Part shown: positions 1-64,000 of the stretch, one piece after another
How the letters are laid out: every line of letters begins with the position of its first letter
How positions within the stretch are numbered: position 1 is the first letter of the stretch
Assembly (NCBI RefSeq): GCF_000612545.2
Contig: NZ_CP097800.1
Location: 7,060,001 to 7,124,000, forward strand
Reading direction: 5' to 3'
Source of the DNA: Streptomyces sp. PCS3-D2
GTDB taxonomy: Bacteria > Actinomycetota > Actinomycetes > Streptomycetales > Streptomycetaceae
DNA: 64,000 nucleotides
Translations under genes and position numbers: made by a program
The notes under the pieces: generated by a model
Databases searched by the model: none
What the model was told of the DNA's origin: nothing
What the model saw: only the letters and a program-made list of their open reading frames with translations

Positions 1-1016
1 GCTCCGGACTTGAACTGGGCCAGGGTGCGGGTGCGCTGCGGCTGCGACTTGCCGCTGTGCAGGCCCTCCGCCCGTACGCCCATCGCCCGCAGGTGCTTCA
101 CGAACTGGTCGACGCCGTGCTTGGTGTCGAGGAACATCAGCACCCGGTTGTCGCGGGCCGCGATCTCCGTCGCCGCCGAGATCTTGTCGGCGGCGTGGAT
201 GTGCAGGACGTGGTGGTCCATCGTCGTCACCGCGCCCGCCTGCGGGTCGACGGACGACGAGACCGGGTCCTTGAGGTAGCGGCGCACCAGCTGGTCGACA
301 TTGCGGTCCAGGGTCGCGGAGAAGAGCATCCGCTGGCCCGCGTGGTGCACCTGGTCCAGGATTTCCGTGACCTGCGGCATGAAGCCCATGTCGCACATCT
401 GGTCGGCCTCGTCGAGCACGGTGATCCGCACCCGCTCCAGGTGCACGTCGCGCCGCCCGACCAGGTCGCTGAGCCGTCCGGGGGTGGCCACGACGACCTC
501 CGCTCCGGCTCGCAGGGCGCTCACCTGCCGGCCGATCGACAGTCCGCCGACCACCGTGGCCATCCGCAGCCGCAGGGCCGCCGCGTAGGGCTGGAGTGCC
601 TCGGTCACCTGCTGGGCCAGCTCGCGCGTCGGTACGAGGACCAGCGCCAGCGGGCGCTTGGGATCGGCCTGCCGTCCCGCCGTGCGCGCCAGTAGGGCCA
701 GGCCGAATGCCAGGGTCTTGCCGGAGCCGGTCCGCCCGCGCCCGAGGACGTCGCGCCCGGCGAGGGCGTTCGGGAGGGTCGCTGCCTGGATCGGGAACGG
801 CTGGGTGACCGACAGGGAGGTCATGGTCTCCACCAGCTCCACGGGCAGGTCGAGCTCGGAGAACGACTCCACCGGCGGCAGCGCCGGCGACTTCGGCTCG
901 GGCATCGCGAACTCGCCCTGTGGCCCGATGCTCCGGGGGGCCTTGGTACCGGTTCGGGAACCGGCCTTGGCGCCACCCTTCACACCGAAGCGGCCATGAG
1001 CTGACGGGTTCCTCAT
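1..1016 (-). CDS. DEAD-box ATP-dependent RNA helicase (C-terminus beyond the window)
   Basis: The visible 338 residues hold a short basic N-terminal tail and then the first RecA-like helicase domain. Motifs in order: Q-motif QPFPIQ near residue 72, motif I GRTGSGKT near 94, Ia PTRELA near 129, GG near 157, Ib TPGRL near 178, motif II DEAD at about 202-205, and motif III SAT near 233. The second domain has begun when the window ends. Such enzymes unwind RNA secondary structure in ribosome assembly and cold adaptation. The gene is divergent from a cold-shock protein gene, which fits a cold-response role by inference. The start at 1016 is the first ATG in frame; its ribosome-binding site is GAAAGG just upstream. 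Confidence 0.95.
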   Translation of the reverse strand, partial: MRNPSAHGRFGVKGGAKAGSRTGTKAPRSIGPQGEFAMPEPKSPALPPVESFSELDLPVELVETMTSLSVTQPFPIQAATLPNALAGRDVLGRGRTGSGKTLAFGLALLARTAGRQADPKRPLALVLVPTRELAQQVTEALQPYAAALRLRMATVVGGLSIGRQVSALRAGAEVVVATPGRLSDLVGRRDVHLERVRITVLDEADQMCDMGFMPQVTEILDQVHHAGQRMLFSATLDRNVDQLVRRYLKDPVSSSVDPQAGAVTTMDHHVLHIHAADKISAATEIAARDNRVLMFLDTKHGVDQFVKHLRAMGVRAEGLHSGKSQPQRTRTLAQFKSG

Positions 1017-1396
1017 GCAGGACCTTTCGAGGCGGGGGGAGAAGAAGGAAAGGAGGTGGTCAACCGCCCATGGTACCAGCGGGGGGCCGGGCCGCCGGGG
1101 CGTCCGGCCGCCCCTCCGAGCCGCCCCGGCCGCGCGGGCGGGGCAGCTCGGGACCGGAGGGCCGTGACGTCGCGGCCCGCGCGGGGTGCACCGGCGGTCC
1201 GGGTCGCCGGGGGTGGGGCGCCCGATCCCGTGCCGGGCGGGCCGGCTCCCCCGTATCGCGGACAAGGCGACCACACGTGCGAACGTGCGACGCGCCCCGG
1301 TTGGCCGCGTCCGGCGTGTGCCGCGGGGGGCGGTTGGGCAGGATTGAGGCGGCCGCGTGTGCGGCCCGCAGTGGACCGTTGTGAAGGATCAGCAAG
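1017..1396. other. Intergenic region between divergent helicase and cold-shock genes
   Basis: This 380-base stretch holds no convincing gene; the frames that stay open lack start signals and codon bias. It must carry both divergent promoters. The part next to the cold-shock gene is a likely long 5' leader, which is typical for csp genes, but I see no diagnostic fold. Confidence 0.4.
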
Positions 1397-1600
1397 ATGG
1401 CAACAGGTGTCGTGAAGTGGTTCAACTCGGAGAAGGGGTTCGGCTTCATCCAGCAGGACGACGGCGGTCCTGACGTGTTCGTGCACTTCTCGGCGATCCA
1501 GACCCAGGGGTTCAAGTCGCTGGACGAGAACGCGCAGGTCGAATACACCGTCACGCAGGGTCCGAAGGGCCCCCAGGCGGAGAACGTGGTCCCCCTCTAG
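1397..1600 (+). CDS. Cold-shock domain protein, CspA family
   Basis: This 67-residue protein is a single cold-shock (OB-fold) domain, the standard length for the family. RNP1 is KGFGFI (residues 14-19) and RNP2 is VFVHF (27-31), with the expected aromatic residues for single-stranded nucleic acid binding. It acts in the cytoplasm as an RNA chaperone. AAGGAT lies about 7 bases before the ATG. Its divergent neighbour is a DEAD-box RNA helicase, a sensible partner in keeping mRNA unfolded. A strong terminator hairpin follows. Confidence 0.97.
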
Positions 1601-1628
1601 CCACCGCCACGAGCTGTGCCGTGAACGA

Positions 1629-1654
1629 GGCCCCGCCGGTCCGCCGGCGGGGCC
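1629..1654 (+). terminator. Hairpin terminator after the cold-shock gene
   Basis: GGCCCCGCCGG (1629-1639) pairs perfectly with CCGGCGGGGCC (1644-1654) around a 4-base loop, 29 bases after the csp stop codon. It can also end transcription of the TetR gene that converges from the other side. Confidence 0.75.
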
Positions 1655-1670
1655 TTCCGCGTCCTCGGCC

Positions 1671-2246
1671 CTATGGTCCGGCCGGTACCGCCCGGTGCAG
1701 GGCCAGGAGCAGCAGCCACAGGTGATCCGCCAGGGCGGCCGGATCCGCCGGGATCTCCTCGTGCAGCCAGTCCGCGAGGATCCCGGTGAAGGCCGCGGCG
1801 ACCGCGGAGGCGACGAGCTCGGGCTGGGGTGCACCCACCGCGACGCGCTCGTCGCGGGCGCGAGCGCGCAGCTCCCGGTGCAGGCGGTCGCCGAGGGGGC
1901 CGCCGCCGCCCGGAAGGAGCAGCGTGCGGTAGAGCTGCGCCCGGCCGGCCGCTCCCGTCAGGAAATCGGCCAGCGCGGCCGGGGGCCGTGCCGGGGGGAG
2001 CGCGCCGGGGCCGGTCTGCCAGGCGTGCAGGGCGTCGACGGCCGCGTGGACGACGTCCGCGCACGCGTCGACGGCGAGCGCGGTGAGGTCCTCGTAGTGC
2101 AGGTAGAAGGTGGCCCGCCCGACGCCGGCCCCGCGGACCACCGCCGAGACGCTGACCTCCGACAGGGGCCGCCCTGCGCATGCGGCCAGCAGGCTGTCCC
2201 GCAGCCGGCCCTTCGTCCGGGCCGTCCGCGGATCCTCCGGACTCAC
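1671..2246 (-). CDS. TetR family transcriptional regulator
   Basis: A 191-residue protein. The N-terminal helix-turn-helix (about residues 10-55) contains the typical segment GVGRATFYLHYEDLTAL, followed by an alpha-helical ligand-binding domain without an assignable ligand. The GTG start overlaps the stop of the DUF1304 gene as GTGA, so the two are translationally coupled in one operon. An almost perfect 26-bp palindrome upstream of the DUF1304 gene is the probable operator, which implies autoregulation. Confidence 0.9.
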   Translation of the reverse strand: MSPEDPRTARTKGRLRDSLLAACAGRPLSEVSVSAVVRGAGVGRATFYLHYEDLTALAVDACADVVHAAVDALHAWQTGPGALPPARPPAALADFLTGAAGRAQLYRTLLLPGGGGPLGDRLHRELRARARDERVAVGAPQPELVASAVAAAFTGILADWLHEEIPADPAALADHLWLLLLALHRAVPAGP

Positions 2247-2596
2247 GCGGCCAGCAGTGCGGCGCCGAGCGCGAGGGCGCCCGGTAGGGCCTGGACGAAG
2301 AGGATCCTGCGGTGGGCGGTCGCCGCCCCGAACACGCCGGCCACGATCACGCAGACGAGGAAGAACACCTGTGTGGCCAGCGAGTCGGTGACCAGCCCCC
2401 AGACCAGGCCGGCGGCGAGGAAGCCGTTGTAGAGGCCCTGGTTGGCGGCGAGCGGCGCGGTCAGCCGGGCGGTGTCCGCGTCGAAGCCGTGCAGTGACCG
2501 CCCCGGTGGCCGCTGCCACAGGAACATCTCCAGGACCAGGAAGTACGCGTGCAGCGCGGCCACGAGGCCGATCAGGATCCAAGCGACCGTCTGCAT
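2243..2596 (-). CDS. DUF1304 family small membrane protein
   Basis: A 117-residue protein with four predicted membrane helices (about residues 3-25, 50-72, 75-95 and 98-116). It has the family features LEMFLW near residue 22 and NQGLYNGFLA near 52. The function of DUF1304 proteins is unknown; they often sit with a TetR gene, as here. It is the first gene of a two-gene operon. The ATG lies 36 bases from the operator palindrome. Confidence 0.9.
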   Translation of the reverse strand: MQTVAWILIGLVAALHAYFLVLEMFLWQRPPGRSLHGFDADTARLTAPLAANQGLYNGFLAAGLVWGLVTDSLATQVFFLVCVIVAGVFGAATAHRRILFVQALPGALALGAALLAA

Positions 2597-2632
2597 GGCC
2601 GCCTCCAGTTCTGGGGGAGGATGGGGTGGGCA

Positions 2633-2658
2633 ACTTCCTGGACAACTGTACAGGAAGT
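2633..2658. promoter_or_regulatory. TetR-type operator upstream of DUF1304/TetR operon
   Basis: ACTTCCTG (2633-2640) and CAGGAAGT (2651-2658) are perfect inverted arms, and the centre adds ACA/TGT, so 22 of 26 positions are symmetric. The size and position just before the operon fit a TetR-dimer site. Assignment to the adjacent TetR gene is inference. Confidence 0.7.
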
Positions 2659-2801
2659 CGTGGTGCTGTCAGGGGGAAACGCGACCGGGTGGGGTCCCCC
2701 GCCCGGCACGCCCCCTTCCGTGAGCCGTCCGGCCTCGGAGAGCCGGTTCGTACGGTCCGCCCGGATCCGGCACCCCACGCCGCGACCCGGCGGGCGTCCG
2801 T

Positions 2802-2835
2802 CGGCGTGTGCGCCACCCGGGTGGCGCACACGCCG
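2802..2835. repeat. Perfect 34-bp palindrome
   Basis: Each 17-base arm (CGGCGTGTGCGCCACCC and its complement) meets at the centre without a spacer. With no loop it is a better candidate for a protein-binding dyad or a cruciform than for a classical terminator. It lies 141 bases downstream of the thioredoxin-like gene, which is read away from it on the minus strand toward this site. Confidence 0.6.
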
Positions 2836-2975
2836 GTCCCGGAACGGACGAGCCGTCGCCCTCTGCTCCCGGAGCGTGTTGCGAAAGTCCCGCCCGCCCC
2901 GGGGCGCCCGGCACGCCCGCCCCAGCCGTGCCCTGCGGTGCACCGTCCCCGCCGAGAGCGGAGCGCGGCCGGCGG

Positions 2976-3314
2976 TCAGAGGTGGGCGTCGAGGAAGGCC
3001 CGGAACTCCTCCAGGTCCATCGGGCCCGGCCGGCTCGCCACCACCTCGCCGTTCGCGATGAGCACGGCCGTCGGCGCTCCCGTCACGCCGTAGCGCTTGG
3101 TCGGCCCCGGGCAGCGGGTGATGTCGGTGCGCACGGCGGTGAACCGTGTCCCGTACTCCCGAACCAGCCGGGCGACGACCGTGTCCATCGCACGGCAGGC
3201 CTCCACCGCCTTCGGCCAGGTGCCGCAGAAATAGGCGAGGACGGGCCCCGTCGTCATCGACAGGACGAAGTCGAACTCCTCGTCCTCCTGTGGCCGGTGC
3301 ACCCCGTGTGCCAT
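2976..3314 (-). CDS. Thioredoxin-like fold protein with altered active site
   Basis: A 112-residue protein of thioredoxin size and pattern. The beta-alpha-beta core (PVLAYFCGTW, then FTAVRTDI near residue 75) is followed by a cis-proline-like GAPTAVLI near 93 and a C-terminal helix. The canonical WCGPC is absent; the cysteines are C-G-T-W-P-K-A-V-E-A-C, so it cannot be a standard CXXC oxidoreductase. The ATG at 3314 has GAGGAG 7-8 bases upstream. It may be a monothiol reductase or a binding fold; the role is unknown. Confidence 0.75.
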   Translation of the reverse strand: MAHGVHRPQEDEEFDFVLSMTTGPVLAYFCGTWPKAVEACRAMDTVVARLVREYGTRFTAVRTDITRCPGPTKRYGVTGAPTAVLIANGEVVASRPGPMDLEEFRAFLDAHL

Positions 3315-3429
3315 GCGTGTCGCTCCTCGCTCGTGCGCCCCTCCGCCGGGAGCGCGGCCCCCATCATCGCCGCCGGTCGGGCGGACGGCCGCCGGGCCGT
3401 TGTCAGTGCCTCCTGTGAAGCTGATCGAC

Positions 3430-3699
3430 ATGGACGACAGGATGCTCCGGCGCCGGGTCTACGGCGCCGACCACGAGGACCCCGACCCCGGCCCGCGCCC
3501 CGGCCGCGCCTACGGCGAGCTGGTCGGCGGGCCGCTCGACGGCCTCCTCCTGGACATCACGGGCTGGAGCGCGCCCCAGCTGGACGAAGAAGCCCGCCTC
3601 CCCACCGAGATAGGGCGGTACGGGGCGGGCGGGCGCGCCCACTACCGCCGCCGCGCAGGAGATCCGGGCCACTGGGACTGGACCGGCGACAGCCGCTGA
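3430..3699 (+). CDS. Hypothetical small protein
   Basis: An 89-residue acidic/arginine-rich protein with a hydrophobic centre, ELVGGPLDGLLLDITGW (about residues 29-45). Short Streptomyces proteins with an LVGGPLDG core are familiar, but I know no function for them. An in-frame GTG at 3415 is an alternative start; neither has a strong ribosome-binding site. Third-position GC bias supports real coding. Confidence 0.6.
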   Translation: MDDRMLRRRVYGADHEDPDPGPRPGRAYGELVGGPLDGLLLDITGWSAPQLDEEARLPTEIGRYGAGGRAHYRRRAGDPGHWDWTGDSR

Positions 3700-3797
3700 C
3701 CCGCCACCGGTCTGCGGCCGCCCCCGCCGCCCCGGACGCCGGGTGGCGGCCTCCCGGTGGCCGCCGCGGAAAATTCCTCGAAGGATCTTCCGAGAGC

Positions 3798-3824
3798 TGT
3801 CGATCCGGGCGCCTCCCGTTCGAC
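3798..3824 (+). promoter_or_regulatory. ECF42-type promoter upstream of the DGPF gene
   Basis: TGTCGA (3798-3803) is followed after 17 bases by CGAC (3821-3824). The reported target motif of ECF42 sigma factors is TGTCGA at -35 and CGA/TC at -10, and an ECF42-like sigma gene lies just downstream. The motif is 52 bases from the ATG of the DGPF gene. Autoregulation is inferred. Confidence 0.75.
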
Positions 3825-3875
3825 GTAAGGGTGAGAGGCGGGGAAGGGCCCCGCCGCCGCGACCGAGGAGCCACC

Positions 3876-4232
3876 ATGCCGCGCTTCCTGACGATGATCC
3901 GCATCGACGAGAAGGACCTTCCCCCGGGCGAGTTCCCGCCCGAGTTCGAGCAGCGCATGGGCGCCCTGCTGGAGGAGATCACCAAGGCCGGGGTCCTGCT
4001 CGACACCGCCGGACTGCTGCCCACATCCGAGGGCACCCGCCTCAGCTGGTCCGGCGGGAAGATCAGCTACACGGACGGCCCGTTCACCGAGACCAAGGAG
4101 GTCGTCGGCGGCTACTCCCTCAGCCAGTGCAAGGACAAGGCCGAGGCGATCGAGTGGACCCGGCGCTTCCTGGAGATCCACCCGGCGGACTGGAACGTCA
4201 GTGCCGAGGTCCGGGAGATCCAGGAGATGTGA
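3876..4232 (+). CDS. DGPF (YCII-related) domain protein
   Basis: A 118-residue protein with the YCII/DGPF fold; the signature DGPF is within YTDGPFTETKE near residue 68. These proteins are the conserved genomic partners of ECF42 sigma factors; their biochemical activity is unsettled. GAGGAG sits 5 bases before the ATG. The gene is 66 bases upstream of the sigma factor gene and behind an ECF42-like promoter, so the two probably form one unit. Confidence 0.92.
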   Translation: MPRFLTMIRIDEKDLPPGEFPPEFEQRMGALLEEITKAGVLLDTAGLLPTSEGTRLSWSGGKISYTDGPFTETKEVVGGYSLSQCKDKAEAIEWTRRFLEIHPADWNVSAEVREIQEM

Positions 4233-4298
4233 TCCGGGAGGGGCGATCGCGCCCGCTCGTGCCGCATTTGCCCTGCCTCGTCACGGCTGCTCTGATGG

Positions 4299-5534
4299 GT
4301 GGCCGTGACGGCAGTGGATGCGGCCCGGGCGGTCGAAACGGTGTTCAGGATCGAGTCGGCGCGGATCATCGCCGGTGTCACGCGCATCGTGCGGGACGTC
4401 GGCATCGCCGAGGAGATCGCACAGGACGCCCTCGTCACCGCACTGGAGCAATGGCCGGAGTCTGGTGTCCCGGAGCGTCCGGGCGCCTGGCTCATGGCGA
4501 CCGCCAAGCGCCGAGCGATCGACCTGGTCCGCCGCAAGGAGACCTACGCGCGCAAACTCGCCGAGGTCGGCCGCACCCTGCAGGACGAGCCGCCGCCCGC
4601 CGAACCGGCCGAACCCGGCGACATCGACGACGACCTGCTGCGCCTGATCTTCACCGCCTGCCACCCCGTCCTCGCCACCGAGGCCCGCATCGCCCTCACC
4701 CTCCGCCTGGTCGGCGGACTGACGACCCAGGAGATCGCCCGCGCCTTCCTCGCCGCGGAGAGCACCGTCGCCCAGCGCATCGTGCGCGCCAAACGGACCC
4801 TGGCCAAGGCCGCCGTACCCTTCGAAGTCCCCTATGGCGCCGACCGCCAGGCACGACTCTCCTCGGTCCTGGAGGTCATCTACCTGGTTTTCAACGAGGG
4901 CTATGCGGCCACCTCCGGCGACGACCTCGTGCGGCCCGCCCTCTGCGAGGACGCCCTGCGCCTGGCCCGCGTCCTGACAGCCCTCATGCCCCAGGAGGGC
5001 GAGGCGCACGGCCTCGCCGCGCTGCTGGAGTTCCAGGCGTCCCGCATCTCCACCCGCACCGGCCCCGACGGCGAACCGGTGCTGCTCGCCGACCAGAACC
5101 GGGCCCGGTGGAACCGCCTGCTCATCGCCAGGGGCGCCCGGGCGATGGGCCGCGCCGGCAGCGGCCCGTACTCCCTCCAGGCCGCGATCGCCGGCTGCCA
5201 CGCGGCGGCCGTCCGCTACGAGGACACCGACTGGGCCAGGATCGCCGTCCTCTACGGACGCCTGGTCCAGTTGACCCCGTCACCGGTCGTGGAACTCAAC
5301 CGGGCCGTGGCGGTCTCGATGGCCGACGGACCGGCGGTCGCCCTGCCACTCGTCGACGCCCTGACCCGAGAACCGGCCCTGAACTCCTACCACTTGCTGC
5401 CGAGCGTCCGGGGCGACCTGCTGGAGCGCCTCGGACGGCCGGGGGAGGCGCGGGCCGAGTTCGAACGCGCGGCCTCGCTGACCCGCAACGAGCGGGAACG
5501 CGCCCTGCTCCTGCGGCGCGCCGCCCGCCTCTGA
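4299..5534 (+). CDS. RNA polymerase sigma factor, ECF42 group
   Basis: A 411-residue protein. Sigma-2 covers about residues 10-75 (with RDVGIAEEIAQDALVTAL and the arginine-rich RRAIDLVRRKE) and sigma-4 about 105-165 (LRLVGGLTTQEIARAFL, then TVAQRIVRAKR). A long C-terminal TPR-like extension follows, ending in LTRNERERALLLRR; this tail is the ECF42 hallmark and is needed for activity in studied members. No anti-sigma gene is adjacent; the DGPF protein precedes it. The start is GTG 4299 or GTG 4305, without a strong ribosome-binding site. Confidence 0.93.
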   Translation: MAVTAVDAARAVETVFRIESARIIAGVTRIVRDVGIAEEIAQDALVTALEQWPESGVPERPGAWLMATAKRRAIDLVRRKETYARKLAEVGRTLQDEPPPAEPAEPGDIDDDLLRLIFTACHPVLATEARIALTLRLVGGLTTQEIARAFLAAESTVAQRIVRAKRTLAKAAVPFEVPYGADRQARLSSVLEVIYLVFNEGYAATSGDDLVRPALCEDALRLARVLTALMPQEGEAHGLAALLEFQASRISTRTGPDGEPVLLADQNRARWNRLLIARGARAMGRAGSGPYSLQAAIAGCHAAAVRYEDTDWARIAVLYGRLVQLTPSPVVELNRAVAVSMADGPAVALPLVDALTREPALNSYHLLPSVRGDLLERLGRPGEARAEFERAASLTRNERERALLLRRAARL

Positions 5535-5557
5535 TCCGCGTCCCGGGCGGGCCGGGC

Positions 5558-7039
5558 TCAGCCGCGGCGCGCGAAGGCGGCCACGTCCAGCGGGGTCTTC
5601 CGTACCGGCCGGCGCTGCGCGGTCAGGGCGACGGGCCGGCGGAAACCACCGGTGCGGGCGACCTCCTGGACCGTCAGGCGCAGCGCCTCCTGGAAGTCGC
5701 GCATGGTCCGCCGGGCCGCCGGGGTGTCGACGTAGATGGAGTTCATGTGCAGCCCGTCCGTGTCGCGCTGGAACCACGAGCACGCGCCGTTGGCCCGCGC
5801 CGACCACACATGGGTGGTCGGCCGCCAGTCGTCGTGCCGCTCGGCGCCAGGGCACTTGCGCATGTCGATGTACGAGAAGAAGTTCACCGGGTACGGCCAG
5901 GAGCGGGCGGCGAACTCCTCGGGCGCCAGCAGCTCCCACGCCCGCACGAACGGAACGTCGAGATGGGTCATCATCTCGCCGAAACCGGCCCGGACGGAGG
6001 CCATCACCTGGGTGAAGTCCCGGCCGGGCGAGGCGTCGAACTCGATGGGAAGCGTGTTGACGAACCAGCCCACCGAGTTCGTCCAGGTGCTCCGGCCGCG
6101 CTCGCTGACCGGCATGAAGCCCCGGTAGACGCCCGGCCCGCCGGCTTCGCGCAGACACACGGCCACCGAGCCGAGAACGCCCATGAACGGCTTGCCGCCG
6201 ACGGCCAGGCAGGTCTTCTCGAAGACCTCCGCCTCACCGGCGTCCAGCAGCATCGACGCCTCGTTGACGATGGGGTACATCCGGCCCCGCTCCACGCCGA
6301 GGTCGAGGGGAAAGCGCGGGAAGAACTCGCCTTCGGGCCCCATGAAGGACTTCCAGTAGTCCAGACGGCCGTCGTGGGCGTCGATGGACAGGTAGCGGCG
6401 GCGCTGCTCCTCGGCGAAGTCGAGATAGCTGGGCGCGGGCGGCAGTGCGACGGCCTCGCCCCGGCACAGACCCTCGTAGGCGGTGAGCACCTCGCGGGCG
6501 ACGATGGGCATCGACATGCCGTCGCAGACGATGTGGTCGAAGGCCAGGTAGACGGTCGCCGAGTTCTCGCGGACCACCGCACCCATGATGAACAGCGGCC
6601 AGGACAGGGTGTCGATGCTCCGCTTGAACCGTTCCACGAGGAAGCCGCTCAGAGCCCCGGCGTCCTCGAAGGTGCCCACCGTGGTGGCGTCCAGGCTGAG
6701 CGTATCGGGGGCGTAGGGCTCGCAGGCCACCTCGCCGGCCAGCCGCCGGAACGCACAGCGCAGGACCTCGTGCCGCTGGACGAAGGAGAGCAGCGCCCGG
6801 GCCAGGGCCCGTTCGTCCAGCGGCCCGGTCACCTCGAAGGTGACCGCGACCCAGGACGCGACGGGGTCGTCGGCGGCCCGGCTCTCCTCGGCGACGGTGA
6901 AGTGCTTGTCCTGGTTGAAGGACGCCTTCCGGCTCGCCGGATCACCCGGACCGTCAGCCTCCGCCACGGTGGACCTGAGCTGCCACTCGACCACCCTGCC
7001 GGGTGCCACGTGGTGCGTCTCCAGAGGAAATTGCCGCAT
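5558..7039 (-). CDS. Stand-alone condensation-domain (CoA-acyltransferase superfamily) protein
   Basis: A 493-residue soluble protein resembling a single NRPS condensation or Pap-type acyltransferase domain. The HHxxxDG active-site motif appears as DHIVCDG near residue 173: the first His is Asp, and the catalytic second His and the Asp-Gly are kept. No adenylation, carrier or thioesterase domain is attached or nearby, so it may act on a carrier protein or acyl donor encoded elsewhere. The ATG at 7039 is preceded by GAAGGG; an earlier ATG at 7066 is less likely. It converges with the ECF42 sigma gene. Confidence 0.85.
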   Translation of the reverse strand: MRQFPLETHHVAPGRVVEWQLRSTVAEADGPGDPASRKASFNQDKHFTVAEESRAADDPVASWVAVTFEVTGPLDERALARALLSFVQRHEVLRCAFRRLAGEVACEPYAPDTLSLDATTVGTFEDAGALSGFLVERFKRSIDTLSWPLFIMGAVVRENSATVYLAFDHIVCDGMSMPIVAREVLTAYEGLCRGEAVALPPAPSYLDFAEEQRRRYLSIDAHDGRLDYWKSFMGPEGEFFPRFPLDLGVERGRMYPIVNEASMLLDAGEAEVFEKTCLAVGGKPFMGVLGSVAVCLREAGGPGVYRGFMPVSERGRSTWTNSVGWFVNTLPIEFDASPGRDFTQVMASVRAGFGEMMTHLDVPFVRAWELLAPEEFAARSWPYPVNFFSYIDMRKCPGAERHDDWRPTTHVWSARANGACSWFQRDTDGLHMNSIYVDTPAARRTMRDFQEALRLTVQEVARTGGFRRPVALTAQRRPVRKTPLDVAAFARRG

Positions 7040-7305
7040 ACCGTCATCCCTTCGCCCCCGAGTCAACCCCCAGGCCCCTAACGACCCCCGGCCCGGGGAG
7101 GTGACGGAATCACCCGTGCGGGGCGGGCGGCCGGGTGGCGGAGGCGGTCCGCCGGCGCAGTGCGGCCTCGAAGAGCGTTCCGCCCTCGATCCCCCCGCCC
7201 GACGGTCCGTCGGGACGCCGCCCGCGGCCCCGAACCTCCTCTATCAGGGCCCGGACGGCGAGCGCGCCCCGGCGCACAGCCGGGCGGACACCTGCAGAGG
7301 GGCCG

Positions 7306-8859
7306 TCACGGCACCCGTCGCGCCATCACGGCCGGCGGCAGCGCGGGGTTGGCGGCCGCGGCCTCCACCACCGCCGGGTCCGGATCGTCGATCAGTCCGA
7401 CAACGACCGCTGCCGGGAGCGCCGGATGGGCGGCGGCGCGGACCCGCCACTTCCTGTCGGCCAGGCAGGGCAGCAGCGCGTCGGCCGTCGCGTTGGGGTG
7501 CGAGGCGATCTCCCGCAACGCCCCCCGTACCGGCGGATCGTGGCGGGCCAGCTCCGCCAGCAGGTCCCCGGGCGCATCCGGGTTGGCCGCGACCCGCGCG
7601 ATGACCTGTGCGCCGTGCAGCGACACCATGGCCCTCAGCCGCTCCGGTGACAGCCCCGGATGCGGGGCCACGGCCTTGGCCACCGAGGCGTCCGGATCGG
7701 CGGCGAGCCGGTCGCGCAACTCCGGCGGCAGATCGTGCCGGTGCGCCACGAGCATCCGTACGCGCCCCTGTGTCGAACCGGCCGCCTCCGCGAGCTCCTC
7801 CGGGGTCGCGGCACAGATCCGTGGCAGCGGATGCGGACCCAGGCGGGTGGTGCCGGTCAGCTGGGCCAGCACGTCGAGCGGAACCCCGGGGTGTCGCGCC
7901 ACGGATTGCCGTACGTCGTCGTAGGCGTCGGTGGCCAGCATCCGGCTCGCCTCCGCACCGGTACCCGGGTTCCGTGCGACCGCGGCCCGTACCCGGGGCA
8001 CGGGGTCACCGGCGAGGTGGGCGTATGCCTCCGCCGAGAGGCCGGGATGCTCGGCGACGGCCCACCGCAGCAGCACCGAGGAATGCTCGGTGAAGGTCGC
8101 CACGGCCTCCGGGGGAGCAGCCGGATTGGACAGGACCCGTTGCCAGGTGCCATGGACGGTCGAGCCGTGCGTCCCGTCACATGTGGCGTCGGCCGGCAGC
8201 TCGCAGGCGGCGTCGGGGCAGTGGGGATCGTGCGTGAAGGGGATCTCCCTGCTGTCGCACACCGAGCAGGAGCGGGCGGGCGGCAGACCGTCTCCGGTGA
8301 GCAGCGCTGCCAGCGCGGCGGGTGACACGGCCTCGTTGGCGGCCGCCGCCCGCCGGACCTCGGCGTGCGGGTGCCGCGCCAGGCGGTCCGCGACCGGTGT
8401 GGACCTCGTCCACAGGGCGAGTTCGGCGGCCACTTCCGGGTCCGGGTCGCAGGCCAGTGCGTTTTCGACGTCCGCGGGCAGCCCGGGGCAGGCGGCGAGC
8501 CGCCCCCGCAGGGAGGGGTCGGGATCCACGGCGAACCGACGGGCCCACGCGGGGAGCCCGCAGCCCTCGTCGAGGAGGGCGAGGGCCGCGAGCGGCCAGA
8601 CGGCCGGGTCGACGTCGGCGGCCTTCAGGTGTCCCGCACGTGCCAGCCGCGCGGCGGTGTCCTCGTCGAGTGCGGCCAGGGACGCGACCTGTACGGGGCC
8701 GAGGTCGATGCGCTCGGACAGGCGCTGGACCAGCCAGTCGGCGAGATGCCCGGCGGAGCCCGACGGCACGGGCACCGCCACGGCAAGAGCGACCAGCCGG
8801 TCGACCAGCGGCGACGGCAGCGCGGGGTTGGCGGCGAGGCCGCACAGGAGGGGGTTCAG
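7306..8859 (-). CDS. Leucine-rich-repeat-variant (LRV) protein
   Basis: About 517 residues made almost entirely of 24-residue helical repeats of the LRV type, with units such as LAADPDASVAKAVAPHPGLSPE and LARHDPPVRGALREIASHPNAT. A cysteine cluster (CSVCDSREIPFTHDPHCPDAAC) in the middle could bind a metal. Such solenoids mediate protein contacts; no enzyme domain is visible. No ATG/GTG fits the N-terminus; the best start is a CTG at 8859 overlapping the LysR stop as CTGA, which would mean translational coupling. The start is therefore uncertain. Confidence 0.75.
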   Translation of the reverse strand: MNPLLCGLAANPALPSPLVDRLVALAVAVPVPSGSAGHLADWLVQRLSERIDLGPVQVASLAALDEDTAARLARAGHLKAADVDPAVWPLAALALLDEGCGLPAWARRFAVDPDPSLRGRLAACPGLPADVENALACDPDPEVAAELALWTRSTPVADRLARHPHAEVRRAAAANEAVSPAALAALLTGDGLPPARSCSVCDSREIPFTHDPHCPDAACELPADATCDGTHGSTVHGTWQRVLSNPAAPPEAVATFTEHSSVLLRWAVAEHPGLSAEAYAHLAGDPVPRVRAAVARNPGTGAEASRMLATDAYDDVRQSVARHPGVPLDVLAQLTGTTRLGPHPLPRICAATPEELAEAAGSTQGRVRMLVAHRHDLPPELRDRLAADPDASVAKAVAPHPGLSPERLRAMVSLHGAQVIARVAANPDAPGDLLAELARHDPPVRGALREIASHPNATADALLPCLADRKWRVRAAAHPALPAAVVVGLIDDPDPAVVEAAAANPALPPAVMARRVP

Positions 8860-9791
8860 GGACGGGCTCCGGTCCGTGCGGCGGCGGCGGTGGTGGTGTC
8901 GGTTGCCGCCGCCGCGAGGGCATCGGCCAGAGCTTCGGCACCGGCGCTCGCCGGGCGCCGACGGGACAGGACCAGGCCGATGTGCCGGGCGGGACGAGGG
9001 GGTTCGACGCGCACCGTGACCGCGTCCGCGGCGCCGGCCAGCGCGACCTGCGGGACGAGGCAGACCCCGACGCCCGCCGCGACCAGCGTCTGGGCGAAGA
9101 AGTAGTCGGTGGTGGACGCCCCCACGCGCAGCTCGAATCCGGCGAGTTCCGCGTAGCGGCGCAGGAATGCCTCCGTCTTGAGGCAGCCCAGGACCCACCG
9201 GTCGCCGGACAGCTCACCGAGGTCCGCCGAGTCCCGCCCGGCCAGGCGGTGGCCGGGCGGCAGGACCAACCACAGCGGATCCTCCATCAGCGGCCGCCAG
9301 CCGAGGCCCGGACGCGTGCCCGGCCGCACCGGCGGCGGCCCGTCGAAGTGATAGGCCAGCGCGAGATCGGCCGCACCGCAGCGCACCATCGGCACGGCGT
9401 CCTCCGGCTCGCTCTCCAGTACCGTCAGCTCCACTTCCGGATGCGCCTGCACGAATCGGGACAGCGCTGACGGCAGCAGGCGCCGGCCCCCGCTGCCGAA
9501 GGTGGCGACGGTCAGCCGCGGCCGATCCTGCGCCAGCCGGTCGATCGCCCGGCGCACCTGGTCCAGTTCGGCGGAGATCGTCTCCGCCGCCTCCACCAGC
9601 AGCCGCCCGGGCTCCGTCAGCGTGACACCGCGCGTGCTGCGCACCGCCACCGGGTGGCCAAGGGTGCGCTCCAGCGCCGCGACGTGCTGGGAGACGGCCG
9701 ACGGGGTCAGCAGCAGGGCCCCGGCCGCCTTGTTGAAGCTGCCGTGCTCGGCCACCGCCCGCAGGACGCGCAACCGCTGCACATCGATCAT
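8856..9791 (-). CDS. LysR family transcriptional regulator
   Basis: A 311-residue protein of standard LysR length. The N-terminal winged helix (residues 1-60) reads RLRVLRAVAEHGSFNKAA with recognition region TPSAVSQHVAALE. A periplasmic-binding-protein-like effector domain covers about 90-295. It is divergent from the epimerase gene across 71 bases, the usual LysR layout, so that gene is the likely target. The alanine-rich tail (DALAAAATDTTTAAAA) is low complexity. Confidence 0.95.
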   Translation of the reverse strand: MIDVQRLRVLRAVAEHGSFNKAAGALLLTPSAVSQHVAALERTLGHPVAVRSTRGVTLTEPGRLLVEAAETISAELDQVRRAIDRLAQDRPRLTVATFGSGGRRLLPSALSRFVQAHPEVELTVLESEPEDAVPMVRCGAADLALAYHFDGPPPVRPGTRPGLGWRPLMEDPLWLVLPPGHRLAGRDSADLGELSGDRWVLGCLKTEAFLRRYAELAGFELRVGASTTDYFFAQTLVAAGVGVCLVPQVALAGAADAVTVRVEPPRPARHIGLVLSRRRPASAGAEALADALAAAATDTTTAAAARTGARP

Positions 9792-9862
9792 CAGTTTTCC
9801 TTACGACCGGTTCAGTCGATGGTCGGTTCCGCTGGGGACGATACAACGCGAGAGTCGGAGCC

Positions 9863-10792
9863 ATGAAGCGGATTCTTGTCATCGGCGGTAGCCGATACTT
9901 CGGAAAGTCACTGGTCACGCGCCTGCGCGACGAGGGCAACACGGTCACGGTCCTCAACCGGGGCTCCAGCGCCCCGCCCCCGGGAGTCTCCCGGCTCCTC
10001 GCCGACCGCGACGACGAGGACGCGCTGCGCGCGGCCCTGGCCCGGCGCGACTTCGACGTGGTCGTCGACCAGGTCTGCTACACGCCGTTCCAGGCCGCCG
10101 TCGCCCGCCGGGTGTTCGCCGGGAGGGCCGGGCGCTACGTGATGACCTCGACGATGGAGGTCTACGACCCGGCCACGCTCCCCACCGGCTCCGCGCCGCA
10201 CACCGTGCCCGTCGCCGAGGACCACCTGGACCCCACACGCCCGCCGCACGCGCTGCCGGAGCGGTCGAGCCGCCCCATGCCGTCCGAAGCCCACGCCTAC
10301 GCGGAGGGCAAACGGTCGGCCGAGGCCGTCTTCCTGCGCGAACCGCCCTTCCCGTACGTCAGCGTCCGGACCGCGCACGTTCTCGGCGGAGGCCGGGCGG
10401 AGTTCACCGGGCGCCTCGCCCACTATGTGCAGCGGATCGGCGCCGGCACCCCGGTGGACGTCCACGCGACCCCGTACGGCACCTCCTTCATCCACCACCT
10501 GGAGATGGCCGCCTTCCTCCACTGGACGGTGCGGCAGACCTTCACCGGGCCCGTCAACGCAGCCTCGCACGGCGCTCCGGACGTCCTCGGGCTCTGCGCG
10601 GCGGTCGCCGAACGACTCGGACGACGGCCCAGGTACCGGGTGGTCGCCGCCGGTGAGGAGGCCTCACCCTTCTCCTTCGACCGTGCCTACGCCATGGACA
10701 ACGGTCGGGCCGCGGCCCTGGGGTTCGCCTTCGGCCGGGTCGCCGACTGGCTGCCCGGCGCGGTGGAGGAGACCGCACGCGCCACCGCCTGA
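9863..10792 (+). CDS. NAD-dependent epimerase/dehydratase family protein
   Basis: A 309-residue extended-SDR-like protein. The N-terminal nucleotide motif is GGSRYFGK (residues 8-15), followed by VTVLNRG and acidic turns. A Tyr-x-x-x-Lys pair is plausible at YAEGKRSAE (about residues 147-155). The atypical GGxxxxG spacing resembles the isoflavone-reductase/CSP41-like SDR branch, so the substrate is unknown. GGAG lies 6-9 bases before the ATG. It is divergent from and probably controlled by the LysR gene. Confidence 0.88.
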   Translation: MKRILVIGGSRYFGKSLVTRLRDEGNTVTVLNRGSSAPPPGVSRLLADRDDEDALRAALARRDFDVVVDQVCYTPFQAAVARRVFAGRAGRYVMTSTMEVYDPATLPTGSAPHTVPVAEDHLDPTRPPHALPERSSRPMPSEAHAYAEGKRSAEAVFLREPPFPYVSVRTAHVLGGGRAEFTGRLAHYVQRIGAGTPVDVHATPYGTSFIHHLEMAAFLHWTVRQTFTGPVNAASHGAPDVLGLCAAVAERLGRRPRYRVVAAGEEASPFSFDRAYAMDNGRAAALGFAFGRVADWLPGAVEETARATA

Positions 10793-10826
10793 CGAGGCCG
10801 CTCGCCCGCCCGCGCTCCCTGCCCGG

Positions 10827-11339
10827 TCAGGACGCCGGCAGGCCGAGGACCTCCAGGATGCCCTCCGCGTACGCGGCCGTCCCGGAGCCCGCGGCGGCGG
10901 CCAGCTCTCGGCGGAAACCCTCCGCACCGGTGCGGATGAAGGCGGCGACCTGACCGTGCAGCCCCGCCTCGTGGGTGCCGCCGTCGTCCATGGTGCACAG
11001 CAGGGCCAGCAGGGCCCACAGCAGCGCCTCGCGGGTCGCCCGGCGGGGCGGATACGCCGACCACACCGCCATCAGTACGGCGCACACCGCCGGGGCGGGC
11101 GGCTTCAGACGCCGGGCGAAGAAGACGTGGCCCTCCAGCGCATGGAACGCGGCGGGGTGACCCTCGGCGGCGTCGCGCACGGCGTCCACCAGGTGGCCGG
11201 CGGACCGGCCGCAACCGCATTCGATGCCCTCCCAATCGTGCCGGGCGATCTCCGCCATCACGGAGTCCGGGACCATCGGGCTGCGCGGTAGCGCGTTCAG
11301 GCGCCGCAGCGCATGCGACTGCTTCTCACTCCCCCTCAT
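10827..11339 (-). CDS. Hypothetical protein
   Basis: About 170 residues, mainly alpha-helical, with CGCGRSAGH near residue 33 and a hydrophobic segment VCAVLMAVWSAYPP near 90. I do not recognise the family. The ATG at 11339 is chosen because the longer frame runs into the leader of the divergent DUF2330 gene; no clear ribosome-binding site is seen. Codon bias supports coding. Confidence 0.65.
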   Translation of the reverse strand: MRGSEKQSHALRRLNALPRSPMVPDSVMAEIARHDWEGIECGCGRSAGHLVDAVRDAAEGHPAAFHALEGHVFFARRLKPPAPAVCAVLMAVWSAYPPRRATREALLWALLALLCTMDDGGTHEAGLHGQVAAFIRTGAEGFRRELAAAAGSGTAAYAEGILEVLGLPAS

Positions 11340-11424
11340 GCGCCACAGTATGAGCCAGGCCGCATCGAGCGGCGAGAGGGGGTGGAACCGGATCACCCGA
11401 CCGGCCGTCCCCAACCCCGTGTCG

Positions 11425-12516
11425 ATGAAACGAAGGATCCTGATCCTGCTGTTCGCGCTGTTCACGACCCAGGCGGGCGCGCTGATCGCCCCTGCCTACG
11501 CCTGTGGCTGCGGGGCGCTGATCCCCGACGGCCGGTCCCGCATCGGGGTCGAGCGGGAGACCTCCGTCGTGCACTGGGACGGCCGGACGGAGCAGATCGT
11601 GATGCGCTTCACCGTCGGAGGGAACGCACAGCGGGCCGCATGGATCATGCCGGTGCCCGGACGCGCCACGGTGGAACTGGGCGATGGGGAGGTGTTCGAC
11701 ACGCTGCGCGATCTGACCCGGCCCGAGCACCGGACCCGGCGCTACTTCTGGCCGCGCGACGGCGACTGGCCTTTCGCACGCACGACGAGCGACGGCGCGG
11801 GAGCCCCGGCGCCGGGCGCCGCGCCGCCCGTGGGCGTGGTCGGCCGGGAACAGCTCGGCGACTTCGACGTGGCCCGGCTCACCGCCACCGACCCCGCCGC
11901 CCTGAAGAACTGGCTGGAGAACAACGGCTTCCAACTCCCCGACCGCCTCACCACCGAGGTCTCGCCGTACGTCGACCAGCACTGGGAGTACGTGGCGATA
12001 CGCCTCGCCCCGCGCGGCGGACCGGACCGGGTGCTCCGCGGCGACCTCGACCCGCTGAGGATCCGCTTCGACAGCGGCCGACCGGTCTACCCGATGCGTC
12101 TTTCCCGCATGGCCAAGACACCCCAGTCGCTCAGCCTGTACGTGCTGGCCGACCACCGCATGGAGCCCGTCGCCAGCATCGGAGGCGACGCACCCAAGGT
12201 GACCTTCGCGGGCACCGTCGAGCCGGAGGCCGGCCCGCTGACGGCCCTCACCGACGGAAAACCGATGTTCCTGACGGCGATCGAGCAGGAGTTCCCTGAG
12301 CCGGGCCGCATCGACGCCGACCACGAACTGCGCGCGACACCGAAGGACACCCCCTACCGCCGGGTCGTCCACCACGACGAACTGCTGACGGTGGGGAGCG
12401 GCATCCCGGTGTGGCTCCTGACGGTCGCCGCGGCGGCCGCGGCGCTCGCGGCCACGGTCCACGCACGGATCCGCGGCCGACGGCGTCGGCCCGCCGCCGC
12501 GCTCACCGACCGATAG
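11425..12516 (+). CDS. DUF2330 secreted, membrane-anchored protein
   Basis: A 363-residue protein. A signal peptide (residues 1-23, ending near APAYA) is followed by CGCGALIP, the start of the DUF2330 domain, which includes VVHWDGRTEQIVMRF and AAWIMPVPG. A C-terminal membrane helix (VWLLTVAAAAAALAATV, about 330-347) and a basic tail RGRRRR anchor it facing outward. Function is unknown. GTG 11419 is an alternative start two codons upstream. A terminator hairpin follows. Confidence 0.9.
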   Translation: MKRRILILLFALFTTQAGALIAPAYACGCGALIPDGRSRIGVERETSVVHWDGRTEQIVMRFTVGGNAQRAAWIMPVPGRATVELGDGEVFDTLRDLTRPEHRTRRYFWPRDGDWPFARTTSDGAGAPAPGAAPPVGVVGREQLGDFDVARLTATDPAALKNWLENNGFQLPDRLTTEVSPYVDQHWEYVAIRLAPRGGPDRVLRGDLDPLRIRFDSGRPVYPMRLSRMAKTPQSLSLYVLADHRMEPVASIGGDAPKVTFAGTVEPEAGPLTALTDGKPMFLTAIEQEFPEPGRIDADHELRATPKDTPYRRVVHHDELLTVGSGIPVWLLTVAAAAAALAATVHARIRGRRRRPAAALTDR

Positions 12517-12517
12517 C

Positions 12518-12543
12518 GCGGCGGGACGCCCCCGGCCCGCCGC
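12518..12543 (+). terminator. Hairpin terminator after DUF2330 gene
   Basis: GCGGCGGG (12518-12525) pairs with CCCGCCGC (12536-12543) around a 10-base loop, immediately after the stop codon. Confidence 0.55.
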
Positions 12544-12724
12544 CGAACCGGGTGCCCGCGTCCCGGCTGTACACGCCTCGGTGCATCGCCCTCAGCGGGA
12601 GGCGTGCTCCGGGGGCGGGCGGGCGGTCCGGGGCCGGAGTCCGTCCGGCGGGCGTCCCGTCGCCAGGGGCGTGCAGGGGTGGGGCGGAGCCGCGGGCTGC
12701 TGCGCCCCACCGGTTCCGGGGGTG

Positions 12725-13645
12725 CTACGGGCGCAGGCCCGCGATGAGGGCGGAGGCTACGGCCCGGTCGGCCGGGCCGGTGTTCCAGTCGGAGTTCATC
12801 GGGCTGACGGCGATCCGGCCGGCGCTCACCGCCTCGACGTCGCCGCCCCGGGCCGCGGGCCGCAGGACCACCTTCACGGATGTCTTCCAGGTGCCGTCCC
12901 CCGCGTCGGTGAAGTCCGGCTCCAGGACGGTCTGCGAATCCTGGAAGGTCGCGGACACACCGGCGGCCCTACCCCTGCCGTCCGTGCCGACCACCGGGTG
13001 GTTGACGTTCAGGCCGATGCCCTCGGGCAGCAGCGGACCGGACCGGGCGCGCGACCGCAGCCGGTCGATCAGCCCGACCGCGAAGTCGAGGGTCGGCCCC
13101 ATCGCGTTGACCGTGGTGACCGGGTCGGGAACGGACAGGCCTCCCGTGCTCAGGGCAAGGGCGGGCACGCCGTGCTCCAGCGCGGCGATGGCGCCGCCGG
13201 CGGTGCCCGAGTGGGTGGCGAGCCCGGCGACGTTCGGCCCGAAGTTGGTTCCGGAGACCACCAGGTCGGGCGCGTTCCCGGCGAACACCTCGGCCAGCCC
13301 GAAGGCGACGGCGTCGCCCGGAGTGCCGTCGACGGCCCAGACCTTCGGCTCGGGGTGCTTGACCGTGATCGTGGGCGCGTTGGTCACCTTCGTGCCGGTG
13401 CCGCTCTGGTTGGTGAGCGGGGCGACGATCGTGACGTCGTGTCCCGCGGCCGTGAGGCGCTCGAAGGCCCTGCGGATCCCCGGCGCGTCGTAGCCGTCGT
13501 CGTTGGTGAGCAGAATCCGCAACGGCCCGCCGGGGGAGGCGGGCGCCGGCGCGGTCTGCGGCACCGCGGCCGCGGGCGCCGTGCCGGCCACGGTCGGCGT
13601 GCACAGCAGCAGGGCGGCCAGCGGCAGGAGGTGCTTGCGTCTCAC
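12725..13645 (-). CDS. surE: Secreted SurE-family 5'/3'-nucleotidase
   Basis: A 306-residue protein. A signal peptide (about residues 1-25) is followed by a SurE phosphatase core. Metal-ligand motifs: ILLTNDDGYDAPG near residue 45 (adjacent Asp pair), TNQSGTGTK near 82 and SGTNFGPN near 132 (Asn ligand). SurE enzymes hydrolyse nucleoside monophosphates and related phosphates; here the leader implies extracellular phosphate scavenging. The GTG start follows GAAGGAG with 5-base spacing. Secreted SurE proteins are common in Streptomyces alongside the cytosolic one. Confidence 0.92.
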   Translation of the reverse strand: MRRKHLLPLAALLLCTPTVAGTAPAAAVPQTAPAPASPGGPLRILLTNDDGYDAPGIRRAFERLTAAGHDVTIVAPLTNQSGTGTKVTNAPTITVKHPEPKVWAVDGTPGDAVAFGLAEVFAGNAPDLVVSGTNFGPNVAGLATHSGTAGGAIAALEHGVPALALSTGGLSVPDPVTTVNAMGPTLDFAVGLIDRLRSRARSGPLLPEGIGLNVNHPVVGTDGRGRAAGVSATFQDSQTVLEPDFTDAGDGTWKTSVKVVLRPAARGGDVEAVSAGRIAVSPMNSDWNTGPADRAVASALIAGLRP

Positions 13646-13833
13646 AGGGGCTCCTTCGGAAGGGGTGGGAGGCGGGGGAGCGGACGAGGGCGGGGCGGGA
13701 GGGGACCGGCGGGCGCGTGACCCTCGGCACGCGCCCACCGGAGCACGCGAGCGGTCGTGATCCGTGACGACCGGTCGCGGCCGGCCCGGACGAGTCCGGA
13801 GCCGTGCGGCGCGGTCCGGCACGGGGCAGGCGG

Positions 13834-15093
13834 TCAGCGCACGCTGCGGATCGGGAGGATCGCGAGCGCGCCGATCAGCGAGAGCGCCCCGCCGACCAGG
13901 AAGAGCGGCGTGTAGCCGCCCAGGGCGGTGACCACCGCCGAGGCGACGAAGGGGGCGATGATCTGCGGTCCCGCGTTCGCGACGTTCAGGACGCCCATGT
14001 CGCGGGCGGCGTCCTCGGCCCGGGGCAGGACCAGGGTCACGAGCGCGGTGTCCACGGCCATGAAACAGCCGAAGGCGAGGCCGTTCAGCGCGCTGAAGAC
14101 GAGCATGCCGGTCCACGTCGGGCTGACCACGGGGACCACCATCACGAGGCCGGCGAGCGCGGCTGACACCCCGACGAACGCCTTGCGACGGTTCCAGCGG
14201 TCGGACAGCAGGCCACCCAGCACGGTGGAGGCGGCCATCGAGACCATCGCCACGGGAGTGAGGACGGCCATCGCGGCAGGCGGGGTGAGGCCCTCGGGCA
14301 GCGCGATGTGATCGCTGAGGATGTAGAGCTGGTAGCCGACGACCGAGAAGTAGCCGAGCACCATCAGGGCACGCCCGATGAAGGCCCACCGGAAGTCGTG
14401 GTGGGTCAAGGACGACAGGAACGCGGCCAGTTGGGCGCGCACGGGTACGGATGCGGGCTGCCGGCCGGCCGTCGTTCCGGTGCGCGGCGCGTCGCGGACG
14501 AAGCCGGCGAGCAGCAGCGCGGCCACGGCGACGATCGCACCGAAGACGAGGTAGCCGGTGCGCAGGTGCTCCGCCGTCCGGGAGGCGACGAGCACGCCGA
14601 CCGTGCCGCCGATCGGCAGGCCCAGCCCGACCAGGGCGGACGCGGTGCCGCGCCGGGCCGCGGGGACCCGGTCGGGAACGATCGCGGTGACCGCGGCCTG
14701 GTAGGTGTTCATCGTGGCCTGGATCAGACACCAGCCGATGCCGACGAGCAGGGCGGTGGTCACGCTGCCGAGGAAGGCCAGGCCGGCGAGCGAGGCGAGG
14801 GCGCCGCCCAGGATCCAGGGGTTGCGGCGGCCGCTGCGGTCGGAGAGGGCTCCGGCGATCGGGTTGAAGGCGGTCGCGAAGACCGAGCTGATCCCGCCGA
14901 TCACGCCGAGGACGGCGACCTTGTCATCGGGCGCGATCGCGGCGATCTGCGTGGGCAGCAGAACGGATCCCACGCCCATGTAGACGGCCATCAGCGCGGA
15001 GTTGGCGACGAGCAGCAGGAAGAGCAGACCGCGGTGGCGGGCGGAGCCCGGGGTCAGGGGGACGGGTGGATCGACGATGTCGTGCGGGGACAT
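13834..15093 (-). CDS. MFS transporter in the LacI regulon
   Basis: A 419-residue permease with 12 predicted membrane helices. The family loop motif appears as GALSDRSGRRNPWI (about residues 80-93) and again as GGLLSDRWNRRKAF in the second half. GAGGAG precedes the ATG. The upstream region carries the operator GTTACACGTGTCAC (15241-15254), shared with the esterase, LacI and hydrolase genes. It probably imports the substrate that these hydrolases release or act on; the substrate is unknown. Confidence 0.9.
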   Translation of the reverse strand: MSPHDIVDPPVPLTPGSARHRGLLFLLLVANSALMAVYMGVGSVLLPTQIAAIAPDDKVAVLGVIGGISSVFATAFNPIAGALSDRSGRRNPWILGGALASLAGLAFLGSVTTALLVGIGWCLIQATMNTYQAAVTAIVPDRVPAARRGTASALVGLGLPIGGTVGVLVASRTAEHLRTGYLVFGAIVAVAALLLAGFVRDAPRTGTTAGRQPASVPVRAQLAAFLSSLTHHDFRWAFIGRALMVLGYFSVVGYQLYILSDHIALPEGLTPPAAMAVLTPVAMVSMAASTVLGGLLSDRWNRRKAFVGVSAALAGLVMVVPVVSPTWTGMLVFSALNGLAFGCFMAVDTALVTLVLPRAEDAARDMGVLNVANAGPQIIAPFVASAVVTALGGYTPLFLVGGALSLIGALAILPIRSVR

Positions 15094-15436
15094 GACGACT
15101 CCTCGGGACGGAGCGGGGAGGTGGCGGAGGCGTGCAGGAGGGCGGCGCCGCGCGGTGCGGGCGGGAGGCCGGGCGGAGGGCGGAAGCGGTCGTCACCGGG
15201 GGTGGGGTGGGCGAACGCATTCCGGAAGGGCGACGCTGTTGTTACACGTGTCACCAAGTGCGTTGAAGACTGTGTAGCACCCATTTCCGGCCATCACCAG
15301 GTCCTGGATCGGGTTGTTGTGCGGATCGTGACCGCCGCGGCGGCCGACCGGGGATGTGCTGCCATGACGTGTAACCACTGCGGTGCGGCCTCCGGGCAGG
15401 CGGGGTGCGTCGTAGGGGGTCTGCGTCTTCCGCGCC
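15094..15436. other. Divergent intergenic region: MFS / carboxylesterase
   Basis: This stretch carries the operator at 15241-15254 and a degenerate second copy whose right half CGTGTAAC (15368-15375) is exact. Its last 73 bases, from the ATG at 15364, look like the out-of-frame N-terminus of the esterase (see that entry). Confidence 0.5.
15241..15254. promoter_or_regulatory. LacI-type operator between MFS and esterase genes
   Basis: GTTACACGTGTCAC is symmetric at 12 of 14 positions around a central CG, as in LacI-family sites. Near-identical sequences lie at 16882-16895 and 19229-19242. It is 148 bases from the MFS start codon. Confidence 0.75.
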
Positions 15437-16885
15437 GTGCCCTACGCCGCACCGCCGGCCGGCGAGCTGCGCTGGTGCCCCGCGCAGCCGCACCCGGGCT
15501 CGACCGGCACGCGTGATGCCGCCGCCGACGGTCCCAGCGCGCCCCAGATGTACGCGGACGGCGGTGACCCGGTGCTCGGCGGGCACGGGTCGCCGCCCTT
15601 CGACGAGGACTGCCTCACGCTCAACGTCTGGACACCCGCCGCGGACGACGCCCGCCGTCCGGTGCTCGTGTGGATCCACGGCGGCGGCTTCGTGTCCGGC
15701 TCGGGCTCCCTGCCCGGCTACTCCGGCGAGACCTTCGCCCGCGACGGAGATCTTGCCGTGGTGAGCATCAACTACCGCATCGGGCCACTGGGTTACCTCA
15801 ACCCTGACGACGCCGACGAGAGTTCCAACCTCTGGCTCGGCGACCAAATCGCCGCCCTGCACTGGGTATACACGCACATCGCCGCCTTCGGCGGGGACCC
15901 CGACCGCATCACGGTCGCCGGTCAGTCCGGCGGCGCGCTCTCCACCGCCGCCCTCGCCGGACATCCGCTCGCCCGAGGTCTGATCCGGCGGGTGATCCTG
16001 CAGAGCCCGCCCCTTGGACTCGACCTCCCCGACCCCGCCGCCGCCTACCTGGAACCGGCCGGCGCCGAGAGCGTGGCAGAACTGCGCGCACGGTCCTGGC
16101 CCGAGCTGATCGGAGCGGCCGCGGGACTCTTCGCCCGGACCGCGACGTGGGGATACTGGCCGACCCCCTTCCTGCCCGTGGTCGACGGGACGTCCCTGTC
16201 GGTCCATCCGGCCCTGGCCCTGGCCCTGCTCGACGCGGCCGCCGCGGACATCGACGTCATGATCGGCTGGACGCGCGAGGAGGCCAACTTCGGCCTCGCC
16301 CTCGACGAGGGCTATGCCGCCGCCACCCGTGCGCAGGTCGCCGACCGGATCGCCGACACCTTCGGGGCGGAGGCCGCCCCCGACCTCTATGCGGAGTACG
16401 CGCGGGCCCGCCCCGGCGCCCGCCCCGTCGACGTCCTCATGGACCTGATCACGGACGAGCGCTTCCGGGTGCCCGCCATCCGCCTGGCCGAGGCCAGGGC
16501 CGCGTCGGGCCACCCGGTGTGGGCCTGCCAATTCGACCTGCCCACGCCCGCCTGCGAGGGTCGGCTCGGCGCCGCGCACTGCCTCGAACTCCCCTTCGTC
16601 TTCGACAACTTCGACCAGTGGGCGGGCGCGCCCTTCCTGGCCGGGCTGGACCCCGCCGTTCGCGACGGCCTCGCGTACGCGATGCACCGGGCCTGGATCG
16701 CCTTCGTCCGCACCGGCGACCCGAACCATCCGGACCTGCCGCGCTGGCAGCCGTACGGCACCCGGGCGCGCACCACGATGCGCTTCGACGCCGTCGTGAC
16801 CGCCCTCGACGACCTGGCGGGTGCCTCACGTCTCCTGCACGGGACCGCCCGCACGTCTGCGCCAGCCCCCGATCCCGTGGTGTGA
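15437..16885 (+). CDS. Type B carboxylesterase, apparent N-terminal frameshift
   Basis: From the first in-frame GTG the protein has 482 residues of the carboxylesterase/para-nitrobenzyl esterase fold: PYAAPPAGELRW at the very start, oxyanion loop HGGGF near 78, nucleophile elbow GQSGGA near 162, and His in GAAHCLELPF near 382. The family normally has about 20 residues before VFRAVPYA. Here GVCVFRA is read in frame only after a TAG (15413-15415). A run of five G (15415-15419) separates it from an open leader starting at ATG 15364; one G fewer would restore one frame. Either a true frameshift, a sequence error, or start at GTG 15437. The stop overlaps a LacI operator. Confidence 0.8.
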   Translation: MPYAAPPAGELRWCPAQPHPGSTGTRDAAADGPSAPQMYADGGDPVLGGHGSPPFDEDCLTLNVWTPAADDARRPVLVWIHGGGFVSGSGSLPGYSGETFARDGDLAVVSINYRIGPLGYLNPDDADESSNLWLGDQIAALHWVYTHIAAFGGDPDRITVAGQSGGALSTAALAGHPLARGLIRRVILQSPPLGLDLPDPAAAYLEPAGAESVAELRARSWPELIGAAAGLFARTATWGYWPTPFLPVVDGTSLSVHPALALALLDAAAADIDVMIGWTREEANFGLALDEGYAAATRAQVADRIADTFGAEAAPDLYAEYARARPGARPVDVLMDLITDERFRVPAIRLAEARAASGHPVWACQFDLPTPACEGRLGAAHCLELPFVFDNFDQWAGAPFLAGLDPAVRDGLAYAMHRAWIAFVRTGDPNHPDLPRWQPYGTRARTTMRFDAVVTALDDLAGASRLLHGTARTSAPAPDPVV

Positions 16886-16895
16886 CTCGTGTAAC
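16882..16895. promoter_or_regulatory. LacI-type operator before the LacI gene
   Basis: GTGACTCGTGTAAC keeps 12 of 14 bases of the consensus GTTACACGTGTAAC. It overlaps the esterase stop codon and lies 56 bases before the LacI start, which suggests autoregulation. Confidence 0.7.
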
Positions 16896-16950
16896 CTGAA
16901 AGGGAAGGAGCACCAGGGAAACCGGAGCACGACGAGCGTCGAGGGGCGTC

Positions 16951-17958
16951 ATGGCCAAAGACACACACGTCCCCGCACCGATCACCAGCGCCGACGTGGC
17001 CCGGCTCGCCGGGGTGTCGCGCGCCACGGTCTCCTTCGTCCTCAACGACACCCAGGGTCACCGGGTCAGCGCGGGCACCCGGGCCCGAGTGCTCGACGCG
17101 GCCAAGCAGCTGGGCTACGTACCGCACGCCGCCGCCCGCTCCCTGCGCGCCGGACGCAGCAACCTCGTGCTGATGCCCGCGTCGATCTCGGCGGCCGGCC
17201 GGCTCGTCAGCGACTGGGTCGACGACCTGCACAGCGAACTCGACCGCCTCGGGTACACCGCCGTGCTCCACGCGGGTCGCTTCGCCGATCCCGTCGATGC
17301 CGCCCGGGCTTGGGCCGAACTGCGCCCGGCGGCCGTCGTCGCCCTGGACGGCGACCGGTTCACGGCCCCGGCGGCCGACCTGCTGACCCGGGCCGGCGTG
17401 CGCGCCCTGCTCGCCTTCGCGTCCCACCCCGTCGACGGCGTGCACACGATCGGCTTCGACCACGCCCGCATCGGCGCCACCGCGGCCGAGCACCTCATCG
17501 ACCGCGGCCGGACCGCGATCGGCGTGGTCATGCCCCGCGAACGCGGCCTGGGCGCCATGGCCGAGCCGCGCCTCGCGGGCGCCGCGTCGGTGGCCGCCCG
17601 GCACCCGGCGACCGTCAGCCCCCTGGAGCTGTCCTACACCAGGGAGTCCGCCCGCGAGCTGGCCCGGCGCTGGCCCAGCCTCGGCCTGGACGCGGTCTTC
17701 GCCTACAACGACGAGTACGCCGCTCTGCTGCTCCACGCCTTCCGGGCGGAGGGCGTCCGGGTGCCGGACGAGGTCGCCGTCGTGGGATGCGACGACCTGG
17801 TGCTCTCCGCGCTTCAGCAGCCCCCGCTCACCACGGTCCGGCTGGACCTGCCCTCACCCGCGCGGATCGCGGAGGCCGTGCACGAGCTGGTCGAGACGGG
17901 GGCGTCGGCGCCGGTACCCGCCGTGGAAGCCGTACTGGTCCACCGCCAGACCTCCTGA
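16951..17958 (+). CDS. LacI family repressor of the esterase/hydrolase regulon
   Basis: A 335-residue LacI-type regulator. The N-terminal HTH (about residues 11-60) reads SADVARLAGVSRATVSFVLND, with hinge helix AARSLRAGRS; the effector domain follows and ends with DDLVLSALQQPPLTTVRLD, the usual C-terminal LacI pattern. GAGGGG precedes the ATG. Matching palindromes near this gene, the MFS gene and the alpha/beta hydrolase gene define a probable local regulon. The inducer is not predictable. Confidence 0.95.
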   Translation: MAKDTHVPAPITSADVARLAGVSRATVSFVLNDTQGHRVSAGTRARVLDAAKQLGYVPHAAARSLRAGRSNLVLMPASISAAGRLVSDWVDDLHSELDRLGYTAVLHAGRFADPVDAARAWAELRPAAVVALDGDRFTAPAADLLTRAGVRALLAFASHPVDGVHTIGFDHARIGATAAEHLIDRGRTAIGVVMPRERGLGAMAEPRLAGAASVAARHPATVSPLELSYTRESARELARRWPSLGLDAVFAYNDEYAALLLHAFRAEGVRVPDEVAVVGCDDLVLSALQQPPLTTVRLDLPSPARIAEAVHELVETGASAPVPAVEAVLVHRQTS

Positions 17959-18007
17959 AGCGGTGAGGCGGCCGCGCACGTCCGGGCGCCGGGGTCGTGC
18001 GCCACGC

Positions 18008-18031
18008 GGGGCGCCACCGCGGTGACGCCCC
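18008..18031. terminator. Bidirectional hairpin between convergent genes
   Basis: GGGGCG (18008-18013) pairs with CGCCCC (18026-18031), one mismatch, then CACCGCGGTG forms the apex. It lies between the stops of the LacI gene and the convergent hydrolase. Confidence 0.55.
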
Positions 18032-18147
18032 CGCGCGGGCGTCCGCCGCGCCGCTGCCCGGCCGTGGGCGCGCGCCCGCGCGTCACCGGACCGCGCCCGT
18101 CCCGCCCGCCGCCGGGCAGCGGCGCCCGCGGTGGGCGGGACGGGGTG

Positions 18148-19128
18148 TCAGGCGCCCGCGCCGAGGTGGCGGGCCAGGAAGGCGACGCTCGCCTCGACGA
18201 TCGCCGCGATGTCCGGGGAGCCGAGGAAGATGTGGTCCGCGCCCTCCACCGGCTGGAGGGTGACGGCGCCTCCGGCGCCCTCCAGGGCGCGGGCGAGGGC
18301 CTCGCTCTGGCTGTACGGCACCAGGCCGTCCTGGGTCCCGTGCACCAGCAGGAAAGGCGGGGGAGGTGTCGAGGCTCGGGCGTAGGCGACCGGGCTTGCG
18401 GCCCGCGCCAGATCGGGCCGTTCGGCGGGGGAGGCCCCGAGCAGGGCCGTGTACGGGTCCGGGAGCTCCACGCCGGACGGCATCGGCGGCATGGGATGGG
18501 CGGCCAGGGCGACCAGGTCGGAGACGCCGTACCAATCGACGACCGCGAGCACACCGGTGTCGCCTGCCCCGACCCCCTGGGTGCCCTCCAGCGCGACGAC
18601 GTCGTCCGGACCGTCCGCGCGGGGTGCGCCGTCCGCAGGGCCGACGAGGCCGGCGAGCGCGGCCAGGTGGCCGCCGGCCGATTCGCCCCAGACGCCGATG
18701 CGCTCCGGGTCGATGTCCAGGTCCCCGGCGAAGGCGCGGACGTAGCGGATCGCGGCCTTCACGTCGTGCAACTGGGCCGGGAAGGGTGCTTCGAGGCTGT
18801 GCCGGTAGTCGATGGAGACGAGCGCGAGCCCGGCCGCCAGCACCGTCCCGTGCAGCAGCGCCGCCGGTACGGTCGGCGGGGGGTATCGGCGGTCGCCGTC
18901 CAGCCAGCCCCCGCCGTGGATCCAGACCACGGCGGGGAACGGCCCTTCGCCGGCGGGCACCTGGACGTCGAGCAGCCGGGGGCGGAAGCCGGGGGTCGTC
19001 GCGTAGGTGATCCCGTCGAAGCGGCGCACGCCGTCCGTGCCCGTCACGGGCGTCACGGGGGGCCGGTACGGCGGGGGCGGCCAGGTCATGTCGGCGATGT
19101 CGAACGCGGTCGGAGGAGTGTGCGTCAT
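18148..19128 (-). CDS. Alpha/beta hydrolase (HSL/acetyl-xylan-esterase-like)
   Basis: A 326-residue hydrolase. Oxyanion motif HGGGW near residue 75, nucleophile GESAGG near 147, Asp in HGTQDGLVP near 265 and His in GADHIF near 298 form the catalytic set. No signal peptide, so it acts in the cytoplasm, probably on an ester taken up by the MFS transporter. GAAGGG precedes the ATG at 19128. A perfect LacI operator core lies about 100 bases upstream, placing it in the local LacI regulon. Confidence 0.92.
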   Translation of the reverse strand: MTHTPPTAFDIADMTWPPPPYRPPVTPVTGTDGVRRFDGITYATTPGFRPRLLDVQVPAGEGPFPAVVWIHGGGWLDGDRRYPPPTVPAALLHGTVLAAGLALVSIDYRHSLEAPFPAQLHDVKAAIRYVRAFAGDLDIDPERIGVWGESAGGHLAALAGLVGPADGAPRADGPDDVVALEGTQGVGAGDTGVLAVVDWYGVSDLVALAAHPMPPMPSGVELPDPYTALLGASPAERPDLARAASPVAYARASTPPPPFLLVHGTQDGLVPYSQSEALARALEGAGGAVTLQPVEGADHIFLGSPDIAAIVEASVAFLARHLGAGA

Positions 19129-19228
19129 TGCGGCCCTTCCAGATCGGCGGGGGTCCCGGCGGGGTAAGTGCAGGCTTCGCGCTGTTTGCCCGAAATGCTT
19201 GCGTGGGCAGCCGGGGGAGGCGTAGCGT

Positions 19229-19242
19229 GTTACACGTGTAAT
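19229..19242. promoter_or_regulatory. LacI-type operator before the alpha/beta hydrolase
   Basis: GTTACACGTGTAAT contains the perfect 12-bp palindrome TTACACGTGTAA (19230-19241). It is the best copy of the motif in the window and lies between the hydrolase and the divergent ATPase gene. Confidence 0.78.
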
Positions 19243-19358
19243 CAAAGACTCTAGCGACGCGTTTTCGCTGCTGACAAGCCGGGAGATGGTCCGGCATCCA
19301 GATCGATGACACGCGTCATCTCGGCGGCCGCGACGCCCACCCCCTCCGGGAGCACGTC

Positions 19359-19862
19359 ATGCTCACCACCACCGGCGCGTCCGCCATGCCCGCGACCCCC
19401 GCGATCCGGCGCTTCGACCAGTGGGTCGCGGATCCGGGCGCCGCGAGTGTTCCGCAAGTCCGGGCCCGTGTGCGCGCCACGCTGAGCGCCTGGGCGGTTC
19501 CGCTCGACGTGACGGACGTCCTGCTGCTGGCTGTCAGCGAGCTCGTCGGCAACGTCGTCCGCCATGTGGGCGCGGGTCGGATGCGGGTCGGGGTCGCCTC
19601 GGGTGCCGGCTGGTTGCGCCTCGACGTCGCCGATCAGGGGGCCGGACTGCCGCGGCTGCCGGCCCCGCGCGTGGACGCCGACCCGGCGTCGGAGGGCGGT
19701 CGTGGGCTGCTCGTCGTGCAGCTGATGGCGGCCGAGCTGGGCGGTGGACTCTGCCTCGTGGTCGACGAGTTCGGCAAGACGGTCCGCCTGTGCGTCCCTG
19801 CCGCCCGAATCGGGGGCCGTGTGGCCGTCAGGCCTCGCCCGGAGGCCGCCCCGCTCTCCTGA
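19359..19862 (+). CDS. Anti-sigma-type ATP-binding protein (HATPase_c_2, RsbW-like)
   Basis: A 167-residue single-domain GHKL ATPase. The N box is SELVGNVVRH near residue 54, the G1 box DQGAG near 93 and the G2 box GGRGL near 115. Proteins of this kind in Streptomyces act as serine kinases/anti-sigma or anti-anti-sigma switch partners, but no sigma or STAS gene is adjacent. Length fits the family. The start ATG 19359 has GGGAG upstream. Confidence 0.9.
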   Translation: MLTTTGASAMPATPAIRRFDQWVADPGAASVPQVRARVRATLSAWAVPLDVTDVLLLAVSELVGNVVRHVGAGRMRVGVASGAGWLRLDVADQGAGLPRLPAPRVDADPASEGGRGLLVVQLMAAELGGGLCLVVDEFGKTVRLCVPAARIGGRVAVRPRPEAAPLS

Positions 19863-19948
19863 ATATCGAGAGATGTTGACGGGCGCCAAATATTCGACAC
19901 ATCTTGCTCCCCGAGTCCCCCGCTGCTCCCCGATCGAGGTGCCGCCCC

Positions 19949-20718
19949 ATGGAGCTCTCCCCTTCTGCGCATGCCGACTCCTTCTGCCGAGACCGGCTCC
20001 CGCCCTTTGCCCTCTGGCCCGAACTCCACTTCGACCTCACGGAGTTGGATTACCCGGACCGCATCAACTGCGCCGGTCGACTGCTCGACGAAGCCGTCGA
20101 GCTGCACGGCCCCGACCGTCCCTGCCTGCTCACCCCCACCGAGTGCTGGACCTACGGCGAACTGCGCCACCGCGCCAACCAGGTCGCCCAGGTCCTCACC
20201 CACGACTTCGACCTCCGGCCCGGCAACCGCGTCCTGCTGCGCGGCCCCAACAACCCCTGGCTCGTCGCCGCGTGGTTCGGCGTCCTGAAGGCCGGAGGGG
20301 TCGTCGTCACCACGATGCCGATGCTGCGCACCGGCGAGCTCGCCGGTATCAGCCGGCCCTCGCTGGCCGTCTGCGACCACCGCTACACCGGGGAGCTCGA
20401 AGCCCTGGGCCGCTCGGGCGTACGGGAACCCGACGGCCCGCACGGACCCGCCGACCCGGCGGCCGGGCCCGCTCTCCCCGTGCTCGTCTACGGCGGGACC
20501 GGCCCGGCGGACCTGACCGCCCTCTGCGCGGCCAAGGACGGCCGGTTCGACACGGTGGCCACCGCCGCGGACGACGTCGCGCTGATCGCCTTCACGTCCG
20601 GCACCACCGGCCGGCCGAAGGCGACCCTGCACTTCCACCGCGACGTTCTCGCCACCGCCGACGCCTTCTCCCGGCACGTCCTGAGGCCGCGCCCGGACGA
20701 CGTCTTCACCGGCACGCC
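19949..20718 (+). pseudogene. Truncated aryl-CoA ligase (2-aminobenzoate/benzoate-CoA ligase type)
   Basis: The first about 257 residues follow the benzoate/2-aminobenzoate-CoA ligase family well: SPSAHADSFCRDRLPP at the N-terminus, YGELRHRANQVAQVL near 69, and the AMP-binding P-loop TSGTTGRPKATLHFHRD near 215. After DDVFTGTPP (about 20720) the homology ends abruptly; family members continue for about 280 more residues. The reading frame runs on into unrelated codons to a TGA at 20777-20779. The start ATG follows GAGGT. Loss of the C-terminal domain should make it inactive. Confidence 0.85.
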
Positions 20719-20985
20719 GCCGAGCTCTCCGACGCCCGGGTCGACGTACTCGGCTACGCCTGCTTGGTCGCCATCATGAGCACGGGCCCGGGCTACCACC
20801 GGACCTCCGAACAGCGGTTGCACGCCCGGACGGCCGAGAACGGCGCCCCCGCCCCCGTCGTCACCAGTGCCGGGGCACTCGTCCACGGCCTGCACACCAT
20901 CGTGCTCACCGGCCCGTACGCGAGGGCCCCGCTGCCCGGGGCGCGGCGGGACCCCGGTTACCGCATGGGAGGAGGCACCGTGTAG
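20719..20985 (+). pseudogene. Internal fragment of a maleate isomerase/Asp-Glu racemase-like gene
   Basis: In the +1 frame relative to the ligase, codons from 20719 encode ELSDARVDVLGYACLVAIMS and then GPGYHRTSEQRL and PVVTSAGALVHGL, which match the middle of maleate cis-trans isomerases. Homology fades after IVLTGPY (about 20925). Both the first third and the last half of the gene are missing. Its join to the ligase fragment looks like a deletion between two genes of an aromatic-acid catabolic cluster. Confidence 0.75.
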
Positions 20986-21350
20986 TTCGGGACCGACGGG
21001 TCCTTCGGGTCGAACGGTGTCGGCTTCCACGTCGGAAGCGGGGGCCGTTCGGGCGCCGGCGGCGGGTTCGTACCCCGGTGCGGGTTCTGCGGAACGGCCG
21101 CCGGGCCCGCCGGAGTCCGGGTCGGAGCCGGCCCGCCGGTGGCCGAGGGCGTCGGCTCCGCGGTGGGTGGGGAGGGCTCGCCGGCAGTCGGCTCAGGGGA
21201 GAGCTCCGACGGCGAGGGGGATGGGGCGGTTCCCGGAGCCCGGGAGACCGGCCCGTCGCCGTCCGGCCGGCTCGCGCCGCCGGAGCATCCGCCCAGCAGC
21301 AGGGCGCCGGCCAGCGCCACCGCCACGGCACCCGCACCCGTAGAACCCAT
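20958..21350 (-). CDS. Proline-rich lipoprotein
   Basis: A 130-residue protein. The signal peptide carries a lipobox LLGGC (Cys about 22). The rest is a low-complexity Pro/Ser/Thr/Glu tether ending in PSVPNYTVPPPMR. It should be attached to the outer face of the membrane; no domain is recognised. Its 3' end overlaps the decayed isomerase fragment by 28 bases. Confidence 0.75.
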   Translation of the reverse strand: MGSTGAGAVAVALAGALLLGGCSGGASRPDGDGPVSRAPGTAPSPSPSELSPEPTAGEPSPPTAEPTPSATGGPAPTRTPAGPAAVPQNPHRGTNPPPAPERPPLPTWKPTPFDPKDPSVPNYTVPPPMR

Positions 21351-21593
21351 ACCCGTTGCCCCCTTCCCGCACGACCCGTCCGCCGGGGTCGGGCGATCCT
21401 AGCCCAGGCAGGCGCGCGGGATCCTGCCGTGCGCCCCCGGCCCGTTCCGTAACGGACGGAAACGGCCCGGTTCGGGCCCCCCGGAGTGACACCGGCGACG
21501 GTTCCAGCGCTGTAGGGCATGGCCGCCCTCCGACGGCCGCGCCCCGTCCCGACCACCGACGCCCCGTCGCCCGAACCCCAGAGGCCACGACGC

Positions 21594-22163
21594 ATGCACC
21601 CAGCCCCCGGCGCCCCCGACGAGGACACGATGGAGCTCTTCCTCGGCGACATGGGCGCGGCCCGCCCGGCGCAGGGGCCGCCGGACGCCCTCACCGCAGA
21701 GGCCCCCGCATGCGTGGCCAGTCCCGTGTTCGTGGACAGTTCGGGGCGCAGGCAGCGTCGCGTGCGCCGGTGGGGCTGCCTGCTGGTGATACCGGCCGCC
21801 GCTTACGTGGTCCTGCTCCTGAGCACCCTGATGGGAGGCCCCACCTTCCCGTCGCCGTTCCTCCCCTCCGCCCAGGCCCCGCACACCCCGGCGCCCGACG
21901 AGTCGGCCCCGGCCGGCACGGCAGCCCCGTCCCTCCGGGGGACGGCCGGCCCCGGCGCTCCGGCGACTCCGGCCACCTCGCGATCCAGCGCTCCCGCTCC
22001 GGTCGCCAGCCCCGCGGCCAGCAGGGCCGCACCCGTCACCGGACCGGGCCCGACGAAGGCCGCCAGCCGACCGGCGGACCCGGTCCAGCCGTCCTCCAGC
22101 GGCCGCGGCCGCTTCAGTACGCCGCCCGGCCAGGGCGGCGGCAAGCCCACCGGCCGGCCCTGA
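21594..22163 (+). CDS. Hypothetical single-pass membrane protein with Pro/Ala/Ser-rich tail
   Basis: About 189 residues. An acidic N-terminal part (DEDTMELFLGDMG) is followed by a basic stretch RRQRRVRRWG, one membrane helix CLLVIPAAAYVVLLLSTL (about residues 60-78) and a long Pro/Ala/Ser-rich tail. By the positive-inside rule the tail is outside. ATG 21519 is an alternative start. It lies 90 bases upstream of the NodB/glycosyltransferase gene and may share its operon and its role at the cell surface. Confidence 0.65.
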   Translation: MHPAPGAPDEDTMELFLGDMGAARPAQGPPDALTAEAPACVASPVFVDSSGRRQRRVRRWGCLLVIPAAAYVVLLLSTLMGGPTFPSPFLPSAQAPHTPAPDESAPAGTAAPSLRGTAGPGAPATPATSRSSAPAPVASPAASRAAPVTGPGPTKAASRPADPVQPSSSGRGRFSTPPGQGGGKPTGRP

Positions 22164-22252
22164 GCCCGCGGGCCGGCGCCGCCCACCCCGCCACGCACCG
22201 TCCGCCCCCCGCACTGCACCACCCGACACAGCAGTCAGGAAGTCCCGCCCCC

Positions 22253-24568
22253 GTGTCGAAGAACCGCCGTCGCCGATCGCAAGGCCGGCACACCTCCGTA
22301 CGCAACGTCCCCCTGCGCACCCACTGGCTGCTACTCACCGTCCTCGTGCTCACCCTCTCGGCGGCGCTGCTCCTCAAGGGCTACACCACGCACCTGTTCG
22401 ACGCCCGCCCGGACGGGGCTGCCCGGGGGCAGGCGGCCGGGACGTCCGTACCGGCGGCGGTGGGTGCAGGGGGGCCGGTGATCGAGGGGGCGGCCGCCCG
22501 AACCGCCACCCCGCCACCCCGCACGATCGCTCTGACCTTCGACGACGGCCCCGACCCCGTCTGGACGCCGCGGATCCTCGACGTGCTGCACCGCCACGAC
22601 GTGCCCGCGACCTTCTTCACCGTCGGCACCCGCGTCGCCGAGAACCCCGACCTGGCCCGCCGGATCGTCGACGAGGGCCACCAGATCGGCCTGCACGGGT
22701 TCACCCACACCGACCTCGGCACCGCCTCGGCCTGGCGCCGTTCCCTGGAGCTGCGCGAGACGCAACTCGTCATCGCCGGCGCCACCGGGGTCACCACGCC
22801 CCTGCTGCGGCCGCCGTACTCCTCCACCAACAAGGCGCTCGGTGACGCCGACTGGGAGGCGGTCGTCCAGGCCGGGACGGAGGGCTACCTGACCGTCCTG
22901 ACGACCCTGGACAGCCAGGACTGGCGGCGCCCCGGCGTCGAACGGATCGTCGCGGGCGCCACCCCCTCGGACACGGCCGGACAGATCGTGCTGCTCCACG
23001 ACGGCGGCGGGGACCGCGCGCAGACGGTCGCCGCGCTCGAACAGCTGGTCCCGCGACTCAAGGCGGCCGGCTGGAAGTTCGCCACTGTGGGTGACGCCGT
23101 CGCCCTCCCCGGGGCCGTGCAGAGCGCCGGCACCGCCGACCGGTGGCAGGGCCTGGCACTGATCACCGCGATCGGAACCAGCGACTGGATCCTCGACGCG
23201 CTGTCGTGGCTCCTGTGGGCGGCGGGCGCGCTCAGCCTGCTCCGCGCGGCTGCGGTGTTCGTCGCCGCGCGGCGGCACGTGCGGATGCGACGGCGGCCCT
23301 GGGGCGCTCCGGTCACCGAGCCGGTGAGCGTCATCGTCCCCGCCTACAACGAGAGCGCCGGCATCGAGGCGGCCGTCCGCTCCCTCCTCGCCTCCGACCA
23401 CCCGGTCGAGGTCATCGTGGTCGACGACGGCTCCACCGACGGAACGGCCGACCTCGTCGAGGCGCTCCGGCTGCCCGGCGTACGCGTCATCCGGCAGCAG
23501 AACGCCGGCAAGCCGGCCGCCCTGAACACGGGCATTGCCGCTGCCTCCTGCAACCTGCTCGTCATGGTCGACGGCGACACCGTCTTCGAACCGGACGCCG
23601 TCCGCATGATCGTCCAGCCCTTCGCCCACCGCCGGGTGGGCGCGGTCTCCGGCAATGCCAAGGTGGTCAACCGGGGCGGTCTGCTGGGCCGCTGGCAGCA
23701 CATCGAGTACGTCGTCGGCTTCAACCTCGACCGCCGCCTGTTCGACCTCGCCGAGTGCATGCCCACCGTCCCCGGTGCCGTCGGCGCGTTCCGCCGCGAG
23801 GCCCTGCTGAGGGTCGGAGGCGTCAGCGACGGCACCCTGGCCGAGGACACCGATCTGACCATGGCCCTGTGCCGGGACGGCTGGAGAGTGGTCTACGAGG
23901 AGCGCGCCAGGGCTTGGACGGAGGCCCCGGCCACGCTCGGCGCCCTGTGGAAGCAGCGCTACCGGTGGTGCTACGGCACCCTCCAGGCCATGTGGAAGCA
24001 CCGCGGGGCCCTCGCTCAGCGCGGTCAGGCCGGCAAGCTCGGCCGACGGGGCCTGGTGTACCTCCTGATGTTCCAGGTCCTGCTGCCGCTGCTCGCGCCC
24101 GTCGTGGACGTCTTCGCCGTCTACGGCCTGGTCTTCCTCGACCCGCTCCGCATCCTCGGACTGTGGACGGCCTTCCTGCTGCTCCAGGTCCTGATGGGCC
24201 TGTACGCCTTCCGCCTGGACGGGGAGCGCCCCGGGCCGCTGTGGAGCCTGCCGCTCCAGCAGTTCGTCTACCGCCAGCTCATGTACCTCGTCGTGATCCA
24301 GTCGGTGTTCACCGCCGTCGCAGGCTCACGTCTGCGCTGGCAGCGGATGGAGCGCTACGGCAGTCTCCAGGTGCCGGCCGCCCCGGCCGAACCACACACC
24401 CGGCAGCCCCACGCCGATCCGGCCGCCGTGCCGTACGAGGGCCACGAGGGGTACGAGGGCCACGAGGGATACGAGGGGCACGAGACGGACCCGGCCTGGG
24501 CTTCCCACCCGGCGGCACCGGGCCCGCAGAACCACATCTGGCCCTCGCAGGAGTACCGGGGTCCGTAG
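22253..24568 (+). CDS. Bifunctional polysaccharide deacetylase / family 2 glycosyltransferase
   Basis: A 771-residue membrane protein. An N-terminal helix (about 24-43) leads to an extracellular NodB domain (about 80-290) with TFDDGPD near 97 and metal-binding HGFTHTDLG near 146. Membrane helices near 305-345 bring the chain back inside to a GT2 domain: VSVIVPAYNES near 360, DDGSTDGT near 388, MVDGDT near 438, EDTDLTM near 528 and KQRYRW near 565. Three more helices follow. It probably makes and N-deacetylates a beta-linked amino sugar polymer, by analogy with such fusions. The tail has EGHEGY repeats. The GTG start follows AGGAAG. Confidence 0.93.
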   Translation: MSKNRRRRSQGRHTSVRNVPLRTHWLLLTVLVLTLSAALLLKGYTTHLFDARPDGAARGQAAGTSVPAAVGAGGPVIEGAAARTATPPPRTIALTFDDGPDPVWTPRILDVLHRHDVPATFFTVGTRVAENPDLARRIVDEGHQIGLHGFTHTDLGTASAWRRSLELRETQLVIAGATGVTTPLLRPPYSSTNKALGDADWEAVVQAGTEGYLTVLTTLDSQDWRRPGVERIVAGATPSDTAGQIVLLHDGGGDRAQTVAALEQLVPRLKAAGWKFATVGDAVALPGAVQSAGTADRWQGLALITAIGTSDWILDALSWLLWAAGALSLLRAAAVFVAARRHVRMRRRPWGAPVTEPVSVIVPAYNESAGIEAAVRSLLASDHPVEVIVVDDGSTDGTADLVEALRLPGVRVIRQQNAGKPAALNTGIAAASCNLLVMVDGDTVFEPDAVRMIVQPFAHRRVGAVSGNAKVVNRGGLLGRWQHIEYVVGFNLDRRLFDLAECMPTVPGAVGAFRREALLRVGGVSDGTLAEDTDLTMALCRDGWRVVYEERARAWTEAPATLGALWKQRYRWCYGTLQAMWKHRGALAQRGQAGKLGRRGLVYLLMFQVLLPLLAPVVDVFAVYGLVFLDPLRILGLWTAFLLLQVLMGLYAFRLDGERPGPLWSLPLQQFVYRQLMYLVVIQSVFTAVAGSRLRWQRMERYGSLQVPAAPAEPHTRQPHADPAAVPYEGHEGYEGHEGYEGHETDPAWASHPAAPGPQNHIWPSQEYRGP
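24433..24486 (+). repeat. Short in-gene tandem repeat (GTACGAGGGCCACGAGG-like units)
   Basis: Three imperfect 18-base units encode GYEGHE-type repeats in the cytoplasmic tail of the NodB/GT2 protein. They are Tyr/His/Glu rich and could vary in copy number by slippage. Confidence 0.7.
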
Positions 24569-25423
24569 TCAGGGCGCGTCCTCCCCGGCTCGGGACAGGG
24601 CGAACACCCCGGCGCAGACCAGGGCCACGCCCAGCAGTTGGGGGAGCAGCCACCAGCCCGAGCGGAGGTGTTCCTCGTACAGGACGACCCCGAGCGCGAT
24701 GCTGATGCTCGCGTCGCCGAGGGTCAGGGCGGGCTGCGAGGCGATCAGCGGACCGCCCTGCATGGCGTGTTCGAGCAGCAGGAGGGCGCAGATCCCGCTC
24801 GCGCCGAAGGCGTAGGTCTCCCAGGAAGTGAAGAACGCGCCGATGCCCCGCTCGTCGAGGACGTGGACGGAGGACTTCATCAGGGCGGCCGTCAGGGCGT
24901 AGCAGACGGCGGTGGCCGCGCCGAGGCAGCCGGCCCGCGAGCGGCCGGGCGGCCGTCGCAGTCCGGCGACGGCGAGCAGGGTGACGACCACCGCGCAGGC
25001 CGGCAGCGCCACCGCCCACCGCTCGGCCGGCACATCGGTGCGGTTGCCCGTCGGAGAGGCGGCCACCAGCGCGACCCCGAGTCCCGCCACCACACCTGCC
25101 ACGGCCAGCCACAGGGCCCCCGGCAGCCGCCGCCGGGTCAGCAGCGAGGCGATCAGCAGCGCGAGCGGCAGCTCCAACACGAACAACGGCTGTACGAGGG
25201 CGAGCGCGCCCGTGGCCAGCGCCGCGGCCTGACCTGCCCCGGCCGCGATCACGGCCAGGATGCCCACGACCCACACGGGCCGGCGCAGCAGGTCCAGGAC
25301 CAGACCGAGGCGGAAGCCCTCGCTCTGCGGCACGGTCAGGGCGGCCCGGCGCTGGAGCACGGTGGCCAGCGCGTTGCTGAAGGCCGCGAACAGCGCGAAG
25401 AAGACCGGCAGCACGACGCCCAT
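24569..25423 (-). CDS. DMT/EamA family transporter
   Basis: A 284-residue membrane protein with about nine to ten helices, starting MGVVLPVFFALFAAFSNALATVLQRRAAL and with a second EamA-like half from about residue 150 ending in LLPQLLGVALVCAGVFAL. These are drug/metabolite transporters of broad substrate range. GGTGAGGATC precedes the ATG. It is transcribed in the same direction as the ATP-grasp pair located 104 bases upstream and might export their product, which is inference. Confidence 0.85.
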   Translation of the reverse strand: MGVVLPVFFALFAAFSNALATVLQRRAALTVPQSEGFRLGLVLDLLRRPVWVVGILAVIAAGAGQAAALATGALALVQPLFVLELPLALLIASLLTRRRLPGALWLAVAGVVAGLGVALVAASPTGNRTDVPAERWAVALPACAVVVTLLAVAGLRRPPGRSRAGCLGAATAVCYALTAALMKSSVHVLDERGIGAFFTSWETYAFGASGICALLLLEHAMQGGPLIASQPALTLGDASISIALGVVLYEEHLRSGWWLLPQLLGVALVCAGVFALSRAGEDAP

Positions 25424-25526
25424 GTCCCGATCCTCACCGGGGACGCCGCCGGTCCGTGCCGAAACACCGGGTCGCGGGCGCCGCGGTCCCCGCATTCGCC
25501 CGTCCGGACCTGCCGCCCGGCCCGAG

Positions 25527-26327
25527 TCAGCCGCGGTCGGCCACCGCCCGGCGCAGGGCCAGGGCCGCGAGGGCTTCCGGGGCTCCGGACTGGCCGCGGA
25601 TCCCGGGGAACGCGTTGACGTCCACGATCAGGGGGGTACCGCCGCCGGTGTCGATGATGTCCACTCCGTAGACGTCCAGCGCGAACACCGCTCCGACCCG
25701 GCGTACCAGATCGGCCCAGCCGGCGGGCAGTTCCTCCGGGGCCAGCGGGTGGGTCGGGCCGCGTCCCCCGGGGGAGAGTTCGGACCGGCGCAGGGCGGAG
25801 AAGACCCGGTCGCCGATGGCCCACAGCTTGTGGTCCCAGCCGTTGTTGGGAGCGTACTCCTGCACCACGACCGGCTCCTGGGGCCAGTCCCGGGCCAACT
25901 CCCGCAGTCGCGCGGCGTCATCGGCGCGGGCGACGAGGTCGCCGCGCCGGCTGAGCAGGCTCTTGACCACCACGGGGGCGGACGGCCGCGCCTCGCGCGC
26001 CCACGTCCCCAGGGCGCCGACGGTACGGGTCCCGGCGAACGGCAGACCGGCGCGCAGGGCGAGCCCGGCCATCTCCCTCCGGTCCTGGCACAGCGCCGTG
26101 GCCGCCGCCGTGTTGACCACCGGCGCTCCCCGGCGCTCCAAGTACCGGGCGAGCCCCAGCGCGTGCGGGGTGCGTGACTTCAGCAGGTACACGTCGGCCA
26201 GGGGAAGCGGCACGTCCCCGAGGGTGACCGGATCGAGTGCCTCGACCTCGTGCTCGGCGGCGAGCAGCGCGGTGGTGTCCGCCAGCAGCGGATGTCCTGG
26301 CTCCGGGGTGATCAGGCCGATCTTCAT
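25527..26327 (-). CDS. ATP-grasp ligase (RimK-like), second of a pair
   Basis: A 266-residue protein. The ATP-grasp fold shows the Lys motifs VVVKSLL near 124, VVVQEYAPN near 158, DHKLWAIGDRVF and the metal-binding end PLIVDVNAFPGI near 240. Such enzymes join a carboxylate to an amine through an acyl phosphate. Its ATG overlaps the stop of the upstream ATP-grasp gene as ATGA, so the two are co-translated. Substrates are unknown. Confidence 0.88.
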   Translation of the reverse strand: MKIGLITPEPGHPLLADTTALLAAEHEVEALDPVTLGDVPLPLADVYLLKSRTPHALGLARYLERRGAPVVNTAAATALCQDRREMAGLALRAGLPFAGTRTVGALGTWAREARPSAPVVVKSLLSRRGDLVARADDAARLRELARDWPQEPVVVQEYAPNNGWDHKLWAIGDRVFSALRRSELSPGGRGPTHPLAPEELPAGWADLVRRVGAVFALDVYGVDIIDTGGGTPLIVDVNAFPGIRGQSGAPEALAALALRRAVADRG

Positions 26328-27238
26328 ACGGAGTCACCCGCCGGGGCATGGATCTGCGCCGAGGCCTGGGCCGGGATCGACAGGGGGAGCGTGTGCGGCA
26401 GCGTCACGGGCGCTGCCGGCGCCGGACCTCCGGCCCGCGCCAGATCCAGTACGGCACGGGCCACCCGCGCCGCCGCGTCCGGCACCTGCCGGAAGCTCGG
26501 GAAGTCGTTGACGTCGACGACCACCGGGCCGTCGGGACCCAGCAGCACGTCCACCCCGTACAGGTCCAGTCCGTACACGGCACCCACCTGCGCGGCGATC
26601 GCGGCCACCTCCGCCGACAGCGGCACGCGGCGCTCGCGCACCGACGGATCGGGGTGCAGCGGGGAACAGCGCTCGGTCGCGAACAGCTCCCCGCCGACCG
26701 CGTACACCTTGATGTCCGTACCGGAGTTGGGTACGTACGGCTGGGCGATGAGCATGCCCTCGCCCGCGAGGACGGGCAGCAGCGTCTCCAGTGCCTCGGG
26801 CGAGGACACCAGGTGCACGGCCCGGCCGGAGCTGCCGTCGGCGGGCTTGACGACGAGCGGGTACTCGGCTGCCGGAATCTCCCCGAGCAACTCGGGGCGG
26901 GCGACGGCGTATGTGGGCGGCAGCGGGAGCCCGCGGCCGTGTCCGATGGCTGCGGCCAGCGCCTTGTCCCGTACGCCGCGGATGGACCGGGCGTCGTTGA
27001 CGGTGGTCAGCCCGGCCGCGGCGGCGCTCTCCAACAGGGTCAACCCCGGGCCGCCCGACACCGTCTTGAGGACCCAGGCGTCGTGGGTGCCCGCGTCCAC
27101 CACCTCGGTCATGCGCAGCAGCGAGCCGCCCGGCCGCACGACGTCCACGCGGTGCCCCCACGCGGTCAGCTGCCCGATCACCTCGTTCGGCATACCGTCG
27201 TGGCGGTAGTGCTCCTCCACCAGGAAGCAGAGCCTCAT
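26324..27238 (-). CDS. ATP-grasp ligase (RimK-like), first of a pair
   Basis: A 304-residue protein beginning MRLCFLVEEHYRHDGMPNEV. Core motifs: VVKPADGSSGRAV near 136, IAQPYVPNSGTDIKVYAVG near 172, GLDLYGVDVLL near 235 and VVVDVNDFPSF near 250, the Mg-binding Asp/Asn set. It is a paralogue of the next gene. GGGGAAGG lies upstream of the ATG. A 12-bp perfect palindrome sits 49 bases upstream. The pair could ligate two moieties in turn or work as a heterodimer. Confidence 0.88.
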   Translation of the reverse strand: MRLCFLVEEHYRHDGMPNEVIGQLTAWGHRVDVVRPGGSLLRMTEVVDAGTHDAWVLKTVSGGPGLTLLESAAAAGLTTVNDARSIRGVRDKALAAAIGHGRGLPLPPTYAVARPELLGEIPAAEYPLVVKPADGSSGRAVHLVSSPEALETLLPVLAGEGMLIAQPYVPNSGTDIKVYAVGGELFATERCSPLHPDPSVRERRVPLSAEVAAIAAQVGAVYGLDLYGVDVLLGPDGPVVVDVNDFPSFRQVPDAAARVARAVLDLARAGGPAPAAPVTLPHTLPLSIPAQASAQIHAPAGDSV

Positions 27239-27587
27239 CGACCTTCCCCAAAATTCCCGGACGTCCGCCGAATCCGCCCGGCGAGTTGTGACGTCACAGG
27301 ATGTCATGGACCGCAATGTGATGATCGGTCCGCCTGTGGGTTCCGCCCACCGGAGCGCTCGCGGCGGGCGTCCGACGTCCGGGAGCGGCACCTGCACAAC
27401 GCCGCGACGCGGCAGCCCCGTTCCCGCCGGCGGGGATCGGCCGCCCGCTCGGCGCTCGGGATCCGGGGACCACCGCGCAGCCGGCCGACTCCGCTCTCCC
27501 GCTCGGGAGCGAGCACCGGATCCGGGCCGGGCGCCGACGCCGGAAAACCGCGTGAATCATCGGACAGGAGGCTGTTAGGTTCATCGC
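27239..27587. other. Divergent intergenic region: ATP-grasp pair / unknown protein
   Basis: No supportable gene lies in these 349 bases. The region must hold the promoters of both divergent units and contains the palindrome TGTGACGTCACA (27287-27298). Confidence 0.5.
27287..27298. promoter_or_regulatory. Perfect palindrome TGTGACGTCACA
   Basis: A 12-bp perfect dyad 49 bases before the ATP-grasp start codon. It resembles GntR/bZIP-like GTGACGTCAC sites; the binding protein is unknown. Confidence 0.5.
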
Positions 27588-28319
27588 GTGCCGAAGCTGA
27601 ATCAGATCATCGCAGTCGAAAAGGGCGTCAAGTCCAAGTCCCTCCAGGAGCTCACCCAGGCTCACCACGACGTGCAGAAGCCCGCCCTGCTGGCCGGCAT
27701 CTCGCGGACGTACCAGCCCAAGGACGAGGAGGGTGAGCAACTGCCGCCCGAGTCCACCCGGGTGCAGGTCAAGGCGGAGGACGTGCTGCGCGCGACGGCC
27801 GGGACGCTGACGCGGCTCTTCGACGTGACGGCCACCAAGGACTGGGCGAACCGCACCGCGGCCGCCGACGTGGTCGTCGACGGCAACGTCCTGCTCGCCC
27901 AGGTTCCCGTGCCGTACCTGCTCTTCCTGGAGAAGCAGCTCACGGACCTGCACACCTTCGTGCGGAAGTTGCCGGTGTTGGACGCTTCGGAATCCTGGAA
28001 CCTGGACCCGTCCACGGACGCCTGGAAGACGGACCCGGTGCGCACGATCCGCACCAGGAAGGTGCCGCGCAACCACGTCAAGGCCGAGGCCACCGAGAAG
28101 CACCCGGCCCAGGTCGAGGTGTACTACGAGGACGTGCCGGTCGGCTACTGGACGACCGTGAAGTTCTCCGGCGCGCTGCCCGCCCGGCGGGTCAACGAGC
28201 TCCTCGACCGCGTCGAGAAGCTCCAGCAGGCCGTCAAGTTCGCCCGTGAGGAGGCCAACGGCGCCGAGGTCACCGACCAGCGGGTCGGGGACGCGGTGTT
28301 CGGCTACCTCTTCAGGTAG
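27588..28319 (+). CDS. Conserved-looking protein of unknown function, upstream of permuted tRNAs
   Basis: A 243-residue soluble protein with no recognised domain. The N-terminus is KLNQIIAVEKGVKSKSLQELTQAHHDVQKP; a charged middle has RTRKVPRNHVKAEATEKHPAQVEVYYED (stretch near 165-195, basic, possible RNA contact), then ALPARRVNELLDRVEKLQQAVKFAREEAN, a likely coiled helix. The start is GTG 27588. The stop is only about 76 bases from the first permuted tRNA, with no terminator between, so both probably share a transcript. A role in tRNA maturation or use is inference from this linkage. Confidence 0.85.
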   Translation: MPKLNQIIAVEKGVKSKSLQELTQAHHDVQKPALLAGISRTYQPKDEEGEQLPPESTRVQVKAEDVLRATAGTLTRLFDVTATKDWANRTAAADVVVDGNVLLAQVPVPYLLFLEKQLTDLHTFVRKLPVLDASESWNLDPSTDAWKTDPVRTIRTRKVPRNHVKAEATEKHPAQVEVYYEDVPVGYWTTVKFSGALPARRVNELLDRVEKLQQAVKFAREEANGAEVTDQRVGDAVFGYLFR

Positions 28320-28320
28320 C

Positions 28321-28395
28321 CGTCGAGAACCCCTCCCGCATGTCTGCGGGAGGTGCGCGAGAGCGCAAGCTGAAACTGATGTTGAAGCTGAAACA
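28321..28395 (+). ncRNA. Structured leader of the permuted tRNA unit
   Basis: Two adjacent perfect hairpins occur: CCTCCCGCA/TGCGGGAGG (28332-28353, loop TGTC) and TGCGC/GCGCA (28354-28367, GAGA loop). They are followed by a 10-base direct repeat AAGCTGAAAC with an 18-base period (28367-28376 and 28385-28394) that runs up to the first tRNA half. The hairpins could protect or position the 5' end of the precursor. Confidence 0.55.
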
Positions 28396-28471
28396 GGGGT
28401 GTCAGTTGGGGGTTCGAATCCCTCCCCCGGCATTGCGTGCCGGGGTGGCCCAAGCCGGTAGAGGCGGCCCC
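28396..28471 (+). tRNA. Circularly permuted tRNA, element 1
   Basis: Order on the DNA: anticodon-stem 3' strand GGGGT (28396-28400), variable region (28401-28407), T-stem GGGGG / loop TTCGAAT / CCCTC (28408-28424), acceptor 3' strand CCCCGGC (28425-28431) with A as discriminator, 6-base linker, acceptor 5' strand GCCGGGG (28439-28445), TG, D-arm GCC...GGTAGA..GGC (28448-28465), G26, anticodon-stem 5' strand GCCCC (28467-28471). The acceptor pairs 7/7, the anticodon stem 5/5 (one G-U), the T-stem 5/5 (one G-U). Loop bases lie outside (TTGAATC after, AAACA before), so the anticodon is not settled. No CCA is encoded. Confidence 0.8.
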
Positions 28472-28544
28472 TTGAATCTCAGACTATCGCTCCAGTCTCA
28501 GTATTCGCCGCCGAACACCGGATCGACCGGGTGCGGACGACCAT

Positions 28545-28615
28545 CGACGGATGGGGGTTCAAGTCCCTCCTGCGCCTCTTTCCATGGCGCGGTAGTTCAA
28601 AGGCAGAACACGTCG
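28545..28615 (+). tRNA. Circularly permuted tRNA, element 2
   Basis: Order: anticodon-stem 3' strand CGACG (28545-28549), variable GAT, T-stem GGGGG / loop TTCAAGT / CCCTC (28553-28569), acceptor 3' strand CTGCGCC (28570-28576), T, 8-base linker, acceptor 5' strand GGCGCGG (28586-28592), TA, D-arm GTTC-AAAGGCA-GAAC (28595-28609), A26, anticodon-stem 5' strand CGTCG (28611-28615). The acceptor pairs 7/7 (one G-U), D-stem 4/4, anticodon stem 5/5, T-stem 5/5. The adjoining loop bases are ACCTCAGA after and ACCAT before. A CTCAGA motif follows the 5' half in both elements. Confidence 0.8.
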
Positions 28616-28673
28616 ACCTCAGAATGATCCGCGACTCTTCAACGTGCCGGTGTGCGCAATTGGGTGGCAAACA

Positions 28674-28706
28674 GGAGCCCGGGAGCTGGATATGCTCCCG
28701 GGCTCC
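28674..28706 (+). terminator. Strong hairpin after the permuted tRNA unit
   Basis: GGAGCCCGGGAG (28674-28685) pairs perfectly with CTCCCGGGCTCC (28695-28706) around a 9-base loop. It ends the tRNA transcript and also lies downstream of the convergent anti-sigma gene. Confidence 0.8.
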
Positions 28707-28739
28707 GTCACGTCCGCGCCGAGGTCACCCGGTCAGAGG

Positions 28740-29465
28740 TCACACGGGAACGGACACGAAGGTCCGGCCGGCCTCGTTCTCGACCAGGACCGCCTTGACG
28801 TCGGCCCGGTCCACGGCCGCCGAACCGTCCAGTCCGGCGCCCTTGGCCTCGCCGTTCTCCTGGCTGCCCACGACCCAGCTGCCCGCGGTCGTGCGCTTGC
28901 CGTCCTTGGAGACCACGATCAGCCGGCAGCGCTCGCCCGCCGGCACTCCGGTGACCGCCGCCCGCAACCGCACCCACTGGGCGGCCGGCGTCATCTGCAC
29001 GGTCATCCGCGCACCCGTGCCCGCATCGGTCGCGGAGTGCAGCGTGGTTCCCTTGGGCGGGGTAGAGGGGTCCGCCGAAGCGGTCGGCGATGGGGGCACC
29101 GGCAGCGCGACGGGGTCGGGATCGCCCCCGGCCAGTTGCGTACCAGCCCAGAACACGGCGGCCAGCGACGCCGCCACCGCCAGGCCCGTGAGCCCCGCAC
29201 GACGGCGCGCCGCGCCCGCCCGCTCGCCCCGCATCTGCCGCAGGGTGCGCTGGAGCAGCAGGTCACCGCCCTGCGGCGGTCCGTCGAGGAACGCCTCCTC
29301 GGGCACCTCCCCCAGTGCCGCCTCCATCTCGCGCAACGCGGCCACCTCCTCCCGGCACTGCACGCATCCGCTCATGTGTTCCTCGACCCGGCGGACCTCC
29401 TCGGCGTCCAGGACGCCGAGCACGTACGGGCCGAGCAGTTCCTCCTCGTGCCGCTGCCGGTTCAT
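28740..29465 (-). CDS. Anti-sigma factor with zinc-binding (ZAS) domain
   Basis: A 241-residue protein. The N-terminal anti-sigma zinc domain has HMSGCVQC near residues 30-37, the H-x3-C-x2-C motif. One membrane helix (AGLTGLAVAASLAAVFWAG, about 90-108) follows, then an extracytoplasmic RskA-like domain to residue 241. It should hold the adjacent sigma factor inactive at the membrane. Its ATG overlaps the sigma stop as ATGA. Confidence 0.93.
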   Translation of the reverse strand: MNRQRHEEELLGPYVLGVLDAEEVRRVEEHMSGCVQCREEVAALREMEAALGEVPEEAFLDGPPQGGDLLLQRTLRQMRGERAGAARRRAGLTGLAVAASLAAVFWAGTQLAGGDPDPVALPVPPSPTASADPSTPPKGTTLHSATDAGTGARMTVQMTPAAQWVRLRAAVTGVPAGERCRLIVVSKDGKRTTAGSWVVGSQENGEAKGAGLDGSAAVDRADVKAVLVENEAGRTFVSVPV

Positions 29466-30073
29466 GCCACCACCTCACGCAGTCCGGCCGGCTGCTGGGG
29501 CGGCCTGCCCGATCCTTTTCCGTCTCTTGTTCCGCCGTCCCGGAAGCCGTCGTCCCTGAAGACGTCGCGTAGGGCCTTGAGCGCGTAGTGCGAACGCGAC
29601 TTGACCGTACCCGCCGGGATGCCGAGCGTGTCGGCGGCCTCCGCCACGCTCAGCTGCCGGTAGTACAACTCCTTCAGCACGTCGCGGTGTTCCGGGGACA
29701 GCCGGTCGAGAGCTCCCAGCACCGTCATGCTGTCCACCACCGAGTCGGCGTGGTCCGCCTCCACCGGGGGAGCCGCCGCGGAACCGGAGACCTCCGGGGG
29801 CCGGGCGGCCCTGGCCCGGTACCGGTCGGTGATGATGTTCCGGGCCACGGTGAGCAGCCAGCCGCGCACCGAGCCCTTCCCGTTGACGAGGACCTCGGAG
29901 TGCCGCCAGGCACGTATGAGGGTCTCCTGCACGACGTCCTCGGCGGCGGCCCGGTCTCCGGTCAGCCGGGTGGCGTACGCGAGCAGGGCGTGTCCGTGCT
30001 CCTCGTAGACCGACCTGATCAGCGCCTCATCGGTCGAGCCCCGCCGCGTGCGGGGCCACAGTGGTCCGGCCAT
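29462..30073 (-). CDS. ECF sigma factor (SigL/SigK-like)
   Basis: A 203-residue ECF factor. Sigma-2 is near residues 20-90 (AEDVVQETLIRAWRH, then VRGWLLTVARNIITDRYRAR) and sigma-4 near 120-170 (ALDRLSPEHRDVLKELYYRQLSVAEAADTLGIPAGTVKSRSHYALKALR). It is co-translated with a ZAS anti-sigma gene. GGAGAGGG lies before the ATG at 30073. A Crp-type site is centred about 77 bases upstream. Confidence 0.94.
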   Translation of the reverse strand: MAGPLWPRTRRGSTDEALIRSVYEEHGHALLAYATRLTGDRAAAEDVVQETLIRAWRHSEVLVNGKGSVRGWLLTVARNIITDRYRARAARPPEVSGSAAAPPVEADHADSVVDSMTVLGALDRLSPEHRDVLKELYYRQLSVAEAADTLGIPAGTVKSRSHYALKALRDVFRDDGFRDGGTRDGKGSGRPPQQPAGLREVVA

Positions 30074-30142
30074 CTCACCCTCTCCGTCTTCCTCGCTTGC
30101 GTGGTGCGGTCGGAACACGCCGGCGGCGCCGATACGGTTCAT

Positions 30143-30156
30143 GTGACCTGTGTCAC
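30143..30156. promoter_or_regulatory. Crp-type binding site before the ECF sigma operon
   Basis: GTGACCTGTGTCAC matches the Streptomyces Crp motif GTG-N6-GNCAC fully, and the arms GTGAC/GTCAC are a perfect inverted repeat. It is intergenic between the sigma operon and the DUF1996 gene. Confidence 0.6.
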
Positions 30157-30172
30157 GCGAGGGTTCGGGCCG

Positions 30173-31180
30173 TCACGTCCGGCAGACGCGGCCCTCGTTG
30201 AGGCACGCGACGACCGCGGCCATCTGCGGCTCGGTCATCGCGTTGACGAACATGGCGTGGTCGGTCCGCGGGCTGTGCCGTTGCTCGGGAAAGGAGTCGA
30301 TGGCCATGGGCGCGCCCGGGGGGAGCGCGTAGGCGAGGGAGAGGCGGAGTTCGGGCACGGGGAAGGTGTCGGCGGGGCAGACTCCGTTGCCCCCGGGGAA
30401 CAGCAGGTGCGAGCGGTGCCCGGGGCTCGCGGCGTCGAGGCCGTTCCAGCAGCTCGGGAAGACCAGGGTGCGGGTGACGCGTTCACCCTCGGGGCAGCGC
30501 GGGTAGCGGGTGGTGGAGCGTTCGGGGGAACCGGAGCATCCCCAGCGGGCCCGGACGTGGGCGTCGCCGCCGGAAGTGCGGGCGGCCGCGTCGCCCGTCA
30601 TCGCGCGCAGGAAGGGCGGCATCGCCACGACCTTGCTCACCGGATTGCCCCGGAACTCGACCCGTACCGAGGCCTCCGGCACGATCTCACCGGTGTTCCC
30701 GTGTCCGGCGGACGTCTCGTGCGGGCGGGTGCCCGGCCGGTCCGGGCGGCGCAGGACGGGCCAGTAGTACGTCGACCGGTCGCCACCGGCGCAGCTCGTG
30801 GCGGCGGCGGCCAGCGTGCGGTCGGCCGACATCGCGTCCGCGGACAGGTTTCCCACGTAGGAGTGCGTGTGGTGGGCGCCGCCCCGCACGCCGGGCGAGA
30901 CCACGAGGTTGTCCTCGTTGTAGTGCCCCTGCTCGTTGCGGCCGCAATCCACCAGCATGGACCCCGGCGAGCCGTCGCCGCGATCGGCGGGCGCGGCCGG
31001 AGCAACGGCGGGGGAGGGCGGGACCTGCCGTATGTCCACGTAGTCGGACGCCGCCGGGGCACCGGATTGCGCCTCGGTACGCGGACCGGAGGCGCGCGTG
31101 GCGCCGAGCACCGCGGCGGTCAGCCCACCGCCCAGGACCAGGCAGATGACCAGAGCGAGCAGTCGGTGTCCATTCCCCAT
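30173..31180 (-). CDS. DUF1996 secreted protein
   Basis: A 335-residue protein. A signal peptide or anchor (LLALVICLVLGGGLTAAVLGA, about residues 7-27) is followed by a Ser/Pro linker and the DUF1996 domain. Its histidine motif GGAHHTHSYVGN lies near residue 100, and there are several conserved Cys/Trp sites (WGCSGSPE, PSCWNG). DUF1996 proteins are common in fungi and actinomycetes; the activity is unknown. No clear ribosome-binding site; GTG 31189 is an alternative start. Confidence 0.85.
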   Translation of the reverse strand: MGNGHRLLALVICLVLGGGLTAAVLGATRASGPRTEAQSGAPAASDYVDIRQVPPSPAVAPAAPADRGDGSPGSMLVDCGRNEQGHYNEDNLVVSPGVRGGAHHTHSYVGNLSADAMSADRTLAAAATSCAGGDRSTYYWPVLRRPDRPGTRPHETSAGHGNTGEIVPEASVRVEFRGNPVSKVVAMPPFLRAMTGDAAARTSGGDAHVRARWGCSGSPERSTTRYPRCPEGERVTRTLVFPSCWNGLDAASPGHRSHLLFPGGNGVCPADTFPVPELRLSLAYALPPGAPMAIDSFPEQRHSPRTDHAMFVNAMTEPQMAAVVACLNEGRVCRT

Positions 31181-31375
31181 GGCGGTCACGGTTGCCGCTG
31201 CCGCCCCCGGCGTCAACCGGGCGACCGCATGGCGGTCGCCGAACCGCCGTTCACAGGGCCTGAGGTGGGGCGATGCATCGCACGGGACCGCAGGGACGCC
31301 GGCCGGCCCCGGCACCGCACCGACTGCGGGAGGCGGAGGCCGCCGTGGACGCCGTCGCGGTCCCGAAGGTCCCTT

Positions 31376-31399
31376 GTCCGGCCGGTCGGCGACCGGACA
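31376..31399. promoter_or_regulatory. Inverted repeat before the DUF1838 gene
   Basis: TGTCCGG (31376-31382) and CCGGACA (31393-31399) are perfect arms with a 10-base spacer, 11 bases before the ATG. The position suits an operator or a leader hairpin that overlaps the ribosome-binding region. Confidence 0.45.
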
Positions 31400-31409
31400 C
31401 AGTGGGCCC

Positions 31410-32171
31410 ATGACACAGGCAGCGACACCCGCCGAGCTCCTGCACGCATTCGCCCGCACCCGCGCCCGGCTCGACGGCGGCGAGGTCACCTACTGGTGGA
31501 CCGGCGACGTCCACTCCTGGGCGCCGGGGGAGCCCTACCGGCGACTTTTCGGCTTCGAAGGGCTCAACGTCTCCCGCCTCGTGGCGGACGAGGAGGACGG
31601 TGGCTACCGGCTGCTGTCCCGTGAGGCCGCGTTCTACCTGGACCCGGTGACCCGCGAGATCCTGGACACCTGGCAGGACAGGCCCGTCGTCCACGTGTGG
31701 AACGACCCGGCCAACCAGAAGTGGCGCCCCTTCCCGGTCCCCGTGACCGAGTTGGGCGACCAGATCTGCTTCAGCCTGGAGATCCCGCTCGCCTATCCTT
31801 CCCCGCTGCCCGTCGAGGAGTACCCGGACCACTCCGCCGACGACACCTACCGGGCGCTGGAGCTCTTCCAGTTCTTCGCACCCGCGACCGCCCTGACGGC
31901 CGGCGGGGTGAGCGTCCCGGCGACGATGTCCTGGACCCGCATGTCCCCGTGGCTGCCGTGGATGCGGCAGGGAGCACGCCCCGGCGGACTCACCTTCCAC
32001 TGCCGCGGCCGCAAGCTCGACAGCTACGCGCAGGTGCCCGAACGCACCCGTGCGTACATCGCGGACCACCACCCCGAGTTCGCCCACGCGCCGGAGAGCT
32101 GGAGCGAGCCGAACGAGACGAGTTGGACGTACTTCCGCAGGCTCTGCCCGCCGGACCGCGCGGAGTCCTGA
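31410..32171 (+). CDS. DUF1838 family protein
   Basis: A 253-residue soluble protein that follows the DUF1838 pattern: VTYWWTGDVHSWAPGEPYRRLFGFEGLNV near residues 25-55, RPVVHVWNDPANQKW near 92, and SWTRMSPWLPWM near 175. The function is unknown; I recall no structure. It has no signal peptide. The start ATG 31410 has GTGGG a few bases upstream. Confidence 0.85.
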   Translation: MTQAATPAELLHAFARTRARLDGGEVTYWWTGDVHSWAPGEPYRRLFGFEGLNVSRLVADEEDGGYRLLSREAAFYLDPVTREILDTWQDRPVVHVWNDPANQKWRPFPVPVTELGDQICFSLEIPLAYPSPLPVEEYPDHSADDTYRALELFQFFAPATALTAGGVSVPATMSWTRMSPWLPWMRQGARPGGLTFHCRGRKLDSYAQVPERTRAYIADHHPEFAHAPESWSEPNETSWTYFRRLCPPDRAES

Positions 32172-32586
32172 ACGGCACCCCGGCCCCGCCGGTCCGGCCC
32201 CCGGCGGGCGATCTGCGACCCGCACCGGAAAACCCCTGACCACGCCCCCTGACGAGGGAAGCCGGGGGAGCCGCGGGGGGCGGACAAGGGTTTTCCCCGT
32301 ATCCGGTTCATCCCCGCGTTGCCTACTGTCTGCCCACCGGCGATCTTCCCCGGGCAGGTGGCACACACTCCAACCCCACATGGCGTGTAGGCCTCCCACC
32401 GGGGGAAGCGGGCCGGGACCGCCGTTGCCCCTGCCTCGCCGTTGCGGCCGGGGTCAACGTGGCGTGCGGCGGAGGCCGGGGCGAGACCGACCAACTCGCT
32501 CCCGGCCCCGCAGCCGCCGGAACCTCCCACACTGCACCGAACCGGCCGGTCCGGCCTGCCCGGAAACGGCCCTCGAAAGGGATCAC
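32172..32586. other. Long leader/promoter region of the subtilase gene
   Basis: This 415-base gap has no supportable gene. A strong imperfect hairpin (GGCCGGGGCGAG near 32483 with CTCGCTCCCGGCC near 32502) lies in the probable 5' leader. I looked for a c-di-AMP riboswitch and could not recognise its conserved core. Confidence 0.4.
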
Positions 32587-34389
<1,803 letters not shown>

Positions 34390-34466
34390 GACGACTGACG
34401 TCGACTCGGGGTCCGGGCCCAACTCCGCCTGACGGAGCGATAGTACGGACCAATAGAATCCCCGGG

Positions 34467-34493
34467 CCTGCCGATACTACGGGTATCGGCAGG
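34467..34493 (+). terminator. Hairpin terminator after the subtilase gene
   Basis: CCTGCCGATAC (34467-34477) pairs perfectly with GTATCGGCAGG (34483-34493); a GGGTTTT stretch follows at about 34500. Confidence 0.75.
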
Positions 34494-34623
34494 TCCGCCG
34501 GGTTTTCGGTGCCACGTGACTGAATTCTGCGTCACAATGCGGCTCCAGCAGCCGCCCGACCTCGTATTCTCGCCTCTCACAGGAAGGCACAGGAGCCGGG
34601 GACCGGAAGGCTGGAGGCGGTGC

Positions 34624-37389
34624 GTGGCGGCGACGGGGCACGCTGACACAAGCGTCGGACACGGAGAACTGATCAAGGCGGTCGACCGCGCGCTGACGAA
34701 CCACGGCCGGGCGCTTCTGACCGGACCCGCCGGCGCGGGCAAGACCGAGGTCCTGCGTGCCGTCGCGGCCGCCGCCGGAGCCCGGCGCGAGAGCGTCCTC
34801 GCCCTCGCGCCGGAGGCCGCGGACCGATGGATACCCGAGGCCTCCGCCGCGGCCCTCCTCGCCTCCGTCCCCGCGGCCGCCCTGGAGCAGCTCTCCGGCC
34901 CCCAGCGCACCGCCATCGCCCTCCTGCGCCGCGAGGCCGACGCGCCCGGTGCCGGACGCGACCACGTCGCCCTGCGCCTGGCCGTCGTCGAGGTGCTCCG
35001 TACCCTCGCCGCCCGCCAGCCCGTCCTCCTCGTCATCGACAACGCCCAGTGGCTCGACGCCGAGAGCACCGACCTCCTCCGCTTCGCCCTGCGCCTCACC
35101 CCGCCCCGCGTACGGGTCCTGGCCGCCGAACGGGTCCAGGGCGGAGCCCCCCTCGGCGCACCCCTCTGGGGCCCCGGCGTCCCCGCCGTGCGCGTGCCCC
35201 CGCTCGGCGCCGACGAGGTCGCCGAACTCCTCCTGCGCCACGGCCTGCCCGCCCGGCTCGCCGGACGCATCCACCAGGCCAGCGGCGGCAACCCGCGCCT
35301 GGCCCTGGCCCTCGGCCACTCCCTCGCCGAAGCCGCCGAGGCCCGCGACGGCAGCGCCCACCACGCCGACCCCCTGCCCGTCTCCGGACAGGCGCGCGAG
35401 GTCGCCCGCGGTCTCCTCGCCGGCGCCCCCGCCCGGGCCCGCCGCACCCTGCTGCTCGCCGCTCTCGCCTCCCGCCCGACCGTCTCCCTGCTGCGACGGG
35501 CCGGCCGCCCCGACGCCGAGGCGGAGCTGGCCGAGGCGGAACGGGCCGCGCTGGTCAGGGTCGCGGAGGACGGCGCCGTCGAGTTCACCGCGGGAGCCCT
35601 GCCCACCGCGCTCGCCGCCGACGCGGGCTGGCCCGAACGTGCGGCCGGGCACGCCGCGCTGGCCGCCGCGGTCGACGACCCCGTCCAGGCCGTACGCCAC
35701 CGGGCGCTGGCCACCGACACACCCGATCGGGGGCTCGCCGCCGAGATCACCGAGGCCGCCGCGGTCTGCCGCAGCCGCGGCCAGCGGGCCCTCGCCGCCG
35801 AACTGGGCCTGCTCGCGGCCGAACGCACGCCGTTCGGACTGCCCGGCGAGGAACTGGCCCGCCTCGTCACCGCCGCCGAGGACGCCGGCTGGGCCGGCCG
35901 CGCCGACCTCGCGCGGCGCGCCACCCGGGCCGTCCTGGCCCGCGACGCCTCGCCCGCCGACCGGGTACGCGCCCGGCTCGCCGTGATCGACGCCGCGGGC
36001 CAGGCCCTCGGCACGCTCGACGAGACCTTCGCGTACGCCATGGACGAAGCCGCCGGGGACCCCGCCCTGCAGGCCGCCGTCCAACTGCGGATCGCCTGGA
36101 AGCACAACCTCAGCGACGGCGACCCCGTCCGCTCCCGCGACGCCGCCGCCGCGGCCGGCGCCCTCGCCGCGCAGGGCGGCGACCAGACCGCCGAGGCCAT
36201 GGCGCTGACCGTGCGGGCCCGCATGGGCCGCATCCTCGGGGACGCCGGAGCCGAGGAAATCCTCGACGAGGCCCTCGCCCTGCCCGCGCCCGAGGTGCCG
36301 CTCGGCATGCGCAACGCACCCCAGTACCTCGCCGTCCGGCACGCACTCTTCGACGACCGGCTCGCCGACGCCCGCCGCCAGCTGATGGTGCTGCTGCCGG
36401 CCGTCCGGCGGACCGGTTCGGCCGAGGACGTCTTCGAGGTGCTCCGCAGCCTCACCGAGGTGGAACTGCGCAGCGGCCGGTGCGAGGCCGCCTCGGCCCA
36501 CGCCCGCAGGGCCCTGGAACTGACCATCGAGGCGGGCCTCTCGCCCGGCCCCGCCTGGTACGTCGCTGCGACGGCCGAGACCATGGGCGGCAGTTTCGCG
36601 CGCGCCGAGAGTTACGCGCGACGCGGCATCCAGGCCTCCCAGGAGGAACAGGACCAGGTCTTCCTCTCCCGCGGGCTGCACGCCCTCGGGCTGATCGAAC
36701 TGGCCACGGGCGAAGCGGCGAAGGCCGTCGCCACCCTGCGCCGCGTCGCCGAACTGGAGGCCGCCCAGCAGGTGGTGGATCCCTCGATCCTGCGCTGGCA
36801 CGGTGAACTCGCCGAGGCGCTGATCGCCGCGGACGCACCCGGCGAAGCCGCCGACCTGATCGGTCCCGTCCGCACGGTCGCCCTCGGGCTCGGCCGCACC
36901 GGCGTCGTCGCCGCCCTCGACCGGGCCCGCGCTCTCTGCCTGTCCGCGCAGGGCGAGGCGGACGCCGCCGTCCGGCTCCTGGAGGAGACGGCGCAGCGCT
37001 TCGACGGGCTCCGACTGCCGCTGGAGCGGGGCCGTACGCTGCTGGCCCTCGCCCGGGTGGAGCGCCGCCGCCGACGGCGGGCGCCGGCCCGGGCGGCGCT
37101 CCGGTCCGCGGCCGAGGTGTTCGAGCGGGCCGGGGCCGCGCCCTGGACTGCGCTCGCCCGGGAACCGGCTCCGGGCGACGCGGCGGGATCTCCGGTCACC
37201 GCGGCCGCGACCCTGACCGAGGCCGAGAGCCGCCTGGCGCTCCTGGTCAGCCAGGGCGCGAGCAACCAGGAGGCCGCGGCGAAGCTGTTCCTCAGCGTCA
37301 AGACCGTCGAGTCCCGGCTGACCCGCATCTACCAGAAGCTGGATGTACGGTCACGGGCCCAGCTGGCCACCGCGCTGCGCACGCGGTGA
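34624..37389 (+). CDS. LuxR-family large ATP-binding regulator (LAL/MalT-like)
   Basis: A 921-residue regulator. The N-terminal STAND-type ATPase has Walker A GPAGAGKTE near residue 37 and Walker B LLVIDNAQWLD near 135. A long helical TPR-like middle follows. The LuxR HTH is at the C-terminus (about 860-921), with LTEAESRLALLVSQGASNQEAAAKLFLSVKTVESRL. GGAGG lies about 7 bases before the GTG start. LAL proteins often control secondary metabolite or sugar genes; the target here is unknown, the neighbours being a protease and a chitinase. Confidence 0.93.
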   Translation: MAATGHADTSVGHGELIKAVDRALTNHGRALLTGPAGAGKTEVLRAVAAAAGARRESVLALAPEAADRWIPEASAAALLASVPAAALEQLSGPQRTAIALLRREADAPGAGRDHVALRLAVVEVLRTLAARQPVLLVIDNAQWLDAESTDLLRFALRLTPPRVRVLAAERVQGGAPLGAPLWGPGVPAVRVPPLGADEVAELLLRHGLPARLAGRIHQASGGNPRLALALGHSLAEAAEARDGSAHHADPLPVSGQAREVARGLLAGAPARARRTLLLAALASRPTVSLLRRAGRPDAEAELAEAERAALVRVAEDGAVEFTAGALPTALAADAGWPERAAGHAALAAAVDDPVQAVRHRALATDTPDRGLAAEITEAAAVCRSRGQRALAAELGLLAAERTPFGLPGEELARLVTAAEDAGWAGRADLARRATRAVLARDASPADRVRARLAVIDAAGQALGTLDETFAYAMDEAAGDPALQAAVQLRIAWKHNLSDGDPVRSRDAAAAAGALAAQGGDQTAEAMALTVRARMGRILGDAGAEEILDEALALPAPEVPLGMRNAPQYLAVRHALFDDRLADARRQLMVLLPAVRRTGSAEDVFEVLRSLTEVELRSGRCEAASAHARRALELTIEAGLSPGPAWYVAATAETMGGSFARAESYARRGIQASQEEQDQVFLSRGLHALGLIELATGEAAKAVATLRRVAELEAAQQVVDPSILRWHGELAEALIAADAPGEAADLIGPVRTVALGLGRTGVVAALDRARALCLSAQGEADAAVRLLEETAQRFDGLRLPLERGRTLLALARVERRRRRRAPARAALRSAAEVFERAGAAPWTALAREPAPGDAAGSPVTAAATLTEAESRLALLVSQGASNQEAAAKLFLSVKTVESRLTRIYQKLDVRSRAQLATALRTR

Positions 37390-37405
37390 CCGCACGCACC
37401 CCGCG

Positions 37406-38323
37406 TCAGCAGCTCAGGTTGGCGCCCGGGGTGACGCCCAGCAGCTGGGTGAAGCTCTGGTACTTGGAGATCCGGCTCTGGACCTGGGCGGGGTTGCCGC
37501 CGTTGCATTCCAGGGCGCCGTTGATGGAGCGGATGGTCTCGCCGAAGCCCGCGCCGCCCACCATGGCGGCGTGAGCGGTCATCGTTCCCGGCCCGTTCTG
37601 CGTGTTCCAGTACCAGAGCGCCGTCTTCATGGCGACGGCCGGATCCTGCTCCACGAGGTAGGGGTTGGCCAGGAGGTTGATGCCGAGGGCGTCACCGGCT
37701 GCCTTGTAGTTGAAGTTCCAGCTGAGCTGGATGGGCCCGCGGCCGTAGTAGGCGGCCTGTCCGGCCGGACAGCCGTACGGCTGCGTCGCGTCGCAGTAGT
37801 GCGGGTAATTGGCGGTGTTCTGCTCCACGATGTGCACGAGGCCGCCGGTCTCGTGCGAAACGTTCGCGAGGAAGGCGGCGGCCTCGCGGCGTTTGACCGT
37901 GTCGTCGCCGGTCCTGGCGAAGCCGGGATAGGCGGACAGCGCCGCGACCAGGCCGTTGTAGGTGTAGAAGGGATTGCGGTTCGGGAACATCTGGTGGAAC
38001 TGGGCCTCGGAGACGACGAATCCGGACGGGTCCGGGTCGGGGTCCGGGTCCTGGCCGCCCCCGCCGCAGGTGCCCTGGTCCGCCCACACGCCCCACTGGC
38101 CGGTGGTGCCGGGCGTCTCGCCCTGGGTCCACCACTTGGCCTGCCAGTTACGACCGCCGTACGAGGCGCTCATGCCGTTGGTGTAGACGGCCGAGGAGGC
38201 CCACGGGGAGGCGCAGGGGGCCGCCGCGGCGGCGGGGGAGGACGGAAGGGCGATGGCGAGACCGGCCGTGACGGCCGCGGCGGCGACCAGGCTGAGGGCG
38301 CGGCGGCGAAGCGCACGTATCAC
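37406..38323 (-). CDS. Secreted GH19 chitinase with carbohydrate-binding domain
   Basis: A 305-residue enzyme. Signal peptide about 1-35; a chitin-binding domain (about 36-88) with WQAKWWTQGETPG; an Asp-Pro linker (DPDPDPDP); then GH19 catalytic domain. The catalytic Glu is in SHETGG near 156 and the substrate loop is GRGPIQLSWNFNY near 194. It hydrolyses chitin to oligomers outside the cell. Two DasR-type sites precede it, so GlcNAc-responsive control is expected. It converges with the LuxR gene. Confidence 0.96.
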   Translation of the reverse strand: MIRALRRRALSLVAAAAVTAGLAIALPSSPAAAAAPCASPWASSAVYTNGMSASYGGRNWQAKWWTQGETPGTTGQWGVWADQGTCGGGGQDPDPDPDPSGFVVSEAQFHQMFPNRNPFYTYNGLVAALSAYPGFARTGDDTVKRREAAAFLANVSHETGGLVHIVEQNTANYPHYCDATQPYGCPAGQAAYYGRGPIQLSWNFNYKAAGDALGINLLANPYLVEQDPAVAMKTALWYWNTQNGPGTMTAHAAMVGGAGFGETIRSINGALECNGGNPAQVQSRISKYQSFTQLLGVTPGANLSC

Positions 38324-38384
38324 GTAACTGCTCCTTCAGTGGGGGGACTTGCCGTGGGGGGCAACAGCGCCCACTGAAACGGAA

Positions 38385-38412
38385 TGGTCTGAACCTGTCA
38401 AGGTCTAGACCA
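38385..38412. promoter_or_regulatory. Two DasR-responsive (dre-like) elements before the chitinase
   Basis: TGGTCTGAACCT (38385-38396) and AGGTCTAGACCA (38401-38412) resemble the dre core TGGTCTAGACCA, and also the chitinase direct repeat known from Streptomyces. Read toward the gene they form TGGTCTAGACCT then AGGTTCAGACCA. DasR is a GntR repressor released by glucosamine-6-phosphate. Confidence 0.82.
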
Positions 38413-38418
38413 AAAGGG

Positions 38419-38453
38419 GCGCCGGTGTCACGCGTGTCGCGTGACACCGGCGC
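38419..38453 (-). terminator. Rho-independent terminator of the rodlin gene
   Basis: A perfect 15-bp stem GCGCCGGTGTCACGC with a 5-base loop lies 12 bases after the rodlin stop and runs into CCCCTTTT on the minus strand. It directly abuts the dre sites, insulating the chitinase promoter. Confidence 0.85.
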
Positions 38454-38464
38454 GGAAGACTCGA

Positions 38465-38875
38465 TCAGCTGCCGGCGGAGAGGTTGCCGGACAGGACCGG
38501 GATGTTGCTGGCGATGTGCGAGAGGGACTCGTCGCCCTTGGCCTGGGTGGAGTTCTCCGCGCACTGCTGGTTCTGCGGGTTGGACAGGACGTTGACGTCC
38601 TGGACGCCGACGTTGGCGAGGACCGCGACCAGGGACTGGGCGTTGACCTTGGCCGGCAGGCCGACGCAGAGCTTGTTGAGGGAGCCCTGGATCGGGGCGA
38701 GCTGCGGGCTCTGGTTCCCGCGGGTCTCCGCGTTGCCGTAGATCTGCGCCGAGTCGTTGCCGTTCACGGTGCTGACGCCGTTGTCGTTGCCGATCGCCAT
38801 CGCGGGCGAGGCGGCGGCGCCCGCGCCGAGCACGGCGGCGGTGGCGGCGGCGGTGGCCATGAACTTCTTGAGCAT
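38465..38875 (-). CDS. Rodlin, surface fibre protein
   Basis: A 136-residue secreted protein of the rodlin family. Signal peptide about 1-27 (ending PAMA) and mature start IGNDNGVSTVNGND. Typical elements: SPQLAPIQGSLNKLCVG and QDVNVLSNPQNQQCAENSTQAKGDESLSHI, with the two conserved cysteines. Rodlins align chaplin fibrils into the rodlet layer of aerial hyphae and spores. Usually two diverging rodlin genes (rdlA, rdlB) occur; only one is here. GAAGGA precedes the ATG. Confidence 0.93.
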   Translation of the reverse strand: MLKKFMATAAATAAVLGAGAAASPAMAIGNDNGVSTVNGNDSAQIYGNAETRGNQSPQLAPIQGSLNKLCVGLPAKVNAQSLVAVLANVGVQDVNVLSNPQNQQCAENSTQAKGDESLSHIASNIPVLSGNLSAGS

Positions 38876-39001
38876 CTGGGGGATCCTTCGGTCGCGCTGT
38901 CGCATCGGATGGCTGCCCACGGCGGGGCGCGCTGATCAACTGCTGACGGCGCCCGGGGTTATGCCCCGTCACCCGAGTGGCCCAACGGACCGTCGGACCG
39001 G

Positions 39002-39033
39002 CCGGGCCCCGCCGCGGTGGCGGCGGGGCCCGG
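39002..39033. terminator. Hairpin terminator after the DUF5302 gene
   Basis: A perfect 14-bp stem (CCGGGCCCCGCCGC with its complement, loop GGTG) 19 bases beyond the stop of the minus-strand gene. Confidence 0.7.
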
Positions 39034-39051
39034 ATCCCGGAGTGGGGAGGG

Positions 39052-39243
39052 TCAGCCGCTCTTGCGGCGGACCTTCTTGGTCTTGCCGCTCGCGGCGCTG
39101 CTGGAGCCCTGTACCTTGGCCCGGTTCTGGTGCGCCTGCTGGGAGTGGGCCTTCGCGGCGTTGCGCTCCAGGGCCTCCCGGAACCGGCGCTTGGCCGCTT
39201 CGGCCGGGGACTCGTCCTGCGGGATGCCTGCTTCGTCAGCCAT
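39052..39243 (-). CDS. DUF5302 small protein
   Basis: A 63-residue hydrophilic protein: ADEAGIPQDESPAEAAKRRFREALERN at the N-terminus (one amphipathic helix) and a basic C-terminus GKTKKVRRKSG. This is the pattern of the actinobacterial DUF5302 family; function unknown. AGGAGG lies 5 bases before the ATG. Confidence 0.85.
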   Translation of the reverse strand: MADEAGIPQDESPAEAAKRRFREALERNAAKAHSQQAHQNRAKVQGSSSAASGKTKKVRRKSG

Positions 39244-39460
39244 TCGTCCTCCTGGAGTGATCAAGCGGCCCCAGTCTGTCAGTCGCCGTACCTGCTGACC
39301 AGCGAGTTCCTGGATGCCCCAAGGGTGCCTTGGGGAGGTTATAAGTTTGAGTTATGGGGGCATAAACCGGCACCGGGTGCCGGGTTAGGTTTACCTTCAT
39401 TTAGGGTTCCCTTTGATCCGACGTGATCCAACCTGCCGTCGCTCGAAGGGAACCTCTGCC

Positions 39461-40822
39461 ATGCCTCGCCCTCTGCGGGTAGCAATCGTCGGTGCCGGCC
39501 CGGCCGGCATCTATGCCGCCGACGCGCTGCTGAAGTCCGAGGCCGCCGTTGATCCCGGTGTGTCCATAGACCTCTTCGAGCGCATGCCCGCGCCCTTCGG
39601 CCTGATCCGCTACGGCGTCGCTCCCGACCACCCGCGGATCAAGGGCATCATCACGGCCCTGCACCAGGTGCTCGACAAGCCGCAGGTCCGCCTCTTCGGC
39701 AACGTCGACTACCCCGGCGACATCAGCCTCGACGAGCTGCGCTCCTTCTACGACGCCGTGATCTTCTCCACGGGCGCCACGGCCGACCGCGCGCTCTCCG
39801 TCCCCGGTGTCGACCTCGACGGCTCCTACGGCGCGGCCGACTTCGTCTCCTGGTACGACGGCCACCCGGACGTGCCGCGGACCTGGCCGCTCGATGCCGA
39901 GAAGGTCGCCGTGCTCGGCGTCGGCAACGTCGCCCTGGACGTCGCGCGCATCCTCGCCAAGACCGCCGACGAACTGCTGCCCACCGAGATCCCGGTCAAT
40001 GTCTACGACGGCCTCAAGGCCAACAAGGCCGTGGAGGTGCACGTCTTCGGCCGCCGCGGCCCGGCCCAGGCCAAGTTCAGTCCGATGGAGCTGCGCGAGC
40101 TGGACCACTCGCCCCACATCGAGGTGATCGTCAACCCCGAGGACATCGACTACGACGAGGGCTCGATCGCCGAGCGGCGCGGGAACAAGCAGACCGACAT
40201 GGTCGCCAAGACCCTGGAGAACTGGGCGATCCGCGACATCGGCGACCGGCCGCACAAGCTCTTCCTGCACTTCTTCGAGTCGCCCTCGGAGATCCTCGGC
40301 GAGGACGGCAGGGTCGTCGGTCTGCGGACCGAGCGCACCGAACTGGACGGCACCGGGAACGTCAGGGGAACCGGCCGGTTCACCGACTGGGACGTCCAGT
40401 CCGTCTACCGCGCGGTCGGCTACCTCTCGGACGAACTGCCCAAGCTTCCCTGGGACGTCGAGTCCGGCACCGTCCCGGACGAGGGCGGCCGTGTGATCGA
40501 CGCCGGCGGCCACATGCAGTCGACATACGTGACCGGCTGGATCCGCCGCGGCCCGATCGGCCTGATCGGCCACACCAAGGGCGACGCCAACGAGACCGTC
40601 GCCAACCTGCTCGCCGACCACGCCGAGGGCCGCCTGGGCGCGCCGTCGTCCCCGGAGGCGGAAGCCGTCGAGTCCTTCCTCGCCGAGCGCGGCGTGCGCT
40701 ACACCACGTGGGAGGGCTGGTACCGGCTGGACGCGGCGGAGAAGGCCCTCGGTGAGCCCCAGGGCCGTGCGCGCGTGAAGATCGTGGAACGCGAGGAGAT
40801 GCTCGACGCGAGCGGCGCCTGA
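39461..40822 (+). CDS. fprA: Ferredoxin-NADP+ reductase (adrenodoxin-reductase type)
   Basis: A 453-residue flavoprotein. The FAD motif GAGPAGIYAAD is at residues 11-21, PFGLIRYGVAPDHP near 45, and the NADP motif GVGNVALDVARIL near 156. The C-terminal FAD contact TGWIRRGPIGLIGHTKGDA is near 352. It moves electrons between NADPH and ferredoxins, for example for cytochrome P450s. GAAGGGAAC precedes the ATG. The upstream 130 bases are unusually AT-rich for the window and hold the promoter. Confidence 0.95.
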   Translation: MPRPLRVAIVGAGPAGIYAADALLKSEAAVDPGVSIDLFERMPAPFGLIRYGVAPDHPRIKGIITALHQVLDKPQVRLFGNVDYPGDISLDELRSFYDAVIFSTGATADRALSVPGVDLDGSYGAADFVSWYDGHPDVPRTWPLDAEKVAVLGVGNVALDVARILAKTADELLPTEIPVNVYDGLKANKAVEVHVFGRRGPAQAKFSPMELRELDHSPHIEVIVNPEDIDYDEGSIAERRGNKQTDMVAKTLENWAIRDIGDRPHKLFLHFFESPSEILGEDGRVVGLRTERTELDGTGNVRGTGRFTDWDVQSVYRAVGYLSDELPKLPWDVESGTVPDEGGRVIDAGGHMQSTYVTGWIRRGPIGLIGHTKGDANETVANLLADHAEGRLGAPSSPEAEAVESFLAERGVRYTTWEGWYRLDAAEKALGEPQGRARVKIVEREEMLDASGA

Positions 40823-40992
40823 TCGCTGCGGGCCGGGACCGGACGGGCCCGGCCCGTCCGTGCGAGCGGTGGCGGAGGGGAGGCCCGCCGCCGTCCCCCG
40901 TACGGGGGACGATCGCGCCGGAACGGAATTGTGGGCCGTGCAAGGGAGTTGGACACGAGCAGGACTCTGACCCCGCAGGCACTGGAGAGCTC

Positions 40993-41655
40993 ATGAAGAT
41001 CGGCATCATCGGCGCGGGCAACATCGGGGGCAACCTCACCCGCCGCCTCACCGCCCTCGGGCACGAGGTCGCGGTCGCCAACTCGCGGGGGCCCGAAACC
41101 CTCACCGCCCTCGCGCAGGAGACCGGCGCCACCCCCGTCACCGTGGCCGAGGCGGCGCAGGGTGCCGAGGTCGTCGTCGTCACCATCCCGTTCAAGAACG
41201 TGCCCGACCTGCCGGCAGGCGTCTTCGACGGCGCCGCTCCGGGCCTCGTGGTCATCGACACCGGAAACTACTACCCCCGGCAGCGCGACGGCCGGATCGC
41301 CGGCGTGGAGGACGAGGGACTGACCGAGAGCCGCTGGACCGAGCGGCAGCTCGGACGCCCCGTGATCAAGGCCTTCAACGGCACCTACGCCCAGGACCTC
41401 CTCGACCGGCACCGCCCGGCCGGTGCCGCGGACCGGATCGCGCTGCCCGTCGCGGGCGACGACGAGGCGGCGAAGAAGACCGTACGCGACCTCATCGAGG
41501 AGCTCGGCTTCGACACGGTCGACTCGGGCGGCCTCGACGACTCCTGGCGGCAGCAGCCCGACACCCCCGTCTACGGACTCCGGGAGGGCGTCGAAGGGGT
41601 CTCCCGGGCCCTCGCCGAGGCCTCCCCGGTACGCCCGGCGGCCTTCCGCGGCTGA
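40993..41655 (+). CDS. NADP-dependent F420 reductase-type oxidoreductase
   Basis: A 220-residue protein with an N-terminal Rossmann motif GAGNIGGNLTRRL (residues 7-19), VANSRGPETL after beta-2 (the Ser-Arg supports NADP), and KAFNGTYAQDL near 120. It belongs to the NADPH:F420 oxidoreductase/NAD-binding 2 group; the exact substrate is uncertain. GGAGAG lies before the ATG. Confidence 0.88.
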   Translation: MKIGIIGAGNIGGNLTRRLTALGHEVAVANSRGPETLTALAQETGATPVTVAEAAQGAEVVVVTIPFKNVPDLPAGVFDGAAPGLVVIDTGNYYPRQRDGRIAGVEDEGLTESRWTERQLGRPVIKAFNGTYAQDLLDRHRPAGAADRIALPVAGDDEAAKKTVRDLIEELGFDTVDSGGLDDSWRQQPDTPVYGLREGVEGVSRALAEASPVRPAAFRG

Positions 41656-41898
41656 GGGACGGCGGACCGCGGCCGGTAGGCGGCCGGCCGGTGGCAGCGG
41701 CCCTGTCCGGGCAACGGGACGGTGTCGGCCCCGCACCGGCTGCCGCAGAGCCCGTCCACGCTGACGCCTCTCGGAGGGCGGTCCGGCAGTGGGGGACACC
41801 GGCGGGCGGCGGGTCCGGAACGGGTCTGCGGGGCCTGCCCGGACCGCAGGGCGGCCGACCCGTGCGGGCCCCGTGGGCGGAAGCGGACCCGTAGGGGC

Positions 41899-42417
41899 TC
41901 AGGACGTCCGGCCCCGCTCCAGCACCCCGCGGACGAAGGCCGCCTGGCCCGCGTGCTGGAGGTCGTCGGCGAGCACGCTGACCAGGCGGACTCCGAGGGT
42001 GACCGGCGGGTCCCAGCGCTCGTCGACCACCCGGTCCAGGTCGGCGGCCGCGAGCCCCCGGACGAAGCCCAGGGTCTGCTCGTGCACCGCGTCGAAGTAG
42101 CCCAGCAGGAGCTCTCCCGCATCCACCCTCACGGTGCCCGCCTGCCGCGCGGAATGGGCGTAGCCGGTGGATTCGGTGGGCAGCCGCAGGGCGAACCGGT
42201 CCGCCCAGCCCCCGGCCTCCCACACCTGCTCCAGGCCTGCCGCGGCCGCGATGTGGTCGTCCTGGATCCGGGTCAGGTGCCAGACCAGCCAGGTGACGGA
42301 GTTCGCGGCCGGGTCGACGCGGGCGTTCAACAGGTCCGCGGGCGCGCCGTCCACGGCCTCGTACACGGCCTCCCGGATCCGGCCGAACCCGTCCGCGATG
42401 ACGTCCGTAGCCTTCAT
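41899..42417 (-). CDS. DinB/DUF664 family protein (mycothiol-dependent enzyme fold)
   Basis: A 172-residue four-helix protein. The three metal-binding histidines fit WHLTRIQDDH (about residues 47-56) and DDLQHAGQA near 150. In actinobacteria this fold carries mycothiol-dependent maleylpyruvate isomerases and thiol transferases; the substrate here is unknown. The ATG at 42417 follows GGTGGGT. Confidence 0.85.
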   Translation of the reverse strand: MKATDVIADGFGRIREAVYEAVDGAPADLLNARVDPAANSVTWLVWHLTRIQDDHIAAAAGLEQVWEAGGWADRFALRLPTESTGYAHSARQAGTVRVDAGELLLGYFDAVHEQTLGFVRGLAAADLDRVVDERWDPPVTLGVRLVSVLADDLQHAGQAAFVRGVLERGRTS

Positions 42418-42496
42418 GCACCCACCATGCAAGGCCCGGCGGCCCACCCGGTGCGAACGACACGCGGGGGCGGGGCGCCGGGCCGGCGGTCCCGGG

Positions 42497-44011
42497 TCAG
42501 CCGACGGCGTCGGCCTGTGCGGGCTCGGCGGTCCGGCCCGGTCCGGCCTCGGCCGGCCGCGCGGCAGCCGGTGCGGCGGGCCGGTGGCCAGCGTGCAGGC
42601 CGAACCGGCCGATCAGCCCGACCAGGGCGAAGGCCGCGGCGCCGATCCCGAAGGTCAGGGTGAACCCGGACTCGGCGGGCAGCGGGGGCACCCCCGCGGG
42701 CAGGTGCTCGATGGTGTTGGACGCGAGGATCGTGGTGACGACGGCACTGCCGATCGCGCTGCCCGTCGAGCGGGAGATCGAGTTGATGCCGTTGGCGATG
42801 CCGCTCTGGTGCGGCGGGACGCTGGACATGATCACAGCTGGCATGGCGGCGTACCCGAAGCTGACGGCCGCACCGACGACCAGACCGGAGCCGATCACCG
42901 AGAACGCGTGGCCGTGGTCGACGGCGAGCCAGCCGAAGCCGGCCGTGCCCAGCAGGGCGGCCATGCCCAGTGCCGTGCGCGGACCGCGATGGCGCACGAT
43001 CCGGCCGCCGATGGGCGAGGCCAGCAGCGAGACGATCGCGCTGGGCAGCAGGAACTGCACGGAGGCGCGCAGGATCGAAGCGTCGAAGCCGTAGCCGGTG
43101 AGCGCCTCGGGCATCTGCACGAGGTACGAGACGCCGAGGAAGCTCGCGAACATGCCGAAGCCGACGAGGAGGCCGGCCAGGTTGGCCATCAGGACCGGGC
43201 GGTGCGCGAACATCTTCATGTCGACCAGGGGCTCGAGGACCTTGAGCTCGGTCACCACCCACACGGCGGCCATCACGGCGGCGCCGGTGAAGCTGCCCAG
43301 CGTACGGCCGGAGGTCCAGCCCCACTCATGGCCCTGCGAGATCGCCAGCAGGAGCAGCAGCAGCGCGGTACCGAGGGTCAGGGCGCCGAGCACATCGGTG
43401 CGCCCCCCGGATCCGGTGCGGGTGCGGGGGACCAGCAGGACCACCGCGAGCAGGGCGAGCACCGCGAGGCCGGTCGCCATCCAGAAGGCGTTGCGGTAGT
43501 CCGCGTCGGGGCCGGAGGTGAGCAGGCCGGTGGCGACGAGCGCGAGGCCGCTGCCGAACGCGAGCGTGCCGCTGACCAGAGCCATCGCGCCGGGCAGCTT
43601 CTGCGGGCGGACCTCTTCGCGCAGCACCGAGAGCGCCAGCGGGAAGATCGCGGTGGCGGCGCCCTGCAGGACGCGGCCCAGGATCAGCAGCGGGAGCGAA
43701 GGGGCCAGCGCCGTGAGGACGGAGCCGGCGACCATCACGCCGAGGACGGCCACCAGGGTGGGCTTCTTTCCGTGCTGGTCTCCGAACCGGCCGAGGAGCG
43801 GTGTGAAGACCGCCGCGGACAGCAGAGTGGCGGTGGTCACCCAGCTCACGTCGGCGGTCGAGGAGCCGAGGTCGTCGCGGATGAGGCCGAGGATCGGGAC
43901 CGGCAGGGTCTGCATCATCGACACGACCATCGCGGCGAGGCTCAGGGCGAAGACGACGGCCGTCTCGTGGCGCTGCCGGGAGGCTGCCGCGGCCGGGGAG
44001 GGGGTGCTCAT
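42497..44011 (-). CDS. DHA2-family MFS multidrug efflux pump
   Basis: A 504-residue permease with about 14 helices. Motif A is LLGRFGDQHGKKPTL near residue 75 and motif C-like GSGLALVATGLL near 154. EmrB/QacA-type pumps export drugs with proton antiport. It is divergent from a MarR gene across 153 AT-richer bases with a 13-bp perfect operator dyad, the classic repressor-pump arrangement. GAAGGT precedes the ATG. Confidence 0.93.
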   Translation of the reverse strand: MSTPSPAAAASRQRHETAVVFALSLAAMVVSMMQTLPVPILGLIRDDLGSSTADVSWVTTATLLSAAVFTPLLGRFGDQHGKKPTLVAVLGVMVAGSVLTALAPSLPLLILGRVLQGAATAIFPLALSVLREEVRPQKLPGAMALVSGTLAFGSGLALVATGLLTSGPDADYRNAFWMATGLAVLALLAVVLLVPRTRTGSGGRTDVLGALTLGTALLLLLLAISQGHEWGWTSGRTLGSFTGAAVMAAVWVVTELKVLEPLVDMKMFAHRPVLMANLAGLLVGFGMFASFLGVSYLVQMPEALTGYGFDASILRASVQFLLPSAIVSLLASPIGGRIVRHRGPRTALGMAALLGTAGFGWLAVDHGHAFSVIGSGLVVGAAVSFGYAAMPAVIMSSVPPHQSGIANGINSISRSTGSAIGSAVVTTILASNTIEHLPAGVPPLPAESGFTLTFGIGAAAFALVGLIGRFGLHAGHRPAAPAAARPAEAGPGRTAEPAQADAVG

Positions 44012-44066
44012 GGCTGGGGGGACCTTCTTCGTGTTTCGGAGCTGAGGAGCTTCGGAACCCAGATGT

Positions 44067-44079
44067 TTGATGTCATCAA
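44067..44079. promoter_or_regulatory. MarR-type operator between pump and regulator
   Basis: TTGATGTCATCAA is a perfect 13-bp dyad around a central T. A weaker TCAA...TTGA pair follows at 44118-44133. Both lie in the divergent promoter region. Confidence 0.65.
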
Positions 44080-44164
44080 GTAACGCGATCGAAGGTAGAG
44101 CTCGATATTTCAGGTAGTCAAGTAAACAATTGATAATGTGAAGCAACCTGGGTAGGCTCCTCGC

Positions 44165-44602
44165 ATGAGCGAGACCGCCACCCACACCCCGACGAAGGTC
44201 CAGCTGCTGGAGCTGCTCGCAGCCATCGGCACCGCCCAGTGGCGCGAGTTCGCCGCGGCCGCCGCCCAGTACGGCCTCACGCCCACCCAGGCGCGGGTCC
44301 TCGCCCAGCTGGACGGCCCGGTGCCCATGCGCGGCCTCGCCGCCCTGCTCGTCTGCGACGCGTCCAACGTGACCGGCATCGTGGACCGGCTGGAGGCCCG
44401 CGAGCTCGTGCGGAGGGAGCCGTCCGCCGCCGACCGCCGCGTCAAGAACGTGGTGGCCACGGAAGCCGGCCGGGAGGTCATCCGCCGGGTGCGGGAGGAG
44501 ATGCAGGCGGCCCACGGCGCGCTCGACACGCTCGACGACGCCGAGAGCGCGACGCTCTACGCCCTGCTGGCCCGGCTGAGGCCGTCGATGGAGAAGAGCT
44601 AG
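44165..44602 (+). CDS. MarR family transcriptional regulator
   Basis: A 145-residue winged-helix protein. The recognition part is MRGLAALLVCDASNVTGIVDRLEARELVRREPSAADRRVKNVV (about residues 58-100), with the family DxR wing motif. It probably represses the divergent DHA2 pump and itself. The next gene starts 11 bases after its stop. Confidence 0.94.
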   Translation: MSETATHTPTKVQLLELLAAIGTAQWREFAAAAAQYGLTPTQARVLAQLDGPVPMRGLAALLVCDASNVTGIVDRLEARELVRREPSAADRRVKNVVATEAGREVIRRVREEMQAAHGALDTLDDAESATLYALLARLRPSMEKS

Positions 44603-44613
44603 TCTCGACCCCC

Positions 44614-44985
44614 GTGGACACTCTTCAGCGGATCAACGACGTGCCCGTGCTGATGTGCGCGGCCGAGGGCGAGACCATCGCGGGTGAAAGCGAAGCCCTG
44701 GACTGCATCGGCAACGCCTCCTACCTGGGCGCCGAGTGGGCCGTCATACCCGTCGAACGCCTCGGCGAGGCGTTCTTCCGGCTGAGCACCCGGGTCGCCG
44801 GTGGGATCATCCAGAAGTTCGTCCAGTACCGGGTGGGCCTCGTCGTCCTCGGCGACGTCTCCCGCCACACGGAGGCCAGCACGGCGCTGCGCGACTTCGT
44901 CCGCGAGTGCAACCGGGGCCGCCAGACGTGGTTCCTCGCTGACACCGACGAGCTGCGCGACCGGCTGACGGGCGCCGGGGCGTGA
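44614..44985 (+). CDS. DUF4180 family protein
   Basis: A 123-residue protein with the DUF4180 pattern: GEALDCIGNASYLGAEWAVIPVERLGEAFFRLSTRVAGGIIQKFVQY-like core (here SEALDCIGNASY near residue 30) and LVVLGDVSRHTEAS near 80. Function unknown. It follows the MarR gene by 11 bases and its stop overlaps the HutD start as GTGA, so the three genes may form an operon. Confidence 0.85.
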   Translation: MDTLQRINDVPVLMCAAEGETIAGESEALDCIGNASYLGAEWAVIPVERLGEAFFRLSTRVAGGIIQKFVQYRVGLVVLGDVSRHTEASTALRDFVRECNRGRQTWFLADTDELRDRLTGAGA

Positions 44986-45557
44986 ACGGCGACCACATCC
45001 GGATCCTGCGCGCGGCCGACCGCCCCGCCACGGTCTGGAAGAACGGCGGGGGAGTCACTCGGGAGATCGCCGTCTGGCCCGCGGACGCCGACATGGACTC
45101 GTTCCGGTGGCGGGCGAGTCTGGCCGAGGTGGCCGCCGACGGCCCCTTCTCGGCCTTCCCCGGCATCGACCGCACCCTGACCCTCGCCGAGGGCGCGGGC
45201 ATGGACCTCGTGGTGGGAGGCGAGCGCCGGCTCGTCACCGAACGCTTCGCACCGCAGGACTTCGCCGGGGACGAGCCGACGGACTGCCGGCTCGTCGGCG
45301 GTCCGGTCGTGAACTTCAACGTGATGTACCGCCGCGGCACGACGACGGCGCGGACCGTCGTCGTCCGGGACAGCCTCGCCCTGGCGGCCGAACCGGGCGA
45401 GACCCTGCTGGTGGTCGTCCTGGACGGCTCGGCGGCGCTGGACACCCCGCAGGGCCCGGCCCGCACCCTGGGCCCGTACGACGCGCTCCTCGCCCGGGGC
45501 GGGTTCGCCGGACGCGTACGGACCGACGGCCGCGCGGCTGTGGTCCGCTTCCGCTAG
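44982..45557 (+). CDS. HutD/Ves family protein
   Basis: A 191-residue bicupin-like protein. The N-terminus ATVWKNGGGVTREIAVWP (about 16-33) is diagnostic, with FRWRASLAEVAADGPFSAFPGIDRTL after it. HutD proteins accompany histidine-utilisation genes in many bacteria, perhaps limiting urocanate or formiminoglutamate pools, but no hut gene is here. The GTG start overlaps the preceding stop. Confidence 0.92.
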   Translation: MNGDHIRILRAADRPATVWKNGGGVTREIAVWPADADMDSFRWRASLAEVAADGPFSAFPGIDRTLTLAEGAGMDLVVGGERRLVTERFAPQDFAGDEPTDCRLVGGPVVNFNVMYRRGTTTARTVVVRDSLALAAEPGETLLVVVLDGSAALDTPQGPARTLGPYDALLARGGFAGRVRTDGRAAVVRFR

Positions 45558-45580
45558 GGCAGGGGCCGATCGATCGGGAG

Positions 45581-45625
45581 CCCGTCCAGCCCGTCCAGCC
45601 CGTCCAGCCCGTCCAGCCCGTCCAG
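45581..45625 (+). repeat. Five perfect copies of a 9-bp tandem repeat
   Basis: CCCGTCCAG is repeated five times without change in the short gap between the convergent HutD gene and the hypothetical gene. It is not in a confirmed gene. Slippage-prone; usable as a VNTR marker. Confidence 0.9.
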
Positions 45626-45675
45626 CGCGTCCCGGCGGGCTGACGGCGGCACCGGCGAGGGCGGAGCGGCCGACG

Positions 45676-46272
45676 TCATCTCGCGGGCACGGTGGGGGCC
45701 GGGGGGTGAACCTCCAGGACGACCGCGGTGCCGGCCACGGTCCGGTCCTCGTACATCTGGATCTGCTGGCCGGTCTCGACGTGGGTCCAGTGGGCGGGGG
45801 TGAGGGGAACGAGGCGGACGGTGGCCCGGCCGCCCGGCTGCAGAAGGGGCATGTCCTCGACCCACAGTCCTGCGATGCTCACCGCGACACCTCCGGTCGG
45901 TGAGAGGTTCCCGATGTCCCACAGGGGCCGCAGGACACCGTGACCGGAGATCGGCGTCCTGCGTCGGGCCTGCGTGGTGGGACGAAGCGTCAGATCGGCC
46001 CGGACCATTCCGTTGCGGATCTCGGCACACCGCCAGTGGCACCAGGCCCGGCTCTGCTCGAAGCCGAGCTGCTCGGCCGCCTCGGCAAGCTGCTCCCAGA
46101 ACGCCGAGGGCAGCGGCGGCCCGTCTCCGAGCTCCTCCGGCAGGCCCACGGCCGTCCGCCATTCGTCGTGGGCGAGATAGTCCCAGACGTCCAGCACGGT
46201 GAGGTCGTTCTCGGTGGCGAGCTCCTCCGGGACGAGGAGCGAAGCCGCTTCGAGTAGCTCGGTGACATGCAT
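45676..46272 (-). CDS. Hypothetical protein
   Basis: About 198 residues. An acidic helical N-terminal half (TELLEAASLLVPEELATEND, then DVWDYLAHDEWRTAVGLPEELG) is followed by a beta-rich C-terminal half with GLWVEDMPLLQPGGRATVRLVPL, which looks like a sugar- or metal-binding barrel. I do not recognise the family. ATG 46290 is an alternative start; neither has a good ribosome-binding site. Confidence 0.65.
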   Translation of the reverse strand: MHVTELLEAASLLVPEELATENDLTVLDVWDYLAHDEWRTAVGLPEELGDGPPLPSAFWEQLAEAAEQLGFEQSRAWCHWRCAEIRNGMVRADLTLRPTTQARRRTPISGHGVLRPLWDIGNLSPTGGVAVSIAGLWVEDMPLLQPGGRATVRLVPLTPAHWTHVETGQQIQMYEDRTVAGTAVVLEVHPPAPTVPAR

Positions 46273-46425
46273 GCAGCCATGGTCGGCCATGCTGTCGGGC
46301 CGCGTCGCATCGTCCCGCTCCAGGTCCTGTGCGGCGTCGGGATGACGAGCCCGTCCCGTACACCGCGTCCTGGCGCGCATCGCCCCGCCGGACGGCAGGC
46401 GTGCGGTCCGGCGGGGCGGAGTACG

Positions 46426-46773
46426 TCAGCGGTGGCCCAGTACGTTGACCACCCGGCCGTTGGGGTCACGGACGAAGAACCGCCGCACCCCCCACTCCTC
46501 GTCCTGAAGAGGGTGGACGATCTCCGCGCCGCTCTCCCGCACGGCCGTGTAGGCGGCGTCCACGTCGTCCACCTCGATGCTCATGTCGGGAACAACGGGT
46601 GCGGTCTTGTCCCGGGACATGATGCTGATCTGCGCCGTCGGACTGGACGGGGACGCGAGCGTCATGATCCAGCCGTGGTTCATGACCTCCTCGAACCCGA
46701 GCAGGCCGTAGAACTCGCGGCTCTCCTGTGCAGCCTCCGACTGGACATTGGGTACGACACGTCGCGTGGCCAT
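46426..46773 (-). CDS. VOC/glyoxalase superfamily protein
   Basis: A 115-residue single-module vicinal-oxygen-chelate fold: REFYGLLGFEEVMNHGWIMTL near residues 19-40 and FFVRDPNGRVVNVLGHR at the C-terminus. Such proteins dimerise and include lyases, dioxygenases and drug-binding proteins; the specific role is unknown. GGAGAC lies before the ATG. Confidence 0.88.
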   Translation of the reverse strand: MATRRVVPNVQSEAAQESREFYGLLGFEEVMNHGWIMTLASPSSPTAQISIMSRDKTAPVVPDMSIEVDDVDAAYTAVRESGAEIVHPLQDEEWGVRRFFVRDPNGRVVNVLGHR

Positions 46774-46893
46774 CGATGTCTCCAAGGTGGGAACGAGCCG
46801 GCGTTGGGGCTCCCCAGAGGTACTACGGCCCGCGGGCCGCCGCACGCGCTTTCGGCGCACGCTCCGAACAAGCCGCTGCCGGCCGGTCGCCGA

Positions 46894-48699
46894 TCAGCGG
46901 GTGCCGAGCTTGATCCATTTCGCCGTGCTGGGGACGCCCCGCGCGTCGAGCAGGAAGAGCATGTAGGAGCCGGGCGGCGCGTCGGCGGCACCGGGTGGGG
47001 TGCGCAGCGCGATCCGGTGGCCCTGGATGTCGGTGATCCGCAGGTCGAGGTGGCGCTGGCTGGTGTTGACCGAGTGCGTTGCCGTCGTCGGGGCCAGCAG
47101 TACGGCGCGCCTGACGTCCTCGGCCGTCGAGCTGGACACCTGGAAGGCCGTGTCGTACCGGAGGTCGCCCGCCGGGACCCGGTCGAGCGCCGGCCGGGCG
47201 CCCCGGTGCAGATAGGCGGGCTCGTAGAGCTCGATGCTGCCGTCCATCCCGTCCCCGATGTCGGGATCGTTGGCGATCTGCTGGAGTTCGTCGCCGGTGA
47301 CCATCATCCGTCCGTCCGGCAGCACCAGGGCGTTGGAGTGGTAGCCGCGCGGCAGCCGTTGGGCCGGTCCCGTCCTCCACCGGCCGCTCGCGTCGCGCAC
47401 CTCGATCTGTCGGTACTTCGGGTCGGCCTCCGGGTTGAACGGGCCGTGGCCGTAGTCCCTGGTGTCCAGGGCCCCGTTGACAGTGAGCAGCGTGCCGTCC
47501 GGCAGGATCAGGGTGTCGTCCTGGGTGCGGCCGAAGGCCCTGGGCTCCTCGGTCGTCCAGCGTCCCCCGGACAGCCGGTATGTGTGCGGGTCACGCGGGT
47601 CGCCGCCGAGGACGAGGACGGAGTCCGGGCCCCGGAAGCCCGCCGGCAGCGGCACGGCCGAGCCGTAGCCCCGGAAGTCGGCGGGCCGCCGAGGAAGCTC
47701 GCTGCGTACGTCCCCGACCGGGTCGAAGAGCCACTGCTGGTCGGCGTCGCGGCCGAGGCCGTAGATCATCCCGTCGCGCAGCGAGAACAGGTGCGGGTAG
47801 TCGTTGCGGAAGGGGGCGTCCGAGCGGAGCCGCTCGGCGGGGACGCCGGCGGGGATGTCGTACGGCCGCCAGGGAACGCGGTGTCCGAGCGCGGGGAAGC
47901 GTTCCACCACCGGGGTGGGGGTGCCCGTGCCGCGCTCGGACTGGCCGGACATGATGATCTGCCGGCCGTCCGCCCCGGTCACGACCGAGGGGTACCAGCG
48001 GCCGACGGCCAGGTCGCGGTTGCGGAACCACTTCTCGGTCCACGGGTCGAAGACGAAGGACAGCCGGGCGCCGCTGCCGCCCCTGCCGCCGAGGTTGCCG
48101 CCGAAGACCCCGACCATCCCGTTGGGTAGGTAGGAGTGCCCGGCGCAGAAGAACGGCGCCGGGCGGGGGGAATGGGTGCCGTCGGGCATCAGCACCACCG
48201 GCGGCGGTACGTTCCGGAAGGCCCGGGGCCCGGTCCCCGCAGCGGGGTTCCAGAGCCAGGCCCGGCCCGCGTTGGCCGGGCCGACGGTGTTCGTCGGCCC
48301 GGTCTCCTTCGTGGGGTCGGACTCCACGCGTTCGAAGGAGAACAGCAGCACCTTCCCGGTGGGCAGCAGGGCCACGTGGACGCCGAAGTCGGGGGAGGGG
48401 AAGAACTGCGTGAAGCGGCCGAACCGGGCGGGGTCGAAGCCGGCGTTGACCCTGCGCTGGGACTCCTCCAGACCGGCCAGGCTCGCCGTGCGCCTCGCCT
48501 GCGGGTACCCCGTGGTGTCCTGGGCGGCCCGGCGCAGCCGGGCGTGGGTGCGGGCATGCTCCTCGCCCAGGACGCCGGCTTCGTCGCCGATGTGGTGGAC
48601 CGCGGCCCGGGCCGGCGCGGGTGGCCCGGCGGTGGGAAGGGCCAGGGCTGCGGCGAGGGCCAGCGCCGACAGGGCGGCGGACCGGGACGGGCGGGACAT
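46894..48699 (-). CDS. Secreted copper-radical oxidase (galactose/glyoxal-oxidase-like)
   Basis: A 601-residue protein. Signal peptide about 1-35; a Kelch-type beta propeller; a C-terminal DUF1929 domain. Expected copper-site residues are visible: Cys in PFFCAGHSYLPNG near 169 (thioether Cys), Tyr-His in LPRGYHSNAL near 455, and His in THSVNTSQRH near 546. It would oxidise primary alcohols or aldehydes and release hydrogen peroxide. It differs from the hyphal-tip GlxA context because no cellulose-synthase gene is adjacent. GTGAGGAG precedes the ATG. Confidence 0.88.
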   Translation of the reverse strand: MSRPSRSAALSALALAAALALPTAGPPAPARAAVHHIGDEAGVLGEEHARTHARLRRAAQDTTGYPQARRTASLAGLEESQRRVNAGFDPARFGRFTQFFPSPDFGVHVALLPTGKVLLFSFERVESDPTKETGPTNTVGPANAGRAWLWNPAAGTGPRAFRNVPPPVVLMPDGTHSPRPAPFFCAGHSYLPNGMVGVFGGNLGGRGGSGARLSFVFDPWTEKWFRNRDLAVGRWYPSVVTGADGRQIIMSGQSERGTGTPTPVVERFPALGHRVPWRPYDIPAGVPAERLRSDAPFRNDYPHLFSLRDGMIYGLGRDADQQWLFDPVGDVRSELPRRPADFRGYGSAVPLPAGFRGPDSVLVLGGDPRDPHTYRLSGGRWTTEEPRAFGRTQDDTLILPDGTLLTVNGALDTRDYGHGPFNPEADPKYRQIEVRDASGRWRTGPAQRLPRGYHSNALVLPDGRMMVTGDELQQIANDPDIGDGMDGSIELYEPAYLHRGARPALDRVPAGDLRYDTAFQVSSSTAEDVRRAVLLAPTTATHSVNTSQRHLDLRITDIQGHRIALRTPPGAADAPPGSYMLFLLDARGVPSTAKWIKLGTR

Positions 48700-48971
48700 C
48701 GAACTCCTCACCGCAGGATGGCCCGGAGCGGAGGTCGGGGACGGCTCCGGAAGCCGCTGAGGGACTGAAGGAACCCGCCGATATTAGGGCATAAGTGGAG
48801 CTATGCCATGGATGGTCGGCCCGGCCGGTGCTTCTTGAAGGTCTCTTGGGGCCGATTGCCGGGCTATTTGGGGCGATTTATCGTTTCTGCGGTGAATCGT
48901 TTCGGCCGTCAAGGTGAGACCGCGTGCCCACCGGCCGGCTCCGTCCGGCGCGGACCGCTATCCATGTCGGT

Positions 48972-49622
48972 GTGATCAAGTCGCTCCGTACCGGATTCAC
49001 CGCAGCCGCCGTGACCGCAACGCTCGTCACGCTCAGTCCCGCCGCCGGGGCCTCCCCCTCGGCCCCCCTCGACCAAGTGGCCGTGGACGTCGCCACGGTC
49101 AACGGATCGGGCTGCCGTCCCGGCAGTGCCGCCGTCGCCGTGTCGCCCGACAACTCGGCCTTCACCGTCACCTACAGCGAGTACGTGGCCCAGGCGGGCG
49201 GCGGCGCCCCCGCCGTCGAGGGCCGCAAGAACTGTCTCCTGTCCCTCGTCGTGCACGTCCCGCAGGGCTACACCTACGCCATCGCGAAGGTGGACTACCG
49301 GGGCTTCGGCAGCCTCCAGCCGGGCGCGGTCGGCACGCAGAAGGCCAGCTACTACTTCCAGGGCATGAGCCAGACCGCCTACCGGACCCACCGGTTCGTC
49401 GGGGCGCTCGACGACAACTGGCAGGCCACCGACACCACCGGCATCGAAGCCCTGGCCTGGTCGCCCTGCGGCGAGCAGCGCAACTTCAACATCAACACCG
49501 AACTGCGTGCGGAGGTGGGCACGTCCGACCCGTCGAGGACCAGCTTCATGGCCCTCGACTCGACGGACGGCAGCATCAACAGCGTGTACCACTTCTCCTG
49601 GAAGCAGTGCCCCCAGCGCTGA
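48972..49622 (+). CDS. DUF4360 secreted protein
   Basis: A 216-residue protein. Signal peptide about 1-27 (ending AAGASP), then the DUF4360 domain with VNGSGCRPGSAAVAVSPDNSAFTVTYSEYVA and RKNCLLSLVVHVPQGYTYAI, and a C-terminal WKQCPQR; the four cysteines can form two disulfides. Function unknown. The GTG start has a weak ribosome-binding site; it is divergent from the oxidase gene. Confidence 0.88.
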   Translation: MIKSLRTGFTAAAVTATLVTLSPAAGASPSAPLDQVAVDVATVNGSGCRPGSAAVAVSPDNSAFTVTYSEYVAQAGGGAPAVEGRKNCLLSLVVHVPQGYTYAIAKVDYRGFGSLQPGAVGTQKASYYFQGMSQTAYRTHRFVGALDDNWQATDTTGIEALAWSPCGEQRNFNINTELRAEVGTSDPSRTSFMALDSTDGSINSVYHFSWKQCPQR

Positions 49623-49964
49623 CCGGCAGAGCACGCTGCCGGCCCCGTCGGGGACCGGTTTGCGGCATCGCCTCGCGGACGGATCCGTCCATCGAGCGGC
49701 TCTGGCCCGTACGGCGTGTCCGGCCGTTCATATGACTACTTCGTGCCCGAGTCGTTCCTGTGGGCATGGGGCGGGGCGATCTCGCGGATGCCGAGTGGGA
49801 ACGGCTTCGGCCGTTCCCACCGGTCGGCAGCGGGCCTTGTGGCACGGTAGACGCTCCGGTTCTGGTGCCGTGCGCCCGGCGCGTGCCCCTTTCCCCACCC
49901 GTGTTGCCGGCGTGCAGGAGAACCTGAAGAGGGTCCGGGGCCTGCGTCGGGCGCGGGCTCCACG
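49623..49964. other. Intergenic region with a UUCG-capped hairpin
   Basis: There is no supportable gene in these 342 bases. A perfect 11-bp stem with a TTCG tetraloop lies at 49795-49820. Codons around 49735-49800 read like a fragment of protein (YFVPESFLWAWGGAI), possibly decayed coding sequence. Confidence 0.4.
49795..49820. terminator. Perfect hairpin with TTCG tetraloop
   Basis: GTGGGAACGGC (49795-49805), TTCG, GCCGTTCCCAC (49810-49820). It lies between the convergent DUF4360 and LacI genes and can end both transcripts. Confidence 0.6.
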
Positions 49965-51008
49965 TCAGGCCGACGCGCGCTCCACCAGGATCGTTTCGGT
50001 GATCACCGGCCCCGGCGCGGTCCGGCCCTCGCGGCCGTCTCCCAGCCGCTCCATCAGCAGCCGGGCCATCGTCCGCCCCATGCCCTCGATGTCCTGGCGC
50101 ACCGTCGTCAGCGGAGGGTCGGCGCTCTCCGCCACCGGTTCGGCGTCGTCGAAGCCCACCACCGAGACCTCCCCGGGGACCACCCGGCCGCGCTCGCGCA
50201 GCACGCGCAGTGCCCCGGTCGCCATCAGGTCGTTGCCGGCGAACACCGCGTCGATCGAGGGGTCCCGGTCCAGCAGTTCGGCCATCGCGCGGGCTCCGCC
50301 CGCCGCGGTGAAGTCCCCCACGGCGACCAGCTCGGACCCCGCGGCCGGGAGTACGTCGCGATAGCCGCTCAGCCGGTCGGCCGCCGAGGTCTGGTCGAGC
50401 GGGCCGCAGATGTGCGCGATCCGTCGCCGTCCCCGCGCCAGCAAGTGGCGTACGGCGTCCCGGGCGCCCCCGCGGTTGTCCGCGTCCACGTATGTCACCC
50501 GGCCGTCCTCCCCGGGCCCGGCGGTCCAGCCCGGACGCCCGCCGTAGACCATGGGCATGCCGATGCGGGCGGCGATGGAGGGCAGCGGGTCGTCGGTGTG
50601 CAGGGAGAAGGCGAGGGCTCCGTCGACATGGCCGCCGGCCAGGTACCGCTCGATGCGGTCGTAGTCGCAGTGGTCCTCCACCAGCAGCAGCACCAGCTGG
50701 GCGTCGTGCGCGGTCAACTCCTTGCTGATGCCGCGTATCTGACGGGAGAAGAAGGGGTCCGAGAAGATCCTCGCCTCGGGCTCGGGAATGATCACCGCGA
50801 CGGCGCCGGTGCGTCGGGTGACCAGTGTGCGGGCCGCGTGGTTCGGGATGTAACCCAACTCCTGGATCGCCGTCTGCACCCGTTCGGCCAGATGCGGGCG
50901 GACTCCGTCACCGCCGTTGACCACACGGGAGACCGTGGCCCTCGACACGCCCGCGAGCGCCGCGACGGCCTCCAGGGTGGGACGGCTGCCGGAACGCGGT
51001 TCGGGCAC
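49965..51008 (-). CDS. LacI family transcriptional regulator
   Basis: A 347-residue regulator. HTH near residues 10-60: TLEAVAALAGVSRATVSRVVNG, hinge PNHAARTLVTRRTG. The effector domain ends with VVGFDDAEPVAESADPPLTTVRQDIEGMG. The GTG start follows GGAGGAAA. No obvious target operon is adjacent; two direct copies of TGATCAAC lie upstream. Confidence 0.94.
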   Translation of the reverse strand: MPEPRSGSRPTLEAVAALAGVSRATVSRVVNGGDGVRPHLAERVQTAIQELGYIPNHAARTLVTRRTGAVAVIIPEPEARIFSDPFFSRQIRGISKELTAHDAQLVLLLVEDHCDYDRIERYLAGGHVDGALAFSLHTDDPLPSIAARIGMPMVYGGRPGWTAGPGEDGRVTYVDADNRGGARDAVRHLLARGRRRIAHICGPLDQTSAADRLSGYRDVLPAAGSELVAVGDFTAAGGARAMAELLDRDPSIDAVFAGNDLMATGALRVLRERGRVVPGEVSVVGFDDAEPVAESADPPLTTVRQDIEGMGRTMARLLMERLGDGREGRTAPGPVITETILVERASA

Positions 51009-51021
51009 GTGATTTCCTCCA

Positions 51022-51071
51022 TGATCAACAGGCGGTGGCCTCGCCGAACAGAAGGGTAACGGGTGATCAAC
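51022..51071. promoter_or_regulatory. Direct repeats TGATCAAC upstream of LacI gene
   Basis: TGATCAAC at 51022-51029 and 51064-51071, exactly 42 bp apart (four DNA turns), so both face the same side of the helix. Confidence 0.4.
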
Positions 51072-51276
51072 GTCCGGGGTGAGTCCAGGAGGTGGACCGG
51101 AGCGCGGAGGGGGTGTTCCGCCGGTACGGCCTCCCCGGCACGGACCGCTCCGGCAGGGTGCCGTCGGCCGGGGCCGCGGGCGACGACGCGCCCGTCGGCG
51201 GTGACCTGCGGGAAACCGCCCGGTCCCGCGCGACCCGGGCGGGGGCACGCACCCCGCGCGGGCCCCTACCGGGCCG

Positions 51277-51630
51277 CTACATGTGGGACTGCCCGTAGTA
51301 GTGGCCGAACCGGTCCATGAAATTCGGCTCACCGGCGTACTTGGCCTCGTCGTAGTCGGGCGCGTTCCTGATCTGCTCCTTGGTCAGGCTCAGGTAGACC
51401 TTCTCCTCGGCCGTGTCGATGCGCTCGACGACGCCGGCCGGCAGGAGGACGTGCTTGCCGAGGATCCAGACGCCCGTGTCGACGACGATGTGGGAGGAGC
51501 GGAAGTCGGCGGAGTGCTTGTCGACCTTTCCGATGTGGCCGTCGGTGGCCTCGACCTTGTAGCCGACGAGGTCGATGCCGCTGTGGTGGCCGGCAGCCTC
51601 GTGGTATCCCCAGATGTCCTTCTCGGTCAC
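51277..51630 (-). CDS. PRC-barrel domain protein
   Basis: A 117-residue protein with a PRC-barrel core (about residues 18-85): DLVGYKVEATDGHIGKVDKHS and VDTGVWILGKHVLLPAGVVERID. PRC barrels occur in photosynthetic reaction centre H subunits and RNA-processing proteins; stand-alone actinobacterial forms are of unknown function and often stress-linked. The start ATG is followed by TEKDIWGYHEAAGH. Confidence 0.9.
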   Translation of the reverse strand: MTEKDIWGYHEAAGHHSGIDLVGYKVEATDGHIGKVDKHSADFRSSHIVVDTGVWILGKHVLLPAGVVERIDTAEEKVYLSLTKEQIRNAPDYDEAKYAGEPNFMDRFGHYYGQSHM

Positions 51631-51786
51631 GACTCCCGCCTCTCTGCAACCGTACGCGTAGCCGCCCCAAGGCCCTGCCCGACCGGTGACTCCGGTGAGG
51701 AGCCGAGGACGCCGCCCCGGTGGACGGCAAGGAAGGTGGGGGCGCGGCCCGTGGGCGCCCCGTGGCTCCGGTGCACGGCGACCTCC

Positions 51787-52044
51787 TCAGGTGGAAGGTC
51801 GCCGGGGGCCGGCGGGTCGTTCGCCGTCCGGCCCCGTCCAGCGGGTGCCCGGGCCGGACCGGCCGGGCTCGACCGGCCGGTCGAGGCGGCTCGCCTCGTC
51901 CGTGTCCGCGGCCCGAGTGGTCCCGTCGTCCCCGCCCGCGTCCCCGGGCGCCTTCCCGGCCCGGGGTGCGGCGTGCGGTGCCCGGTGCCGGTCTTCGTCG
52001 CCGTGGTGCAGCGGTACTCCTCCTGCGCCGCCCTGGTCGTCCAT
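51787..52044 (-). CDS. Small disordered hypothetical protein
   Basis: About 85 residues, very rich in Gly, Asp, Arg, His and Pro, with no hydrophobic core. GAAGGAG sits 5-6 bases before the ATG, a good translation signal. No family recognised; the product may be intrinsically disordered. Confidence 0.5.
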   Translation of the reverse strand: MDDQGGAGGVPLHHGDEDRHRAPHAAPRAGKAPGDAGGDDGTTRAADTDEASRLDRPVEPGRSGPGTRWTGPDGERPAGPRRPST

Positions 52045-52144
52045 GACAGCTCCTTCCATGTCCCCGGAGCCCCCTCACCCGGCGCGTTCCCGGCCGAGGT
52101 GACGGGAAACCCCTCTCCTCGCACGACCCTCGTGTCGTCTCGTG

Positions 52145-53338
52145 TCATGCGGCCGCCGTCGCCGCCGCCAGGCTGTCGACCACGTCGGCCAGCCTTCCCC
52201 GCCGGGCACGGGCGGCACGCTGACGGGCCGCACCGCCACCCTCCGCACGCAGCCGGTCGAGCAGGGTGTCCACCAGGAGCAGGTCGCCGGCCGCGGCGAG
52301 TCCGGGTTCGGCCCGTTCCCGCAGCCGATCGAGCATGTCCCACACCGGCACGTGCGCCCCGCCGACCGGGTCGAGGCCCCATCCGCCGTCCAGCCCGTGC
52401 AGGGCCGCGAGCCGGTGCGCCTCGCGCAGCCGCCCGCACTCCAGGAACGGCGCCGGCCTGCCCTCGTCGCGCTCCGGCAACAGCACCCCCGCGAGTCCTC
52501 GGACGAGCGCCGCCAGCAGGACGACGGTGTCGAGGCGGGCGTTCACGTCGGCGACGCGGATCTCCAGCGTCGGCACGTGCTCGGACGGGCGGGCGTACCA
52601 GTAGATCATCCGTCGGTCCAGCAGGGCCCCGCACCGCACCAGATCATGGGCGATGCGCTCGTAGGCGGCCTCGTCCAGGAAGGGAGCGGGCCCCACCGTG
52701 GGCCATCGGGCGTGTTCGACCGCCCGCCAGCTGGCGTGGCCGGTGTCCCGGCCGCGGTCGAAGGGGGAGTTCGCGCTCAGGGCCTGCAGGGCGGGCAGCC
52801 ACGGCCTGAGCCGGTTGGCCAGGTCCAGTGCCTGCGCCCGGGAGGATACGCCGATGTGGACGTGGCAGCCGCACACCGGCTGGTCGTGGCCCGCCACGGC
52901 CGAGGCGAAGCGGACCGCCATGCGCCGGTAGCGCTCGTCCGGAGTGACGGTCAGCGGACGCTCGGGCGGGATCACTGGAGTGCCGGTGCCGACGAGCAGG
53001 CAGTCCTGTGCCCGCGCCGCCCGGACCAGCTCGGCCCGCAGCCACGCCAGCTCGGCCCGCAGCACCGCCGTGCTCGACGTCGGGCTCGTGCACGACTCGA
53101 CCTGTGCGGTGAAGAACTCCGGCTGGACCAGCGGCCCGAGTCTGCCCGAGGCCGCCTCGATGACCCCGGCCGCGCGGCCCACCGGGGCCCTGCTGCGGCG
53201 CTCTACGAGCAGGAACTCCTCCTCCACGCCCATGGTCGGTACGGTGGCCGCGGCGGGGCCGCCGCTTCCCGGTCCGACCGGCGCGAGCGGGGACCGGCTC
53301 CCGTGACGAGGCGCCGACGTGAACACGGCCAGTGACAT
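52145..53338 (-). CDS. Carboxylate-amine ligase / glutamate-cysteine ligase (GCS2 family)
   Basis: A 397-residue protein. The signature MGVEEEFLLVERRS is near residues 36-50, CGCHVHIGV near 173, and PTLEIRVADV near 265; these match the YbdK/EgtA-like GCS2 family. Such enzymes join the gamma-carboxylate of glutamate to an amine with ATP. The actual amine is unknown. GAGAGGA precedes the ATG. The IS element lies 145 bases upstream. Confidence 0.9.
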   Translation of the reverse strand: MSLAVFTSAPRHGSRSPLAPVGPGSGGPAAATVPTMGVEEEFLLVERRSRAPVGRAAGVIEAASGRLGPLVQPEFFTAQVESCTSPTSSTAVLRAELAWLRAELVRAARAQDCLLVGTGTPVIPPERPLTVTPDERYRRMAVRFASAVAGHDQPVCGCHVHIGVSSRAQALDLANRLRPWLPALQALSANSPFDRGRDTGHASWRAVEHARWPTVGPAPFLDEAAYERIAHDLVRCGALLDRRMIYWYARPSEHVPTLEIRVADVNARLDTVVLLAALVRGLAGVLLPERDEGRPAPFLECGRLREAHRLAALHGLDGGWGLDPVGGAHVPVWDMLDRLRERAEPGLAAAGDLLLVDTLLDRLRAEGGGAARQRAARARRGRLADVVDSLAAATAAA

Positions 53339-53486
53339 CGGGGGTCCTCTCGGTGAGGGTGGGGGCCTCCGGCATCCGGTAGGAACCGGCATGGCCGAGG
53401 CGGTGGTGCCGTCCTACCAGGCCCTCCTCCTGTGCTTCGCCCACCCGCCGGACCACCCCGCGCGCGGGGGCCGCGGCCGTGGCTAG

Positions 53487-54928
53487 TAGGGCTTGGTCAG
53501 GTTCAGTCTTTGGTGGCGTGTCCAGTTGAGTGGCTGTGTCGTTGATCGGGTGTGACGCCTGAGGACTTGGCCGCGGTGCGGTGTGATCTGGAGGATTTCG
53601 CGGCGGAGGTTTTCGAGCCGTTCGCGCGGAATGATCAGCGTCGGTGGGGGCGGGTCTACCTGCGTGGGCTGCTGACCGACGGGCAGCGCAAGTCGGTCGA
53701 GCCGATGGCCGCCCGGCTGGGCGAGGACGGGAACCGTCAGGCCCTGGCCCACTTCATCACCACCAGTCCGTGGGATCCGGCGCATGTGCGGGCCCGGCTG
53801 GCCTGGAGGATGGAAAGGGCGATCCGGCCCACCGTGCTGGTCTTCGACGACACCGGGTTCCTCAAGGACGGCAATGCCTCGGCGTGTGTGTCGCGGCAGT
53901 ACACCGGCACCGCGGGCAAGGTCACCAACTGCCAGGTGGGCGTCTCCCTGCACATGGCTTCGGATCATGCCTCGGCGGCGGTCGACTGGCGGCTGTTCCT
54001 GCCCGAGACCTGGGCGCCCGGGTCGGTGAAGGCGGATCCGGACAAGGTCGCCCGCCGCACCGCCTGCGGTATCCCCGACGACATCGGGCATGTGGAGAAA
54101 TGGCAGCTGGCCCTGGACATGCTGGATGAGACCCGCTCGTGGGGCATCGAGGTGCCGCTGGCCATTGCGGACGCCGGATACGGCGACGCCGCGGCCTTCC
54201 GGCACGGCCTGCAGGCCCGCGGCCTCAACTACGTCGTGGGCATCTCCACCACCCTCTCGGCCCAGCCCGGCCCCGCGGTGCCGGTCGCCGAGCCGTACTC
54301 CGGGACCGGGCGCCCGCCGGTGGCGAAGTACCCCGACAAGCCGCAGTCGGTGAAACAGCTGGTCATCGCGGCCGGCCGGAAGGCGGCGAAGCCGGTGCAG
54401 TGGCGTGAGGGATCCCGGCCCGGCACGGGCCGCAGCGGCTTCAAGCGGATGTACTCGCGGTTCGTGGCCTTGCGGATCCGGCCTGCCGGACGCGAGGTCC
54501 GCCAGACTGTTGACGGACCGGAACTGCCGGAGTGCTGGCTCCTGGCCGAGTGGCCAGCAGGCCAGGCCGAGCCGGTCCAGTTCTGGCTCTCCGACCTGCC
54601 CGCCGACACCCCGCTGACCACCCTGGTCCGCCTGGCCAAGCTCCGCTGGCGCATCGAACACGACTACCGCGAGATGAAGCAGGCCCTGGGCCTGGCCCAC
54701 TTCGAGGGCCGCACCTGGAACGGCTGGCACCACCACGTCACCCTCGTCTCCGTCGCGCACGCCTTCTGCACCCTGCAACGACTGGCCAGAGCCCCAAAAG
54801 ACACGGCGCTGGCCTGACCCTCTACCGGATCATCCGCGAGCTACAAACCCTTCTCGCGACATGGAACGGCGCCTGCCCCACCTGTCACCGCGACATACCC
54901 ACCCCAATACGGACCTGACCAAGCACTA
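53487..54928 (+). mobile_element. IS701-family insertion sequence, complete
   Basis: A 1442-bp element with inverted ends: TAGGGCTTGGTCAGGT at the left (53487-53502) and its complement ACCTGACCAAGCACTA at the right (54913-54928), 15 of 16 matched. It is flanked by a 4-bp target duplication CTAG (53483-53486 and 54929-54932), the type expected for IS701. It contains one transposase gene and appears intact. Confidence 0.92.
53552..54817 (+). CDS. IS701-family transposase
   Basis: A 421-residue DDE transposase. Catalytic residues fit LVFDDTGFLKDG near 98-109 (first Asp), IADAGYGDAAAF near 206 (second Asp) and the Glu in WRIEHDYREMKQALGL near 369, as in IS701/DUF4338-type enzymes. No frameshift or internal stop. 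Length is normal for the family. Start GTG 53552. Confidence 0.95.
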   Translation: MTPEDLAAVRCDLEDFAAEVFEPFARNDQRRWGRVYLRGLLTDGQRKSVEPMAARLGEDGNRQALAHFITTSPWDPAHVRARLAWRMERAIRPTVLVFDDTGFLKDGNASACVSRQYTGTAGKVTNCQVGVSLHMASDHASAAVDWRLFLPETWAPGSVKADPDKVARRTACGIPDDIGHVEKWQLALDMLDETRSWGIEVPLAIADAGYGDAAAFRHGLQARGLNYVVGISTTLSAQPGPAVPVAEPYSGTGRPPVAKYPDKPQSVKQLVIAAGRKAAKPVQWREGSRPGTGRSGFKRMYSRFVALRIRPAGREVRQTVDGPELPECWLLAEWPAGQAEPVQFWLSDLPADTPLTTLVRLAKLRWRIEHDYREMKQALGLAHFEGRTWNGWHHHVTLVSVAHAFCTLQRLARAPKDTALA

Positions 54929-55765
54929 CTAGAGCTCCGGAATGAAAGGGAGGTAGTCCACGTCCCGACCGGACGGGACGACCGCGTAACTGCTCTCGGG
55001 GAGTTCGTTCCACACACCCGGAAGGTCACCCAGCGGCTCGGACACCACGATGCGGGTCTCGTCCGACACCTCCCTGAGGTAGTCGATCTCCGGGTAGAGG
55101 TGCCGGACCGTGTCGGCCCTGCTGCTGTAGTAGAGCGAGCGCGACCTCCCCTGACTGGAATACCGGAACGCCCACACGCGCTCACCGTCGCTCACCGCCA
55201 CCGTCATCTGGAGCGGTTCCGCCACGCCGTGCTCCTTGCCGAGGCGCTCCACGAGCCCCGCCATCCTCGCCACCGCGCCCGGGGGGTCCTGGTCGAGCCC
55301 GTAGGTGACCGCGAGGTAGAACATCACCTCGGAGTCCGTGGACCCCTCGATGCACGAGAACAGGGCCGGGTCGACGGCCATGCACAGATCGCGCTGGAGC
55401 CGGTGGAAGTCCCCGATCGCCCCGTTGTGCATCCACAGCCAGCGGCCGTGCCGGAACGGGTGGCAATTCGTCTGTTGGATCGCCGAGCCGGTCGAGGCCC
55501 GCACGTGCGCGAAGAACAGCGGCGAGCGGACGTGCGCGGCGAGCTCCTGGAGGTTGCGGTTGTTCCAGGCCGGGCCGATGTCGCGGAAGACCGCAGGCGT
55601 CCCGTTGCCGTCCGCGCTGTACCAGCCGAGCCCGAAGCCGTCGCCGTTGGTCGATTCCACACCCAGCCGGGAACGCAGGCTCTGGTTGATCAGCGAATGC
55701 TCGGGGCGGTAGAGCACGGTGTCGAGCAGCACGGGCGTACCCGAGTAGGCGAGCCACCGACACAT
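54929..55765 (-). CDS. Class II glutamine amidotransferase
   Basis: A 278-residue Ntn hydrolase. The N-terminal sequence is MCRWLAYSG, so Cys2 becomes the catalytic N-terminal nucleophile; NGDGFGLGWYS, FAHVRAST and WMHNGAIGDF provide the glutaminase pocket. EgtC (ergothioneine) and YafJ-like proteins share this layout, but no egt gene is next to it. GAAAGGGA precedes the ATG. Its TAG stop lies inside the CTAG target site of the IS element, so the insertion leaves the protein whole. Confidence 0.92.
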   Translation of the reverse strand: MCRWLAYSGTPVLLDTVLYRPEHSLINQSLRSRLGVESTNGDGFGLGWYSADGNGTPAVFRDIGPAWNNRNLQELAAHVRSPLFFAHVRASTGSAIQQTNCHPFRHGRWLWMHNGAIGDFHRLQRDLCMAVDPALFSCIEGSTDSEVMFYLAVTYGLDQDPPGAVARMAGLVERLGKEHGVAEPLQMTVAVSDGERVWAFRYSSQGRSRSLYYSSRADTVRHLYPEIDYLREVSDETRIVVSEPLGDLPGVWNELPESSYAVVPSGRDVDYLPFIPEL

Positions 55766-55919
55766 GCGCACCATCCCTTTCGCGGCCTGCTCCGAGGGTA
55801 ACTCCGCGGACGGCGCCCTTCCCGCGGGGCGCAGCCGCGCCCGAAGCGCGGCAGGCCCCCGGGCCGCGGCGGGCGGGCCGAGCCCGCACACCGGCTGCGC
55901 GCCGTGCCATCCTCGACGT

Positions 55920-58349
55920 ATGACGCACGACGTCGGACCCCCCGGCGAAGGCACCTCACCCGAGGTGCTCGCGCTGGCCAAGGTGGTCGCCAGGCTGCGA
56001 TCGGAGATCGCGGACCTGGAGGGCGTCTCCGCGTCCACGGCCGTCCTGGAGCGCGCCAAGGGCGTCCTGATGGCACAGGAGGGCATCTCCGCGGACGCGG
56101 CCTACGAGAGGCTGCTGGAGCGTGCGACCAGGCAGGGCAGCACCCTCATGGAGGAGTGCTGGCTCGTCCTGGGCCGGGTCGGCCCCGGCCGGCCGCCCGC
56201 CGCGCCGGCCGGCCTAGCGGTGCCGGCCGCCCCGGACCGCGGTGCCCGGCCGGAGCAGGCCGTCGGCGCCGGGGGCCCCTGCGACGGTCCGCCGGACGAG
56301 GACGGGCTGCGCCCGCTGCTGGCCCGGATCGCGGAGTGCCTGGCCGAGGCACGGGACGAGGCAGACGTCGCGGAGCTGCTGCGCGCCGTGCTCGCCGAGG
56401 CGATCGGCGTGGACGCCGTGATGATCTACACGGTGACGGTGGCGGGCAGCCTGGACCTGACCGGGCACGCCGGCATCGACGAGGAACTGTCCCGCCAATG
56501 GGCCCACGTTCCGCCGCTGAGCGGCGTCGCCGCCCTCGAAGCCATCGCCGCCGGGCACTCCGTGTGGCTCGAGGACCCGGCGCAGGACGCGCGCCGCTAC
56601 CTGCTGATCGGCAACCCGCCCGAGCGCTGGCCCTCGCGCGCCTGGGTCCCCGTACCGTCCGACGGAGCCGTCAGGGCGGCCGTGGGGTTCCTGCGCACCA
56701 GGCCCGGCGTCTTCGACGCAGGTACCCGCACGCTGCTGCGCCAGGCCGTGCGGCTGTGCGGCGCGCTGCTGCGCGCCTTCGGCGCGTCCGGCGGCGGCGC
56801 GGCCGAGGGCGCGGCGGCCCCCGACGCCGCGGAACAGGTGCAGCGCATCCTGGACGTGCTGTCCGGCCCCGCGGTCCTGCTCACTCCGCTGCGTTCGGCG
56901 GCGGGGGAGATCGAGGACTACCGCATCGACGCGGCGGCGCCGGAGTCGGTCGACGTGGCCGGGCGCCGGGGCAAGGAGCTCATCGGCCGCAAGGTCCTGG
57001 AGACGTATCCCACCGTGGCGGGCACCGCACTGTGGGAGGGCTACCAGGACACGCTCGCCACGGGGGCGGTGTACGAGGGGGAGCCCTTCCGGTACCACGA
57101 CGTGGGGGCCGGATTCCCCCAGGAGTCGGTGTACTCCGTCCGGGCCGCCCGTCTCGGGGACCGCCTGGCGGTCTCCTGGATCCGGCACGACACCAGCGAG
57201 CGCGAGATCCGCAGACTGGCCGAACTGCAGCGCCTGGGCAACCTCGGCTGGGCGGCCTGGCACCTGACGACGGACCGCGTCGTCTGGTCCGACCAGGTCT
57301 ACGCCATCTTCGACCGGGAGCCCGCCCTGGGGCCGATCGGCCTGGAGGAGCTGCCCCGCCACGTGCTGCCCGGGGACCGCGAGGGTCTCGCCGCGTCCGT
57401 CCGGCGGCTGCTGAGACTGGGCCACCCCGTGGACCGGCCCTTCCGGATCACCACCGGCGAGGGCGTACGGGACCTGCGGATCGTCGTGGAGGCGCAGACC
57501 GCCGCCAACGGCACCCCGGTCGAGGTCCACGGCTTCTTCCAGGACGTCACCGCCCAGCGGGACGCCGAACGCGCGCTGCGGGAGAGCGAGCGGGCCGCCC
57601 TCGTCCAGCGCGGGATGCTCCAGGCCGAGCGCGCGCTCGCAGCCCGGCTCCAGTCGACCCTGCTACCCATCCCCGAACAGTCCCTGGAACTCGCCGGCCT
57701 GTGCGTCGGAGTGGCCTGCACGCCGGCCGACAGCGGGGCCAACGTCGGTGGCGACTGGTACAGCGCCATCGAACTGCCCGACAGGAGCGCGCTCTTCGTC
57801 GTCGGGGACGTGGCCGGCCACGGCCTCGCGGCCGTCGGGACCATGGCTCAACTGAGGTTCACCGCCAAGGGCATGGCCATCACCGGATCGGCCCTCATCG
57901 ACGTCCTGCGCCGGCTCAACAACCTGCTGCTCCACACCGACGCGGAACCATCCGCCACCGCGACGATGGTCATCGCCCGCTACCAGCCCGAGGACCGGCG
58001 CCTGACCTGGGCCCGAGCCGGGCACTTGCCGCCGCTGCTGCTCCGCGGCGGCCGGGCGGGCTTCCTGCCGCAGCCCGACGGCTGCCTCCTGGGCGCCGCC
58101 CACGACTCCGTCTACGGACAGGCCGTCATCGACCTGCTGCCCGGCGACCGCCTGCTCCTCTACACCGACGGTCTCGTGGAGGAGCCGGGCGAGGACATCG
58201 ACCTCGGACTGGACCGGCTCGCGCAGGACGCCCTCCGACTTCTGGGGAGCGGCACGGACGAGGAGCTCGCCCGCACGCTGGCGGGGCGGCGTCGGGCGAA
58301 CCGCGACGACATCTGCGTCCTGGACATCCACCTCCCGGACGAGGCGTGA
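55920..58349 (+). CDS. SpoIIE-type PP2C phosphatase with ANTAR-like, GAF and PAS domains
   Basis: An 809-residue signalling protein. ANTAR-like helices at about 20-85 (LERAKGVLMAQEGISADAAYERLLERATRQGSTLMEE), a GAF domain about 140-280, PAS-type regions about 305-420 and 430-550, then a PP2C/SpoIIE catalytic domain about 590-800 with GGDWYSAIEL, VGDVAGHGLAAV and LLYTDGLVEE metal-binding Asp motifs. It would dephosphorylate anti-sigma antagonists. The ANTAR segment suggests RNA or coiled-coil function. The start lacks a good ribosome-binding site. Confidence 0.92.
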   Translation: MTHDVGPPGEGTSPEVLALAKVVARLRSEIADLEGVSASTAVLERAKGVLMAQEGISADAAYERLLERATRQGSTLMEECWLVLGRVGPGRPPAAPAGLAVPAAPDRGARPEQAVGAGGPCDGPPDEDGLRPLLARIAECLAEARDEADVAELLRAVLAEAIGVDAVMIYTVTVAGSLDLTGHAGIDEELSRQWAHVPPLSGVAALEAIAAGHSVWLEDPAQDARRYLLIGNPPERWPSRAWVPVPSDGAVRAAVGFLRTRPGVFDAGTRTLLRQAVRLCGALLRAFGASGGGAAEGAAAPDAAEQVQRILDVLSGPAVLLTPLRSAAGEIEDYRIDAAAPESVDVAGRRGKELIGRKVLETYPTVAGTALWEGYQDTLATGAVYEGEPFRYHDVGAGFPQESVYSVRAARLGDRLAVSWIRHDTSEREIRRLAELQRLGNLGWAAWHLTTDRVVWSDQVYAIFDREPALGPIGLEELPRHVLPGDREGLAASVRRLLRLGHPVDRPFRITTGEGVRDLRIVVEAQTAANGTPVEVHGFFQDVTAQRDAERALRESERAALVQRGMLQAERALAARLQSTLLPIPEQSLELAGLCVGVACTPADSGANVGGDWYSAIELPDRSALFVVGDVAGHGLAAVGTMAQLRFTAKGMAITGSALIDVLRRLNNLLLHTDAEPSATATMVIARYQPEDRRLTWARAGHLPPLLLRGGRAGFLPQPDGCLLGAAHDSVYGQAVIDLLPGDRLLLYTDGLVEEPGEDIDLGLDRLAQDALRLLGSGTDEELARTLAGRRRANRDDICVLDIHLPDEA

Positions 58350-58397
58350 CCCCGTCCGGGACGTGGCTGGCCGGCTGGTGCGAGGGCGGCTGTCGGT

Positions 58398-58541
58398 TCA
58401 GGTGTTGAGGAGCCGGTTGAAGAACGAGCGGTAGTGCTGCAACGCGACCCTCAGGTCCTCCGTCGCCACCTGCTCGCCGCGGTCCCACCGGCCCTCCAGG
58501 CCCTGCTTGCGCGTGGAGAAGCTGCCCGCCAGGGCCTGCAT
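58398..58541 (-). pseudogene. C-terminal remnant of a larger protein
   Basis: These 47 codons give LAGSFSTRKQGLEGRWDRGEQVATEDLRVALQHYRSFFNRLLNT, which reads like the conserved C-terminal end of a longer Streptomyces protein rather than a complete one. Just upstream lies a 26-bp perfect palindrome (58552-58577) and then the GH16 stop, so no room remains for the rest. No ribosome-binding site precedes the ATG. Called a remnant with moderate confidence. Confidence 0.5.
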
Positions 58542-58551
58542 GAACGGCGCA

Positions 58552-58577
58552 GCGCGGCCGGTGCGCACCGGCCGCGC
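58552..58577. terminator. 26-bp perfect palindrome after the GH16 gene
   Basis: GCGCGGCCGGTGC meets its exact complement without spacer, 31 bases beyond the GH16 stop. It probably ends transcription of the GH16 gene. Confidence 0.55.
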
Positions 58578-58607
58578 CCGCGAGCGGAAGCGGATCCCGC
58601 CGTCCCG

Positions 58608-60017
58608 TCAGTGGCCGAAGTCGAACCAGTTGACGTTCACGAAGTCGGCCGGCTGGCCGCTGGTGAAGGTCAGATAGACGTCGTGGGTGCCCGTGACCGC
58701 GGTGATGTTCGCCGGGATCGTGCGCCAGCTCTGCCAGCCGCCGGTGTCGGCGACGGAGAAGCTGCCCACCGGGGGCGAGGTCCGGCTGTCGAGCCGCACT
58801 TCGACGAGCCCGCTGACCCCGCCGGCGGCGCCGCCGGCGACCCTGCCGTGGAACTGCGTCGCCGGGGCGGAGCCGAAGTCCACGCCTCGGAAAAGGGCCC
58901 AGTCGCCGTTGCCGAGGGCCGCGAGGTTCTGGCCGCCGCCCGCGTCCGTGCAGGTCTCCTTGGCCACGCCCGACTGGTCGTCGTAGGACTCGGCCTGGAT
59001 GGCGGCGTACGCGTCGCGGTTGCCGGATGGCGGGGTGGTCGGGGGAGTGGTGGGCGGAGTCGGGCCCCCCTCCGACCGCAGGACGGACACGTAGTCGACG
59101 ACCATGGAGTGGCCCGGCTCGGTACCGGCGTCGGGTCCGCCCCCGAACGCGTCGGGGAAGCCGCCGCCCATCGCGACGTTCAGGATGATGAAGTAGCCGT
59201 GGTTCGTGGCGTCGGCCCAGGTCGCCGCATCGACCTGATCGGCGCGCACGGTGTGGAAGCCCAGTCCGTCGACGGAGAACCGCATCTGCTCGACCGCGGT
59301 CGAGCGGTCCCACTCGACGGCGTAGGTGTGGAAACCGGCCTGGCAGCCGGCCCCCGGGCAGGTGCGCTGGCCGCCGATCCCGGACGTCTCGCCGCAGGGG
59401 CCGCCAGGGCTCGTGCCGCAGTGCAGCGTCGCCCAGACGGTGTTGAGGCCCTGCACGTTCTCCATGATGTCGATCTCGCCGATGCCCGGCCAGTTCCACC
59501 AGTTCCCGCGGTACGGGGTGCCGAGCATCCAGAAGGCGGGCCAGTAGCCCTTGGCCGCCGGGCCGGTGACGTTGGGCATCTGGATGCGGGCCTCGGCGCG
59601 GAGCGTGCCGCCCGGCGGGGGCTGGAAGTCGCCCCGACGGGTCTCGACGCGGCCGGACGTCCACCGGCCCGCGGCATCCCGCCGGGGTGTGATGCGCAGG
59701 TGGCCCGCGCCGTCGAGCGACACGTTGGCGGGGTCGGCGGTCATCGTCTCGATCTCGCCGGTACCGAAGTTCGCGGGTCCGCCGGGGTAGCTGGTGCCGG
59801 TGGTGTACTGCCAGTCGGCGGTGTCCACCCCGGAGCCGGCGGGCCCGTCGAACTCCTCCAGGAACAGCTGGGTCCAGCCCGCGGGCGTGGGGGGAGCCGC
59901 GGCGTTCGCGGGCAGTACGGCTCCGGCCGCGGCGGTGGCGACCAGGGCGGTCGTGCCGATCGCGGCGAGGACGGCCCGCCGTAAGGCGGCTCGTTTCCTT
60001 CCTGATGTCTCGCGCAT
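58608..60017 (-). CDS. Secreted GH16 endo-beta-glucanase (laminarinase-like) with C-terminal CBM6
   Basis: A 469-residue enzyme. Signal peptide about 1-40; a GH16 catalytic domain about 45-320 with the signature GEIDIMEN near 181-188 (E-x-D-x-x-E nucleophile and acid/base); a Thr-Pro linker (PTPPTTPPTTPP); and a C-terminal CBM6-like beta-sandwich about 335-469. It would cut beta-1,3- or mixed beta-glucans outside the cell. AGAGAGGG precedes the ATG. A perfect 32-bp palindrome upstream marks it as repressor-controlled. Confidence 0.93.
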   Translation of the reverse strand: MRETSGRKRAALRRAVLAAIGTTALVATAAAGAVLPANAAAPPTPAGWTQLFLEEFDGPAGSGVDTADWQYTTGTSYPGGPANFGTGEIETMTADPANVSLDGAGHLRITPRRDAAGRWTSGRVETRRGDFQPPPGGTLRAEARIQMPNVTGPAAKGYWPAFWMLGTPYRGNWWNWPGIGEIDIMENVQGLNTVWATLHCGTSPGGPCGETSGIGGQRTCPGAGCQAGFHTYAVEWDRSTAVEQMRFSVDGLGFHTVRADQVDAATWADATNHGYFIILNVAMGGGFPDAFGGGPDAGTEPGHSMVVDYVSVLRSEGGPTPPTTPPTTPPSGNRDAYAAIQAESYDDQSGVAKETCTDAGGGQNLAALGNGDWALFRGVDFGSAPATQFHGRVAGGAAGGVSGLVEVRLDSRTSPPVGSFSVADTGGWQSWRTIPANITAVTGTHDVYLTFTSGQPADFVNVNWFDFGH

Positions 60018-60076
60018 GGGTGCCCTCTCTGAAGCGCGCGCCGGGGCGCGGGTGCGGGGGGACGGGGAGCCCGGGT

Positions 60077-60108
60077 CCATCGTTCTGAGAGCGCTCTCAG
60101 AACGATGG
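60077..60108. promoter_or_regulatory. Perfect 32-bp palindrome, LacI/CebR-type operator
   Basis: The core TGAGAGCGCTCTCA resembles the CebR box TGGGAGCGCTCCCA, and symmetry extends to 16 bp on each side. It lies 60 bases before the GH16 start. A LacI-family sugar repressor is the likely binder. Confidence 0.8.
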
Positions 60109-60152
60109 CCACTGTGCTCTGCACCCCTGCGGCCGTCAAGAGCCGCGACAGC

Positions 60153-60187
60153 CGTCTCCCCGCCGGGTGCGACCCGGCGGGGAGACG
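60153..60187. terminator. Strong 16-bp stem between GH16 promoter and repeat-protein gene
   Basis: CGTCTCCCCGCCGGGT (60153-60168) pairs perfectly with its complement (60172-60187), 20 bases after the stop of the minus-strand repeat-protein gene. Confidence 0.8.
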
Positions 60188-60206
60188 CGGGCGGGAGAAC
60201 GACCCC

Positions 60207-63200
60207 TCAGCCGAAGTGGCCGAAGAGGTCGACGACGACGTGGGCGGAGCCCCAGCCGAGATTGGCGAGCTCGACCTTGCCGTCGGTGCCCACCGGTACC
60301 GTGACGAGGTTGGCGACGGTCCGTCCGGTCGTCCAGTTGAGGTTGGAGGAGTCGGGCCGGGTGGTGCCGGAGGGCCAGACGGTCAGGTGTCCGTCGGACG
60401 CCGGGTCGGTGACGGTCACGTTCAGTACGACCGCCCTGGCCCGGCCGAGTTCACCGTTTCCGGAGAGGTCGAGCAGCGTGCTGCCACGGGCGGGCACGGA
60501 GCTGCCGGTCCGGGTGTCGAGCACCCGCTGGGGGGCGGCGGCATGGAAGCCGGCGCCGGCCTGGTCCTCGGAGTAGTAGCCGAAGACGTCGGCGATCAGG
60601 TGGGCGGTGCCCCAGCTCGCGTTGAACAGCTTCACCGTGCCGTCCGCGCCGACCGGGACCACGACGTGGTTGGGCACCGTCCGGCCCGCCGTCCAGTTGA
60701 GGTTGGAGGAGTCGGGCCGGGCGACGCCCGACGGCCACACCGTCAGGTGCCCGTCGTCCTGCGCGTCCGTCACCGTCACGTTGAGCACGACGGCCTTCAC
60801 CCCGGACTGCGGCACCCCGTCACGGCCTGCCACCTGCAGCGACACCTCGCTGCGGGCGGCGACCGGGGCGGTGCCGGGCCGGCCCACGCCCGTACGGGAG
60901 TCCAACAGACGGGCCGGACCCGCCGGGGTGAAGGTGCTGCCCGAGGTGTCCGCGGAGTAGTAGCCGAAGACGTCGGCGATCAGGTGCGCCGTGCCCCAGC
61001 CCGCGTTGTGCAGGGAGACCCTGCCGTCCGCGCCGAGCGGCACCACGACCTGGTTCGGCACCGTCCGTCCGGTCGTCCAGTTGAGGTTGGAGGAGTCGGG
61101 CCGGGGGGTGCCGGAGGGCCAGACGGTCAGGTGTCCGTCGGACTCCGGGTCGGTGACGGTCACGTTCAGCACGACGGCGTCGGCCCCGGACTGCGGAACG
61201 CCCGCCCGGCCCGAGACCTGCAACGACACCTCGCCGCCGGCCGCCACCGGTGCCGTGCCGGGGCGGCCGACGCCCGCCCGGGTGTCCAGCAGCCGGGCCG
61301 GGGTCAGCGTGGTGAAGCGGTCACCGGCCTGCGCCGCGGCGATGCCGTTGTTGACGACGTGGATGCGCTGCCCGTCGGCGTCGGTCCACGCGATGTTCGG
61401 CCCGGTACGGTCCACCGCCCAGGACCGGTTCGGCCGCCGCTGGAGCTTCCACTCCTCGCCCTGGGCGAGCGTGCGGGCCCGCACGGTGCTCTCACCGCCG
61501 GACGTCGTGATGCCGTCGTGGAAGTCGAGTAGCAGCAGCCGGCCGGCGGCCAGGTCCTGACGCACCAGATAGCCGTCGCCCAGCAGCGACTCCCGGCCCG
61601 AGATCCTGTTGGTCGCGTCGGTGCTCATCACCGGCAGCGAAAGGGTCTGGCGGGTCGTGGTGTCGTACACGCCGCTGGTGCGCACCGTGCCCTGGCTGTC
61701 CTGGCAGGCCCAGCCGACGTAGCGTCCGACGGCCTCCAGCAGGGTGGCAGGGCAGGGTGTGGTGAAGGTGCCCCGGTCCGCCGAGCCCTGCATGTCCCTG
61801 GCGTAGACCGTCCTGTCGCCCTGCAGCGAGAGCCAGAGCGTGTCCCCCTGGATCGCGACGCCGGTCGCCTGCGTCGTGTACACCTGAGCGCGGGCGTCGA
61901 GATCACCGATCACGACCTTGTGGTTGGACGTCCAGTTGCCGTTCGCGGTCTGCGCGAGCGCCACGTAGCGGCCCGCGGCGTCGGCGGTCCGGAGGCCGTC
62001 GACGTCACCGGTGGGGATGGTGCCCGCCCAGTCGGGGTAGCCGATCCTGCGGAAGACGGCCGCCTTCCGCTGCACGGGTGCCTCCTCCAGGTACCGGCCG
62101 TCGCCGGTGGACCGCAGGCCGACGCAACCGGTTGCGTGGCTCGCGCACGTGTTGATGGAGTGCGTTCCGTCGAGGTTCTCGAAGGTCTTGACCGGGGTCG
62201 GGTCGTCGGAGATCCGGTAGCTGCGGAATGAACCGGTGGTGTCGCTCGGCTGGAAGCGCACGGTGTCCGACGCGGCGGTGAGCACCCCGCCGCCGATCGA
62301 CAGGCCGAAGACGGTGGCCGGGGCCGGCGGGACGTCGGTGAGCTTCGCGGCCTGCGGCGTGCCGGTGCCGGCCGCGGTGATCCGCTGGACGGCCACCCGC
62401 GGCTGGGTGGCGTACGCGGGCGCCTTGGGGCTGCCGACCGCGATGAGCGAGCCGTCCGGCGCGGGCAGCAGTTGGGAGTCGGCGAGCTCCAGCACGTACT
62501 CGACCGCTCCGGACGTCGAGCCGACGGACGTGAAGCGCAGCGGACGGCCCCGATTGTCGCCCGGGGATGCCGAGACGGATTCGGTCACGACCAACCAGTC
62601 GCCGAGCAGCCTCAGTTCGCCCGAGAACAGGCCGAGATCGGTGGAACTCAGCACGTTCTGCGGCTGTGCCCGGTCCAGGACGTCCACCATGGTGCCGTCG
62701 CCGGTGCGCAGCACTCTGCCCCCGGCCAGCCTGAAGGTGTGCGAGGGCTCGGACCCGTCCCCGTCCGGAAGCGCGCTGGTCTGCCCCGTGACGACGTCGA
62801 CGAGGGTGGACCGGTGCAGTTCGTCCAGGCGGTGACGCAGGATCAGCGAGTCCCGGTCGCCGTCCTGCACCGTGGTATCGAGGGTCGCGCCGGCCGGCAG
62901 CACCACCTTGGTGCGGATCGTGGAGCCGCCGTCCAGCCGGTTCAGGAACCAGCCGGTGACCGCGGAGCTGCTGCCCTCGAACGTCAGCACGGTGCGCCCG
63001 TACGTCCCCGCGTAGCTCTGCCCGGTGGGGATCGTGACGGTACCCGCTGCGACGGGCTTTCCGGTGGTCAGGTCGAACAGGTCGACCCGGGCGGGTGCCT
63101 GCGCCGTGGCCTCCGTGGGGACGGCGACGGTGTCGGAGGAGGTTCCGTAGCGGTGGTCAGGGGTTCCGCGGTATCCGCCGGCGGGCTGGCCCTGCTCCAG

Positions 63201-63530
63201 GTCTCCACTGACCGGGGCCGGCAGTCGCAGGCCGGTGTCGGTGGTGGCGCCGGTGTCGTAGCGGGTCCACAGCAGCTGGTCGCCGCCCTCGCGGGCGTGC
63301 AGGAGGCCGGTGTCGCCGGCCACGAAGAGCTGGTCCCGGGCGGGGAGGCCGCGCGGGGCAGCGGGCAGTACGAGTTCTGCGGGGCCTCCCGCGGCCGAGG
63401 CCCCGGCCGCCGGGGCGGCAGCCGCCCCGGCCGGTGCCGTGGCCAGTAACGCGGCGGAGGTGACCAGGGCCAGCGCGGCAGCCCCGATCCCTCGGTGCGG
63501 GCGTGACGTTCGTCTTGCGGTGGGGTCCAC
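60207..63530 (-). CDS. Large secreted protein: WD/propeller-like body with three C-terminal repeats
   Basis: An 1107-residue protein. Signal peptide about 1-40. Residues about 60-715 form beta-strand-rich repeats resembling propeller blades (such as DTLWLSLQGDRTVYARDMQG). The C-terminal third holds three about 125-residue repeats, each with RLLDTRxGVGRPGTAPV, VVLNVTVTDPxxDGHLTVWPSG, RPDSSNLNWTxGRTVPN and AHLIADVFGYYS. These resemble cell-surface or N-acetylmuramoyl-peptidase-linked repeat modules of Streptomyces. The GTG start follows CAGGAGAGGG. No enzymatic motif seen; probably adhesive or carbohydrate-binding. Confidence 0.88.
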   Translation of the reverse strand: MDPTARRTSRPHRGIGAAALALVTSAALLATAPAGAAAAPAAGASAAGGPAELVLPAAPRGLPARDQLFVAGDTGLLHAREGGDQLLWTRYDTGATTDTGLRLPAPVSGDLEQGQPAGGYRGTPDHRYGTSSDTVAVPTEATAQAPARVDLFDLTTGKPVAAGTVTIPTGQSYAGTYGRTVLTFEGSSSAVTGWFLNRLDGGSTIRTKVVLPAGATLDTTVQDGDRDSLILRHRLDELHRSTLVDVVTGQTSALPDGDGSEPSHTFRLAGGRVLRTGDGTMVDVLDRAQPQNVLSSTDLGLFSGELRLLGDWLVVTESVSASPGDNRGRPLRFTSVGSTSGAVEYVLELADSQLLPAPDGSLIAVGSPKAPAYATQPRVAVQRITAAGTGTPQAAKLTDVPPAPATVFGLSIGGGVLTAASDTVRFQPSDTTGSFRSYRISDDPTPVKTFENLDGTHSINTCASHATGCVGLRSTGDGRYLEEAPVQRKAAVFRRIGYPDWAGTIPTGDVDGLRTADAAGRYVALAQTANGNWTSNHKVVIGDLDARAQVYTTQATGVAIQGDTLWLSLQGDRTVYARDMQGSADRGTFTTPCPATLLEAVGRYVGWACQDSQGTVRTSGVYDTTTRQTLSLPVMSTDATNRISGRESLLGDGYLVRQDLAAGRLLLLDFHDGITTSGGESTVRARTLAQGEEWKLQRRPNRSWAVDRTGPNIAWTDADGQRIHVVNNGIAAAQAGDRFTTLTPARLLDTRAGVGRPGTAPVAAGGEVSLQVSGRAGVPQSGADAVVLNVTVTDPESDGHLTVWPSGTPRPDSSNLNWTTGRTVPNQVVVPLGADGRVSLHNAGWGTAHLIADVFGYYSADTSGSTFTPAGPARLLDSRTGVGRPGTAPVAARSEVSLQVAGRDGVPQSGVKAVVLNVTVTDAQDDGHLTVWPSGVARPDSSNLNWTAGRTVPNHVVVPVGADGTVKLFNASWGTAHLIADVFGYYSEDQAGAGFHAAAPQRVLDTRTGSSVPARGSTLLDLSGNGELGRARAVVLNVTVTDPASDGHLTVWPSGTTRPDSSNLNWTTGRTVANLVTVPVGTDGKVELANLGWGSAHVVVDLFGHFG

Positions 63531-63730
63531 AACCACCCTCTCCTGGGCGAACACGGAGGAAGGGGTCGTCAGGGAGCAGGCCTCGGGCAGCCGCTCGCGC
63601 GGGCCGGCCGGCCTGGCTCTTCGTGATCGGCCCCCTCCGATCGTGCGGGAGCATACCAACGGTGATCATTCGATCGCACAGGAGTTCAAGAGAAAGTCTC
63701 TATTCGTTCGCGTGTTCGATATCTGGCAAG

Positions 63731-64000
63731 ATGGCCGGCATGCCGATGGAACGCGAAGTCCTCGAAGCCCGCGAAGGCCCTTCGCGGGTCCCTGGCGACC
63801 TGTTGAAGGCCATGGAGCTGGCCTACGGTCCGGGCGGATTCACCTGCTCGCCGCCGGTGCCCGAGGCGGAGAGCGCCGACTACGGGGCGTGCGCGTTCAC
63901 CCTGGACGGCCTCTCGGTCCGATTCCGTGTCGCCCGGACGACCCCGGCGAAGGCCGGCCAGTTCGTCACGGTGTGGAAGAGGTCCGCGGGCGGGCCGATC
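63731..64000 (+). CDS. MepB family protein (3' end beyond the window)
   Basis: The first 90 codons read EVLEAREGPSRVPGDLLKAMELAYGPGGFTCSPPVPEAESADYGACAFTLDGLSVRFRVARTTPAKAGQFVTVWKR in sense, a MepB-like pattern. MepB is a small protein of unknown function linked to efflux loci in staphylococci. The start is uncertain among ATG 63731, 63740 and 63746; none has a strong ribosome-binding site. Confidence 0.75.
   Translation, partial: MAGMPMEREVLEAREGPSRVPGDLLKAMELAYGPGGFTCSPPVPEAESADYGACAFTLDGLSVRFRVARTTPAKAGQFVTVWKRSAGGPI

Follow-up and report, generated by a model that had tools for sequence, protein, structure and literature searches.

A probable conserved non-coding RNA with two permuted tRNA-like domains next to the DUF7873 gene of Streptomyces and phages

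Two elements with the parts of a tRNA in circularly permuted order lie in tandem on the + strand of the 64-kb stretch of Streptomyces DNA analysed here (referred to as the window), and instead of being two tRNA genes they are very probably domains of a longer conserved RNA. The best named relatives of proteins from this DNA are Streptomyces proteins, with identities of up to 98%. The presumably transcribed non-coding RNA of about 375 nt forms a two-part cassette with the gene directly upstream of it, which encodes a protein of the uncharacterised family DUF7873. The same arrangement was found in many other Streptomyces genomes and in phages of very different hosts, and the RNA folds with compensatory changes across both. 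The fuller reading, in which the cassette specifies a Y-RNA-like, tRNA-mimicking ribonucleoprotein that has DUF7873 as its partner and is carried by phages as well, is one that we consider reasonably probable.

Permuted modules and the RNA that contains them

Module 1 (28396..28471, + strand) and module 2 (28545..28615, + strand) share one order of parts: the 3' strand of the anticodon stem, the T arm, the 3' strand of the acceptor, a loop, the 5' strand of the acceptor, the D arm and the 5' strand of the anticodon stem. The stems of both were checked base by base. In module 1 the anticodon stem (28396-28400/28467-28471) and the T stem (28408-28412/28420-28424) each pair at 5/5 positions, the acceptor (28425-28431/28439-28445) at 7/7 and the D stem (28448-28450/28463-28465) at 3/3, all on the + strand, and the acceptor loop consists of the 7 nt ATTGCGT. 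In module 2, likewise on the + strand, the anticodon stem (28545-28549/28611-28615) and the T stem (28553-28557/28565-28569) are again paired at 5/5 positions, the acceptor (28570-28576/28586-28592) at 7/7 including one G-U pair and the D stem (28595-28598/28606-28609) at 4/4, with an acceptor loop of 9 nt. A G-U pair is counted within some of the 5/5 stems of the modules. The first-pass annotation of this DNA had described two tandem tRNA-like elements in permuted order with 7/7 acceptor, 5/5 anticodon and 5/5 T-stem pairs in both and D stems of 3 and 4 pairs; its stems and coordinates agree base for base with ours, and the linkers of 6 and 8 bases that it reported are the 7 and 9 nt given above without the discriminator base.

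On the + strand of the window, a detector that looks for a T arm, an acceptor strand, a linker of at most 90 nt, the other acceptor strand and a D arm in this permuted order matched these two modules only. One lower-scoring match at 47732, the sole one on the minus strand of the window, is probably due to chance. ARAGORN found no tRNA or tmRNA within the 64-kb window and no Rfam family reached its gathering score there. At 28300-28740, tmRNA was also absent from the matches kept in a lax Rfam search, which leave out three lower-scoring overlapping matches of related families.

Both modules sit within one structured RNA that extends from 28332 to 28706. At its 5' end the minimum free energy fold contains a G+C-rich hairpin (28332..28353, +), the sequence of which differs among relatives. 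Module 1 is enclosed by the P3 region (28361..28501, +), which is made up of the three helices P3a (28361-28365/28488-28492, +; GAGCG:CGCTC), P3b (28370-28378/28493-28501, +) and P3c (28388-28391/28479-28482, +), and because P3a crosses P3b the two would create a pseudoknot if both form. The conserved middle of the RNA (28472..28544, +) contains a TATCGCTC-like and a GATCGACC-like motif as well as the 5' strands of P4 (28516-28521/28647-28652, +) and P5 (28533-28537/28628-28632, +). Among 120 tandem-module loci, with redundant loci counted, the middle motif T-N-T-Y-GCTC was found in 99 and ATCRANY in 100. The conserved 3' part (28616..28669, +) provides the 3' strands of P5 and P4 with a CTT[A/C]AACG motif between them; the motif TTAAA[C/A/T]G was present in 86 of the same 120 loci and a looser form in 105, redundant loci again being counted. 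The conserved block is closed by a strong G+C hairpin (28674..28706, +; GGAGCCCGGGAGC:GCTCCCGGGCTCC), and a similar hairpin is present in relatives in + orientation. This hairpin is a probable terminator without a U tract, and a terminator scan in which a T run was required found none.

Helices P3, P4 and P5 close the anticodon side of the modules. In the predicted fold a short loop connects the two acceptor ends of each tRNA-like domain, and the anticodon stem opens into the body of the RNA, leaving no anticodon loop; this is the topology of the tRNA-like part of the bacterial Y RNA YrlA.

Covariation and conservation of the fold

The conservation of the fold was analysed in a MAFFT alignment, built from sequence only, of 29 RNAs (the window, 13 viral and 15 bacterial). 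Two modules with short linkers were present in 73 loci, of which 35 were non-redundant. The 28 relatives are those left after seven of the 35 had been removed before alignment: L083, L157, L110 because its register did not fit, and four loci that belong to a single cyanophage type. The covariation count therefore applies to two-module loci with short linkers, forms with long linkers or one module being left out. With no structure supplied, RNAalifold recovered both T stems, both acceptors and both D stems together with P4 and P5, and 44 of the 50 pairs in this structure showed compensatory change. A search for covarying stems in homologous loci had been proposed as a check in the first-pass annotation, and the stems did covary. 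The anticodon stems were not returned by RNAalifold unprompted from the 29-sequence alignment, and of P3 only three P3a pairs were; anticodon stems and P3 were added by hand from the window, which gave a structure of 70 pairs. In this structure 88.2% of cells were paired, compared with 73.7% for shuffled and 39-45% for slid partners, 56 of the 70 pairs were altered on both sides, and the covariation score was 0.433 compared with 0.165 for the control.

The tRNA-like stems were paired in nearly all sequences: 100% of cells in the T stems of module 1 and module 2 (4/5 pairs altered on both sides in each), 98.5% in the acceptor of module 1 and 100% in that of module 2 (7/7 pairs altered on both sides in each). 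For the flanking helices, P4 was paired in 97.1% of cells (6/6 pairs altered on both sides), P5 in 85.4% (5/5), P3a in 85.5% (4/5) and P3c in 86.2% (1/4, with two pairs invariant), P3b being the weakest with 73.9% (4/9). The aligned anticodon stems were paired in 56.8% (module 1) and 73.4% (module 2) of cells, which is low because this region aligns poorly. When each sequence was scored singly, taking the best of several registers, 5/5 anticodon-stem pairs were found in 80 of 102 unique copies of module 1 and in 72 of 96 of module 2, compared with 26% and 24%, respectively, in a control in which halves were exchanged between loci. Given this strong covariation over 29 bacterial and phage sequences, the permuted modules are not a product of chance, in agreement with the earlier claim that chance was unlikely, to which conservation with compensatory change across bacteria and phages now lends support.

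Linkage to DUF7873 and distribution of the cassette

The gene directly 5' of the RNA (27588..28319, +) has a GTG start and encodes 243 aa that match DUF7873 (Pfam PF25283) with an E value of 1.9e-121. An AlphaFold2 model of the protein was obtained with a pLDDT of 94.6 and a pTM of 0.71, and its comparison with solved structures gave no significant match and no recognisable RNA-binding fold. The pI is 6.5, i.e. near neutral, and there is a basic stretch at about residues 141-170 that includes the nearly invariant lysine 158. It is from the linkage described below that we infer binding of the RNA by DUF7873, and the part bound would be the conserved core outside the tRNA-like domains. Searches of the open-licence PMC literature yielded no paper on DUF7873 and none that joins Y RNA, Streptomyces and tRNA-like; judging by titles, the first lines of abstracts and selected passages, none of the papers retrieved describes permuted tRNA for phages or Streptomyces.

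DUF7873 was present in 70 of 150 Streptomyces genomes, and at least one permuted module was located 3' of the gene in all of these (70/70). When the RNA was sought by DNA similarity it was found in 66 of the 150 genomes, all of them among the 70 carriers of DUF7873, and the remaining four carriers, with no DNA-similarity match, likewise contain modules. According to the detector, 49 of the 70 Streptomyces loci have two modules and 21 have one. In four of the latter (L257, L259, L260 and L261) a short hairpin, as judged by eye and not by folding, takes the place of module 1, and module 2 and the flanking motifs are retained; these loci represent the natural loss of one module.

Outside this sample, a survey of 296 genomes of the wider phylum found DUF7873 in six, all of them Streptomyces; it is also present in Kitasatospora, Actinacidiphila and Nonomuraea. 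The control genome of Deinobacterium chartae showed a match to both DUF7873 and TROVE. Among phages, 73 of 50,697 records contained DUF7873 with identities down to about 30%, and the hosts (Gordonia, Arthrobacter, Pseudanabaena, Rhizobium, Vibrio and Klebsiella) range from actinomycetes to cyanobacteria; in virus contigs there were at least 164 stretches with DUF7873. Inspection by eye showed two permuted modules 3' of the gene in phages Racecar, Phendrix, Pam2 and KpLz-2_45 and one in RHph_Y1_11 and Vibrio phage D517.

The linkage was quantified in 165 of 170 retrieved loci with DUF7873 relatives, 85 of them viral and 80 bacterial; in the other five, which were set aside, little DNA followed the gene or the reading stopped early. 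Within 700 nt downstream of the gene, 76/85 viral and 80/80 bacterial loci contain at least one module, and 51/85 and 72/80, respectively, contain at least two. By comparison, at least one module was seen in the 700 nt 5' of the gene in 10/85 viral and 0/80 bacterial loci, on the opposite strand of the downstream 700 nt in 1/85 and 3/80, and dinucleotide shuffles of homologous downstream regions gave about 0.004-0.006 matches per 700 nt. Removal of the modules that overlap an ARAGORN tRNA left the loci with at least one module unchanged at 76/85 and 80/80, and those with at least two at 46/85 viral and 59/80 bacterial. In two of the nine viral loci (9/85) where the detector found no module (L092 and L114), modules that its rules had missed were visible by eye, and at least four (L084, L085, L109 and L124) showed no module by eye, which means that DUF7873 can occur without the adjacent RNA.

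Ordinary tRNA genes were found at 32 of 90 viral loci, with none nearby at the other 58, and the density of tRNA genes was 4.2 per 10 kb at viral loci compared with 0.05 around bacterial cassettes. A tmRNA match of 89-90 bits was obtained in two loci, L072 at 3072-3600 (Gordonia phage Phendrix) and L111 at 384-912; given that the Phendrix stretch lies between annotated tRNAs and bears no annotated feature, it is probably an unannotated phage tmRNA in a tRNA array. The other neighbours of the cassette in the window were found near it in only 7-13 of 80 loci from Streptomycetaceae, 61 of which have complete flanks, and since they are mostly absent in relatives the conserved unit consists of the DUF7873 gene and the RNA. 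Among these neighbours, two adjacent RimK-like ATP-grasp genes (25527-27397, -) occur near the cassette in 7/80 and 10/80 relatives, and a pair encoding a sigma factor and a zinc-finger protein of the anti-sigma type (28740-30142, -), which converges on the RNA, in 13/80.

Possible function and relation to known RNAs

Most likely the RNA would mimic tRNA within a ribonucleoprotein and would not be cut at the anticodon. Enzymes that bind tRNA, such as nucleases and those that process or modify it, could then be baited by the tRNA-like domains or dock on them, and would find no anticodon loop to cut. We put forward this bait or decoy mechanism only tentatively. Roughly one in three viral loci is situated amid tRNA genes, and the phage copies might plausibly counter or redirect host enzymes that target tRNA; many Streptomyces carry the cassette on the chromosome. 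In PMC7790460 YrlA is suggested as a possible competitor for an anticodon nuclease, and PMC4390854 cites tRNA halves that are under developmental regulation in Streptomyces coelicolor; together these reports, both on other RNAs, make a decoy plausible. Two features are not obviously needed by a closed mimic and speak against it, namely the conserved N-C-Y of the acceptor loop and the C at position -3 in bacteria, which might mean that the ends are cut free. Other points that weigh against the ribonucleoprotein reading are the lack of a recognisable RNA-binding fold in DUF7873, the low and unspecific YrlA scores given below, the modest pairing of P3b (73.9% of cells), the viral loci with DUF7873 and no module, and the absence of a nearby ordinary tRNA gene at 58 of 90 viral loci.

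Acceptor loops were counted in the unique modules of two-module loci, with one module 2 dropped for a linker shorter than 3 nt. The base after the discriminator was C in 57/64 and 59/60 bacterial (modules 1 and 2, respectively) and 36/43 and 37/43 viral modules, and position -3 was C in 64/64 and 60/60 bacterial and 32/43 and 25/43 viral modules. These bases could be explained if RNase P and tRNase Z opened the acceptor loops, as in a two-piece tmRNA, with the pieces held together by the acceptor stems. We regard this as rather unlikely; it would be compatible with mimicry and would differ in that a tRNA-like 3' end, or two of them, would be free and might receive CCA and an amino acid. Further points in its favour are that NCCA is encoded in part of the modules (35/64 and 0/60 bacterial, 15/43 and 14/43 viral) and that linkers in some phages are long, up to 83 nt with a detector limit of 90. 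Against it, the N-C-Y motif could equally belong to a structured closing loop, NCCA is encoded in none of the 60 bacterial copies of module 2, and the T before the 5' strand of the acceptor (position -1) is not constant (25/64 and 36/60 bacterial, 26/43 and 28/43 viral). A more elaborate version, which we consider distinctly doubtful, is that a phage-borne DUF7873 ribonucleoprotein was domesticated in Streptomyces, a direction of transfer that would run from phage to bacterium, and that its two anticodon-less 3' ends, once opened by RNase P and tRNase Z and perhaps charged, act on host enzymes that target tRNA, or on the ribosome, by disarming or redirecting them.

It is also unlikely that the RNA is a true member of the Y RNAs (YrlA) in which DUF7873 replaces Ro60 and the RNA tethers a nuclease such as PNPase, as a Y RNA is reported to do in Deinococcus, an analogy that draws on the permuted module being identical in kind to that of YrlA. 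Full-length matches to the YrlA model (RF02553, gathering score 69 bits) were weak in the window, with 28.2 bits at 28385-28489 (module 1) and 26.3 bits at 28531-28637 (module 2), and the best of the sub-threshold matches in phages had 49.6 bits (module 2 of L086); the gathering score was reached in 0/61 genomes and 0/35 phage records. At this score level the model is not specific, given that nine of the 14 control genomes, among them E. coli and B. subtilis, also gave matches at E 0.01 or better. Matches of about 38-41 bits were seen elsewhere in many Streptomyces genomes, and one of 40.7 bits is located outside the window at G000:C1:5160167-5160279. The six best YrlA matches in Streptomyces, with 53-59 bits, were all about 1 kb from a TROVE match, and as the gathering score of 69 bits misses these RNAs beside Ro60-type genes (best 59 bits) it is a strict cut-off. 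Two of six Streptomyces Ro60-type (TROVE) loci, L298 and L300, satisfied the detector, so that Y-RNA-like RNAs with the same module do exist there. One of the two has two tandem modules; L300 (G039:C16) is at about 1296-1603. The acceptor loops of L298 and L300 are 1-5 nt, whereas those of the DUF7873 RNA are longer (6-10 nt in 47/64 and 59/60 bacterial copies of modules 1 and 2, respectively, and often longer in phages) and have N-C-Y, and the P3-P5 core of the latter was not seen in these two loci. TROVE (PF05731) had no match in the whole genome that contains the window at E 0.001, and TROVE and DUF7873 occur together in 41 of 150 Streptomyces genomes, which is compatible with independence (p = 0.25); in the 35 phage records with DUF7873, TROVE was found in 5 and RtcB in 3. 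Because no match reached the gathering score and no Ro60/TROVE gene is adjacent, we do not name this RNA a Y RNA.

The first-pass annotation had interpreted the modules as two tRNA genes that need cleavage and ligation in the anticodon loop, and this interpretation is probably wrong, as the modules appear to be domains of a longer covarying RNA. Circularly permuted tRNA genes occur in red algae and some archaea, and it is very unlikely that the modules are of this kind, with a transcript that would yield ordinary tRNAs either by way of a circle that is then cut or through cleavage and ligation in the anticodon loop. The re-joined halves of 102/103 (module 1) and 97/98 (module 2) unique modules were called tRNA by ARAGORN, 199/201 in all, compared with 515/1026 and 360/965 (875/1991) in a swapped-halves control, the tested modules having been preselected by three of their stems (T, acceptor, D) and by no fewer than 4/5 pairs in the anticodon stem. 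RtcB ligase is present in the genome, so ligation as such is possible. The long and conserved helices P3, P4 and P5 and the motifs outside the tRNA parts speak against tRNA genes, and so does the hairpin that replaces module 1 in the four one-module Streptomyces loci. The triplet at the anticodon place was not constant under a junction that we chose ourselves (a 7-nt loop to which the 5' half contributes 4 nt and the 3' half the remaining 3): the 201 unique modules gave 40 listed combinations of module and anticodon, the commonest being CTC in 27/98 of module 2, and after the anticodon stem of module 1 close Streptomyces relatives read GAA, CAA or AAA. Since the junction is our choice, the scatter of triplets is no more than suggestive. 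For cutting on the anticodon side, the tRNA splicing endonuclease (PF01974) had 0 matches in the same genome, with matches in four archaea as positive control, although another nuclease could take its place; because of this missing match we do not use the name permuted tRNA gene. In addition, YrlA already has the permuted order and yet is not a tRNA gene. It is hardly credible that the modules are a functionless remnant left by tandem tRNA genes or by an integration event at tRNA genes: the permuted pattern would also arise from tandem copies of one tRNA, and some detector matches in phage arrays probably are such tandems (8/12 upstream matches overlap ordinary tRNAs), but the window has no ordinary tRNA, strong covariation across phages and bacteria contradicts a lack of function, and DUF7873 is a regular partner gene.

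Among known systems, mascRNA/menRNA (RF01684; gathering score 42.5), a linear tRNA-like RNA of animals, gave a weak match of 25.8 bits to the T arm and acceptor of module 2 and has no relation to the window elements by context. Permuted tRNA genes are alike in that the 3' half precedes the 5' half and full cloverleaf pairing is restored on rearrangement, but here the halves are embedded in a longer conserved RNA in a genome without a splicing endonuclease match. PMC10085705 states that permuted tRNA transcripts are circularised and then cut back to the standard form, and that permuted tmRNA is processed into two RNAs. With two-piece tmRNA the RNA shares a tRNA-like domain, acceptor ends joined by an intervening stretch and a place within a longer non-coding RNA, whereas its tRNA-like domains are two in number, each with a full D arm and a full T arm, and no tmRNA was found in the window. 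If it is a true decoy, the RNA would be an RNA-based answer to host defences that cut tRNA; structure, linkage and conservation are already solid. The RNA also resembles YrlA, for which a tRNA-like domain is described in PMC7790460. According to the Rfam structure line of RF02553, YrlA has the same order of T arm, 3' strand of the acceptor, loop, 5' strand of the acceptor and D arm, and its stem also opens at the anticodon side of the permuted tRNA-like module. Y-RNA-like tRNA mimicry is thus already known, and the new elements here are the tandem arrangement of modules, the P3-P5 core, carriage by phages and a partner that is DUF7873 instead of Ro60. This ties an uncharacterised protein family to a non-coding RNA of very different phages and of 70/150 Streptomyces, and suggests that mimics of tRNA with permuted order exist beyond Ro60 systems.
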